This document shows positions 1-44,220 of a stretch of DNA of 44,220 nt, piece after piece. The notes under the pieces were generated by a model that was not told the origin of the DNA, ran no database searches, and saw nothing but the letters and a program-made list of their open reading frames with translations. Numbering within the stretch: the stretch's first letter is position 1; every line of letters starts with the position of its first letter. The position numbers and the translations under genes are program-made. The stretch lies in NCBI GenBank assembly GCA_030656575.1, contig JAUSPO010000078.1, positions 1 through 44,220 of the forward strand, written 5' to 3'. The DNA comes from Bacillota bacterium (lineage in GTDB: Bacteria; Bacillota; Dethiobacteria; DTU022; UBA8154).

Positions 1-248
1 GCCACAGCCGCAGCGGAGCCCGTTGCGATTGTTTCCTTCTTTTCTCCTCCTGGCTCCCTTAGATGTACGTGCATATCCACCAGACCAGGAAGAATTATTT
101 TCCCATTGAGATCCAAAACCGGCACATCCACCGGTCCAATGCTTAAGGAGACCGCCTCAACCTTATCTCCTTTAATGAGAATTTCTGCAGGCCCCTCCCA
201 TGCACTAACGGGGTCATGCAAAATACCTCCTTTTATAAGCAGATCCAT
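1..248 (-). CDS. pyrC: Dihydroorotase, N-terminal part (cut by window edge)
   Basis: This is the first 82 codons of a dihydroorotase, the zinc enzyme that closes carbamoyl-aspartate to dihydroorotate in cytosolic pyrimidine synthesis. The visible part has the cyclic-amidohydrolase entry strand (LLIKGGIL), then [19 protein letters not shown], whose HxHxREPG motif carries the first two zinc-ligand histidines and a substrate-binding arginine. The start is ATG at 248, with GGGAGG about ten bases upstream inside the end of the DUF3786 gene, six bases away. The two are probably co-transcribed. The C-terminal two thirds lie outside the window, so integrity cannot be judged. An allantoinase or hydantoinase is the main alternative, but HLREPG favours dihydroorotase. 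Confidence 0.88.
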
Positions 249-254
249 TTTAAA

Positions 255-905
255 TCATCCTCCCTGGTGCCGGGGGTTGACGGAGTCAAATCTCGTATCA
301 CCGGGAAACCAGATGTGTATCAGCGCCTGGATAGCCAGAACATAGAGTGTGGCAGTCGCAAGATAAGTTTCTGCAGCGGAATCGAAAAGTATCATCGACC
401 GGGGAGCGAATTCTTCGCATCCCTGCCAGAGAATAAAGGCCAGGGAGATTCGGGGAAGAACCGGTATAACTACTCCGGCATCGCCCTTATCAAAGGAACT
501 GCCGCCGTGCTCAAGCCCAAGCTTCAAAAAACGATCCATACTGTTAAAATAATTACGGGCAAGGGGCTCTAAAGCTTCTCTTTGAAAAGGCATCCAATGT
601 AATTGTCCACCTCTTAGATCAAGGAAAGAAAGCCACTGCTCCCGCTGGGGAAGCCCGCTTGCAGAAGTAAGATACTGCAAAATTATGATTTTTTCATCAT
701 GAGTAAGTTCTTCTCTTTTAAAGTTTTTACCTGTTTCCAGGAATTTAACCTCGCCTGATGGATAGGCTGCCGTTATAGAGTGGTTGCAATACTGAAGATA
801 GAAATTATTACCCTCAAATTTTGTACCGCTTAGTTCTGCCATTTCCACGGGATCGCGGGAAGCAAATTCACTAACAACTATAGGAAAAGCATTTCTGCTG
901 CACAA
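255..905 (-). CDS. DUF3786 domain protein
   Basis: This 216-residue protein matches my memory of the DUF3786 family of strict anaerobes, whose function is not established. Family-like blocks are FYLQYCNHS near residue 35, EKIIILQYL near 72, a PLARNYF segment near 133 and the C-terminal LPRISLAFILWQGCEEFAPRSMILFD stretch (two overlapping conserved blocks). It has no signal peptide, and the C-terminus is moderately hydrophobic. The start is TTG at 905, supported by GGAGGG six bases upstream; no in-frame ATG near the beginning is better placed. It ends six bases before pyrC, suggesting co-transcription, but the context does not reveal a role. Some family members occur near corrinoid or Wood-Ljungdahl genes, and this copy lies about 3.4 kb from the acs operon. 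Confidence 0.75.
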   Translation of the reverse strand: MCSRNAFPIVVSEFASRDPVEMAELSGTKFEGNNFYLQYCNHSITAAYPSGEVKFLETGKNFKREELTHDEKIIILQYLTSASGLPQREQWLSFLDLRGGQLHWMPFQREALEPLARNYFNSMDRFLKLGLEHGGSSFDKGDAGVVIPVLPRISLAFILWQGCEEFAPRSMILFDSAAETYLATATLYVLAIQALIHIWFPGDTRFDSVNPRHQGG

Positions 906-1005
906 TCTTATCCCTCCACGTTAGAAAAGATTCAACAATAATCCTTCTTTTTCCTCTAACTTAAATATTTTCCTGCAAAATAATTAGGCATTTTCCACAA
1001 AATTA

Positions 1006-1014
1006 TGCTAAAAT
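1006..1014 (+). promoter_or_regulatory. Extended -10 promoter for the M23 peptidase gene
   Basis: The sequence TGCTAAAAT gives a TGn extended -10 with TAAAAT at 1009-1014. No good -35 is seen at 17 bases, which is usual for extended -10 promoters. Transcription would start near 1021, just upstream of the GGAGG at 1035-1039. Confidence 0.5.
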
Positions 1015-1047
1015 GTAAGAGCAATAACTTAAATGGAGGTTTTTAAC

Positions 1048-1887
1048 TTGAAAATTACCAGGTATTTATACTTTTTTATGATAATAATAGCCTGTTTTTT
1101 TGTTTTTCAATCCCAGATTCTTTCTGGTGATTCTGGAGACTCACCTTCGAAAAGTGAAGATACCCAAATAAATGAAAATCAAAAAACACCGGTCGATGAT
1201 ACTGAAGCTGCTCCAAACCATGACTTAACTGAAACGGAGGAAGAAACCCAACAGCAATCGGAAACCTTAACGCCTATCCCATCCCGGGGGAAATACGTTA
1301 GCTGGGATGAATCGCTCATAAAAACACTTTCTTTTTTACAAAGCCCACTGCCCGGAGCTCAAGTTACAACAAGAGATTCCCAGCTGCCTGGAGCGCCCAG
1401 AACGTATAGAAACGGTACACATGAAGGATTGGATTTCTATTCCGGATACTGCGGTATCCCTATAAACTTCGGGGATCCGGTCTTCTCTGCAGGACCAGGT
1501 GTTATCTACCGCATTGATCACGATTACATAGAGGCTCTCATGGAAGAAAGAAATGAACTCTTAAAGATCAGCCATAAATTGGATGACACACCTGAAGAGA
1601 TTTTGGACATGCTGAGAGGAAGACAGGTTTGGATAATCCATCCCTTTGGTGTGATAACACGCTACGCCCACTTGGATAACGTGGCTGAAGACTTACAGGA
1701 AGGGGATCTCGTGGAAGCGGGTGACTTTATCGGAACTATCGGTAACTCCGGCACCAGTGACGGGGCAAACGGCAGCACCTTAAACCCCCACCTGCATTGG
1801 GAAATATGGATTGGCGAAAGCTACCTTGGAGAAGGACTCCCCCCCAGCGAAAGTAGAGCATTGCTGCAAATCATACTTAATCAATAA
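1048..1887 (+). CDS. M23 family (LytM-like) peptidase, membrane-anchored
   Basis: This is a probable secreted or membrane-anchored zinc endopeptidase acting on peptidoglycan cross-links. A hydrophobic segment (about residues 5-22) is followed by an acidic, Ser/Thr/Gln-rich linker and then the peptidase domain. Zinc-site motifs are THEGLDFY (H about 125, D about 129), YAHLD (H about 208) and NPHLHWEI (H about 248 and 250). A charged helical insertion (about residues 158-190) lies between the first two motifs. An ATG at 1033 exists in frame, but it overlaps the GGAGG Shine-Dalgarno itself, so TTG at 1048 is preferred, giving 279 residues. It is the only long plus-strand gene in the left 40 kb and ends in a bidirectional terminator shared with the converging TPR gene. 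Confidence 0.85.
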   Translation: MKITRYLYFFMIIIACFFVFQSQILSGDSGDSPSKSEDTQINENQKTPVDDTEAAPNHDLTETEEETQQQSETLTPIPSRGKYVSWDESLIKTLSFLQSPLPGAQVTTRDSQLPGAPRTYRNGTHEGLDFYSGYCGIPINFGDPVFSAGPGVIYRIDHDYIEALMEERNELLKISHKLDDTPEEILDMLRGRQVWIIHPFGVITRYAHLDNVAEDLQEGDLVEAGDFIGTIGNSGTSDGANGSTLNPHLHWEIWIGESYLGEGLPPSESRALLQIILNQ

Positions 1888-1900
1888 AACAGATTCATAT

Positions 1901-1942
1901 AAGAATAAGCCTCTTTCTGCTCGTAGAAAGAGGCTTATTCTT
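1901..1942. terminator. Bidirectional terminator between M23 and TPR genes
   Basis: Perfect 17-bp inverted repeat (1901-1917 with 1926-1942), 8-base loop, A-run on one side and T-run on the other. The stop codon of the minus-strand TPR gene (1935-1937) lies inside the right arm. Confidence 0.9.
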
Positions 1943-3059
1943 TCTCATGCTTAGTAAGATAGATCAGCATATTATGATAAGCCCGATGTTCAATGTTAAG
2001 AACTTCGTTTATTTCTTTGTATTTCATAGATATACTGGAAGTAGATACTCTGTATTTCTCTGCCAGCTTTTTTTGAGTTACATTTAGAAAATGAAATTTA
2101 GAAAGAGCGTATTCCAGCCCTGCTGACCATGTCTCAATTTTTTTTATAGTTGGCAGATGAGGATAGCTATTATTCAAATAGTCGATCCAGATCGCCTGTG
2201 CATCTTCATAGAAACGTTCACTGTAGGTTTTAGTTAAACGCATATTTTTCAGGGTACAATCCAATACATCCTGCCACTTTGCAAACCATCTGGGCGCTAC
2301 TAAGGGGTAGTATGAGAGGTCTGCATCCCGCAGAGAACCTTCCAGGAAGATAGTAACTAAGCCTTTAACACCCATATTTTTAAGTTCCAGTAAAGCCTGC
2401 ACACGCAGTCTTTTTTTAATCCAGGGGTTTCTCACAAAATCCCTTAAGTTTTCTTCTCCGATCCCTTCCATCAATGAACCGTACATACTGATAGCTTTTT
2501 CTACAATTAATTCATCTTTGTGGTAAAGCGCCTGCCATAAAATGCTTCTTACAGACTTGCTCTCACGGTAATGACCAATTATTTCTTTCCCTTCTTCAGA
2601 GGGAGCATTCATATCTTTATTATTCCGATTATTTTCCGGAAGTATCTCTTCACCTTCTTCTTCATTTAAAGCATAAAGAAGATCCTCAGCATCAACAGCC
2701 ATCTCTCCATCAGGAGAAAATTGTAAATATAAATTTAGATAATATCGGGCCTTTTCCAAATTATCCATTAGGCCGTGGTTAACTGCAATTAAAAAATAGC
2801 ATTCGGTCAGAGAGGGATCCATCTGATTAACAATATAAGAGAAAACCTGATTTGCCTTTTCCAGATAGCCCATTCTGCTTAGTAAACTTCCAAGGTTATA
2901 ATGGTTAAGTGAATTATCCGGCTCAACTTCTATAGTTTTTTTAAAAAAGAGAAGTGCTTTATCCAATTTATTCTGTTGACAGTAATAGCTGCCTTTTTGA
3001 AAATAATAGCTTGAATTTTTTAAAAAGGGGACTACTTTTTGTGACTTGGATTGTCTCAT
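1935..3059 (-). CDS. TPR-repeat protein with C-terminal helix-turn-helix-like segment
   Basis: A cytosolic protein of about 374 residues. The N-terminal part (about residues 15-125) contains tandem tetratricopeptide repeats, for example KGSYYCQQNKLDKALLFFKK and HYNLGSLLSRMGYLEKANQV. A charged linker follows near residues 135-160, then an alpha-helical middle. Near residues 327-350 lies VTQKKLAEKYRVSTSSISMKYKEI (given here as one motif for position: key elements are QKKLAEKYRVS and the SSIS turn), which resembles a helix-turn-helix. TPR proteins of this layout are common in Clostridia and have no firm function. A GTG at 3068 is possible, but AGGGTGA is better spaced for ATG at 3059. It converges on the M23 gene and is followed by a strong terminator. 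A DNA-binding role is inference from the HTH-like segment only. Confidence 0.7.
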   Translation of the reverse strand: MRQSKSQKVVPFLKNSSYYFQKGSYYCQQNKLDKALLFFKKTIEVEPDNSLNHYNLGSLLSRMGYLEKANQVFSYIVNQMDPSLTECYFLIAVNHGLMDNLEKARYYLNLYLQFSPDGEMAVDAEDLLYALNEEEGEEILPENNRNNKDMNAPSEEGKEIIGHYRESKSVRSILWQALYHKDELIVEKAISMYGSLMEGIGEENLRDFVRNPWIKKRLRVQALLELKNMGVKGLVTIFLEGSLRDADLSYYPLVAPRWFAKWQDVLDCTLKNMRLTKTYSERFYEDAQAIWIDYLNNSYPHLPTIKKIETWSAGLEYALSKFHFLNVTQKKLAEKYRVSTSSISMKYKEINEVLNIEHRAYHNMLIYLTKHEKE

Positions 3060-3183
3060 TCTTTTCACCCTTGTTCTTTACTTGAGAAGCCCAACACATT
3101 TATTCTTTAACTCTTTTGTTTTATTCATACCATTCTTTACTAAAATTCTATAAACGTTCCCCAATTTCCTGCATAGCTGACCG

Positions 3184-4146
3184 TTATTTTCCGTTGTAGA
3201 TCCTGCGATCAAGAAACCGATCATAGTCAGTCCAATTAGAAAGGCTGTTATTGTGATTCCCGATGATCTGGGAAAACTGTTTCAGACGGGCGCTGAGCAT
3301 ATCTGCGTGAAACAATGCAAAAGCGTTAAATGTCTGTGGTATTTCCGGAGAGCCCCAGCTCTTTTCCCCATGGTGACTGATAATCATATGCTCCAATTTC
3401 ATTCTTAAATCATCTGGAAAAGCGGGCACTTTTTCAAATATTTTCCTAATAATTTCCAATCCGATCGTGATATGTCCAAGCAATCTTCCTTTATCAGTCT
3501 GCTCAAAAGTAAAACTATCTGCATTATATTCTTCAATTTTTCCCAGATCATGGAAGATAGCAGCAGTAATTAGCAATGATTTATCGAGCTGCAGTGGGTA
3601 AAGCCCTGCTAAATGTTCACAGATTTGAACTACCTCAAGGGTATGATCCAATAGACCTCCAAGATAATTATGGTGAATAACCTTTGCTGCCGGAGAAAGT
3701 TTATATTTCTCTACCAGCTCAGAATCATTGCAGAAACTCTCTAAAAGACTTTTTAAACTTTCATCTGCTACAGTTTCAGAAATTATTTTAAGCAGGCTGC
3801 TCCACATTTCTTCAATATCCCGGGGTGATGTTGGCTGGAAGTAGTTCCTGTTTATTTTATCCTTTTCCACTTTACTGTAAAAATCGATTACCAATTGAGG
3901 ACCATAATAATCCCCAACTTCCCCGGATACGTAAAGCACATCATCCAGGCGGATCGGTTCACTTACCATAGAACGATCCCAAATGATGGCCTTTATTGTC
4001 CCGCTTATATCACCCAACAGCATTTTTAAAAAATGTTCACCGGACTTTGAAGGTGCTGAAAAAGACAATTCCTTAACATCAACAACAACAAATTGGGTCT
4101 GAACATGACTTCCAATTTTTAGGTCTTTTACAAATTGTTTACTCAA
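3184..4146 (-). CDS. yhaM: YhaM-like 3'-5' exoribonuclease (OB fold plus HD domain)
   Basis: The 320-residue protein has the two-part layout of the YhaM/CbfA family, which degrades single-stranded RNA and DNA from the 3' end. An N-terminal OB-fold nucleic-acid-binding domain (about residues 10-95) is followed by an HD phosphohydrolase domain. Metal-site motifs visible are HHNYLGGLLDHT (about 158-169), FHDLGK (about 198-203, the HD pair) and ISHHGE (near 255). The length matches the family (about 314). The start is TTG at 4146, set by GGAGG seven bases upstream. It stands alone between the terminator of the acs operon and the TPR gene. Confidence 0.85.
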   Translation of the reverse strand: MSKQFVKDLKIGSHVQTQFVVVDVKELSFSAPSKSGEHFLKMLLGDISGTIKAIIWDRSMVSEPIRLDDVLYVSGEVGDYYGPQLVIDFYSKVEKDKINRNYFQPTSPRDIEEMWSSLLKIISETVADESLKSLLESFCNDSELVEKYKLSPAAKVIHHNYLGGLLDHTLEVVQICEHLAGLYPLQLDKSLLITAAIFHDLGKIEEYNADSFTFEQTDKGRLLGHITIGLEIIRKIFEKVPAFPDDLRMKLEHMIISHHGEKSWGSPEIPQTFNAFALFHADMLSARLKQFSQIIGNHNNSLSNWTDYDRFLDRRIYNGK

Positions 4147-4224
4147 ACAAAAACCTCCTTCGTCTCGTCTATAAAGTATTCTTTATTCTTAATACAAATC
4201 CTGCCTAATGTCATAAGAGGCTGA

Positions 4225-4254
4225 AAAAAGCAGGCCGCTTTTGGCCTGCTTTTT
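4225..4254. terminator. Terminator of the Wood-Ljungdahl operon
   Basis: AAAAAGCAGGCC and GGCCTGCTTTTT form a 12-bp stem with a 6-base loop, 42 bases past the metF stop. It has a T-run in the minus direction and A-run symmetry, so it may work both ways. Confidence 0.9.
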
Positions 4255-4295
4255 AAAATCAAATTACATACTAACATCTTTTTTTCAAGGGCTTG

Positions 4296-5216
4296 TTATA
4301 CAGTCGGACGTGGGTAAAGCCCTGCACTTTCCACTATCTCAGGCACAACTTCCTCCCAGGCAATAGCCATGACATGGACTCCGGCAACACCCTCTATCTC
4401 CCTGAGGCGCTGGATAGTCTCCACTGCAATTTTTATGCCTTCCTTCTTTTTGTCCTCTGCACCTTTTATGCGGGTAATAAGTTCTTCGGGGACAATCATC
4501 CCGGAAACATTCTTTTGCATATACCTGGCAGCACCTATTGACTTGATAGGAGTAACGCCTCCCATGATATAGCATTTTTTGTGGAGGCCAAGTTCTCTGA
4601 CCTTTGCCATCCATCTCTCAAAACGGTCAATATCAAATATACACTGTGTCTGTATAAACTGTGCTCCAGCAGCAATTTTTTTAGCCAGACGCAGGGGTCG
4701 GTATTCAAAAGGATCGGCAAATGGATTGGCTACAGCCCCGAGAAAAATACTGGGCAGAGGGTGATCCATTTTTTCCCCACCTATAAAAATACCTTCATCC
4801 CTCATATCTTTAAATGTTTTCAGAAGTTGCATAGAGTCCAGGTCATTTACATTTTTGCTTTGAGGTTGATTCCCAAATTTGGCATGATCGCCCTGGAGAC
4901 AGAGAAAGTTTTTTACTCCAAAGCTTACCGCACCTAACAGATCACTCTGCAGGCAAATCCTGTTTCTGTCACGGACAGTCATCTGAACATTAGGCTCCAG
5001 GCCCATCTGTATAAGACTGGCAGCCACACCTATACTGGAGGTCCGCACGATAGCCGTCTGGTTATCTGTAATATTGTAAGACTCCACATGGTTGCGCATT
5101 GCTTCAGCATGGTGCTTTAAAGTTTCTATATCGGAACTCTTTGGCGGTCCTAATTCCCCCGTAACAGCAAAATGACCGGCGTTGAGTACCTTTTCAAGCC
5201 TACTCTCTGTTTTCAA
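4296..5216 (-). CDS. metF: Methylenetetrahydrofolate reductase, catalytic subunit
   Basis: MetF reduces 5,10-methylene-THF to 5-methyl-THF, the last reaction of the methyl branch before transfer to the corrinoid protein. The 306 residues cover the FAD-binding TIM barrel of the family: the VTGELGPPK opening near residue 18, LCLQGDH near 105, FIQTQCIFD near 188 and IMGGVTP near 218. Its start (ATG 5216) overlaps the end of metV by 17 bases, so the two subunits are translationally coupled. The MetF/MetV pair is the acetogen-type reductase, which takes electrons through partner proteins rather than directly from NADH in several species. It is the last gene of the acs operon, followed by a strong terminator. 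Confidence 0.93.
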   Translation of the reverse strand: MKTESRLEKVLNAGHFAVTGELGPPKSSDIETLKHHAEAMRNHVESYNITDNQTAIVRTSSIGVAASLIQMGLEPNVQMTVRDRNRICLQSDLLGAVSFGVKNFLCLQGDHAKFGNQPQSKNVNDLDSMQLLKTFKDMRDEGIFIGGEKMDHPLPSIFLGAVANPFADPFEYRPLRLAKKIAAGAQFIQTQCIFDIDRFERWMAKVRELGLHKKCYIMGGVTPIKSIGAARYMQKNVSGMIVPEELITRIKGAEDKKKEGIKIAVETIQRLREIEGVAGVHVMAIAWEEVVPEIVESAGLYPRPTV

Positions 5217-5880
5217 GCCTGACGTCCTCCCTTACAATTGTTCTGGGTCCACCATGATGGGAAGTGGACCAATCCTTCGGGGGTTGGATTGTTTCCATTC
5301 TGCTTTCCATTCCCATTTTTACAAGGCGTTCGTAGATCATGTGCCAGGCGCAATCCACATCTTTACTGACTTCACATTTCCCGTCCTGAGAGCCGCCACA
5401 AGGCCCGTTAAGCATGCTCTTGGAACACCGGGTAATAGGACAAATCCCTAATGTTAAGTCAAGGACACAGTCACCACAGCCCAGGCAATTTTCTGCCCAG
5501 ACACCCTGCTGAAGAGGATAACCCATAAATTGGGTATTCAATCCCGGCAGGATAATCTTATCCTGGAGTCTGGTGGCCATCGTCTGGACACCTACACCAC
5601 AAGCCAGGGAAAGAATAACGTCAGCTTCAGCCAGTTTCTCAGCATAGTCATCGATATATTCGTACTCGCATTGACGCAGAAGTGTGTGGGTACTGATTTC
5701 CAAATCTTTACCCTCTTTTTGTGCCAGTAAAGTGAGTGCCGCTGCTGTTTCAGATGCCTCTTTTTCTCCTCCTGCAAGGCAGACAGTGACACAGGTTCCG
5801 CAGCCTAAAACACATACTTTCCGGAAAGGTTCCAGCATCTCAGCGATTTCTGCCAAAGGTTTTCTTTCACCAACAATCAT
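5200..5880 (-). CDS. metV: MetV, zinc-finger/Fe-S partner of methylenetetrahydrofolate reductase
   Basis: MetV is the Cys-rich partner of MetF in acetogens and has a C-terminal MTHFR-type Cys domain. Cysteine groups are C23-x3-C-x2-C-x3-C (VCVLGCGTCVTVC), then CLGCGDC, ICPITRC, GPCGG and further single cysteines, enough for zinc or Fe-S binding. It is thought to pass electrons to MetF. A GTG at 5889 is in frame, but ATG at 5880 follows AGGTGAGG closely and gives the usual family start (MIVGERKP), so I prefer it (226 residues). It overlaps metF by 17 bases. Upstream lies an unusually long 220-base gap to acsE that contains a long-range inverted repeat. Confidence 0.9.
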   Translation of the reverse strand: MIVGERKPLAEIAEMLEPFRKVCVLGCGTCVTVCLAGGEKEASETAAALTLLAQKEGKDLEISTHTLLRQCEYEYIDDYAEKLAEADVILSLACGVGVQTMATRLQDKIILPGLNTQFMGYPLQQGVWAENCLGCGDCVLDLTLGICPITRCSKSMLNGPCGGSQDGKCEVSKDVDCAWHMIYERLVKMGMESRMETIQPPKDWSTSHHGGPRTIVREDVRLENRE

Positions 5881-5933
5881 TTTCCTCACCTTCCCTCTCC
5901 ATAAAGCCTCATCAATCTATATTTTAAAAATTA

Positions 5934-6099
5934 TTGGGGCTGGAAATTTTATCTATAAGCTACCTTAAAAAATTACCTAACCTTGAAAGCGGAGTGCGTT
6001 TGCTGCTAATAAATTAGTTAAATTCCAAAGTGAAATGATTACTGCATCAAAAAGTAAAGTCAGTTTGTTATATATACTTGTGCATGTTTCCAGCCCCAA
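5934..6099. repeat. 13-bp inverted repeat enclosing an AT-rich 140-bp insert
   Basis: TTGGGGCTGGAAA at 5934-5946 recurs as its reverse complement at 6087-6099. The enclosed 140 bases are AT-rich and hold no ORF I would call. It fills the acsE-metV gap. It could be a MITE-like insertion or a long RNA stem; I see no convincing target duplication. Confidence 0.55.
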
Positions 6100-6107
6100 A
6101 CCTTTAT

Positions 6108-6914
<807 letters not shown>

Positions 6915-6996
6915 TTAAATGTGTTACCATTATTATGAATCTAATGCAAGTACTGATGCTTTCTGCTAATAAGAAGCAAACGTCCAGAGTTCTGTA

Positions 6997-7971
6997 TTAG
7001 CTATTATCCTGCATCAGGTCATCAATACTTTTCTTGATCAGCTCTACAGCCCTCGGATTACGCATTACTAAAATGTCCATTCCGCCTTGGATTAACGCCA
7101 TTGCAGTGGTCGCTTCCCATGCCATGGAACGCTCTGCCTGATCGCCCCAGCCTGGCTCATCATCTGCGGAGATGCTGGCTTCTTTCTTGCTCCATACTTC
7201 ATGACCCACATTGGCAATGGTAGGCATAGCAAGCATTCTGTCCCCCTGGAGGGAGCCAAAACGTGCTCTTTCCATAATAGAATAACTATATTCCAAACCA
7301 TAACCAAGAGCAGCAACGGTTGGGTCAATGATGATTCGGTCTAAGAGAGGGGTGCTCATTTCAGAAATTAAAATATTTAACTGCTTGGCAATATTGATGT
7401 CAATAGGGGATTGAGCAATAATAGAATGCTTATGAGCCATAGCAGCACTGGTAACAGACTTATAATTATCCTGCTCGGCAACTCCGAGAAGCAGGTTTTC
7501 ACCCTCTGCAGCCTCGGCAATGGGGCCAATGATTGAGTTATCCTTATCAGACTTTCCACAACCGTAAACGATAAGAGGAACGCCTACTGAACCCAGAACT
7601 TTCTTCAAAGTGGCGATGCAATCTTCAGCAGAAGCATCTTTTATATCAGGGTCAGCGCTTTTAAAACGGATAGCGATAAGGTCGGCACCATACTGCTCCA
7701 CACATTTTTTTGCCCATGCGCCTGCATCGTCATAAACATCTTCAAAATAACTCTTCAAACTGGCAGGCCATTCCTCAGGTACAATATCCCAGACCTCCAT
7801 GGCAACCACGGGGCGGTTTGGCATTTCACCTTCAAAATGGAGGAAGGGCAGAGCTGTTTCTCCTCCCACTTTAACAGTATGTGAGCGGGTTCCTCCTTCT
7901 TCCTTGGTAGCTCCTAAAACAACTTCACGAACCTGGCTTCTATATTTTTCTTTTGAAACTTCAACAGCCAT
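6997..7971 (-). CDS. acsD: Corrinoid/iron-sulfur protein small (beta) subunit
   Basis: AcsD is the small subunit of the corrinoid/Fe-S protein (CFeSP), which carries the methyl group from AcsE to acetyl-CoA synthase. The 324 residues form the TIM-barrel CdhD-type domain. Recognisable blocks are EVVLGATKEEGGTRSHTV near residue 15, PVVAMEVWD near 54, DLIAIRFKSADPD near 95, IIDPTVAALGYGLEYSYSI near 215 and GDQAERSMAWEATTAM near 280. The small subunit has no Fe-S cluster; the cobamide lies at the interface with AcsC. The start ATG 7971 has GGAG eight bases upstream. It is flanked by acsV and acsE, with gaps of 27 and about 95 bases. Confidence 0.95.
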   Translation of the reverse strand: MAVEVSKEKYRSQVREVVLGATKEEGGTRSHTVKVGGETALPFLHFEGEMPNRPVVAMEVWDIVPEEWPASLKSYFEDVYDDAGAWAKKCVEQYGADLIAIRFKSADPDIKDASAEDCIATLKKVLGSVGVPLIVYGCGKSDKDNSIIGPIAEAAEGENLLLGVAEQDNYKSVTSAAMAHKHSIIAQSPIDINIAKQLNILISEMSTPLLDRIIIDPTVAALGYGLEYSYSIMERARFGSLQGDRMLAMPTIANVGHEVWSKKEASISADDEPGWGDQAERSMAWEATTAMALIQGGMDILVMRNPRAVELIKKSIDDLMQDNS

Positions 7972-7998
7972 TGTTCTTCTCCTTTCATACTCTTTTTA

Positions 7999-9921
7999 TC
8001 AATTTCTGTTTTCCACTGATTCAACAGAAGGAAAGAGTGTTATATCTGTATGAGGCAAAAAGAGGGCCGAAACATATTCATCCATAAAAATTGTTCCTAC
8101 GGAAAGCTCAATATAGGTAATCATATTCCCGATTTTCCGTGCTTTATTCAGAGCTTTCCGGGAAAGCAGACCAAGCTTGGCCCCTTTTAACGAACTGTTA
8201 CCAATAAACTCAAACTTTTCGTATTCCAGATCGGGAAGTAACCCGATACGAATGGCGTCTTGAATATGCAGGTAATTTCCAAAACCACCGGCGATGATCA
8301 CTTTTGATATTACTGATTCATCCAATTCCAGCGTTCGCAAAAGAGTCCTTATTGCCGCATAGACAGCACCTTTGGCCATGATAAGATTCTTTAGATCGCC
8401 TTCCGTGAGAAAGATATCCTTTTCAACACCTGAATCATCAGCCCAGACGAGAACATACTCCAAACCTTCCTCACCACTGCGTAAACGGGCAGATTTCAGG
8501 TCTGATTGAAATTTTCCGCTGCGATCAATGATACCAGCCGTTTTCAGCGCTGAGAGACAGTCAATTAATCCGGAACCGCAAATACCCAAAGGTTTCACAT
8601 TATTAACTGTTTTAACCTGTACTTCCAGACTAACCGGGTCAACAACTACCCGTTCAATGGCACCACTCATGGCACGCATCCCAAAGGTTATACCTCCACC
8701 TTCAAAGGATGGGCCTGCAGAACATGCACATCCTACCATCCAGTCTTTATTTCCCAGAACTATTTCCCCATTTGTTCCAATATCCACAAAAAGCACTATT
8801 TCATCGTTCTCAGCCAGATCGGCATAAAGAATGCCGGATACAATATCCCCGCCCAGATAACTGGCCACTTGGGGGAAAGAATGAACCCATGCTTCCGGAT
8901 GAACCCTGAGACCCAAATCTTTGGCCTTCACAGCAGGTGTAGAGGAAAAAGTGGGTATATAAGGCTCAAGCCTGATAAAATCAGGGGGCACCCCCAGGAA
9001 AAGGTGTGTCATCGTGGTATTCCCCGCTGTGACAACCTGAAGGATTTCTTCTTCATTGATTCCTGCCTGCTGTAAGATCTGCCCGATAATTTCATTAATC
9101 GTGCCGATCACGGAATCATGCAGTTCATTCAGGCCTTTTTCATCCTCGGATGCATAGATTATCCGGGATATAATATCATCTCCATACCTGGACTGCCTGT
9201 TAAAACTTCCATGATGAAGAACAGTTTTTCCATTAAGCAGATCAACCAGGTAGATAGCGACTGTAGTCGTACCAATATCAATGGCAAGTCCATAAAGGGG
9301 TTTTTCGTTCTGACCGGCTGCTGCAGTAATAACTTCAACATTTCCCGGAAAATAAGTCATTACAACGGATAGATTCCAGTTTCTTTCTCTGAGAGCCTTC
9401 GCCAGTCCTCTAAGAGCAGCAGTGTTTATTTTGATCTCTGTCTCTGGACTGCTTTTTCCCATTTCACGTCTCAGAGCCATCATTAATCTGGTAAGGTCAC
9501 TCGTGTTATCATCGATACTCGGTGGTTCGAGAGACAGTTGAAAGCGGGTACATAGTGGATAGCCATCATAGGCCCCATATGCTTCCTCTTCCCCGTCCAC
9601 ATTGTCAGGGGAATTGAAAAGAATACGGTGTTCCTCCAGGCGAGAACTTATGGGGATATTAACACGTAGATCCTGATCCCCTACAAGGGCCTGGCAGGAA
9701 AGAACATAACCCTGTTCCTGTTCTTCCCCGGAAAGCTTACCGGTTGATTTAACTATCGCTTTACCCTCTTCTACCTTTACAAGGCACCTGCTGCAAGACC
9801 CTTTTCCTCCACAGGAACTTTTTACTTCAATACCGGCAAGAGCAGCGGCACGAAGCAGAGGAGTGCCAGGCAGCACTTCTAAAGAAACCTCTTCAGGTAG
9901 AAAAACAACCTTTCTATTCAA
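7999..9921 (-). CDS. acsV: Reductive activator of corrinoid protein (RACo/AcsV), DUF4445 family
   Basis: AcsV uses ATP hydrolysis to drive an electron onto cob(II)alamin that has formed in CFeSP by accidental oxidation, returning it to the Co(I) state. The first 90 residues are a plant-type [2Fe-2S] ferredoxin domain with C37, C43, C46 and C76. The rest is the ASKHA-fold activator domain: GLAIDIGTTTVAIYLVDL near residue 215, VTAGNTTMTHLFLG near 300, FVDIGTNGEIVLG near 380, SAGPSFEGGGI near 405 and IIAGGFGNYL near 560. At 640 residues it is full length for the family. The start is TTG 9921 with GGAG upstream, 11 bases after acsC. Its place between acsC and acsD fits a CFeSP maintenance role. 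Confidence 0.93.
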   Translation of the reverse strand: MNRKVVFLPEEVSLEVLPGTPLLRAAALAGIEVKSSCGGKGSCSRCLVKVEEGKAIVKSTGKLSGEEQEQGYVLSCQALVGDQDLRVNIPISSRLEEHRILFNSPDNVDGEEEAYGAYDGYPLCTRFQLSLEPPSIDDNTSDLTRLMMALRREMGKSSPETEIKINTAALRGLAKALRERNWNLSVVMTYFPGNVEVITAAAGQNEKPLYGLAIDIGTTTVAIYLVDLLNGKTVLHHGSFNRQSRYGDDIISRIIYASEDEKGLNELHDSVIGTINEIIGQILQQAGINEEEILQVVTAGNTTMTHLFLGVPPDFIRLEPYIPTFSSTPAVKAKDLGLRVHPEAWVHSFPQVASYLGGDIVSGILYADLAENDEIVLFVDIGTNGEIVLGNKDWMVGCACSAGPSFEGGGITFGMRAMSGAIERVVVDPVSLEVQVKTVNNVKPLGICGSGLIDCLSALKTAGIIDRSGKFQSDLKSARLRSGEEGLEYVLVWADDSGVEKDIFLTEGDLKNLIMAKGAVYAAIRTLLRTLELDESVISKVIIAGGFGNYLHIQDAIRIGLLPDLEYEKFEFIGNSSLKGAKLGLLSRKALNKARKIGNMITYIELSVGTIFMDEYVSALFLPHTDITLFPSVESVENRN

Positions 9922-9932
9922 AGGCTCATCTC

Positions 9933-11261
9933 CTATGCAAACTGAGCTTTGGCGAACTTCTGGATTCCGGAGGACTCTCTGGGGCCTACGATTACTTCCC
10001 AGCCCGATTCATCTTCCAGCTTGCCTTTGAGAACAGCAACTGCTCCAGGGATAACGATTTTTTTATGGTTTACTTTCCCTTCCATTTCAAGATCCTTAAT
10101 AGACTTTGCAATTTTTTCCGCGGTAAACTTATTGTCGGCATATGCAGTCAGTACGGAAATGCCTCCTGTGTCCACGGAAATAATATAGCTGGGAATACGT
10201 GTGGCAGCTACTTCTCCTTCAACGAGGAAGTAAGTCAGGGAGAAGTTGGTGGTACAATAAACAGGAGAATTTTCGTTTACATCGCCCAGGACATGAAGGC
10301 CAGGTTCAACGGCAACAGGTTTTTGCGGGTCGGTGTAAATATTTGCCCTTAGACTTACAAGAGGAAGCAAAAGTTCCTTCTTGGCATTTTTTAAGACGAT
10401 TAGGCTGGCATATTTTGCTACGTATGTGGCGGCCTGGAGCATTTCCTCCTGGGGATCATCCTTTGAGGTAAAAGCAATGGCCGGATAACCGAAAGTACGG
10501 AACTTTTTCTTTACTGCCAGGCGGCGGAACTGAGTCATATCAGCAATAACTTTACTTGTTTCGCGGGCGCCGGAATCAAGAACTAGCTCTTTGTATCCCA
10601 GAGCTACAATTTTTTCAACTAATTCTGCCAGGCTATCGAGGTTCTCGCCCTTAACAGCAAGAGGACAGCCGTTGGCTTTAGCAAGTTCGGTCATCTTTTC
10701 ATAGTTATCTTTATCTGCGGCATAGAGGAGCGGCTTACGCGCGGCAAGAACTTGTAATGCTGCTTCCATAGCGCCTACATCCTGTGTAATAAGAACAAAG
10801 TTTTTATTTGTTTTTGCTGCAGCTTTTTCAGCTGCTGCCTTGAAGGTCGCAGCATCACCTGAAGCATTGACCAGTGCAATCATGTCAACTTCATAATGCT
10901 GGCCAACACGATCAAATACCAGTCCGTTAATGGAATCCACTTTTGCATCAACATCTTCATTATCGTTGACAGCTATGGCAACAGCTGTGGGGTGATTGAA
11001 CCGCTTATCATGGCGGAAAATCTCCGTTTCATCACCCATTTGAATCACGTTTTCTCCTGCTCCCACTTTTACAAGACGAATAGGTGGTGCAGCAGCAGAA
11101 GAGAGGGCCTCCTTTGCTTGATCGGAAACATCAGGGCAGGCATCAAGAGAAGCCTTGCCATTCGCCAAGGCCATTGCAAAAGCCAGGCAGGTTGGGAAAC
11201 CGCATACCTTACAATTGGTTTTGGGTAAGTGCTTGAAAATATCTAATCCTGTTAAACCCAT
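9933..11261 (-). CDS. acsC: Corrinoid/iron-sulfur protein large (gamma) subunit
   Basis: AcsC is the large CFeSP subunit, which holds the [4Fe-4S] cluster used for reductive activation and binds the cobamide through its C-terminal domain. The N-terminal domain has the cluster cysteines C17, C20, C25 and C42 (NCKVCGFPTC, then DACPD). The middle TIM barrel includes VLDSGARETSK and FRTFGYPAIAF, and the end has a Rossmann-like corrinoid domain with ISVDTGGISVLTAYA. ATG at 11261 gives the family-typical start (MGLTGLDIFK) and follows AAAGGAG by eight bases. A further ATG at 11279 lacks a ribosome site. The gene lies between acsB and acsV and appears intact at 442 residues. Confidence 0.95.
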   Translation of the reverse strand: MGLTGLDIFKHLPKTNCKVCGFPTCLAFAMALANGKASLDACPDVSDQAKEALSSAAAPPIRLVKVGAGENVIQMGDETEIFRHDKRFNHPTAVAIAVNDNEDVDAKVDSINGLVFDRVGQHYEVDMIALVNASGDAATFKAAAEKAAAKTNKNFVLITQDVGAMEAALQVLAARKPLLYAADKDNYEKMTELAKANGCPLAVKGENLDSLAELVEKIVALGYKELVLDSGARETSKVIADMTQFRRLAVKKKFRTFGYPAIAFTSKDDPQEEMLQAATYVAKYASLIVLKNAKKELLLPLVSLRANIYTDPQKPVAVEPGLHVLGDVNENSPVYCTTNFSLTYFLVEGEVAATRIPSYIISVDTGGISVLTAYADNKFTAEKIAKSIKDLEMEGKVNHKKIVIPGAVAVLKGKLEDESGWEVIVGPRESSGIQKFAKAQFA

Positions 11262-11378
11262 TGTCCAGACTCCTTTCATTTCTCGTGATTTTACATAGAA
11301 GAACCCTTAGATTTCATCACCATTGCTCCATCTATGGATCTTCTTAAATAACTAAGAACTAAGGTTAATGTTCTTTAA

Positions 11379-13583
11379 TTACATCAACGGTTCCATGGTT
11401 AATGCCGGATGTCCTTTTTCTTCCAGGAAGGGCAAGATCTCTTCCACCGTGGTACCGATCGTCTCATCAGCAATCTTATCAACGAAATCAGTACCCAAGC
11501 CCTGCTCTTCAGCAGCTTTGCGCAGGTCATCGCCCAACCAGTCCTTCAGTTCCTTAGGCATCCAGACCAAGTGCCCTAACCCTCCGTCAGCGCTGATGAA
11601 CTTCTTACTCAGCACATAGGGGCGCCCGTGTCCCATAAATCCGGGAGTTTGTATTCCACCGCCCACAGAACCGGCAAGTGTTGAGAAGTTCATACCACAG
11701 GGAGTCATACCACCGTGTTCCCGTGTGGTAATCATAACCCCGTTAACTTCGGGAACAATACCCATGATACATTCAAAGCAGCCGCAGGATGTCATCGGCC
11801 GATCGATAAAGGAGTACATGGAGCACTCTTCAATGTTACGGTTTGTGTTGTTATATACAAACTCGTTAACAGAAGCCCAGATACCTTTCTTCTCGTCAAT
11901 GACGCCTTCCTTCTTGATCGGCTGGTTCGGACCTGTGGGGTCGATCTCGTTGGATGCTTTTCCATCCAACCAGCTGACGGCACCGCAAAGGCCTAAGCGC
12001 TGTGGTGTAACCACGCAAACATGGTTAGGTGCGAAAGACTGGCAGAGGGTGCAGGAATAAAACATATCCACCGACTCATCCGTGAGTCCTGCGAGACGGG
12101 CATCGCGGCTGGCATAGACTTTTCTGGCCTCTTCCAGTTTTTCGTCAACCATCTTGGGATCTGTATAGATTGTTACCTGCACACGGTCTACGATAGCAGG
12201 AAAGTCGTCTTTAAACTTGGCAATGAGCAGGTCACCATAGTGGCGGAACTTAAAACCCTTGGCCACACAGTCCTTGCTGACCCGGTACCAGCAGAGATTA
12301 CGCTGACCGGTATGCCAGAGACCCTCGCCATAGTTCACAAAGTCGTGAATACGGCGCTCCAGAACGCCTTCAAAGTCTTCCTGCATCTTGCGGCCATAAA
12401 TCTTCACATAAATACCGCCGCTGATGGCAGCTCCCTCTTCGATTTCATCCACGTCGGGACCGACTATTTCTACTTTGCCATCTTCTATTTCACTTTCTTC
12501 CACCATCTTCACCAGCTCAAACGATGGTGTACGGCCGCCTCCAAATTCCAGGTACATATCCTTTTTACGAATAGCCTCTCCTTCAAATGCAGGGGCGACT
12601 GTAAAGGGTACTGGAATATCAAGAATCTTCAGCTTAATGCCGCGGACTTCCAGGGCGACCTGCACCAGAGTTTCGTAATCGGGGTGGGCAATGTACCAGT
12701 TTGGAATCTGCTCATCTTCAGGCAGTTCATGGTCAACCAGCACAGGGAAACCGAGGAAAATAGCCGCAAAATGAGCAGCAATCTGCACTTCATCCCGCTC
12801 TCCGAAATGGAGCACAAATGCCCGGATACGGCGCCGCTGATAGTCTCTTTGTTCTTCCCGTAAGCCGGGAGCAATCCCGCCGAAGGCAAGCCCGGCACGG
12901 AGGGCGTAGTTTACAGCATGAATAACCTGGGTAAAGTTACCCATGGTGAAAGTAATAAAGTCAATACCCAGCTTCAGGCCTGCCTCGATGGCCTGATCCA
13001 CAACCTCGTAGGCCATAAAGATCATAAACCCTTTTGCCTGCAGATCGCTGATGATTTTGGCAAGTGCTTCCGTGGACTTTGCCTTGCCAACTATTACAGC
13101 CTGGCCGGGGATGGTCCAGTCTACAAGGAGAATCCCATAACGGCGTACGACAGGGTCGCCCAGGAAACCGGTCCAGGGAGAAACATGAAGATTCTCGCCC
13201 TTCAGATAGCGGATAGCCTCGATTATTTCTGCAGCATACGCCGTCGATTCACCGCAAAGGCGGGCATTGTAAAAATTAAGCTCCTCTTTGATCTGATTAC
13301 GCATGCGGTTTAAAATGGGTACCAGTTCCCCGAGCTTTGTAACCTTCTCACCACTTAAGTTCATGATAACGGGCAGATAATATCCCGTATCGGGATATCC
13401 TACAGGATGATCCGGGCCGTAACGCCTGATAGCCTGGCTCAGCAAAATCTCCGCGTAGCTGGTGGCAATAATCGCACCGTCATAAACCTTTTGGAATAAC
13501 GGCAGCGGCGGATTTGACTCATCTATAGCACCGTCATATATTTCTTCAAAGGAATTTTCCCATTCTTTGCCTACTGTTGACAT
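11379..13583 (-). CDS. acsB: Acetyl-CoA synthase (CO-methylating), alpha subunit of CODH/ACS
   Basis: AcsB condenses CO, the corrinoid-bound methyl group and CoA to acetyl-CoA on its nickel-containing A-cluster. All six A-cluster cysteines are present: C511, C514, C523 and C533 for the [4Fe-4S] cubane and C600-G-C602, which holds the distal nickel. The pattern is shifted by five residues from Moorella AcsB. The three-domain bacterial form is complete (734 residues, including the N-terminal CODH-contacting domain), unlike the shorter archaeal CdhC. The start ATG 13583 follows AAGGAGG by nine bases. It ends with the conserved tail GHPALTMEPLM. It lies 33 bases after acsA, matching the stable A2B2 complex. 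Confidence 0.97.
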   Translation of the reverse strand: MSTVGKEWENSFEEIYDGAIDESNPPLPLFQKVYDGAIIATSYAEILLSQAIRRYGPDHPVGYPDTGYYLPVIMNLSGEKVTKLGELVPILNRMRNQIKEELNFYNARLCGESTAYAAEIIEAIRYLKGENLHVSPWTGFLGDPVVRRYGILLVDWTIPGQAVIVGKAKSTEALAKIISDLQAKGFMIFMAYEVVDQAIEAGLKLGIDFITFTMGNFTQVIHAVNYALRAGLAFGGIAPGLREEQRDYQRRRIRAFVLHFGERDEVQIAAHFAAIFLGFPVLVDHELPEDEQIPNWYIAHPDYETLVQVALEVRGIKLKILDIPVPFTVAPAFEGEAIRKKDMYLEFGGGRTPSFELVKMVEESEIEDGKVEIVGPDVDEIEEGAAISGGIYVKIYGRKMQEDFEGVLERRIHDFVNYGEGLWHTGQRNLCWYRVSKDCVAKGFKFRHYGDLLIAKFKDDFPAIVDRVQVTIYTDPKMVDEKLEEARKVYASRDARLAGLTDESVDMFYSCTLCQSFAPNHVCVVTPQRLGLCGAVSWLDGKASNEIDPTGPNQPIKKEGVIDEKKGIWASVNEFVYNNTNRNIEECSMYSFIDRPMTSCGCFECIMGIVPEVNGVMITTREHGGMTPCGMNFSTLAGSVGGGIQTPGFMGHGRPYVLSKKFISADGGLGHLVWMPKELKDWLGDDLRKAAEEQGLGTDFVDKIADETIGTTVEEILPFLEEKGHPALTMEPLM

Positions 13584-13616
13584 TCGCTCTTACCTCCTTT
13601 TTATACAGGTTTTATT

Positions 13617-15584
13617 TTACCAGGTCTTAGAAATAGCATCTGTTTCGTACTGCTCCTGAGCCATCTTATGAACCTTGAGTTTCCATGTTCTTTCCTGCAG
13701 GGCTCCCAGCAGCTTTTTGGCTGCTTCCGCGGGATCTTCCTCCCAGATAAAGTAACCGCCGTAAACATCCTGGGCAATCTGCAGGGCAATACCATCCACT
13801 AACGGGCTGCCGGGGATAGGCGGCATTACACCAACATGAACAGGCATACCCAAAGTAACAACCCAGCTGCCGATTGATACGGCCTTCTCGCTCATGGCTT
13901 CAGGGGCGCTGGCCACAAAAGGAACCTTGGGAGTATCCATCTGCCACTCCTGCGCGAGGGCAGTTACAAGGTCGTAGGCCCTGGTGTTATCAACACAGGA
14001 ACCCATGTGGAAAATAAGGGGCAGCTTATCCTGAAGCTTATCTTTATTGGCCTCATTCAGGCGATTAATAAAAGCCTTTAATCCCTCACCGGCATACTCT
14101 TCCACCGCATCACCGTTCATAAGACCTAACTTTGCATAACTGCCGGCTGCGCATCCGGTTGCCACTAATAGGACATTGTTCTTGGCCAGTTCCTTGGCTA
14201 TGGCTGTATGGCTCCCGTCATGGATAACTTTCAGGTTATTGCATCCGGCGAAGAGACAGACGCCTGCAAGCTCCCCGGAATCAATAGCATCAGTGATAAC
14301 TTTAATTGGATTATCGGGGTTTACAGCGGCAAGTATATCCGTAAGTGCCTCTAAACTGAAACCGGCCACTACTTTATGCTTAACTTGCGGTATGCTCACT
14401 TTGGAGGCATCACGCTGTTTGTAAGCATCAATAGCAATACCAACGATTTCCCGTGCTTTCTCCTGCGCTCTGGTCTCATCAAAATCCACATAATAGGAAC
14501 TGGGGATCTTGGCATTGGGGATCGTGGTGATAATTTTGGTATGGAAACATTCCGCCACAGTCTGGATACCTGGCATAATACACTGCACATCAACGACCAT
14601 GACATCCACAGCGCCGGTCATGATAGCCAGTTCCTGCGACGCAAAGTTGGTTAAGACAGGTACTCCCTGGCGCATCAATACTTCGTTACCTGTACAGCAG
14701 ATACCCATGCACTTAATACCTTCCGCGCCGGCAGCAATGGCTTCATCCTTCATATCGCGTGCCGCTTTGACAACCATTTCGCTTAAGATAGGGTTGTGAC
14801 CGTGAAGGGCAATATTGACCATTTTCTCTTCCAGTACGCCCATGTTGGCTTCACTAACCACGGGGGTAGGTGTACCAAAGAGTATATCAGAAAGATCGGT
14901 GGCAATATGCATGCCGATATAATCACACAAAGCTGTTTTCAACGACTGGAAGACAAGGTTTACGGGGTCGGCATCCATTCCCATGTGGGTTTGGGCCATG
15001 GACTCCGCAATGGTTTTATGGATACTGTTGGGCATAATATTACATTCCATCGCTTTTTCGAGGCGTTCCGGCACAATTGTTTTCTCCAGCCAGGCACTGT
15101 ATACTTTCTTATCCAGGCGGCTGAATTCTTCCATGGCAAGGTTAACTACGTCCTTAAGGACATCCTGTTCCGGACGACCTTCAGTGGGAAAGCCAAACCT
15201 CTCTGCTACCATTTTAAGCTTGGCACTGTCTGTTATGGAATAGTCTCCGGGATGCCCGTCGGCAATCTCCTTCATAACCATGGTTATATGAAAACCATGA
15301 TCAGAGTGGCAGGCTGTTCCGCCTAAAACATGACGCAGCAGATTGCGTGCGACAATGGTGTAGGGCGCCGCACCACAGATACCTTTGGAAGCTTTTTTCG
15401 TAATACGGCAGGGCCCCTGGATACAGATTGTACAACAAATACCAGTATTTCCGTACTGGCACTGGGGCTGCATATTCAAATAACGGTCATATGCTGACTC
15501 AATGCCGCTGCCCTCTGTTCTGGCCAGAACTTCCAGTGCAGCAGGATCAATAGTTCTGTTGCGATCCTTTTTCTTTTCAGCCAT
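13617..15584 (-). CDS. acsA: Anaerobic nickel carbon-monoxide dehydrogenase, beta subunit of CODH/ACS
   Basis: AcsA (CooS family) interconverts CO and CO2 on the Ni-Fe-S C-cluster and feeds CO through a tunnel to AcsB. N-terminal cluster cysteines are visible: QCQYGNTGICCTICIQGPC (C42, C50, C51, C54, C59) and C70 in KGIC. Further family blocks include LGGTACHSDHG (near 92), GIKCMGICCTGNE, VDVQCIMPG, LFAGCNN, VATGCAAG and FHMGSCVDNTRA, which hold C-cluster ligands. ATG at 15584 is preferred (655 residues). The ATG at 15605 overlaps the AGGAGG ribosome site itself. Spacing from that site to 15584 is about 12 bases, slightly long. It directly precedes acsB. Confidence 0.96.
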   Translation of the reverse strand: MAEKKKDRNRTIDPAALEVLARTEGSGIESAYDRYLNMQPQCQYGNTGICCTICIQGPCRITKKASKGICGAAPYTIVARNLLRHVLGGTACHSDHGFHITMVMKEIADGHPGDYSITDSAKLKMVAERFGFPTEGRPEQDVLKDVVNLAMEEFSRLDKKVYSAWLEKTIVPERLEKAMECNIMPNSIHKTIAESMAQTHMGMDADPVNLVFQSLKTALCDYIGMHIATDLSDILFGTPTPVVSEANMGVLEEKMVNIALHGHNPILSEMVVKAARDMKDEAIAAGAEGIKCMGICCTGNEVLMRQGVPVLTNFASQELAIMTGAVDVMVVDVQCIMPGIQTVAECFHTKIITTIPNAKIPSSYYVDFDETRAQEKAREIVGIAIDAYKQRDASKVSIPQVKHKVVAGFSLEALTDILAAVNPDNPIKVITDAIDSGELAGVCLFAGCNNLKVIHDGSHTAIAKELAKNNVLLVATGCAAGSYAKLGLMNGDAVEEYAGEGLKAFINRLNEANKDKLQDKLPLIFHMGSCVDNTRAYDLVTALAQEWQMDTPKVPFVASAPEAMSEKAVSIGSWVVTLGMPVHVGVMPPIPGSPLVDGIALQIAQDVYGGYFIWEEDPAEAAKKLLGALQERTWKLKVHKMAQEQYETDAISKTW

Positions 15585-15692
15585 AATGTTCCTAAACCTC
15601 CTCATTGAATGTATTTTCTAAATCATAGCTGTTTAGGTTATAACCAAGGTAGCTAACCAAACTTGGCCTTTTTCTGTCTGCCCGGAGAAAAT

Positions 15693-15706
15693 GCCGGGTT
15701 CCCGGC
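15693..15706. promoter_or_regulatory. GC-rich palindrome between cooC and acsA
   Basis: GCCGGG TT CCCGGC is a perfect 14-bp palindrome in the otherwise AT-rich 138-base cooC-acsA gap, followed in the minus direction by ATTTTC. It could be a weak attenuator or a site for RNA processing that sets different levels of CooC and of the CODH/ACS subunits. Without a longer T-run this is only a suggestion. Confidence 0.35.
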
Positions 15707-15743
15707 TCAAGTTCTACGCAAGTCAAGAAAACAATTAAGGTAA

Positions 15744-16505
15744 TTATATCGCCTCCTTTACAATTTCCTGGTAAACTTCCTCCACTCCCGTCAACAAATC
15801 TCCCTCGCCAAAAGCTGCAGGGTTTTCTTCCATTGATTTTTCCCAGATTCCATCCTGGTATGGCAGGAAGCCAATAATATCAGCTTCGGAGAAACTCTGC
15901 CGGATGAAGTCCTCTTCCTCTTCCCTGCGGATTTTATTGCCAATTATTTTGACCTTTCCTATTCCCAGGTCACGAGCGAGCTTTTGAACAACCTTAGCCG
16001 TTTTTACCCCGTTCCTGGTAGGTTCAGTCACCACCAGCATGAGGTCCACGCCCTGGGATGTTCCCCTGGTCAGATGTTCTATTCCAGCGCTCATGTCCAG
16101 AAAGACCACTTCTTTTTTATCCAGCAGCAGGGAGTTGAGAACTGCATTAAGAAAGGAGTTCTCTCTGCAGTAGCAGGCTGAGCCTCCTTGTTTAATGCCT
16201 CCCATAATTAAAAATTTTATTTTGCCCTTTTGCAGACTGTAATTGTCGATAACATCCTCTACATCAGGATTGAGGGAATAGAAAGCTCCTTTTCCACTTT
16301 TTTCTTCAATTACTTCTTTCATTTCCACCAAGGGAACTAATGAAGCCAGTTTTTCCGGATCCATACCGAGTGTAAGACCAAGACTGGCATCGGGATCAGC
16401 ATCCACAGCAAAAACATCGTAACCGTTTTTTACAAAGAGATAAATTAAATTGGCAGTAATAGTTGTCTTTCCTACTCCGCCTTTCCCTGATACAGCTATT
16501 TTCAT
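15744..16505 (-). CDS. cooC: CooC-type nickel-insertion ATPase for CODH/ACS
   Basis: CooC/AcsF is a MinD-like ATPase dimer that binds nickel and matures the Ni-containing metal sites of CODH or ACS. The deviant Walker A is KGGVGKT (residues 8-14). DADPD (35-39) and LDMSAGIEH near 140 are the switch and Walker B regions. The CxC nickel/zinc motif is C111-Y-C113. ATG at 16505 follows GGAG by eight bases; the upstream GTG at 16514 overlaps that site. It is the first gene of the operon, 138 bases before acsA. Whether it serves AcsA, AcsB or both cannot be read from the sequence. Confidence 0.9.
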   Translation of the reverse strand: MKIAVSGKGGVGKTTITANLIYLFVKNGYDVFAVDADPDASLGLTLGMDPEKLASLVPLVEMKEVIEEKSGKGAFYSLNPDVEDVIDNYSLQKGKIKFLIMGGIKQGGSACYCRENSFLNAVLNSLLLDKKEVVFLDMSAGIEHLTRGTSQGVDLMLVVTEPTRNGVKTAKVVQKLARDLGIGKVKIIGNKIRREEEEDFIRQSFSEADIIGFLPYQDGIWEKSMEENPAAFGEGDLLTGVEEVYQEIVKEAI

Positions 16506-16574
16506 AAAAACCACTCCTTCTACAATAAAAGATAGTTATTATCTTCCAAAAAACAGTATCCATTAAGCTCTTTT

Positions 16575-16583
16575 ATTATAGCA
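16575..16583 (-). promoter_or_regulatory. Extended -10 promoter of the Wood-Ljungdahl operon
   Basis: On the minus strand TGCTATAAT gives a perfect TATAAT (16575-16580) with TGn extension; the best -35 is a poor ATTTTG at 17 bases. The start point would be near 16568, leaving a leader of about 60 bases before cooC. No other strong promoter is seen between the clpC hairpins and cooC. Confidence 0.6.
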
Positions 16584-16890
16584 TATATTTTCAATTACAA
16601 AATATAATTTGGAAAAAAACAAGTAGTACCAGGCATAACTTTTTACAAGATCAAAGTTGTAATAATATTCACAAACTCCATACCAACCCGCATATCTCTG
16701 ATTCGACAAATGATAGAAAGATCCTCTTTTTACTATGAAAAATGGGCTGTGGAAAACTGGAGTCCGCTCAACTTTACCGGGAAAGCTCTCAGGTTCAGTA
16801 CATAAATAATCAGACCTATACAATTAGGTGTTTTCTCTATTCTTTGTCCTTATTCCTGCACCAGAATTTTCTCAACTTTAACACCCTCAG

Positions 16891-16933
16891 AAATATTAAA
16901 AGCCCCGCTTTTCAGGCGGGGCTTTTAATATTT
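16891..16933. terminator. Strong bidirectional terminator downstream of clpC
   Basis: Perfect 18-bp inverted repeat (16891-16908 with 16916-16933) with a GCCCCGC core and 7-base loop, ending in A/T-rich tails on both sides. It separates the ctsR-clpC operon from the acs operon. Between it and the cooC promoter (16584-16890) I see no convincing gene. Confidence 0.85.
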
Positions 16934-16960
16934 CTCCTGATTTTTCTTTTGGGTATAATC

Positions 16961-17052
16961 CCCCACCTCTAAGCATAGCGTAGGTGGAATTTTTCAATCA
17001 GGTGGAGTAGACTCTCCACCTGATTCCCCAATGTTTCAGCCTTGCTGAAACA
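16961..17052. repeat. Tandem hairpin cluster just after clpC
   Basis: Three hairpins in a row: CCACCT/AGGTGG (16963-16968 with 16982-16987), AATCAGGTGGAG with its exact complement (16996-17007 with 17014-17025) and TGTTTCAGC/GCTGAAACA (17032-17040 with 17044-17052). The last starts four bases after the clpC stop. With the terminator at 16891 this makes four stems in 162 bases. The AGGTGGGGGATTATACC-like minus-strand edge resembles IS200/IS605 right ends, so a transposon relic is possible. Confidence 0.6.
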
Positions 17053-17055
17053 AGT

Positions 17056-19548
17056 TCACTTATTTCGGGTCTGCTCTTTTTCTTTTTTTTCGTCAGGAGG
17101 TTGTTCTTCCTCATTCTTTTTATTAAAAACAAGCTTCTCTTCATCTTTTACTTTATCCACTACAATAACATCACCTGCCGTAAAAGTTCCCCGCAACATT
17201 TCCTCGGAAATACCATCCTCCAGCCTTTTCTGGATAACACGTCTCAGCGGACGGGCACCGTAAGTGGGGTCGAATCCTTCTTTGGCAAGGATAGCCTGGG
17301 CTTCCGGTGTTACTTCAATAGACATTCCGTATTCCTTAATACGGTTGGAAAGCTCCTTCAACATCAGGCTTACTATCTTTGCAATGTCTTCCTCCGTTAA
17401 AGACTGGAAGACAATTAAATCATCCACCCTGTTTAAAAATTCCGGTCGAAAAGTTTTTTTCAGCTCATCGAGCAACCTGTTTTTCATATTTTCATAGGTT
17501 TTTCCCACATCTGCAGGTCTAAATCCCACATTCGGCTGTTTTTTAATAAAGTTAGCTCCCACGTTTGATGTCATAATCACAACTGTATTTTGGAAATTAA
17601 CAGTCCGGCCCTTACCGTCAGTCAAACGGCCGTCCTCCAGGATTTGGAGCAGGATATTAAAAACATCCGGGTGAGCCTTTTCAATTTCATCCATAAGAAT
17701 AACACTGTAAGGCTTGCGCCGTACTTTTTCAGTTAACTGGCCCCCTTCATCATAGCCTACATAACCAGGAGGCGCGCCGATAAGCCGTGCAGTAGTATGC
17801 TTTTCCATATACTCAGACATATCCAGGCGGATGATGGTATCTTCATCCTCAAACATAGCTTCTGCCAGACTGCGGGCCAGTTCTGTTTTACCTACGCCGG
17901 TAGGTCCGAGAAAGATAAACGAACCAATCGGTCTTTTTGGATCCTTGAGTCCGGCCCTGCCGCGGCGAATAGCCCGGGAAACAGCCTGCACAGCCTCATG
18001 CTGGCCGATAATCCTTTTATGCAAAATATCCTCCATGTCCAGCAGGCGGGCAGACTCCTCCTGTGCAAGCTTTTTAACCGGCACCCCCGTCCAACTGGAG
18101 ACTATATGCGCGATATCTTCTTCCGTAACGATAGCCTGATCTGATACGACCTTCTTCTTCTCCCACTCTTTTTTTAATTCATTCAGTTTGGCCCTGAACT
18201 GCTGTTCCTTATCTCTCATCTGAGCAGCCTTTTCAAATTCCTGGGCCCTTACAGCAGACTCCTTTTCCTGCCTGATACTATCCATTTTATCTTCCATCTC
18301 TTTTAGGTCAGGGGGAGCAGTATAATTGCGCAGCCTCACACGGGATGCTGCTTCATCGATAAGGTCAATAGCCTTGTCGGGAAGAAAGCGATCCTGGATA
18401 TAGCGATCAGCAAGCTTTACTGCAGCTTCCAGCGCTTCATCTGTGATTTTGACACGATGATGTGCCTCATACCGATCTCGTAATCCTTTTAAAATTTCCA
18501 GGCTTTCATCCTTTGACGGTTCACCAACCATAATGGGCAGAAAACGCCTTTCCAGTGCAGGGTCCCTTTCTATATATTTTCTATACTCATCAAGTGTAGT
18601 GGCTCCAATAGCCTGAAGCTCACCTTTGGCGAGAGAAGGTTTGAGAATATTGGAAGCATCTATGGCTCCCTCTGCTGCTCCGGCTCCAATGATAGTGTGC
18701 AGTTCATCGATAAAAATAATTACATTTCCCGCCTGCTGCAGCTCCAGCATTAATTTGCGCATCCGTTCCTCAAATTCTCCCCGGTACTTGGTTCCTGCCA
18801 CTACGGCAGCCAGCTCCAGGGTTACTACTCTTTTTTCCCTGAGGATATCAGGGACATCACCTTCTGTTATATGCTGGGCAAGGCCTTCAGCAATAGCTGT
18901 TTTTCCCACACCGGGTTCTCCGATAAGACAGGGGTTATTCTTTGTGCGCCTGCTCAGGATCTGGATAACTCTTTCAATTTCTTTTTCCCGTCCAATAACA
19001 GGGTCTAACTTACCTTCCCTGGCCATTTTGGTAAGATCACGGCCAAAGGCATCCACAGTAGGAGTCTGGGGTACATTTTTCCCACCCTGCCCGCCTCCGA
19101 GCTGTGCATCCCCGCCGAGAAGCTGAATAACCTCCTTGCGGGCTTTTTTAAGATCTATCCCCAGGTTGGATAAGACCTGAGCTGCTATTCCTTCACCTTC
19201 TCTTAATAGACCCATTAAAAGATGTTCTGTTCCCACATAATTGTGGCCGAGATTTTGCCCCTCTTCTATAGCCAGTTCTATTACTTTCTTTGCCCTGGGG
19301 GTATAACTTATCCCCTGTACCTGGGGCTTCTCGCCTTTTCCAATAATTTTTTCCACCTCTGAACGGACCCGGGTCAGTTCAACACCAAGGTTTTGCAAAG
19401 ACCGTGCAGCAATTCCGGAACCTTCCCGTACCAATCCAAGCAGAATATGCTCGGTGCCAATAAAGTTATGGTTTAACCTTTTTGCTTCTTCCTGGGCCAA
19501 AACCAGTACCTGCTGTGCTCTCTCAGTAAATCTACCGAACATGAACAT
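17056..19548 (-). CDS. clpC: ClpC, AAA+ unfoldase of the ClpCP protease
   Basis: ClpC unfolds aggregated or phospho-arginine-marked proteins and feeds them to ClpP. Domains in order: two Clp-N repeats (residues 1-145), AAA+ module 1 with GEPGVGKT near 210 and VIFIDELHT, a middle coiled-coil/UVR segment ([13 protein letters not shown] near 430), AAA+ module 2 with GPTGVGKTE near 550, and a C-terminal ClpB-D2 small domain followed by a charged Glu/Lys tail. At 830 residues it is slightly longer than B. subtilis ClpC. ATG at 19548 gives the family start ([12 protein letters not shown]) and follows AAAGGAG by eight bases. It is the last gene of the CtsR operon, 51 bases after mcsB. Confidence 0.97.
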
Positions 19549-19599
19549 TGTATACACTCCTTTCCTTATTATAGGGTGTTTAGCTGTAATCAAAGTGAT

Positions 19600-20727
19600 T
19601 TATGCGAGCCATTTTTGTATTTGCACTGCTCTTTCCAGGTCTCTTTCATAAGGACTTAGGGTTTTCCCGTTGAGATACTGAAGGCACCCCGGCCTTGTAA
19701 GGACAAGAAGTTCGTTTAGTACCTTAACAGGGACGTCTTTCAAAAGTCCCAGATCCACCCCCAGCCGAATATCGGAAAGTAGCTGCATTACCTCCTGTGA
19801 ATCGATCATTCGGGCATACTTTAGTATTCCATAAGCTCTTCCCGCTCTATCAGCGATCTTTTCCCTGCCTTCGTTAAGAAGGTGCTCCCTTGCATTTTTT
19901 TCCTGATTAATAAGTTGACTTGTAACACTATAAAGATTCTGCCATATCTCCTCTTCCGACTGTCCAAGAGTAATCTGATTGGAAATTTGCAGTAAATTTC
20001 CCACTATCTCTGTTCCTTCACCATAGAGGCCTCTTACGGCAAGCCCAACCTGGCTTACAGCAGAGAGGATGCGATTTATCTGTTGAGTAAGGACAATCGC
20101 CGGCAAATGCAGCATTACGGAAGCACGCAACCCGGTACCTACGTTTGTAGGGCACGCTGTGAGATATCCTTTCTCCTCATCAAATGCATAATCCACATGA
20201 GCTTCCAGAAAATCATCATACCGCGATGCCTCCTGCCACCCTTTTTCAAGCTGCAGCCCCGGCAGAAGACACTGGATCCGAAAGTGGTCCTCTTCATTAA
20301 CCATAATACTGATCACTTCATCATCCCTGAGTATAAGTGCACTAAAACGGTTTTCCTTGGACAGGAGCGGGCTGATCAAATGCTTTTCCAAGAGCACCTG
20401 CCTGTATACAGGCGATAAAGAATTAATGTTTAATATCTGCAATTCCGGGCTTTTTTCCTCATTTTTCAGAAAGACATCTTCTGCCAGCTTTAAAACCTTT
20501 TCACGCTGCTCATCTGAAGCCAGGGGAGGAAAAGGGAAGTTTCTCATATTTCGGGCCAGCCTTACCCGGGTGCTGATTACTATATCAGCTTCAGGGCCGG
20601 TACCCTCCATCCACTTACTGGCTATTTCCATCCTTCTTGTTTGTTGAAGCTTATTCTCCTCCTCGCTCCCCCTAATTATTTCATCCATTGGATTATTCGT
20701 ATCTTCAGCTCTTTCTTCTTTATCCAA
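19600..20727 (-). CDS. mcsB: McsB, protein arginine kinase
   Basis: McsB phosphorylates arginine residues, which marks proteins for ClpCP and inactivates CtsR. It has the phosphagen-kinase fold: DIVISTRVRLARNMRNFP near residue 50, NEEDHFRIQ (the NEEDH block) near 165, LTACPTNVGTGLRASVMLHLP near 205 and VRGLYGEGTEIVGN near 245. The N-terminus carries about 40 extra charged residues before the usual start. TTG at 20727 lies six bases after GGAGGTGA and overlaps the mcsA stop by eight bases. A longer form from 20760 would put the start inside mcsA without a ribosome site. Activation by McsA fits the coupling. Confidence 0.93.
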   Translation of the reverse strand: MDKEERAEDTNNPMDEIIRGSEEENKLQQTRRMEIASKWMEGTGPEADIVISTRVRLARNMRNFPFPPLASDEQREKVLKLAEDVFLKNEEKSPELQILNINSLSPVYRQVLLEKHLISPLLSKENRFSALILRDDEVISIMVNEEDHFRIQCLLPGLQLEKGWQEASRYDDFLEAHVDYAFDEEKGYLTACPTNVGTGLRASVMLHLPAIVLTQQINRILSAVSQVGLAVRGLYGEGTEIVGNLLQISNQITLGQSEEEIWQNLYSVTSQLINQEKNAREHLLNEGREKIADRAGRAYGILKYARMIDSQEVMQLLSDIRLGVDLGLLKDVPVKVLNELLVLTRPGCLQYLNGKTLSPYERDLERAVQIQKWLA

Positions 20728-21256
20728 GATTTTCACCTCCGGGGGGACACTCACTTTCAAGCTTTCTAATTTTATCCCTTACTTCAGCTGCTTCCTCAAA
20801 GGCTTCTTCTGCAACTTTTCTTTGTAATTCTTCTCTCAGGGATTCTATTTCTTTCTTGAGTTTAACATAAGAACCTGCCCTTGCCGGAATCTTACCCATA
20901 TGTTTCTGATTCCCGTGGAGACGTCTTAGAAGTGGTAATAAATTTTTACCAAAAGATTCATAACAACGGTCACAACCAAAATGTCCGATCTGGCCAAACT
21001 GGGTATATGTTAAACCACATTCAGGACACTGAAGTCCACCATATCCTGTGGGGATAACCTTTTCCGAACTTCCCGCCGGGAGACCCATTAACCCGGAAAA
21101 AAATTGATGCAAAGGAAACTTGCCTTCAAAAGGGAATTCAAATTCGCCCTTTTCCTTTGCACAGTGGTCACAAAGGTAGACTTCTGTTTTTTTACCTTCT
21201 GTAATTTTAGTTACATGAACGGAGGCATTCTTTTTACCACATCTCTCACATAACAT
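20720..21256 (-). CDS. mcsA: McsA, zinc-finger activator of McsB
   Basis: McsA is the activator of the arginine kinase McsB and a regulator of CtsR. The 178 residues contain two pairs of CxxC zinc motifs: CERCGKK with CDHCAKE in the first 35 residues, and CPECGLT with CDRCYES near 77-100. The C-terminal third is a coiled UVR motif (LREELQRKVAEEAFEEAAEVRDKIRKLE region, about residues 138-168). This order is diagnostic of McsA. It starts at ATG 21256, 44 bases after the ctsR stop, and overlaps mcsB by eight bases, indicating translational coupling. Confidence 0.93.
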   Translation of the reverse strand: MLCERCGKKNASVHVTKITEGKKTEVYLCDHCAKEKGEFEFPFEGKFPLHQFFSGLMGLPAGSSEKVIPTGYGGLQCPECGLTYTQFGQIGHFGCDRCYESFGKNLLPLLRRLHGNQKHMGKIPARAGSYVKLKKEIESLREELQRKVAEEAFEEAAEVRDKIRKLESECPPGGENLG

Positions 21257-21300
21257 CGCCTTCCGGTCTAAATAGAACCGGACCCACCCCCTTAATACTA

Positions 21301-21768
21301 TTAAAAATTATATTTTATGAGCATAAGCAGCATATCTCTAAGTAACAAACCCGTTAAACTATTTCTTAACGTTACATCCTGCACTATTTGAAGGCTGTTT
21401 AAAGTTGTTTCCATTAATCTTGATTCGCGAAATGAAATATACTTCAATTCGTAAAGCCGGTGTATCATACCCCTGGCACTACTTTCACTCATTTGAGCAT
21501 CCATAATATCCTGGAGGATCATTGAGAGAAGATTCTCAGCAGAGAGATCCAGCTTTCTAATACGAACAAAACCCTTGCCGCCCCTTTTGCTTTCCACTGA
21601 GAAACCCTTTTCCAGAGTAAAGCGGGTTTCTAAAACATAATTTACCTGGGATGGGACGCACATAAACTTGCCGGCAAGTTCTTTCCTTTTAATATCTATG
21701 CAACCCGAAGCACTCAAAGAAAGAAGTTTTTTTAGATAATCCTCCATGCTGTCAGCCAGACTGCCCAT
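21301..21768 (-). CDS. ctsR: CtsR, heat-shock repressor of clp genes
   Basis: CtsR represses clp genes at normal temperature and is released on heat or protein stress. The winged helix-turn-helix is in the first 75 residues (IKRKELAGKFMCVPSQVNYVL), followed by the highly conserved wing FSVESKRGGKGFVRIRKL, which contacts the DNA heptads. The C-terminal dimerisation domain is present. The length (155) is normal. ATG at 21768 gives the usual MGSLADSMEDYLK start. It is the first gene of ctsR-mcsA-mcsB-clpC, and a matching operator lies 61 bases upstream, so the operon is autoregulated. Confidence 0.95.
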   Translation of the reverse strand: MGSLADSMEDYLKKLLSLSASGCIDIKRKELAGKFMCVPSQVNYVLETRFTLEKGFSVESKRGGKGFVRIRKLDLSAENLLSMILQDIMDAQMSESSARGMIHRLYELKYISFRESRLMETTLNSLQIVQDVTLRNSLTGLLLRDMLLMLIKYNF

Positions 21769-21828
21769 TGTGCCTTCCCTTTCAACCCTTCAACGGTATC
21801 TGATTAATTTTTTCCGATTTCCATTATC

Positions 21829-21845
21829 TTTGACCTTCTCTGACC
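21829..21845 (-). promoter_or_regulatory. CtsR operator (heptad direct repeat)
   Basis: The minus strand reads GGTCAGA-GAA-GGTCAAA, the CtsR heptad repeat with 3-base spacer and a single departure from GGTCAAA. It sits just downstream of the -10 TATAAT (21858-21863), so bound CtsR would block transcription start. Confidence 0.85.
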
Positions 21846-21857
21846 TTTACTAATTAC

Positions 21858-21888
21858 ATTATACACTAATCATCCACACTAGATGCAA
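21858..21888 (-). promoter_or_regulatory. Promoter of the ctsR operon
   Basis: A perfect TATAAT lies at 21858-21863 on the minus strand. The best -35 is TTGCAT (21883-21888) at a long 19-base spacing. The start point would be about 21851, next to the CtsR operator. Upstream, 21889-22029 holds nothing I can call. Confidence 0.55.
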
Positions 21889-22034
21889 GTTCCAGTTAAG
21901 GATATTTTAAGTGATCTTGAAAGACATTTGACCATTAAGTTATGTTATCTATCTGTAACAAACTGTTTTTTACTTTTACTATAGATATCTTCGCTTTATT
22001 AAAAAATATTCTAAGAAAATCTATCAAGTAAAAA

Positions 22035-22050
22035 GAGCCGGAATCCCGGC
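22035..22050 (-). terminator. Terminator after the small Cys-rich gene
   Basis: GCCGG GATT CCGGC followed by TCTTTTT on the minus strand, 62 bases beyond the stop of the gene at 22112-22423. Confidence 0.65.
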
Positions 22051-22111
22051 CCCCTCTAATCATATGTCAGTTTTCCGTTAAAGAGAAGTGATTATTGATG
22101 TTGTTAAAGTG

Positions 22112-22423
22112 TTAGAACTGCTGATCATGTTTGTAATACCAGTCTTCAAGCTCCTTGAAAGTAGGGATCTTTTCTCCCCTCTGGCAAACAGTTTTAATAG
22201 CCCTCACGTAAAGAACCTGATAATAATAGAAATACGAACAGCAAATTCCACAAAGGTTTGACCAGAGGCTTTCCTGCTTCCACATTCGCAAAAGTAAACG
22301 GGTACACTGTGGGCATGGTTTCCAGCGGTAGGCAAAAACCCATTCCCAGAAACGCTCCTGAAAAAATTCAAGGTTTTCTTTTGCTTTTTCCTTTTTTTTC
22401 TCCGCTAAACTAATAACTTTCAC
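22112..22423 (-). CDS. Small Cys-rich protein of unknown function
   Basis: I do not recognise this 103-residue protein. It begins with a charged Lys/Glu helix, then has CPQC near residue 37 and CGICC near 58, a spacing that could form a zinc site, followed by the aromatic stretch YFYYYQVLY and a C-terminal EDWYY segment. GTG at 22423 has GGGAG eight bases upstream, and a terminator follows, so it looks like a real single-gene unit. No signal peptide or clear membrane segment is present. Context (MgtC upstream, ctsR downstream) gives no role. Confidence 0.55.
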   Translation of the reverse strand: MKVISLAEKKKEKAKENLEFFQERFWEWVFAYRWKPCPQCTRLLLRMWKQESLWSNLCGICCSYFYYYQVLYVRAIKTVCQRGEKIPTFKELEDWYYKHDQQF

Positions 22424-22740
22424 TTTTTATTCTCCCTTTGATCTGTTTCTTTCAGATCCAAAACATGCTTTTTTTTATTTTGACCAATTCTTAAAATAAC
22501 ATGCAGGTTTTAGCCAATAAAAAAACACCGTCTTAGAGATAAGGTCCGGTTTACAAAAACAACCTGTCTCTAAAAAAACGGCCTTTGTTAACACTAAATC
22601 CTTAGACTACTTATTTCGTTACGTTGCGGTGTCGCAGAAACCAACCATAGCTCCGTTCAGAACCTTGCACAAGTCCAATTTTTTCGCCTGTTTCTCTCAT
22701 GCTTAATACTGAATACTGCAACCTGAATCCTGAATTGCAT
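22424..22740. other. Intergenic stretch without a gene
   Basis: This 317-base gap between mgtC and the small Cys-rich gene holds an imperfect stem (TTAGAGATAAGGT near 22534 with ACCTGTCTCTAA near 22562) and short AATACTG/AATCCTG heptamer repeats near 22705-22735. An overlapping open frame at 22611-22817 has no ribosome site and shadows the mgtC end, so I do not call it. Confidence 0.5.
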
Positions 22741-23436
22741 CTACCTTCCTTCCCATTCGGCTTCCAGGATACCTGGAAGAGCAGCAATTTTTTTGAGCAA
22801 TTCATCGCAATTTGCACGTGAAGGAAGGCGCAAAAAAAACTCCATAGAAATTACCTCTGCCTTAAAGGTCTCATGATATTCCGCCTGACTCAGATCCACT
22901 TTTGTGACACCTATTCCCATATCGCCCAGTACCGCTCCAATATGTCCTAAAAGACCAGGCTGATCAATGCCCCTGATCCAGAGTCTTCTGATTCTCTTCA
23001 TACGGGCAAAAGTAATCTCCATACTTCCCAATAGGATCAAACTTATGAGCACCACCAAAGTGGTAAAGAGAGCCCCAACATAAAATCCGATACCTACCGC
23101 CAGGCCAATCCCCGAAACGATCCAGATACTGGCTGCCGTAGTTAAGCCGGTTATAGTATTCCTGTGACGAAAAATAGTTCCCGCCCCTAAAAAACCTACC
23201 CCCGTAACAACTTGAGCAGCAATACGGGAAGGATCCACTCCATCCCCAAAATGTGCAAGATCCCCGGTAAATCCATAAGCAGAAACCAGCATGATTAAAG
23301 AGGACCCCACACACACCAGGATATGAGTACGAAAGCCGGCCGGGCGGTTCTGACGTTCCCGCTCAAAGCCCACTGCCCCTCCAAGTATAACTGCCAAAGC
23401 CAAACGCAGAACTAATTCCAGAGTAGTTATTTCCAC
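22741..23436 (-). CDS. mgtC: MgtC/SapB family membrane protein
   Basis: A 231-residue member of the MgtC/SapB family, inner-membrane proteins linked to growth at low magnesium and to regulation of other transporters. The N-terminal domain has about four to five membrane helices and the family motifs GGAVGFERERQNRPAGFRTH (opening loop, near residue 19), TGVGFLGAGTIF near 78 and GLTTAASIWIVSGIGLAVG near 97. The C-terminal 85 residues form a soluble ACT-like domain (RGIDQPGLLGHIGAVL). GTG at 23436 follows AGAGGTGG. It lies 49 bases after the M24 peptidase gene and may share its transcript. Substrate or partner is unknown. Confidence 0.88.
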   Translation of the reverse strand: MEITTLELVLRLALAVILGGAVGFERERQNRPAGFRTHILVCVGSSLIMLVSAYGFTGDLAHFGDGVDPSRIAAQVVTGVGFLGAGTIFRHRNTITGLTTAASIWIVSGIGLAVGIGFYVGALFTTLVVLISLILLGSMEITFARMKRIRRLWIRGIDQPGLLGHIGAVLGDMGIGVTKVDLSQAEYHETFKAEVISMEFFLRLPSRANCDELLKKIAALPGILEAEWEGR

Positions 23437-23485
23437 GTAATACCACCTCTGTCTAAGTTAAAAACTTCTCAAACAATACCCCACC

Positions 23486-24688
23486 TTATGCCCCGCTTAG
23501 GGGAACTGTGACCAAATCATCCGGAATCAGGCTGATCTTTTCCAGGCCTGATTCAGTAACAAGCCAGACATTTTCCAAACCAATCATACCTTTTCCGGGA
23601 AAAATAAATTTTGGCTCCAGAGCAAAAACCATTCCCGGTTCAAGAATATGTTTTGATCCCTGAGATAGAAGGGGATATTCATCAACATCCAAGCCTACGC
23701 CATGACCGATAAATTTCACCTGCTCATCCTTATAACCCTCAAAAAAGTCACCGAGACCATTTGCAGCAGCAATTTCCAGAGCAAGCTCGTACAAATCCCC
23801 GCATACTGCTCCCGGAACTGCCCTTAAAACCACACTTTCCTGCACCTGCAGGGCTGCATCATAGGCCCTTTCCAGCTCCGGAGGCAGAGCCCCGATTGAA
23901 AAAACACGTGTGTAGTCAAGAACATAACCGCCATGCATGCTCCCATAATCAACACCAATGGGTTCATGGGGAGCCAGGGCTTTCCACCCGGCACCCTGGG
24001 GACAGGCAGGAGTAACTCCCTCTCCTCCAGTACAACTGTCCAGAAAAGTACTCGCAGCCCCGTTTTCTCCCGAATAAACATGGCCAAAAAACATTTCCGT
24101 ATTAAATGCCCTCATTCTCAATATTCCCTGATGCCCTTCCTTTCGATAGAGAGACTCTATCTCTGTCCCCAATATGATTTCAGGCTTACCAACCTTAATC
24201 AGGCCGGGAATCTGCCGATTCACATTAGCGGCGACCTTTGAGGCCTCACGGAAGCATTTTATTTCAAATTCAGACTTTATCATACGTACCTCTCTGATCG
24301 ATTTTGAGAGATCGACAAACTGGACATGGGGAAAAATACGTTCTAATTGTTGATATAGATTAACCGGAAGGATATCCAGTTCAAGGCCGAGTCTTTGAAT
24401 ATCTTTACAGGCATAATCATGCAAATATTCAGATAACTGATTCAGGCCGTTTAAAGGCATTACCTTTTCCCAGTTTGTTTCTTCCTTTGCCCTCTTAAAG
24501 TTTCTTTTTACCATGAATAATGGGTTTTGATCAACCGGAATAAACAGGAAACCCTGCTGCATGGAACCTCCAAAATAAAAAAGATCCATTTTTTCCGTTA
24601 AAAGGGCGCCATCCAGAGAATCCCTTTGCATTACGGCCTGTAAGTTTTGCACCCTTCTTTCCAGTTCAGCCAACGGCGTAAATTGCAA
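23486..24688 (-). CDS. M24 family metallopeptidase (Xaa-Pro aminopeptidase-like)
   Basis: A cytosolic 'pita-bread' metallopeptidase that probably removes residues before proline. The N-terminal creatinase-like domain (about residues 1-140) precedes the catalytic domain with all five metal ligands: GVDYGSMHGGYVLDYTRVF (two Asp), FIGHGVGLDVDE (His), ALEPKF (Glu) and GLENVWLV (Glu). The open frame extends to 24793, but a strong SigA promoter lies inside that extension (24738-24766). TTG at 24688, eight bases after GGGGG, is therefore the likely start, giving 400 residues. Exact substrate (Xaa-Pro aminopeptidase, prolidase or creatinase-like) cannot be decided from sequence alone. Confidence 0.85.
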   Translation of the reverse strand: MQFTPLAELERRVQNLQAVMQRDSLDGALLTEKMDLFYFGGSMQQGFLFIPVDQNPLFMVKRNFKRAKEETNWEKVMPLNGLNQLSEYLHDYACKDIQRLGLELDILPVNLYQQLERIFPHVQFVDLSKSIREVRMIKSEFEIKCFREASKVAANVNRQIPGLIKVGKPEIILGTEIESLYRKEGHQGILRMRAFNTEMFFGHVYSGENGAASTFLDSCTGGEGVTPACPQGAGWKALAPHEPIGVDYGSMHGGYVLDYTRVFSIGALPPELERAYDAALQVQESVVLRAVPGAVCGDLYELALEIAAANGLGDFFEGYKDEQVKFIGHGVGLDVDEYPLLSQGSKHILEPGMVFALEPKFIFPGKGMIGLENVWLVTESGLEKISLIPDDLVTVPLSGA

Positions 24689-24737
24689 AACTGTAACCCC
24701 CAATCGAGAAGAAGAATTTTTAAAAGAATTTACTTTG

Positions 24738-24766
24738 ATCTTAATGCAGAAGTTTAACTTTGTCAA
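24738..24766 (-). promoter_or_regulatory. SigA-type promoter of the M24 peptidase gene
   Basis: TTGACA (24761-24766), 17-base spacer, TAAGAT (24738-24743) on the minus strand. Transcription would begin near 24731, 43 bases before the TTG start. Confidence 0.75.
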
Positions 24767-24808
24767 CGCAAGCATCCTTTTGCGCTGAGACAATAAGAGA
24801 AAAAGTCA

Positions 24809-24837
24809 GCCGCCCCAAAAATTACTTTTGGGGCGGC
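24809..24837. terminator. Terminator after the NSS/MetS genes
   Basis: GCCGCCCCAAAA and its exact complement form a 12-bp stem with a 5-base loop, 35 bases after the small MetS-like gene. The minus-strand tail is GACTTTTTCTC. Confidence 0.85.
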
Positions 24838-24871
24838 CCACGACCTTTATATTAATTATTTGAGACCTTTC

Positions 24872-24976
24872 TTATTTCCACCCTTTTCCCTTAGTGGCGA
24901 TCAATACACTCCAGAGAAATCCTCCACCGAAGATCACAAGGCCAATAATCAGGGATACTATAGCAGATGCTTCCAT
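24872..24976 (-). CDS. MetS-type small subunit of an NSS transporter (34 residues)
   Basis: A very short gene directly after the NSS transporter, three bases past its stop. The product has one hydrophobic segment (about residues 6-28, SAIVSLIIGLVIFGGGFLW region) and a basic end (KGKGWK). It begins MEASAIVS, like the MetS subunits that accompany MetP-type sodium-coupled methionine/alanine transporters. ATG at 24976 has GGAGAGGTG eight bases upstream, inside the 3' end of the transporter gene. MetS is known to be needed for transport by MetP in Corynebacterium; the same role here is inference. Its size means automatic annotation may miss it. Confidence 0.8.
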   Translation of the reverse strand: MEASAIVSLIIGLVIFGGGFLWSVLIATKGKGWK

Positions 24977-24979
24977 GTG

Positions 24980-26482
24980 CTACACCTCTCCTTCTTCATC
25001 TTGAGGCGTTTCTTTGGTCTTAATAAACATGAAGACGATACCCAGGATAATAATAACCGCCAACATACCCCAACCTCCGATTATCTGCATAAATGCAGGG
25101 TATCCTTCGTATGGCGCCAGAATTCGTTCTCTTAAATTGAGCACCAAAAGTATGATAAGGATAATCGGGGTAATGAACTTGATACATATGTCAAACCAGA
25201 TCCCAATTTTTATTTCTGATACTTCGTTAATGTGTTCACGGATCTTATGAGCACCGTAGCCCCAGCCGATGACAAGACAGGTTAAGAGTCCTACCAGCAC
25301 CAGGACAAAGTTGTTGAGAAAATAATCCACCTGATCCAACCAAAGCAGGCCGCCCCGGGAGATGAAAACCAAGCCCACCAGGAATGCCAGGCCACTGATT
25401 AAAATAGAGGTAAACTTACGGCTCAGGTTGAATTTATCCATAACCGCGGCGACTACCCCTTCCGTTAAAGAGAAGGCGGAGTCAATTCCAAGGGTAAAAA
25501 TGGTAATGAAAAAGATTACCCCGATCAGCGCAGGTGCAAAAGGCATCATATTAATAGCCTCCGGGAAAGCCACGAAAGCCAATCCCGGTCCGGAAGCAAC
25601 AGCATCCTGTACCGGCACTCCCAGTTGAGCAGCCATGTAGCCCGTAGTGCTGAAAACGGCAATACCTGCGATAAAAGCCGTCAGGGCATCCATACTGGTG
25701 GTCATTAAGGAGTTATTGCTGATATCCGCGTCCTTGGGCAAGTAGCTGGCATAAGCGATAAGGATACCCATGGCCAGGCTAAGGGAAAAGAAGACCTGCC
25801 CGTAAGCGGCGAGCCAAACCTGGTAATTAGCAAGGGCAGCAAAGTTCGGTTTCAGATAAAAGTTGAGCCCTGCAGCGGCACCTGGCAGGGTTATCCCGCG
25901 GATCATGAGGATAATGATAAGTATAAAGGGCAGAGGCATCGTTATCATAACCACTTTGCCAACTCCCTTTATCCCACTGTAGACAATGAAGAAAATGGCC
26001 AGCCAGCTCAGTATAAAACCAGCTATCAATGGCGTTGAAATACCGAAAAGTGAACCATAGGCTCCTGCATTAAGAACAGGCATTAACTGGAGAACCTTGT
26101 CATAAAGGTAAGTGCCTGCATCGGCTCCCCATTCAAGGGTAAAAGCTCCCCATAAATAGCGCAGGGACCAGGCAAGAATAGCTGCATAGTAAGTTATAAT
26201 ACCAAAACCGGCAAAAACAGCCCACCAGCCTACGAACTCGAAAGCCCGCCCGGCACGCTTCATGGCCAGGGGAGCAGCCCCTGCAAAACGTTTGCCCAGG
26301 GTGAATTCCAGCATCATCAGCGGAATACCGGCTGTGAGCAGGGCCACCAGGAAAGGAATTAAGAAAGCCCCGCCGCCTGAATTATAAACGACGTAAGGAA
26401 AGCGCCAGATGTTGCCCAACCCAACAGCCGAGCCGATCGCGGCGACGACAAAAGCACCGCGCCATGTCCATCGTTCTCTCAT
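24980..26482 (-). CDS. Sodium-dependent amino-acid transporter of the NSS (SNF) family
   Basis: A 500-residue, roughly 12-helix LeuT-fold importer driven by sodium. The family signature is in helix 1: AAIGSAVGLGNIWRFPYVVYNSGG (given as a position marker, residues 15-37; key elements GLGNIWRFPY). Helix 6 to 8 blocks include FFSLSLAMGILIAYASY near 230 and FSTTGYMAAQLG near 275. The end is a charged cytosolic tail (KTKETPQDEEGEV). ATG 26482 has AGGAGGG upstream. A MetS-like small subunit follows, so methionine, alanine or related neutral amino acids are likely substrates; this is inference from MetPS. A 220-base leader with a mini-ORF precedes it. Confidence 0.9.
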   Translation of the reverse strand: MRERWTWRGAFVVAAIGSAVGLGNIWRFPYVVYNSGGGAFLIPFLVALLTAGIPLMMLEFTLGKRFAGAAPLAMKRAGRAFEFVGWWAVFAGFGIITYYAAILAWSLRYLWGAFTLEWGADAGTYLYDKVLQLMPVLNAGAYGSLFGISTPLIAGFILSWLAIFFIVYSGIKGVGKVVMITMPLPFILIIILMIRGITLPGAAAGLNFYLKPNFAALANYQVWLAAYGQVFFSLSLAMGILIAYASYLPKDADISNNSLMTTSMDALTAFIAGIAVFSTTGYMAAQLGVPVQDAVASGPGLAFVAFPEAINMMPFAPALIGVIFFITIFTLGIDSAFSLTEGVVAAVMDKFNLSRKFTSILISGLAFLVGLVFISRGGLLWLDQVDYFLNNFVLVLVGLLTCLVIGWGYGAHKIREHINEVSEIKIGIWFDICIKFITPIILIILLVLNLRERILAPYEGYPAFMQIIGGWGMLAVIIILGIVFMFIKTKETPQDEEGEV

Positions 26483-26545
26483 TTTTTTCCCTCCTTAGAC
26501 AGATAGTAAAAGATAATTAATTAAAAAGCAAGAAAGCCAGGGTAT

Positions 26546-26565
26546 TTAGATCATAGATCACCTCC
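26546..26565 (-). promoter_or_regulatory. Consensus ribosome site with two-codon mini-ORF in the NSS leader
   Basis: GGAGGTGATC (26556-26565) is a full-length match to the anti-Shine-Dalgarno end, six bases before ATG-ATC-TAA (26554 to 26546). A GTG within the same site opens a 14-codon frame. It lies 64 bases upstream of the transporter start and may act as a leader or be a chance match. Confidence 0.4.
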
Positions 26566-26604
26566 AGAAAGGATTTGGAATAATTTAGCGCAATATTCTT
26601 ATAT

Positions 26605-26621
26605 ATTCCACTAAATTCCAC
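26605..26621. repeat. Direct repeat ATTCCAC-TAA-ATTCCAC upstream of the NSS gene
   Basis: Two identical 7-base copies with a 3-base spacer in the NSS leader/promoter region, between the ligD-type terminator and the mini-ORF. The spacing suits a regulator binding site, but no regulator is identified. Confidence 0.35.
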
Positions 26622-26629
26622 AAAATAAA

Positions 26630-26659
26630 GAAAATTCCTTCTTTAAAAAAGGAATTTTC
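26630..26659 (-). terminator. Terminator of the NHEJ operon
   Basis: GAAAATTCCTT/AAGGAATTTTC 11-bp stem with an 8-base loop, followed on the minus strand by TTTATTTTG, 43 bases after the polymerase gene. Confidence 0.75.
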
Positions 26660-26701
26660 ATAAATCTTTTTGGTAATAGAGAATTACAACAGCCGCATAG
26701 T

Positions 26702-27580
26702 TCAAATAATCCTCTGTCGATCCGTTAAAACAGGAGCAAACAAATCTCCTTTTTCATATAAGCGGGAAAAAATGTTCTTTATATTGAAAGATGAGGGGAG
26801 AAAAGACGATGCTGCAACTTCACTCCACTCCAGTGGAGCAGAGACAGGTGCCCCAGGTAAAGGCCGCAGCGAATAAGGGGCTGCAAGAGTTTTTCCCCGC
26901 CCGTTTTGTAAATAATCGAGATAAATTTTTTCCCCCCGAATGGATACACTTCTCTCCAGAGTAGTGATACCGGGTAAACTTTTAAAAATTTGTTTAAAGG
27001 TATCTTCACAAAAGGTACGGGACATCTCATAGGTGTAAACAGGAACGAGGGGAAGATAAATTTGAATTCCCCTTGAGCCTGAGGTTTTTGCATAGCATCG
27101 CAAGCCTTTTTTTTTCAACAAATTTTTAACGGCCATAGCAACCGTGCAAATCTGCGAAAAAGAAATCCCCTCCATGGGATCAAGGTCAAAAACAGCAAAA
27201 TCAGGATTGTCCGGGGTTTCCACAGAAGAAAGCCACTGATGTATCTCCAGGCAGGCCTGGTTTCCCAGCCAGCTCAGCGTTTCAGGTCCCGTGGCAAGAA
27301 TATAGTTTGTAACTTTCTTTCCGTGATGAAATGGAATGGTTTCCAACCAGGATGGAGCTCCCTGGGGAGAATTTTTTTGATAGAAGCCTTGCCCGTGAAT
27401 GCCCTGAGGGAAGCGTTGAAAAACTAAAAAGCGGTTCTTCAGGTGAGGCAAAATATAAGGTGATATTTCCAGGTAATACTTGATTAAATCATATTTGGTG
27501 ATTCCTTCACCGGGCCATAGTTCCTTTTCCAGGTTGGTGAGGGCCACCATTTTTTTATTAATTTCCATTGTAGGAGGCAT
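26702..27580 (-). CDS. LigD-type NHEJ polymerase/primase domain protein
   Basis: A stand-alone homologue of the LigD polymerase domain (archaeo-eukaryotic primase fold), which fills gaps with ribonucleotides during non-homologous end joining. Motifs: LTNLEKELWPGEGITKYDLI (opening, key elements KELWP and TK-DL), FAVFDLDP near residue 132 (catalytic Asp pair), KTSGSRGIQIYLPL near 164 (the SxxGxH-like strand, here with Gln in the His position) and YLDYLQNGRGKTLAAPYS near 223 (third Asp, then the basic loop). The His-to-Gln change is worth noting, because many family members read SGxxGhHhy. ATG at 27580 follows AAGGAG by seven bases. It is third in the ku-ligase-polymerase set. Confidence 0.85.
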   Translation of the reverse strand: MPPTMEINKKMVALTNLEKELWPGEGITKYDLIKYYLEISPYILPHLKNRFLVFQRFPQGIHGQGFYQKNSPQGAPSWLETIPFHHGKKVTNYILATGPETLSWLGNQACLEIHQWLSSVETPDNPDFAVFDLDPMEGISFSQICTVAMAVKNLLKKKGLRCYAKTSGSRGIQIYLPLVPVYTYEMSRTFCEDTFKQIFKSLPGITTLERSVSIRGEKIYLDYLQNGRGKTLAAPYSLRPLPGAPVSAPLEWSEVAASSFLPSSFNIKNIFSRLYEKGDLFAPVLTDRQRII

Positions 27581-27601
27581 TAGCAAGCTCCTTCCATTGT
27601 A

Positions 27602-27654
27602 GGTGAGCCAGGGTGAGCCAGGCAGGGTGAGCCAGGGGACGGTTCTCTGACTCG
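27602..27654. repeat. GGTGAGCCAGG repeats with GGGGACGGTTCT core (REP-like)
   Basis: Three copies of GGTGAGCCAGG (starting at 27602, 27612 and 27626) run into GGGGACGGTTCTCTGACTC. GAGCCAG and CTGACTC around the core form an imperfect inverted pair. Such cores are, from memory, spread in REP-type repeats of Clostridia and other anaerobes. It sits inside the NHEJ operon. Confidence 0.5.
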
Positions 27655-27668
27655 CTATCGTCCATCCC

Positions 27669-28628
27669 TTAATGGTGAATCAGCTGTTCTATCCTGGATG
27701 TCAGACGGGGGGCGCGTAATTTGAGATCCGGAGTCCACTCGTTAAAAATCACTTCCACTTTTCTTATAGGATTTACGTAGAGGAGGTTCCTTCCCGGGTG
27801 AAGAGGAGCATTGGCAAACGGGGATGAACTAAGCCTGTTTTCCATACCCCAATTATACCATGCTGCCAGTTCTTTTGTTTTTAGGCCGCTGCTGACGCTT
27901 CCTATATATTGCATTTTTCCTATTTCACCCTCTGGACCTTCTTCTTTCATACCAAGGAGCAGGGATGCCGGGGTTGTATTCTTTAGGGAAATACCGCCTA
28001 CATAAGCTTCCAGCGTTTGTTCAATCTTTGTTTTGTACCAATAACTGGATTTACGTGGTCCGGGAATATATGGGCTGTCCGTTTTTTTTGCTACTATTCC
28101 TTCCATCTTATTCTCCCTTACTGTTTCAAGAAGAATTTTTCCATCTTCATAACTGGGGACAAGACGTACATGATCATTTTCCTTGAGATATTTTTCAAGC
28201 ATTTCCTGTCGGACATTCCATGGTTTATCCATGAGCCAACTGTCGTCAAAAAAAAGAAGATCAAAGACCATGTAAAAAACGGGAATTAATGTAGTTATCC
28301 GGGAGATCCCTGCAAATCCTGTTCTTTCCCTCTGCATCACAGCATAAAAACTGGGACGGTTTTCGTGTAAAGCGATAATCTCCCCATCCAAAATAATACG
28401 GTTCCCTTTAACAAGATCCGGTAAAACGGACAGCTCCGGATAGATAGAGGTCTTGTTTTTTAAACTTCTACCCTGCAGGCGCAGTCTCTCCCCATCAACA
28501 AATGCCAGCATCCGAACGCCATCCCACTTTACCTGAAAGTAATGGTTCAGATCCCCCTCTTTTAAAATTGCCCTGGATTGAGGTTCCATCGGCGCAATTA
28601 TTTGCTCAAACAAGACCTTTCCCCCCAA
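27669..28628 (-). CDS. ATP-dependent DNA ligase (LigD ligase-domain type)
   Basis: A 319-residue ATP-dependent ligase that would seal the ends in non-homologous end joining. The adenylated lysine is in KWDGVRM (near residue 34), and further nucleotidyl-transferase motifs follow: ILDGEIIAL near 100, YMVFDLLFFDD near 140, EGIVAKK near 198 and WYKTKIEQT near 217. The C-terminal 90 residues form the OB fold. There is no phosphoesterase domain. The frame opens at TTG 28628, one base past the ku stop region; a second TTG at 28613, seven bases after GGGG, is an equal candidate. The gene follows ku by three bases and is surely co-transcribed. Confidence 0.88.
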   Translation of the reverse strand: MGGKVLFEQIIAPMEPQSRAILKEGDLNHYFQVKWDGVRMLAFVDGERLRLQGRSLKNKTSIYPELSVLPDLVKGNRIILDGEIIALHENRPSFYAVMQRERTGFAGISRITTLIPVFYMVFDLLFFDDSWLMDKPWNVRQEMLEKYLKENDHVRLVPSYEDGKILLETVRENKMEGIVAKKTDSPYIPGPRKSSYWYKTKIEQTLEAYVGGISLKNTTPASLLLGMKEEGPEGEIGKMQYIGSVSSGLKTKELAAWYNWGMENRLSSSPFANAPLHPGRNLLYVNPIRKVEVIFNEWTPDLKLRAPRLTSRIEQLIHH

Positions 28629-28631
28629 CTC

Positions 28632-29477
28632 TTATTTTTTGGCCGATACTTTTTCTTTTCGGGGGGATGTTTTTGCTGTCTGATCTTTTCCCCTGCCCTT
28701 TCCTTTCTTCCCCTGGGCTTTCTCTACACTGGCTTGAAGTGCTTCCAGCAGGTCGATTACCTTTTCCTTCTGCGGTGAAGGAGCAACAGCCACCTCTTTC
28801 CCTTCTACTCTTGCCTGAATTAACTCAATTACTTTTTCACGATAATTGTCATGGTATTTTTCTGGTTGGAAAGCTGCCGCCAGGTTCTCGATAAGCTGTT
28901 TTGCCATGGTAAGCTCTTTTTCCCGGATTTCCACATCGTGGGGAATGTCAGGAAGGTCCTGGACAGAACGCACTTCATCTGGGAAAAACATTGTTGAAAG
29001 GGCAAGTACATCCCCGAAGGTTCTCACTGTGGCCATTGATTCCTTCGTCCGCAAAGTAATCGTGGCCACTGCTACTTTTCCCGACTCCAGCATCGCCTCA
29101 CGCAGCAGCGCGTACGGCCTGCTGCCGGGGCCATCGGGGGCGAGATAATAGCTATTTTGAAAAAAAATGGGATCTATTTCTTCAATATTAACAAAATCTG
29201 TAATTTCAATAAGCCTCTCTTTTTTCCCGGCAGCAGATTTGATTTCCTCTTCGCTTAAGACTACAAAATGGTCCTTCTCGTACTCGTAGCCACGGGCAAT
29301 TTCCTCCCAAGGAACCTCTTTTTTGCAGGTGCTGCATACTTTCTGATACTCCAGGGGAGTATGGCAGGGAGCGTGTAAATGACGAAACTTAAGAGTCCTG
29401 CTCTCAGTAGCGGAAAATAGTCGCACAGGTATATTTACCAGGCCAAAACTTAATGATCCTTTCCACATTGCTCTCAA
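28632..29477 (-). CDS. ku: Ku, DNA end-binding protein
   Basis: Bacterial Ku forms a ring around broken DNA ends and recruits the ligase. The core is typical: MWKGSLSFGLVNIPVRLF at the start, then CHTPLEYQKVC with STCKKEVPWEEI (a zinc-ribbon remnant), YYLAPD near 115, KESMATVRTFGDVL near 155 and a C-terminal Lys-rich tail (last 45 residues) as in many Ku proteins, which aids DNA threading. The frame extends upstream to 29561 but would give an unusual N-terminus. TTG at 29477, eight bases after GAGGGGG, or ATG at 29468 are the likely starts. The ribosome site is also one arm of a hairpin after trxA, which may limit expression. Confidence 0.9.
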   Translation of the reverse strand: MRAMWKGSLSFGLVNIPVRLFSATESRTLKFRHLHAPCHTPLEYQKVCSTCKKEVPWEEIARGYEYEKDHFVVLSEEEIKSAAGKKERLIEITDFVNIEEIDPIFFQNSYYLAPDGPGSRPYALLREAMLESGKVAVATITLRTKESMATVRTFGDVLALSTMFFPDEVRSVQDLPDIPHDVEIREKELTMAKQLIENLAAAFQPEKYHDNYREKVIELIQARVEGKEVAVAPSPQKEKVIDLLEALQASVEKAQGKKGKGRGKDQTAKTSPRKEKVSAKK

Positions 29478-29485
29478 AATAAAAA

Positions 29486-29518
29486 CCCCCTCGCCTATAG
29501 TATTTCCGGCAGAGGGGG
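29486..29518 (-). terminator. Terminator-like hairpin of trxA that contains the ku ribosome site
   Basis: CCCCCTC and GAGGGGG pair, extended by GCC/GGC with a one-base bulge, and are followed on the minus strand by TTTTTATTTT. The 3' arm GAGGGGG is also the best Shine-Dalgarno for ku. Confidence 0.7.
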
Positions 29519-29544
29519 ACTCTACACAAATGATTAAATAGACC

Positions 29545-29871
29545 TTATAAATTTTTATCAATTATACCGCTTAAATCCTCTTTTTTGCGAAAGCCAACAA
29601 TCGTTTCCACAGCATCCCCGTTTTTAAAAAGCATCATTGTGGGGATGCTCATAATAGAGTAACGTGAAGCAGTGCCTGCGTTCTCATCCACATTAACCTT
29701 CACAACTTTCAGCCTTCCCTCATAATCACCTGCAAGCTCTTCAAGAACCGGTGCAACCATTTTGCATGGCCCACACCAAGGTGCCCAAAAGTCGACCAGT
29801 ACCGGTTCACTTGAACCCAAAACCTCACCATCAAAATCCTTATCACTGATATCAAAAGGTTTTCCCGTCAT
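29545..29871 (-). CDS. trxA: Thioredoxin
   Basis: A cytosolic 108-residue dithiol reductant with active site WCGPCK (C33, C36), the cis-Pro loop SIPTMMLF near residue 75 and the usual fold length. It is reduced by TrxB, encoded immediately upstream (31 bases from a possible GTG, 61 from the chosen ATG). ATG at 29871 gives the family-like start. The only good ribosome site (AAGGGGGTGA) is 27 bases upstream, separated by an 8-bp hairpin (29877-29895). Folding that hairpin leaves a spacing of about seven bases. A GTG at 29901 would add ten atypical residues and overlaps the ribosome site. Confidence 0.93.
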   Translation of the reverse strand: MTGKPFDISDKDFDGEVLGSSEPVLVDFWAPWCGPCKMVAPVLEELAGDYEGRLKVVKVNVDENAGTASRYSIMSIPTMMLFKNGDAVETIVGFRKKEDLSGIIDKNL

Positions 29872-29932
29872 AATACCCTGGTTTAAAAAACCAGGCTTCA
29901 CCCCCTTAATATTTATTAATAGCCCTGAGTAT

Positions 29933-30862
29933 TTATTCCAGATACCTTACAGCCATCATGGCAGCTATAGCACCGTCCGAAGCTGCTGTAATAACCTGTC
30001 TCAGGTATTTACGGCGTACATCACCAGCAGCGAATACTCCTGGAATTGACGTTTCCATTTCCTCACTTGTAATAATATAACCCTGGCCATCCACTTCTAA
30101 TCCTTTCAGAAAACCTGTGTTAGGAATGCGCCCCACATATAGAAATGCACCATCAACATAAAGTTCACCTACTGTGGAATCCTTCAAATTTTTTGTTGCT
30201 AATGTTGTCAGAGCCTGATCACCTCTGAATTCTGTAACCACAGTGTCCCATAAAAAACTGACTTTTGGATTTTGAAGAATCTGATTTTGCAAAGCAGGAA
30301 CTGCTCTAAGCTTATTCCTGCGGTGTATAAGGACGATTTCACTGGCAAACCTTGTTAAGTAAATAGCTTCTTTCACTGCAGAGTCTCCTCCACCAATGAC
30401 GGCAATTTTTTTATCACGGAAGAAAAAGCCGTCGCAAGTTGCACAGAAAGAAATTCCTTTTCCCCGAAGGGTCTCTTCTCCGGGAACTCCTAATAGGCCA
30501 GGGGCTGTCCCAGTAGCTATAACGATGGTACGGCCGTAATAGTCTCCCTTTGAAGTAGAAACTTTTTTAATCTCTCCTCCTGTATCGATAACATCAATGG
30601 ATGCAGAAATCATCTCAGCTCCAAAACGAAGGGCATGCTGCTCCAAGAGCTGCCCAAATTCAGACCCGGTAATTCCCTCCGGGAACCCAGGGTAGTTGTC
30701 CAGCTTGTCCGTAGAAGCTATCTCCCCCCCGGACATCATATGTTCCACTATAAGAATTTCCAGATTGGCACGTCCGCCATAAATAGCTGCCGTTAGGCCA
30801 GCCGGGCCTCCACCAAGTATAATCATGTCGTATACTTTTTCCTGACCTTTACCGGAGGACAA
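29933..30862 (-). CDS. trxB: Thioredoxin reductase
   Basis: A 309-residue flavoprotein that reduces thioredoxin with NAD(P)H. The FAD-binding GGGPAG is at 17-22, the redox-active pair is C140-AT-C143 (CATCDG), the nucleotide-binding GGGDS is at 157-161, and the C-terminal FAD contact is GVFAAGDVRRKYLRQ near 270. The second nucleotide site (HRRNKLRA) has the two arginines seen in NADPH-preferring enzymes, although this cannot fix specificity. TTG 30862 follows GAGAGGGG by eight bases. A SigA promoter lies 40 bases upstream. It forms an operon with trxA. Confidence 0.94.
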   Translation of the reverse strand: MSSGKGQEKVYDMIILGGGPAGLTAAIYGGRANLEILIVEHMMSGGEIASTDKLDNYPGFPEGITGSEFGQLLEQHALRFGAEMISASIDVIDTGGEIKKVSTSKGDYYGRTIVIATGTAPGLLGVPGEETLRGKGISFCATCDGFFFRDKKIAVIGGGDSAVKEAIYLTRFASEIVLIHRRNKLRAVPALQNQILQNPKVSFLWDTVVTEFRGDQALTTLATKNLKDSTVGELYVDGAFLYVGRIPNTGFLKGLEVDGQGYIITSEEMETSIPGVFAAGDVRRKYLRQVITAASDGAIAAMMAVRYLE

Positions 30863-30901
30863 ATTTACTACCCCTCTCCAATGGTACTATATTTTTATTA
30901 A

Positions 30902-30930
30902 ATTTTACCAAATGAGAGGACTAAAAGCAA
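30902..30930 (-). promoter_or_regulatory. SigA-type promoter of trxB-trxA
   Basis: TTGCTT (30925-30930), 17-base spacer, TAAAAT (30902-30907) on the minus strand. The -35 overlaps the arm of the hairpin that follows ecfT. Confidence 0.7.
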
Positions 30931-30954
30931 ATATCTTAGAGACTTTAGATATTT
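30929..30954 (-). terminator. Possible terminator after ecfT
   Basis: AAATATCT/AGATATTT 8-bp stem with a 10-base loop, followed by GCTTTTAG on the minus strand. It is AT-rich and modest. Confidence 0.45.
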
Positions 30955-30982
30955 CTAAGAGGAAAATCCCCAAAACCCATTT

Positions 30983-31708
30983 TTAAAGTATACTCCCGGT
31001 ATAAACGATAGCAACCGTAATAATTAAGACGAAGCTTATAACAACATAATCTATTTTCTTTAAAAAAATTTCCCTATAGTAAGTCCTGGTTGGAAATTTG
31101 CGAAAACCACGCAGTTCAAGTAATATGGAAAGCTTTTCGGCCTTCTGCCAGACACTGTAGATAAGCGGGGTAAAAATGCTAATATATACCCTGATTACTT
31201 TTCTTTTATATACCTTGCGCAAGTCTACTCCCCTTAGCTGAATTCCATTAAATATATTTTGAAGCTCATTAGTAAATTGGGGTATAAACCTGATGCCCAC
31301 TTGTATCATAAAAACAATCTCATAAGGGATACGCAGTTTAACCAGCGCCAGGAGCAGTTCCGACGTATTACAGTTGAATAAAATTAGGCCTGAACCAGCC
31401 AGTATTAAAAATCGCAGGATAATGGATATTCCATAAAAGATACCATCCGTGGTTAAAAGATATGTGTTTCCCAATTGTATGAGGGGTTCCCCGCTTTTTA
31501 CAAAAAGACTTTGGATTATTATTAAAATAACATACATATAGATAAACTTCCTGAACCCAAAAAAAATGTTAAACGGCATCCTGAATAAAATTAATGCCAA
31601 CAGATTCAAGACTAGAACAATAGCCAGCATTATGGGGTTCTGGTAAACCAGCGCCAATACAGAAAAAATGGCTGCAATGAACAGCTTAGTCCGTATATCT
31701 AACTGCAT
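30983..31708 (-). CDS. ecfT: ECF transporter transmembrane (T) subunit
   Basis: A 241-residue membrane scaffold of an energy-coupling-factor importer. About five hydrophobic segments are visible (residues 10-45, 52-68, 90-108, 118-140 and 218-240). The two coupling-helix motifs that contact the ATPases are QLRGVD near residue 159 and LELRGFRK near 198, the Arg-Gly signature of EcfT. The start ATG 31708 overlaps the preceding ATPase gene by 23 bases. A dedicated T subunit next to its own ATPases and S-component suggests a group I (single-substrate) ECF system. Substrate unknown. Confidence 0.85.
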   Translation of the reverse strand: MQLDIRTKLFIAAIFSVLALVYQNPIMLAIVLVLNLLALILFRMPFNIFFGFRKFIYMYVILIIIQSLFVKSGEPLIQLGNTYLLTTDGIFYGISIILRFLILAGSGLILFNCNTSELLLALVKLRIPYEIVFMIQVGIRFIPQFTNELQNIFNGIQLRGVDLRKVYKRKVIRVYISIFTPLIYSVWQKAEKLSILLELRGFRKFPTRTYYREIFLKKIDYVVISFVLIITVAIVYTGSIL

Positions 31709-32363
31709 CTTCTACAACCTCGCCCTTCGACATGTGTATCCTTCTGCCTTCAAACCCGGTAATTAATTCTGTATCGTGGCTGATAACCATAATGCCCGTG
31801 CCCCGGCGCCAGATCTCCTGTAAAATATCCTTTAATTTTTTTTTCCTGAAAGTATCAATACTTTTAGTAGGTTCATCCAGGATCAAATAACTCGGCTGCA
31901 GGGCTAAGACAGCAGAAATTGCCACCAGTTGTTTCTGTCCATCACTTAAATTAAACGGCATTTCATACCGTAGATCCCAGAGATCGAAGAGATCGAGGTA
32001 CCTTTTACAAAGGTAATGAACCTCATTTTTACTTTTACCCCTCCATTTCAATCCAAAAGCAATTTCATTGTAGACACTGGTATTAAACAACATCTGGCTG
32101 GGATTTTGTAAAACATAACCCAGTTTTTCCCCTACTCCTACGAGGGAATATTTTCCAACCGGGCGTCCGTCCAAAATAATTTTTCCATTTTGAGGTTTAA
32201 GAAGCCCCAGGATTAATTTGGCCAGAGTAGACTTACCACTGCCGTTTAAACCTGTAATGGCGATCTTTTCCGCCTGGCCAATGCTGAGCGAAATGTTCTT
32301 TACGGCGGCCTCTTTCCGCCCGTTATATGCATAACTTACTCCCTGCAATGAAATAAAAACCAT
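31686..32363 (-). CDS. ECF transporter ATPase, second copy
   Basis: An ABC ATPase of about 225 residues, one of two that energise the ECF importer. Walker A is GLNGSGKST (near residue 37), the Q-loop is YVLQNPSQML, the signature is LSDGQKQ in place of the usual LSGGQKQ, Walker B is YLILDEPTKSID and the switch His is in VISHDTE. The Gly-to-Asp change in the signature could weaken one of the two ATP sites of the heterodimer. ATG at 32363 lies 38 bases after the first ATPase; its ribosome site is weak. It overlaps ecfT by 23 bases. Confidence 0.87.
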   Translation of the reverse strand: MVFISLQGVSYAYNGRKEAAVKNISLSIGQAEKIAITGLNGSGKSTLAKLILGLLKPQNGKIILDGRPVGKYSLVGVGEKLGYVLQNPSQMLFNTSVYNEIAFGLKWRGKSKNEVHYLCKRYLDLFDLWDLRYEMPFNLSDGQKQLVAISAVLALQPSYLILDEPTKSIDTFRKKKLKDILQEIWRRGTGIMVISHDTELITGFEGRRIHMSKGEVVEDAVRYTD

Positions 32364-32401
32364 GAATACCACCACGATCTCTAGAAAATTATGTTGAGTA
32401 G

Positions 32402-33172
32402 CTAAAAAATTATTTTATGTTCCCTTAAAAAATCTTTATCCTCCAGGATACACTCCTTAGGACCCCGGCGAATTATTTGGCCTTTTTCCAGGAGAAATAT
32501 TTTATCGTAAACGTTAAGCCCTTTGAAAGTATGGTCTATAATAATCAGGGTAGTTCCAGCCTCTTTTAATTTTTGCATCACCGAGATAATTCTCTCCGCT
32601 GCCTGCTCATCCAGCATTGACAATGATTCGTCAAAAACAATTATGGAAGGGTTTAATGCAAGTACAGTCGCCAGTGCCACGAGCTGCTTTTCTCCCCCTG
32701 ACAAATTGTTTGGATTTTCATCCTTGATGGAGGTTATACCCACCAGCTCCATGACCCGGTTTACTGATTCCCTGATTTCTTCTCTGGGGATATTATGGTT
32801 CTCCAGGGCAAAAGCAAGATCATCCTCAACAGTGGGCATTAATATTTGGACGTTTGGATCCTGCAGTACAATTCCTATTTCAGAACTTAGTTCATATAAA
32901 GGAGTCTCTCTTGTATCTTTGCCGTTAACCAAGACCCGCCCTTCCATGCACCCATTTAGGTAATGAGGAAAAATCCCGCACAGACAGTAAATTAAAGTAG
33001 TCTTGCCGCTACCGTTAAGCCCGATAATACCCAAAGCTTCTCCTTTACTTACTTTAAACGTTATATCTTTTAAAACAGGTTCGCTTTCTATCCTGTAAGA
33101 GTAAGAGAGATGTTCCACTTTCAGGCATTCCATACTATTCTTTCTCACCGCCTCTTTAGATCTTTTCAACAC
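32402..33172 (-). CDS. ECF transporter ATPase, first copy
   Basis: A 256-residue ABC ATPase paired with the gene that follows. Walker A GLNGSGKTT (near 48), Q-loop IVLQDPNVQILM, signature LSGGEKQ (near 159), Walker B IIVFDESLSMLD (Ser in place of Pro after the catalytic Glu) and switch IIDHTFKG. The TTG at 33172 overlaps the S-component stop by 17 bases and has AAGGA upstream; ATG at 33133 (MECLKVEHLSYSY) with GAGGCGGTGAG is an alternative that matches the family start better. The two ATPases differ enough to act as a heterodimer. Confidence 0.87.
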   Translation of the reverse strand: MLKRSKEAVRKNSMECLKVEHLSYSYRIESEPVLKDITFKVSKGEALGIIGLNGSGKTTLIYCLCGIFPHYLNGCMEGRVLVNGKDTRETPLYELSSEIGIVLQDPNVQILMPTVEDDLAFALENHNIPREEIRESVNRVMELVGITSIKDENPNNLSGGEKQLVALATVLALNPSIIVFDESLSMLDEQAAERIISVMQKLKEAGTTLIIIDHTFKGLNVYDKIFLLEKGQIIRRGPKECILEDKDFLREHKIIF

Positions 33173-33724
33173 TATCCTTGTCCTGCTGTATTTCCCTGAA
33201 GCTTCTTATAATTGCATACAATTTATAACCTACAATTCCCCCAAGTCCACCGAAAATAAAGGAAATAATTAAAGAGACCACTAGTGGCACAAAAGGAAGA
33301 CGCAAAAAAAGCGAACCTACGATCAACGAACCGGCAGCATTGCACACTGCCCCGGCGATAAAAGCGCTAAAAAGTGTGGAAATGTAATAAGGAAACACCA
33401 GCATTACCAGTTCCAGGGCTGTCCCGGGAACCACGTATACCAGGAGATTAGCCAGTCCCCGGTTACCGAGCATATCAAATACTACCACCAAAACTGACTG
33501 TACAATACCGACTAAAAACGCCGTCCCCCTTTTTTTAACAATACTGCAGGCCAGGACAATCCACAGCATATAGAAAATTCCTGCCACCGTTCCTATGGGA
33601 ATTAGACTTCCGGGATCTGGGCCAGAAGCCTAACAAAAGGCTTCGTGGCAATACCGCAGGCGGATAAAAGAGCAATAATCACAAAGTCAAAGGTGCTAAA
33701 CTTCAATAAAAATTTCTTAACCAT
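33156..33724 (-). pseudogene. ECF transporter substrate-binding (S) component, frameshifted
   Basis: Two adjoining frames code one S-component-like membrane protein. The first (33724 to 33602) starts MVKKFLLKFSTFDFVIIALLS and stops after 40 codons. The second continues in the -1 frame with PGSLIPIGTVAGIFYMLW and runs to 33156. One extra base between 33613 and 33614 (for example completing an ACC codon) would join them as LLAQITGSLIPIGTVAG, the pattern I expect for the family. About five to six membrane segments result. ATG 33724 overlaps the methyltransferase stop (TAATG) and has GGAGAG upstream. It could be a real loss, a sequencing error or recoding. The T and A subunits look intact, so error or recent damage is likely. 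Confidence 0.75.
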
Positions 33725-34473
33725 TAACTATCTCTCCTTTTCCAGATAATCATGGTACTCTTCCGGGGATTTGGTACCCAGTAGATACCGTTTTTCATAG
33801 TAATAATTTTTTTGAGATGCTCTTTCACAAGCTCTCTAGAAGGTAAACCCAGTTTTTCACTTAAGTAAACGGCACAATCATTAATCTCCTCTTTACTATC
33901 TAAGGGCATACCAAAATCATATTCTACTGTTTCATACTGTACCTCCTCCTTCAAAATTGCAAATAATTGCAATAAATCCTGGTAATTTCCTCGAAATACA
34001 GGCGGCTCAATCCCTGATTCGCGGTAAAGCTCTTTGCTCAAAAAATCAGTTTGGATTGTGTCATAAGAGGCAATAAAAAAAGCAGCCTCTTCGGTTACAT
34101 CAATAATTTTTCTGATACCCTCCAGAGTACCTATCTCACCCCCAAAGCTATAAGCACAAATGGCAGCATCACTTTTTTCTACCTCAACCTCTAACCAGTT
34201 ACCATAAATTGTTTTCAGGTTTTTTAATCCCCTGGTTTGTTTTTTCAAGGCTTCCAGGCTTTTCTTATTAATATCTACCGCTTGAACATTAAAGTTCGCT
34301 TCAACTGCTTTTAAAGCAAATGCTCCTGGCCCGCAGCCTATATCAATAATAGTTTTACACCCTGCAATTTCGGGCTTCATTTTTTCCCAAAAAATCTTCG
34401 GATAATCACTGTATTTAACACCAAGGTAATAATTGAGAATTTGCTTATCTGTCCACTCTTTTATCCGGCTCAT
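33724..34473 (-). CDS. Class I SAM-dependent methyltransferase
   Basis: A 249-residue Rossmann-fold methyltransferase. Motif I is IIDIGCGPGAFALKA (near residue 41), the acidic residue closing the adenosine pocket is in VQAVDINKKSL (near 64), and motif IV-like SDAAICAYSFGG follows near 108. The substrate cannot be read from the sequence. It starts four bases inside the NTPase gene (ATGA overlap) and ends in a TAATG overlap with the ECF S-component, so these three are tightly coupled. That arrangement suggests that the methyltransferase acts on, or protects, the imported compound. It is not related to the DNA methylase fragment nearby. Confidence 0.82.
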   Translation of the reverse strand: MSRIKEWTDKQILNYYLGVKYSDYPKIFWEKMKPEIAGCKTIIDIGCGPGAFALKAVEANFNVQAVDINKKSLEALKKQTRGLKNLKTIYGNWLEVEVEKSDAAICAYSFGGEIGTLEGIRKIIDVTEEAAFFIASYDTIQTDFLSKELYRESGIEPPVFRGNYQDLLQLFAILKEEVQYETVEYDFGMPLDSKEEINDCAVYLSEKLGLPSRELVKEHLKKIITMKNGIYWVPNPRKSTMIIWKRRDS

Positions 34474-35081
34474 TTCAAGACTGCCTCCACATAATCTTTT
34501 ACAATGGTAGTTATTTCTTCATAATTTTTTTTATTAAGATTTAAAAGCTCCATCCGGGGATCTAATTTAATATAGTCAAAAAAATTCTTATGCTCGCTAA
34601 TCTTAGTTTTATCTGCCAAATTCACCGCCATTTTCTCTGCATTTTGAGTTGATTTTAAAACCCCCAGGACGGGAATATCTCCGTTCAGTACATTCAGTAC
34701 CTCTTTCATAAAAGCAGGGCAATTTAACTCTATCCCCCCCAATTCATCTAAGAGAATTAAGTCTTTTTTTTCAACCAAACTTTTTTTCAGGCATGTAATA
34801 CCGCTATTCTCAAAGACGTCCGGATTTCTATACCACCTACCCTGGGCATCACTGTACAGAAAGAGGTTGTCCACTAAATCTAAACTGGTAACATTTTTAT
34901 TGAGCTCATATTCTTCTGCTTCATGTAGCGGGTTCAATTTAAAGGCAGCATACCGGTCCCCAATAAATATTCTCTGGACGAAAAATCCGCCCACTTTCGG
35001 TAGATAAGGGAGCAGGCTTTCTTTGATAAGCTTGGACTTCCCTACACCTATATCCCCCTGCAGAAATAAGTTTATTTTCAC
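34470..35081 (-). CDS. THEP1-like nucleoside triphosphatase (P-loop)
   Basis: A 203-residue P-loop protein of the THEP1/nucleotide-kinase-like type. Walker A is GDIGVGKSKL (residues 9-18), the KVGGFFVQRI strand (about 28) is the THEP1-type second block, and Walker B is LILLDELGGIEL near 107. Its cellular role is not known; family members hydrolyse NTPs slowly in vitro. The start is GTG 35081 with GGGGCGG upstream. It is the first gene of the NTPase-methyltransferase-ECF operon, and a ModE-like palindrome lies 34-57 bases upstream. A role in delivery or modification of a nucleotide-like or pterin-like cofactor is speculation. Confidence 0.75.
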   Translation of the reverse strand: MKINLFLQGDIGVGKSKLIKESLLPYLPKVGGFFVQRIFIGDRYAAFKLNPLHEAEEYELNKNVTSLDLVDNLFLYSDAQGRWYRNPDVFENSGITCLKKSLVEKKDLILLDELGGIELNCPAFMKEVLNVLNGDIPVLGVLKSTQNAEKMAVNLADKTKISEHKNFFDYIKLDPRMELLNLNKKNYEEITTIVKDYVEAVLK

Positions 35082-35114
35082 TTAACCGCCCCATATACAG
35101 TATAATTTATTAAT

Positions 35115-35138
35115 CGTTATACTTTTACATATATAACG
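35115..35138. promoter_or_regulatory. ModE-like inverted repeat upstream of the NTPase-ECF operon
   Basis: CGTTATA-N10-TATAACG is a perfect 7-bp inverted repeat with the half-site and spacing that I recall for ModE molybdate-responsive sites (CGnTATATA-N6-TATATAnCG). It ends 34 bases before the GTG start. The region 35139-35254 is AT-rich and holds only a small TGCAAAATTGCA palindrome (35169-35180). Confidence 0.5.
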
Positions 35139-35254
35139 GGTCTAACATAAAATAAATATAAGGATAAATGCAAAATTGCATCCAGAACTCATCCAGCTAC
35201 AGCTCTTACTTTATCCGAATTAGTAAGATAATCAATATCTTTCTCTTGGAAAAT

Positions 35255-35455
35255 TTATCCTCCACCGAGCACACCAAAATTTAACATTAATCGTTCATTT
35301 GTAATATTTATGGCTTTTTGTAATATATCTATCCCGATCCAACGACGATTAAGATCTTCAGCTACTACTATTGTAGTACCACTACCACAAAAAGGATCCA
35401 TTATAACATCCCCTTCGTTACTACTAACCTTAATTATTTTAGTAATATACAACAA
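35255..35455 (-). pseudogene. C-terminal fragment of a DNA methyltransferase
   Basis: The 66 residues carry the SAM-binding end of a beta-class (N4/N6) DNA methyltransferase: SSNEGDVIMDPFCGSGTT, with the FxGxG motif I, then RRWIGIDI. The target-recognition part and the DPPY catalytic motif that should precede it are absent; a stop codon lies three codons upstream of the TTG at 35455. It is therefore a truncated remnant, not an active enzyme. The last four residues (VLGGG) look like read-through into unrelated DNA. Confidence 0.7.
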
Positions 35456-35460
35456 TATTG

Positions 35461-35664
35461 TTATTTTCTCCTATTTTGCTTGCTTCCACATTCAAGTGTC
35501 ACCTGTTGACTTTCTAAATACGCTCTTTTAAACTCTTGTTGTTCTTTAAGCATTGGATAAACAGTAAGCTTCCCTGTAACCAGGTTTAATGTATACCTCG
35601 ATATATCGCTGGCTATTTTATTTTCTTCTTTGATACTACCCTTGTAAAGAGTGATCATACACAT
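35461..35664 (-). CDS. Small protein of unknown function
   Basis: I do not recognise this 67-residue, charged protein (MCMITLYKGSIKEENKIASD at the start). It has no membrane segment. ATG 35664 or the third codon ATG at 35658 could start it; GGAGATGA lies about 11-17 bases upstream. It ends just before the methyltransferase fragment, so it may belong to the same decayed unit. The evidence for expression is weak. Confidence 0.4.
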   Translation of the reverse strand: MCMITLYKGSIKEENKIASDISRYTLNLVTGKLTVYPMLKEQQEFKRAYLESQQVTLECGSKQNRRK

Positions 35665-35748
35665 TGAAATTTCATCTCCATAAGTTATATAAAGCCTGCA
35701 ACATAGGGCTATTAGTGACTGTTTCTTCTTGTGTTCAAAATCGGCCCA

Positions 35749-36180
35749 CTATATGATTAATACACTATCATATGATTTTACCCAACCGCTTTGGACAACC
35801 CGGCAAAACAACCCCTTTTCCGCCAGCAGCGAGAAACCATGGAAGGAATAGGTATGTTTTTTAGACGGATCCTTTCCAATCATTTCCACTTCAACCATGG
35901 CTTCGCCGATCTGCAAAACAGTACCCACGCCTACTTTTTCTTCGTCTAACCCGTACACCAGTAGATTTTCTGCAAAGCTGCCAGGTTCAGGATGTGTGCC
36001 AAGCTGCCTTACAACCGGCTCAAGGAACTGCGATAACAAAATGCTTATCTCCTTTTCCCCTCTGTCTGCATGGGCATCTCCAACCAGGCCGTGACCTTCT
36101 TTAAGGAAACCGGAATTTACATTTTTCTTAGCTACACCACGCTTAAACGACGAACAAATTGATACAACTTTTGCTTCCAA
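35749..36180 (-). CDS. MOSC domain protein
   Basis: A 143-residue stand-alone MOSC domain, the domain found at the C-terminus of molybdenum-cofactor sulfurases and in YiiM/MOSC proteins that bind or handle Moco-related sulfur. Visible blocks are GLVGDAHAD near residue 31, EISILLSQ near 44, GSFAENLLVYGLD near 66 (the family NI/NL-type block) and GEAMVEVEMIGKDPSKKH (C-terminal strand). The conserved Cys of the family may be the one in GLFCRV near 125. TTG 36180 follows AAAGGAGA. It sits between the Fe-S cluster and the ECF operon, consistent with molybdenum metabolism, but no molybdoenzyme is in the window. Confidence 0.82.
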   Translation of the reverse strand: MEAKVVSICSSFKRGVAKKNVNSGFLKEGHGLVGDAHADRGEKEISILLSQFLEPVVRQLGTHPEPGSFAENLLVYGLDEEKVGVGTVLQIGEAMVEVEMIGKDPSKKHTYSFHGFSLLAEKGLFCRVVQSGWVKSYDSVLII

Positions 36181-36267
36181 CTAATACATCTCCTTTGAAA
36201 AATATTAACGGCGAAGAGCGGCAGCAAGCCGCTTCGGCTTTCGAACTAATTACACTATTTTATAGGT

Positions 36268-36660
36268 TCACTTCTGCTGCTGGCACTTCTTCATCCCGCA
36301 AGCTTTTTTATAATCCTGTATTGCTTCGTGAAGCGCCCCTGCTCCGAGATTGGAACAATGCACCTTAGGATCAGGCAGCCCGCCCAAATTCCTGATAACA
36401 TCTAAGTCCGTAATTTTTAAAGCTTCTTCAAGGGTTTTACCCTTTGCCAGCTCTGTCAGCACGCTGCTTGTAGCAATAGCTGCCGGGCAACCAAAAATTT
36501 CAAACTTGATGTCGGAAATGCGGTTGTCTTTAACAATTATATAGATGCGCAGATAGTCCCCACATGAGGGATCACCTATGATTCCAACCCCGTCCGGGTT
36601 GGATATATACCCCGCATTTCTCGGGTTTAAGAAATGTTCAATTACCCTGTCAGAATACAT
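36268..36660 (-). CDS. IscU/NifU-type Fe-S scaffold protein
   Basis: A 130-residue scaffold on which [2Fe-2S] or [4Fe-4S] clusters are built before transfer. The three cluster cysteines are C33 (DPSCGD), C58 (IFGCPAA) and C102 (VHCSNLG), and the stabilising Asp is D35. The C-terminal KACGMKKC adds two more cysteines, which is unusual. There is no neighbouring cysteine desulfurase. ATG 36660 has GGAG about nine bases upstream and 18 bases separate it from the gamma-carbonic anhydrase. Presence beside two MinD/ferredoxin ATPases and Mrp suggests a dedicated cluster-assembly set. Confidence 0.9.
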   Translation of the reverse strand: MYSDRVIEHFLNPRNAGYISNPDGVGIIGDPSCGDYLRIYIIVKDNRISDIKFEIFGCPAAIATSSVLTELAKGKTLEEALKITDLDVIRNLGGLPDPKVHCSNLGAGALHEAIQDYKKACGMKKCQQQK

Positions 36661-36678
36661 AAAGATCCACTCCTTTTT

Positions 36679-37221
36679 TTATTCCAGAACATCTTTTATA
36701 TCCAACTGGACTAATCCTTTAAAACACCGGGGAGGCAGCGCGATATAAACTCCCGTGGCATATTCCAAATATTTCTCCATTTCTTTGTCTATCTTTCCAT
36801 AATCCCTGGCCGGGACCCCTAAAAACAATCTTCCCGGGGGGATAACCGATCCTGCAGTTACCAGCGCACCAGCACCGATACAGCAGCCGGCACCTATTTT
36901 AACATCATCCATAATAATGGCACCCATTCCAATGACCACGTGTTCTTCCAGCACAGGCCCGTGTAATATGGCTCCATGTCCTAGATGGCTTCTTTCCCCC
37001 AATATGGTAGTGGCATCAGGGGCCGCATGGATTATACAGTTTTCCTGTACATTCGAAAAAGGACCTACAACTATTGATCCCCAGTCGCCCCGCAAACAAG
37101 CTCCGGGACCAATATAACACCCTTTTCCAATAACAACATCACCTATTATTGTTGCTTCAGGATAAATGAAAGCAGTAGCATCAATACGGGGTCTTTTGCC
37201 TTCAAATTCATAAACAGGCAT
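36679..37221 (-). CDS. Gamma-class carbonic anhydrase family protein
   Basis: A left-handed beta-helix (hexapeptide repeat) protein of 180 residues. The zinc-ligand histidines of the family are present: H65 (NCIIHAAP), H82 and H87 (LGHGAILHG). RGDWGSI near 44 and the QEN motif near 59 match the active-site Arg and Asn/Gln positions. Many bacterial members have low or no carbonic anhydrase activity, so the reaction is not certain. ATG 37221 (MPVYEFEGKRP) follows AAAGGAG by eight bases; the longer frame to 37260 has no ribosome site. It follows the frameshifted MinD gene by 115 bases. Confidence 0.88.
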   Translation of the reverse strand: MPVYEFEGKRPRIDATAFIYPEATIIGDVVIGKGCYIGPGACLRGDWGSIVVGPFSNVQENCIIHAAPDATTILGERSHLGHGAILHGPVLEEHVVIGMGAIIMDDVKIGAGCCIGAGALVTAGSVIPPGRLFLGVPARDYGKIDKEMEKYLEYATGVYIALPPRCFKGLVQLDIKDVLE

Positions 37222-37336
37222 GATTTTCACTCCTTTATATAGGACCAAAGAGAAAAACATATTGGACTATTTTACATTTTATTATTATGAGCGAGGCAAG
37301 TATTATCTAATCATCTTTGACGGTCATAGCGGATTC

Positions 37337-38199
37337 TTATTCCCTTGCCAAGCGTAGTATCTCTTCCCAGATTTCTTTAATTTTTTTTGAAACCGTCCCG
37401 TCACTGTATTCTACCACTGACAAGCCCTTTACCATTGCCTCCGTTACGACCTTGTCAAAAGGCACTTTTCCTACTACCGGCACCGATTGACTCAGGCAGT
37501 AATTTTCTATTTTCTGTGTATTTTCTTCGTCAAGATCACAACGGTTTATACAGACAAGAGCAGAAACTCCAAAATGGCGACAAACTGCCAGCACGCGCTC
37601 CATATCATGAACACCCGATAAGGTAGGTTCGGTAACAACCAGTGCTGCGAATGCACCAGCCAAAGAGGCGATAACGGGACAACCGATGCCCGGTGGGCCA
37701 TCTGTAATGATAACATCTCTGTTTTCATCCCGGGCAATCTCTTTAGCCTTGTTCCTGACTAGGGTAACAAGTTTGCCGGAATTCTCCTGCGCTGCTCCCA
37801 GGCGGGCGTGGACTAAAGGACCGTAAGGGGTTTGGGAGATAAACCATTTCCCGGAAACCACCTCTTCAAAGCTTATGGCACCTTCAGGGCAGGCGTGATA
37901 ACAAAGCCCACAGCCTTCACAGGAAAGAGAGTTAACCCGGAAATCTTCCCATATTGCTTCAAAGCGGCAGAGCTTACGGCAGAGGCCGCAGAGGCTGCAC
38001 TCTCTTCCCGGATAAATGCTTCCCTGGAAGCTTTAAATTCATGAGTCTCTTGAAGAACTGGGCGCATGATCAGTCTCAGGTTAGCAGCATCCACATCACA
38101 ATCTGTAAAAACTGCATTAGATGCCATGGCCGCAAAAGAACCTGCAAAGGATGTTTTGCCTGTACCCCCTTTACCGCTGATTATTGTAATCTCTTTCAT
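37337..38199 (-). pseudogene. MinD/ParA-like ATPase with ferredoxin domain, frameshifted
   Basis: A second copy of the MinD-like ATPase with an inserted double [4Fe-4S] ferredoxin domain. The first frame (38199 onward) carries the deviant Walker A GKGGTGKTS and then runs into meaningless Ala/Ser-rich sequence. In the -1 frame the same DNA reads CSLCGLCRKLC and CEGCGLCYHAC, then VIITDGPPGIGCPVIASL and the rest to 37337. The switch is near 38001-38006, where an AG dinucleotide is repeated (GAAGAGAGTGC); two bases too many, or one missing, explains it. ATG 38199 overlaps the upstream MinD stop (TAATG). Sequencing error, slippage mutation and true decay are all possible. Confidence 0.82.
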
Positions 38200-39080
38200 T
38201 AGTCACCCACTTCTTTCTTCTCTGTTTTATGCTTTTCTGTACCAAGAACATTAAATATGCGTGTCCACAGTTCTTCAAACAGGCCGCGCCACCTTTCAAA
38301 GTGCAGCACTACCGCTTCACCCCTGGCATATAATTCGGCCAGTTCCCTGTCCCAGGGGATATGCATCAGGACTGGTATCCCCTCTTGCTTGCAGTAATCA
38401 TCTACGCAATTGTTACCAATATCCGAACGGTTAATTAGTACGCCGACGGGAATATCCAGCTTCTTCAGCATCTGCACAGCAAGATCCAGATCATTTAAAC
38501 CAAAGGGGGTGGGCTCGGTAACAAGCAGGCAAAAGTCGCTACCCTTAACCGCTGAGACTACCGGACAGGAAGTTCCGGGAGGAGCATCAATTATAACAAA
38601 TTTGCGGGGATCGATCTTGCTCTTGACGGCGTTGATCAGGGGAGGTGACATGGCCTCACCGGGATTTAGTCGCCCATGCAAAAAATCAATTTCATGAGCA
38701 ATTCCTTTTTCCAGAATACCAATACCGCGGGGTGCTTCTGTAATCGCTTCCTGTGAACAAAAATAGACACAACCCCCACATCCGTGGCACAGTTCAGGAA
38801 AGACAAGAATGTTTTCTTTAAGCACAGCTATGGCGTTAAAGACACAAATTTCTGCGCACCGGCCACAGAAATTACATTTTTCCTCATTTATTTCCGGAAC
38901 CGGTATGTTTACCGTTTCCGGGTTACTAAAAACAGGTTTTAAAAAGATGTGAGCATTGGGTTCCTCCACATCGCAATCTATAAGTTGGGGCTTTTCCTTT
39001 TGGTTTAAGGCCAGGGCAAGGTTAACAGCAACGGTAGTTTTTCCCGTTCCACCTTTGCCGCTGGCGACTGCTATGATCAT
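38199..39080 (-). CDS. MinD/ParA-like ATPase with inserted [4Fe-4S] ferredoxin domain
   Basis: A 293-residue P-loop ATPase of the type that accompanies orange-protein loci. Deviant Walker A is GKGGTGKTT (8-16). The ferredoxin insert carries C69, C72, C75, C79 and C98, C101, C104, C108, enough for two [4Fe-4S] clusters. Switch and Walker B segments are VIIDAPPGTSCPVVSAV near 158. The role is unknown; a cluster-loading or electron-delivery ATPase is the usual suggestion. ATG 39080 follows GGAGAG. It abuts the second, frameshifted copy with a TAATG overlap, so the two were probably made as partners. Confidence 0.88.
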   Translation of the reverse strand: MIIAVASGKGGTGKTTVAVNLALALNQKEKPQLIDCDVEEPNAHIFLKPVFSNPETVNIPVPEINEEKCNFCGRCAEICVFNAIAVLKENILVFPELCHGCGGCVYFCSQEAITEAPRGIGILEKGIAHEIDFLHGRLNPGEAMSPPLINAVKSKIDPRKFVIIDAPPGTSCPVVSAVKGSDFCLLVTEPTPFGLNDLDLAVQMLKKLDIPVGVLINRSDIGNNCVDDYCKQEGIPVLMHIPWDRELAELYARGEAVVLHFERWRGLFEELWTRIFNVLGTEKHKTEKKEVGD

Positions 39081-39137
39081 CTTAATCTCTCCATTTCTTC
39101 ACCGGTAACTGATCATTTAGAATTACAATAAATATTT

Positions 39138-39170
39138 ATCAGGGGGAGCAGCAATCAGCCCCCCCCTGAT
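39138..39170 (-). terminator. Intra-cluster hairpin between DUF5320 and MinD genes
   Basis: ATCAGGGGG/CCCCCTGAT 9-bp stem with a 15-base loop. The minus-strand tail AAATATTTATTG is a poor T-run, so partial termination or transcript processing is more likely than a full stop. Confidence 0.45.
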
Positions 39171-39175
39171 ACGAG

Positions 39176-39484
39176 TTATTCACTTTCTTGTTCTTTCCCC
39201 AGTTTTGACAATCGTTTTTCGATTTCTTCCAGTTCAACCCTGATCAAACGAACCTGATCTTTTAAAAAGAGAGCCTCATCTTCTGGAGGGGCCTCATCCA
39301 TCCAGGGATGATCAAGCCCGTAGTTGGGATAGAAATGACAGGGTCCCCACCAGCGTGGCTCTGGCTCTAATACCCCTGGCCCAGCGTATTGACAGAATCC
39401 ACCCCTAAAGCCTCCAGAACCGGGTGCCCATTCCCTGCTTTGTTTCCAAAAGCCAGGACCATACAAGTTTCTACCTTTAGTCAT
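39176..39484 (-). CDS. DUF5320 protein
   Basis: A 102-residue protein of the DUF5320 type: a Gly/Trp/Pro-rich first half (GPGFWKQSREW, GGFRGGFCQYAGPG, RWWGPCHFYP) and a charged C-terminal helix (LIRVELEEIEKRLSKLGKEQE). Function unknown; such proteins commonly sit beside NifX-like and Mrp/MinD genes in anaerobes. Two cysteines and one histidine in the first half could bind metal. ATG at 39484 overlaps the NifX-like gene by eight bases and follows GGAAGG. A longer frame to 39730 lies inside the NifX-like gene and is not real. Confidence 0.72.
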   Translation of the reverse strand: MTKGRNLYGPGFWKQSREWAPGSGGFRGGFCQYAGPGVLEPEPRWWGPCHFYPNYGLDHPWMDEAPPEDEALFLKDQVRLIRVELEEIEKRLSKLGKEQESE

Positions 39485-40268
39485 TGCCTTCCGTCCTTTC
39501 TTCACATTCATGAACGTGGCCATCCTGGCCATGTTCACAGAAACTCTCTCCTTCACTAAGATTGCCGGAAAGGTAACTCTCAATAACATCTTCAACAAAA
39601 CCAGTAATACCTGTAATTGTACTGATTCCCTGCTCGGCAAAAAGATCCTGGGCTTTAGGACCCATCCCTCCGGCGATAACGCAGCTGACTCGTTTTTCAC
39701 CCAAAAAACGTGGCAAGAATCCCGGCTCATGCCCTGGATTGGGAATTTCCGATTTGACTTCTACCTTATGATTATTAATCTCTACAAGAGTATAAGCAGG
39801 ACAGCGGCCAAAATGCTGGGCAACCTCTAAACCATCTGTAGCCAAGGCAATTTTTTCCCGGGAGACCGGAGTTTCGGTTTGCTTTTTCTGTTCAGCACCC
39901 CGTGAGAACATGCCTGAATGGGAACTAACAGTAGGTTCCACGATCGGACTGTACTGTCCTTCTTGATAGAGAGACAGAGCTTCCTCTATGGGAACTTCAG
40001 AGAGAGAATATACCTTGATCCCTGCAGAATTAAGGATGCGCGAGGCATTGGGTCCAACATCGCCTGTAAGCAGTACGTCAGCCTGCTGTTCAATTAAAAA
40101 TTGTGACGCTTTTATGCCAGCACCACTTCCTTCCAGTGCTCCAGGGTTAGTGAGGAAGTTCCATTTTATATCCTCTGTATCATAAATAGCATAAAATGGA
40201 CACCGACCAAATCGGGGATCAAGAAGAGATTTTAATTCTTTTCCGCTGGAACTAATTATAATCTTCAC
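39477..40268 (-). CDS. Double NifX/NafY-type (dinitrogenase Fe-Mo cofactor biosynthesis) domain protein
   Basis: Two NifX-like domains in one 263-residue chain. Domain 1 (residues 1-110) opens MKIIISSSGKELKSLLDPRFGRCPFYAI; domain 2 (about 135-240) repeats the pattern as IALATDGLEVAQHFGRCPAYTLV. Each has the RFGRCP/HFGRCP metal-cofactor motif. Single-domain relatives bind Fe-Mo cofactor precursors or, as the orange protein of Desulfovibrio, a molybdenum-copper sulfide cluster. The end carries a Cys/His-rich tail (CEHGQDGHVHEC) that may bind metal. ATG 40268 overlaps the Mrp stop by four bases (ATGA). No nitrogenase genes are present, so a nitrogenase role is unlikely. Confidence 0.87.
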   Translation of the reverse strand: MKIIISSSGKELKSLLDPRFGRCPFYAIYDTEDIKWNFLTNPGALEGSGAGIKASQFLIEQQADVLLTGDVGPNASRILNSAGIKVYSLSEVPIEEALSLYQEGQYSPIVEPTVSSHSGMFSRGAEQKKQTETPVSREKIALATDGLEVAQHFGRCPAYTLVEINNHKVEVKSEIPNPGHEPGFLPRFLGEKRVSCVIAGGMGPKAQDLFAEQGISTITGITGFVEDVIESYLSGNLSEGESFCEHGQDGHVHECEERTEGND

Positions 40269-41074
40269 TCGTTCATACCTCCTGCATTCATTTTTACTTG
40301 CTGTACACTGAGCAGTTTTTTAAATAATTCGCTTTCATAATCTTCTACCGTACCATTGTCACAGCACTCCGCCAGCTTCTTATCCAGAGGAAGAATGGCT
40401 ATTAGTGGTACACCAGTTAGTTCTGCTACTTCTTCACCTTTACTGGAACCAAACACTTCCACCTTCGCCTGACAGTGGGGACAGATTAAATAGCTCATGT
40501 TTTCAACCAAACCCAGCACAGAAATATTCATTGCTTTAGCCATTTTCAAAGCCTTTTTAACAACCATTACCGCCAGATCCTGTGGGGAACTAACGATAAC
40601 CAGACCATCCAATGGAATAGTCTGCATAACGGTTAAAGGCGCATCTGCCGTACCGGGAGGAAGATCAATAAAGAGGTAATCCAATTCACCCCACTCAACA
40701 TCTGCCCAGAACTGTTTTACTGCCCCACCAATAAGCGGCCCCCTCCAGATTACAGGATCTTCCTCATTGGAAAGTAGTAAATTTAAAGACATGATTCTTA
40801 TACCCTGTGAAGTTTCTGTGGGATCAAATCCCATGGTTCCCAGGGCCTTCTTTATACCAAACATCTTGGGAATACTCGGGCCGGTGATATCAGCGTCAAG
40901 GATACCTACCTTAAAACCTTCCCGAGAGGCGCCCACAGCCAATAAAGAGGTAACAGACGACTTGCCTACTCCGCCTTTTCCACTTCCCACAGCAATAACA
41001 TGCTTGATTCCGGGACGGAGTATTTTTTCCAACCCTGTTTTTTCTTCTTCTTGGGACGATTTGTCTGAACTCAT
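40265..41074 (-). CDS. Mrp/NBP35-family Fe-S carrier ATPase
   Basis: A 269-residue ApbC/Mrp ATPase that carries [4Fe-4S] clusters to target proteins. Deviant Walker A is GKGGVGKSS (32-40), followed by DADITGPSIPKMFG near 60, WRGPLIGGAVKQF near 110, DYLFIDLPPGTADAPLT near 132 and, near residue 208, the C-terminal CPHC cluster-bridging motif. There is no N-terminal DUF59 domain. ATG 41074 has AAAGGGG about 11 bases upstream. It overlaps the NifX-like gene by four bases, so the two are coupled. Confidence 0.92.
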   Translation of the reverse strand: MSSDKSSQEEEKTGLEKILRPGIKHVIAVGSGKGGVGKSSVTSLLAVGASREGFKVGILDADITGPSIPKMFGIKKALGTMGFDPTETSQGIRIMSLNLLLSNEEDPVIWRGPLIGGAVKQFWADVEWGELDYLFIDLPPGTADAPLTVMQTIPLDGLVIVSSPQDLAVMVVKKALKMAKAMNISVLGLVENMSYLICPHCQAKVEVFGSSKGEEVAELTGVPLIAILPLDKKLAECCDNGTVEDYESELFKKLLSVQQVKMNAGGMNE

Positions 41075-41120
41075 AGTGTATCGTTCCCCTTTCTTTTATA
41101 AGACAGGTCAACCGGGACAA

Positions 41121-41395
41121 CTACTGATCATCTTCAGAACCGCTGACATCGCTAAGCCTTGCGCTTAACAGTCTTAGCTGTTCTCTTAAAAACTCTGCCT
41201 TTTGTTCAAAATACCTTTTTTCATTTAAAACAGCCTGCTGTAAGGCAATGGTTTGGTATAACCAAATCCCATCCGGTTCCTATATTCAGGGATGAAATTT
41301 GCATACCCCATTAAGGAATTTTCCCGGCAGTAACCCGCACTCCAACCTGTCCCCAGCCCAAAACCCCTTGGCCCAGTACCATCTCTTCCAGGCAT
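41121..41395 (-). pseudogene. DUF5320 protein, frameshifted
   Basis: The first gene of the metal cluster. It starts MPGRDGTGPRGFGLGTGWS, the signature opening of DUF5320, with AGGAGG ten bases before ATG 41395. The frame stops at 41225 after a short unrelated end. In the -1 frame the DNA continues as YQTIALQQAVLNEKR and then FLREQLRLLSARLSDVSG to a stop at 41121, the expected coiled C-terminal helix. The shift lies between about 41245 and 41290, again as if one base were missing. Read as one gene it would give about 91 residues. Confidence 0.7.
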
Positions 41396-41518
41396 TTTAC
41401 ATCTACCTCCTCGCCATTTTTTTCTTGCTGCCACTACCATGACTACTCCACCAAAGCGCCTCCCTTGATACTCCTCTTTCTGTTTAAAAGACCCCTTTGC
41501 TATCTTTTCCTTTAGTTA

Positions 41519-41565
41519 TGAACTTATGTTCATTTCATTTTATATTAGTAATGGGCATATGTCAA
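41519..41565 (-). promoter_or_regulatory. SigA-type promoter and palindrome for the metal cluster
   Basis: TTGACA (41560-41565), 17-base spacer and TAAAAT (41537-41542) on the minus strand. TGAAC-TTAT-GTTCA at 41519-41532 is a perfect palindrome over the expected start point, well placed for a repressor. Confidence 0.75.
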
Positions 41566-41771
41566 ATATAATTTTGGTCAATTTGAACCCTAAGAAACTA
41601 CATCTGCCCTTCACAAGGGGTATAATTTGTGAAAATTTATAGAATGAGAATCTTTCTCTCTCGCAGGCCATTCTTTTACATTCTTTTATATAGAGATATT
41701 GATGAAACTAGCGGAAAAGGGGTGATCAAAATTGAAAGACATATGTGATTATATTAACTTGCCTTAGAGGG

Positions 41772-41800
41772 TTGACACTTCAGAAAATACACTGTATAGT
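41772..41800 (+). promoter_or_regulatory. SigA-type promoter for the small membrane protein gene
   Basis: TTGACA (41772-41777), 17-base spacer, TATAGT (41795-41800). TTCAGAAAA (41779-41787) and its complement TTTTCTGAA (41811-41819) flank the -10 and start point. The rest of 41566-41771 shows no gene; a ribosome-site-like GGGGTGATC at 41718 leads only to an 11-codon frame. Confidence 0.75.
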
Positions 41801-41919
41801 TAAATTAGAGTTTTCTGAATGTTTTGAAATTGTGTTTATTTTCACAAGCCTTGTGGTTCTTCTTTATTTTAACCACAGCTCAATTGGGCAAGCTCCTTCG
41901 TTTATCACAGGGAGAAAGG

Positions 41920-42144
41920 ATGGTAATAATGAGTGGAGGAATTTTTCTTATCGCTATTGTTTTGTGCATTTCTCTACTATTCAGGCTGCTAATTTCACAG
42001 TATTTCTCAGATAAAGTCTTCGACGAGGACTCATCTATGCCTTTAATGCAAGGCCTGGTAACTCCCACAAATAACAGACAATCAAATAACCACACTATAA
42101 ATTCTGATAATTCCGCGGCAAAACCTGAAGATGACGGCGGGTAG
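41920..42144 (+). CDS. Small single-pass membrane protein of unknown function
   Basis: A 74-residue protein with one clear membrane helix (about residues 6-24, IFLIAIVLCISLLFRLL) and a polar, Asn/Ser-rich tail ending in PEDDGG. ATG 41920 has GGGAG five bases upstream; ATG 41929 is an alternative. It is served by a good promoter 120 bases upstream and faces away from the metal cluster. I recognise no family. The frame remains open further upstream (to 41824), but no ribosome site supports an earlier start. Confidence 0.55.
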   Translation: MVIMSGGIFLIAIVLCISLLFRLLISQYFSDKVFDEDSSMPLMQGLVTPTNNRQSNNHTINSDNSAAKPEDDGG

Positions 42145-42286
42145 GATGAAATGCAACCTAAAGCTTAAAGGTGTCCGCATTTTAATATCTTTAAGACTCA
42201 GGCAGAGCTGAAGCATGAACAATTTTAACAGCGCTGCGAAAGCCAGCATATAACATATATGGATATTTAAGTTGTTTCATCAAGCT

Positions 42287-42306
42287 GAAGTGAGCCGAAG
42301 TGAGCC
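42287..42306. repeat. Tandem repeat GAAGTGAGCC x2
   Basis: Two perfect 10-base copies (42287-42296, 42297-42306) followed by a small CAGC/GCTG stem and eight-base T-run, which may weakly end transcription of the small membrane gene. The GTGAGCC core recalls the 27602-27636 repeats. Otherwise 42145-42433 holds no gene. Confidence 0.4.
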
Positions 42307-42373
42307 CAGCACCTGCTGTTTTTTTGAATCTTTGCCTTGGTGAGTACTATCACATAATTTTAAAGGGAAAAAA

Positions 42374-42400
42374 GGACAGAGAGATTCCGTCCTCCTGTCC
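42374..42400 (-). terminator. Terminator after the transposase gene
   Basis: GGACAG/CTGTCC stem with a bulged inner GAG/CTC extension and a minus-strand TTTTTT tail, 34 bases beyond the transposase stop. A second stem CGCTTAG/CTAAGCG (42424-42445) spans the stop codon itself. Confidence 0.6.
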
Positions 42401-42433
42401 AAAAGGCAAGCATTTTTCGTTTTCGCTTAGGCG

Positions 42434-43963
42434 TTATTCTAAGCGGAGTTGATGTTTTTTTGTCAGCAACGCGCTAATCCGCTCCGTATCCAGCCACGGA
42501 CCTTTTAAAGTTTCGAATATATAACGAATCAGACCTCGTGCTCCCATTTGTCGTACTTTTTCTGCCAGGTAAAGTGTTTTGAAGGCCAAGACATTCATAA
42601 GATGTGCCAGGCGCATCAGGTAATGGTAACCCTGCATGGCATTCCAGTTAAGTGAGAAGGCGTGCTCATAGCCATAACCATGATGCTTTTCCACCAGGAT
42701 ACTGTTTTCGATCGCCCAGCGGTGGCGTGCCTGCAGGTTGCAGCGTATATGTACATTTTTCTTATTTAAGGACTGGCTGGAAACCCAGGCGTGGCGTGAT
42801 CTTTTCTCCACACACCGGCCTGTTTTATGGTCAATCTCCTGCCAGGTTTCTTCGCAGACAACCAGGTGAACCGTTTGTTTCTTCCGCCCGTTCGTACCAT
42901 ATTCATGGACAAGCTGGTTTACCCACCAGAAGTGCTGCCGCCTGTTTCCCCAGTTCTGTTCCAACGTGCTTTGACCGTCATCCAGCTTTTTCAAGCCGTT
43001 TGCTTCTTGCCAGAGTGACGGCAGAGATTTGTTTTGCAAAACGATCATAAACTGCCAGTTGTACTTACGGCAGGACTCGAAAACAGGGCCGTTGGGGTAA
43101 AGGCCGTCTAGTAGAACCATAATGGCAAGGCGGCGGAATTCATTTTTTAAGCGTTCTGCCAGGCGTGTAAACGCTTTTAACTCACAGTCCTGTTTTCCTT
43201 GTTCGTTCTCTGTGTACTCGCAGAATTCACTTAAAAGTGGCAGGGAAAAGCCGCCGGAGAAAACAAGGTTGGCTTCCAGAACATAGACATAATACTGGGT
43301 TTCTCCATTGATGGTACGCTCGGAACATTCTTCGGCAAAGGGATAATCACGGCATATTTTCTGTGTTCCGTCGATGGCGACACACCAGTGGCGGTCTGCC
43401 AGGTAACGCTCAAATTTCTTGTTGCGAATAAACCGGCGCACCAGTTCGAGCAGGAGTTCCTCTAGTTGGCTTACATCTATTTTGCACAGCAAACGGTTAA
43501 TCGTGACCTGATGCGGTACTGTATCAATCTCCGGAATAATGCTCTTCAAATTTTCCAAAAAGGTGGGGGTGGTCATCTCCCGGTTGGCCTGGCGCCTTGA
43601 TTCTAGCTGGAAGACAAAGGCAAGCATCCCAAAGAGCAGCAGCACTGCCAGTTTGTGTTTGCTTTTCTTTGCTTGTCGGTAATCTTGAATGGTTTCCAGC
43701 TTTTTTAAGATATGAGGCAGTATTGTACGATATGGTTTAAGCATTTCCTCAATCGTTGTTTGCCGCTTGTTTTGTTCCTGCTGCGGTGTTTCAAGCTCGC
43801 TTTTGCGATCGGGAAGGGATGTTTTCGCGAATGCTTTAAGTCCCTCTGCTTCCTGCTGTTTACGCAGCTCTTTTTGCGCTTTTTTCCTTTCTTTCATGGC
43901 TAGTTTTCGGGCCTCTCTTTGGGGACGATGGCTGGGTTTACTCACCTTTTTCACCCCGCTCAC
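42434..43963 (-). CDS. IS4-like DDE transposase
   Basis: A 509-residue transposase. A very basic, Gln/Lys-rich N-terminus (residues 1-75) is followed by a helical region beginning KKLETIQDYRQAKKSKHKLAV, which resembles the opening of IS4/ISAs1-type transposases. Catalytic candidates are D in VAIDGTQK (near 200), D in VLLDGLYPNG (near 290) and E in RHRWAIENSILVEKHHG (near 435), the latter resembling the YREK-type region of IS4. The frame looks intact. GTG 43963 overlaps the upstream DruA-type gene by 26 bases; GTG 43954 is an alternative. I cannot place it in a named IS family. Confidence 0.82.
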   Translation of the reverse strand: MSGVKKVSKPSHRPQREARKLAMKERKKAQKELRKQQEAEGLKAFAKTSLPDRKSELETPQQEQNKRQTTIEEMLKPYRTILPHILKKLETIQDYRQAKKSKHKLAVLLLFGMLAFVFQLESRRQANREMTTPTFLENLKSIIPEIDTVPHQVTINRLLCKIDVSQLEELLLELVRRFIRNKKFERYLADRHWCVAIDGTQKICRDYPFAEECSERTINGETQYYVYVLEANLVFSGGFSLPLLSEFCEYTENEQGKQDCELKAFTRLAERLKNEFRRLAIMVLLDGLYPNGPVFESCRKYNWQFMIVLQNKSLPSLWQEANGLKKLDDGQSTLEQNWGNRRQHFWWVNQLVHEYGTNGRKKQTVHLVVCEETWQEIDHKTGRCVEKRSRHAWVSSQSLNKKNVHIRCNLQARHRWAIENSILVEKHHGYGYEHAFSLNWNAMQGYHYLMRLAHLMNVLAFKTLYLAEKVRQMGARGLIRYIFETLKGPWLDTERISALLTKKHQLRLE

Positions 43964-44220
43964 CTAAAAGATAAGCCCGGAAATGCTTGACCAGGGGATA
44001 TGCATAGATCTGTTTGATGGGTAAAGAGGCTTTGTTGTAACGGTCCATCCTGCCACGCCCGGTCGTTTCGCCGAGGCATATCCAGTTCGCTGCGCGGTAA
44101 ACGGTGCCCGCATATTTTTCTGTATCCACAAAGGTCTCTAAAAGGACCGGCTGGTAGTTGTAACGCCTTTGCCAGTCATGACGGATACGCTTAACTGCCA
44201 GGGAAAGGACCCGGCTGGCA
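43938..44220 (-). CDS. DruA-type (DUF4338) protein, C-terminal part (cut by window edge)
   Basis: The last 93 codons of a DUF4338 protein, the family that includes DruA of the Druantia anti-phage system. Blocks seen: QRRYNYQPVLLETFVDTEKY (as position marker; key PVLLETFVD), then GTVYRAANWICLGETTGRGR, DRYNKASLPIKQIYAYPL and the end FRAYLLG. The frame is open to the window edge; a GTG at 44129 is internal and not the start. Its 3' end overlaps the transposase gene, so the two are translated together. In this setting it is more likely an IS-associated protein than part of a Druantia defence locus, which would need DruE. Confidence 0.8.
   Translation of the reverse strand, partial: ASRVLSLAVKRIRHDWQRRYNYQPVLLETFVDTEKYAGTVYRAANWICLGETTGRGRMDRYNKASLPIKQIYAYPLVKHFRAYLLGERGEKGE

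Follow-up and report, generated by a model that had tools for sequence, protein, structure and literature searches.

The window that we analyzed, a stretch of 44,220 nucleotides forming contig C54 of a Bacillota genome, ends inside a small insertion sequence (IS) in which a DDE transposase is accompanied by DruA, a protein of the Pfam family PF14236 (formerly DUF4338). Elements of this kind have defined ends, target duplications and multi-copy relatives, both of their genes are under selection, and the same enzyme family occurs in several IS types, either as a separate gene or fused to the transposase. Structural modeling and profile comparisons indicate that the main domain of DruA has an enzyme fold of the GNAT type, with Mom of phage Mu as its nearest match. 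The reading that we favor, to which we give about half of our confidence, is that DruA acylates DNA in the manner of Mom and, being produced along with the transposase, helps these elements to persist, the acylation being a chemistry that we infer.

The element lies on the minus strand and spans a contig join. Its 2,798 bp run from position 42203 of the window, where it occupies 42203-44220, to base 899 of contig C71. The window breaks off inside druA, leaving a 3′ part (43938-44219, minus strand) whose 93 aa match PF14236 at E 1.3e-16. Contig C71 opens with the final 119 bases of the window (44102-44220, identical over 119 bp), and joining the two contigs yields a complete 304-aa DruA that matches PF14236 at E 3.5e-47 (161.4 bits, above the Pfam cut-off of 27). 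The transposase gene (42434-43963, minus strand) encodes 509 aa when read from GTG 43963, matches PF13808 (DDE_Tnp_1_assoc) at E 7.9e-13 and has long relatives in similarity searches. Both genes are enclosed by terminal inverted repeats, CAGAGCTGAAGCATGAACAA at the transposase end (42203-42222) and CATTGCTGAAGCATAAACAA at the other end (C71 880-899, reverse complement), which agree at 17 of 20 positions, and by a target duplication, AGACTCAGG on the left (42194-42202) and CGACTCAGG on the right (C71 900-908, locus L004), in which eight of nine bases are equal. These ends were set by the same rule as those of the copies in genome G423 described below. A second copy, diverged and partial, lies on contig C134 of the source genome (90% identity over 314 columns), and the match stops at the same base; the remainder of this copy was not found in the source-genome assembly. 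A sequence-only reading of the window had taken the two genes for one unit, which is borne out. None of the results by which it could have been refuted was obtained, as the ends are defined, the pair is present in several copies in genome G423, and no DruE-type helicase signature occurs in the source genome. The element has what distinguishes an IS, that is, a transposase gene, inverted repeats and a target duplication around both genes, and multiple copies, and its anatomy (gene pair and ends) is firm. That the genes are chance neighbors, or an artefact of assembly at a contig end, is so improbable that we set it aside. While the window does break inside druA and the join does depend on a 119-bp overlap, the inverted repeats and target duplication agree across the join, the same pair is found in other genomes, and relatives on single contigs show an identical layout. 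Farther along the minus strand, consecutive genes at window positions 37873-41074 resemble, when the translations are read by eye, Mrp/NBP35-type P-loop ATPases and small iron-molybdenum-cofactor-binding-like proteins.

The overlap between the two genes noted in the sequence-only reading is real, and its length depends on where the transposase starts: 26 nt, the figure originally given, with GTG 43963, and 8 nt with the in-frame GTG 43945. We infer from sequence that the second start (..VSKPSHRP) is the likelier one, since it fits the transposase-like remnant MSKSSRRP found behind DruA at locus L174. The druA and transposase genes are commonly close together or overlapping in relatives as well.

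Exact ends are found in related elements. In G423, a genome of the same phylum in two contigs, five of five copies examined have exact 9-bp duplications together with CAGTGCTGACGCAT repeats. The pair is present there in at least six places, the sixth at base 2436317; five of 13 candidates in this genome were scored in our DruA survey. Four of the five copies are interrupted. In L117, L124 and L125, a nested IS, the same one each time and encoding a 604-aa protein, is inserted in the 5′ part, while the L116 transposase is split by a further insertion. Exact 9-bp duplications are also present in relatives L039 and L040. A strict scan of 127 loci, which called for inverted repeats of at least 12/18 and an exact duplication of at least 8 (8-10 bp) around druA and transposase, was passed by 15 loci (14 distinct), as against a mean of 0.05 with base-shuffled flanks; two pairs of labels in our set, L094/L150 and L040/L179, each denote one locus. 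These 15 elements, 1.7-2.8 kb in size, include window-type, IS66-type and IS4/Tn5-type elements and one DDE_Tnp_1 fusion. Their repeats match at 18/18 positions in, for example, L213 (IS66, duplication AACTCGGG), L172 and L205 (IS4/Tn5, 10-bp duplication) and L179/L040 (window type, 9-bp duplication). The strict test was failed by 112 of the 127 loci, among which are four G423 copies whose ends were found by hand and others that are contig-cut, decayed or interrupted.

The label “IS4-like,” which the sequence-only reading had attached to the window transposase, proves loose, the protein matching no NCBIfam family at E 0.01, the ISAs1 model included. It shares PF13808 with the ISAs1 family, and a 9-bp duplication falls in the ISAs1 range. 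In contrast to ISAs1 elements, the element is longer and carries a second gene, and its relative L117 scores 20.6 bits with the NCBIfam model transpos_ISAs1, below the cut-off of 70. Of 25 loci encoding transposases related to that of the window, 20 also have druA, several of which are pieces of one decayed copy and three of which come from G423. Three sister transposases with 30% identity (L240, L243 and L248, the last two being two places in one genome with equal score) are without druA, from which it follows that DDE chemistry as such does not require DruA. The remaining two loci are L231, cut at the gene start, and L027, a fragment without druA. Five transposase fragments likewise have no druA (L044 and L046-L049, a scan that left out the weak hits L050 and L051). 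Of these, L046 coincides with L027, while the contigs of L047 and L049 end on the druA side. Every close relative that was intact and had space on its upstream side did have druA. In the 12 measurable pairs out of 16 sequence pairs, omega is 0.079-0.190 for DruA and 0.104-0.261 for the transposase, and the DruA value is the lower one in eight of the 12. Such low values for DruA argue against a useless passenger and remain compatible with a useful cargo.

How general is this association? We sought PF14236 in 398 genomes of the phylum and found it in 48; at most five candidates were scored per genome, so the numbers of places are lower bounds. Sixty places outside the source genome were analyzed and 12 weaker ones left aside. 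We called a DruA transposon-type when it scored at least 60 bits with a transposon-DruA profile (16 of the 60 scored below, leaving 44), and we counted a transposase when a match of at least 40 bits lay within 300 nt on the same strand, transposases being recognized by profiles built from DruA neighbors whose representatives were checked in Pfam and NCBIfam. A transposase is beside or fused to DruA in 35 of the 44 transposon-type places, as a separate gene in 24 and flagged as one frame in 11 (L092 is decayed and L121 consists of fragments only). The other places are two at a contig edge and seven without a transposase. A second, named set comprised the best 80 of at least 594 matching stretches, picked by similarity to transposon DruAs; 52 have a transposase, seven are at contig edges, and 21 are without one. 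Among its titles are Halanaerobiales, Desulfosporosinus, Desulfobacterales, Acidobacteria, Planctomycetes and one archaeal bin, with the proviso that many entries are metagenome bins and binning errors are thus possible. Close relatives are rare on sequenced plasmids (two of 72,556 records), a rarity that tells against conjugal or plasmid transfer as the main role of DruA. One plasmid, pTs417, carries a gene (L253, 2908-4242) named “ISAs1 family transposase” by RefSeq whose first part is DruA-like, so that here DruA is hidden in the annotation.

Over both surveys, DruA is partnered by seven transposase types and lies upstream of, downstream of or fused to them. These are the window type (PF13808, not above cut-off for any NCBIfam family), IS66 (PF03050), IS701 (PF13546), IS4/Tn5 (PF14706 and PF02281), an ISAs1-like type (PF13808 with PF01609), an IS4-type (PF01609) and, in one case (L224), a UPF0236 protein, a group which we take to be transposases. 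Fusions in which Pfam calls both domains occur with IS701 (L106, L126 and L127), IS4/Tn5 (L112), ISAs1-like (L120 and L136) and DDE_Tnp_1 transposases (L161, L173 and L180), all with DruA first, and with IS66 (L206), where the IS66 part comes first. When the transposase is mapped as a label on the DruA tree, leaving out rows without a transposase, at least 10 changes are needed over nine states, two of which are defence groups. The IS4/Tn5 partners form three clades, among which three gene orders occur, and, in our interpretation of the tree, the clade in which the transposase comes first nests in a starred group together with IS66 rows, apart from the other two. DruA, judging from these sequences, has joined several transposase families, repeatedly. 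IS with accessory or passenger genes are a known class; these elements, too, are small, carry a second gene, and have inverted repeats and target duplications. What differs here is the recurrence of a single enzyme family alongside seven types of transposase, be it upstream, downstream or fused. We found no description of DruA as an IS gene in the open-access literature searched, including the sections consulted of PMC10853773, PMC8565338, PMC7824862, PMC7251935 and PMC12774648. The association is thus wide and, within the literature searched, apparently undescribed.

Since plain sequence searches for Mom were weak (window DruA scores 21.4 bits, E 2e-4, with the Pfam Mom family PF25680, under the cut-off of 27.1), we applied profile-profile and fold comparisons. 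An AlphaFold model of the relative L154, built from a 36-row alignment with a pLDDT of 90.1, consists of a helical N-terminal domain followed by strands and helices in a GNAT-like order. When this model is compared to solved structures by VIA-align, Mom (8bv8) comes first, with a Z of 14.1 and an rmsd of 3.2 over 164 aligned residues, and the next match is at 12.3. The matches in the PDB are mainly GNATs, many at Z 11-12, with protein acetyltransferases among these. In Foldseek alone, Mom was absent from the 50 matches listed, and a PDB sequence search with the DruA profile gave no match at E 1. Comparison by hhalign of DruA with a nine-member Mom alignment gave 97.3% (E 2.5e-11 for the pair), while 30 column shuffles gave at most 1.8%, the reversed profile 0.5%, and five transposase profiles at most 0.8%, the last in a run in which the alignment option was misread. 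These comparisons indicate that the main DruA domain is an enzyme fold of the GNAT type for which Mom is the nearest match. PMC10853773 independently names DUF4338 a GNAT domain, and according to PMC7824862, Mom belongs to the GNATs and acylates adenine. A GNAT fold as modeled here would fit protein or small-molecule acylation too.

The residues that matter in Mom are largely kept in DruA. The 8bv8 structure is titled an inactive S124A mutant of Mom, and the changed residue, within the motif RNSES, aligns with the serine of the DruA motif NLAS. In two alignments with one locus in common, A1 (27 rows) and A3 (36 rows), this serine is present in 27/27 and 35/36 rows, respectively (62/63 together). 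At other positions of the conserved Mom motifs, DruA has Tyr in 63/63 and Asn in 61/63 rows, and His in 27/27 rows of A1 and invariantly in A3. The position of Mom D139 is Asp or Glu except for one Thr, with Glu in 10/27 rows of A1 and 16/36 of A3. Glu239, Tyr252 and His136 of window DruA, and their equivalents, are invariant. DruA is therefore like Mom (PF25680, 8bv8) in its predicted GNAT fold and in keeping the serine of the inactivating mutation and the His, Tyr and Asn positions. It differs from Mom in having an additional N-terminal helical domain, in adjoining or being fused to small IS transposases, and in that its substrate is a predicted one. The best matches of the helical domain are at Z 5-6, which is weak, and many are helix-turn-helix or winged-helix proteins, so this small domain may, on weak grounds, bind DNA. 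The sequence-only reading had suggested that the IS carries an accessory DNA-binding factor. DruA is indeed an accessory of the element; what is not supported is that it merely binds DNA, its main domain having the GNAT-type fold for which Mom is the nearest match.

What then is the relation to Druantia, the phage-defence system with which the sequence-only reading, as one of two options, linked this IS by common ancestry? Window DruA and the Druantia/PADLOC DruA are of the same Pfam family, PF14236, over the GNAT core, and in this sense the proposal stands. The shared family does not demonstrate a common ancestor for the IS and Druantia as such; the two kinds of DruA are split on a long branch, and DruA has joined several transposase families. 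Window DruA has about 300 aa, versus about 390 or 690 in the defence types. In a tree of 139 rows, 15 defence-type rows are separated from 124 transposon-type rows with an SH-aLRT of 100; this tree was built by a quick method with no mixture model, was rooted on the defence rows and came with a program warning of long branches meeting. The PADLOC DruA model PDLC00002 gives window DruA a partial match of 21.6 bits and the defence DruA of L081 373.5 bits. PF09369, the Pfam signature that PMC7251935 lists for DruE, has no match in the source genome at E 0.001, and no DruE-type gene was recognized by eye among the neighbors, either on C54 or within 3.5 kb of the start of C71. We therefore rejected a Druantia locus cut by the window end, the genes on C71 being, by eye, unlike DruB-DruE. 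PMC7251935 gives the function of DruA/DUF4338 in Druantia as unknown. Two groups of longer DruAs were also seen. L081, L082, L084 and L088 encode DruAs of about 390 aa and form a defence-looking group distinct from Druantia, with a NurA-like neighbor at L081 (just under the Pfam cut-off), at L082 and L088 one of the same cluster, and a HerA-like gene at L084. L132, L133, L135 and L138 encode DruAs of about 690 aa, with an SspF/DndF-like part adjoining in L135 and fused in L138.

The source genome contains further DruAs, and some DruAs occur alone. On C128, a broken DruA lies in an IS66-type element with the duplication TAAACAAT, and on C194 DruA overlaps an IS701 transposase. On C42 (L034), a solitary DruA has IS66-type ends that resemble those of C128, and no exact 8-bp duplication was found there. 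C5 (L035, 336-2012) encodes an odd 558-aa fusion of DruA with MORN repeats and has no transposase match right beside it. Together with C42, the candidates for a DruA-only mobile element number two, the other being L218 (1,147 bp), which has a perfect 18/18 inverted repeat and no exact duplication. L174, L183 and L207 have in common little beyond the gene and show no clear repeats, L174 retaining the short transposase-like remnant mentioned above, and we read them as remains of decayed elements. The notion that L165 is a DruA-only derivative of L167 was not supported by the ends. The DruA regions of L165 (a sulfate-reducer bin) and L167 (an Argoarchaeum bin) are 98.8% identical over 1,231 bp, owing either to recent cross-domain transfer or to a binning error (the sample names, Eth-SRB1 and Eth-Arch1, are alike). 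DruAs without a neighboring transposase make up seven and 21 cases in the two surveys, with contig-edge cases counted apart, and those measured are still under purifying selection (omega 0.09-0.23 in five measurable of six pairs, three of which are among the same three loci). DruA may for this reason also act alone, and an activity able to stand by itself is favored.

We picture the unit as a two-gene IS, druA followed by the transposase gene, that is probably transcribed as one operon. DruA would put an acyl-type mark on DNA, presumably on adenines, which is where Mom puts its mark, and since it would be made together with the transposase, it would act at or near the element. Such a mark could aid persistence and spread either by protecting DNA that has just moved against restriction by the host or by labeling the ends or the target for transposition. 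The gene overlap and the fusions would keep modifier and transposase balanced at one place. Phage Mu, which transposes by a DDE transposase, would provide a natural model, because Mom, like transposon DruA, travels on a DDE transposon.

Three other accounts must be weighed against this one. DruA could be cargo, a defence gene that benefits the host or counters rival phages and plasmids and has no part in transposition. We hold this unlikely, although it is the foremost of the three, and it draws on the family including Druantia DruA, on defence-type DruAs near NurA-like, HerA-like or SspF/DndF-like genes, and on purifying selection in DruAs without a neighboring transposase. Mere cargo would, however, hardly share a reading frame with transposases of several types, or overlap them by a few bases in others, and it would not be expected to join different transposases repeatedly. 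Besides, the strict-end elements leave little room for other genes at only 1.7-2.8 kb, and inspection by eye of the translated genes adjoining the window copy revealed no defence partner. The repeated change of partner also bears on a second account, which comes behind the cargo account in our estimate and is likewise improbable, in which DruA acylates a protein, either the transposase or one of the host, and thereby adjusts transposition. Its GNAT fold, the presence of protein acetyltransferases in the Z 11-12 range of matches, and the fusions and close spacing that place DruA next to the transposase all agree with this. Yet the solved structure closest to DruA is that of a DNA modifier whose key positions are kept, and with partner transposases of different families a common protein target is less likely, whereas DNA is common to all.

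Less probable again is an account close to that of the sequence-only reading, according to which DruA is a catalytically idle DNA-binding accessory that guides the transposase to the ends. The helical N-terminal domain, with its many helix-turn-helix and winged-helix best matches at only Z 5-6, points in this direction. It is the catalytic-type GNAT positions, however, that are invariant or nearly so across transposase partners, and the fused proteins L106, L120, L126, L127 and L136 have dispensed with most of the N-terminal domain while keeping the GNAT core. A Mom-like DNA acyltransferase serving the element is thus the account that we prefer.

A wider view, which we put forward tentatively and regard as somewhat doubtful, is that DNA acyltransferases of the Mom type belong to the core of transposition systems, having been recruited repeatedly by unrelated DDE transposases, and often fused to them, so that a transposon writes a mark on its own ends or target. 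Druantia DruA, Mu Mom and the transposon DruAs would then be branches of a single family that marks the DNA of mobile elements, and transposon genes would account for many “orphan defence” DruA annotations. Some proteins labeled as phage-defence DruA are probably parts of jumping genes, and defence surveys that go by Pfam family alone can count transposon genes as defence genes. Our reading offers a testable function for DruA/DUF4338. If true, it would mean that small IS carry a DNA-modifying enzyme within their own machinery, something that to our knowledge is so far known from phage Mu.
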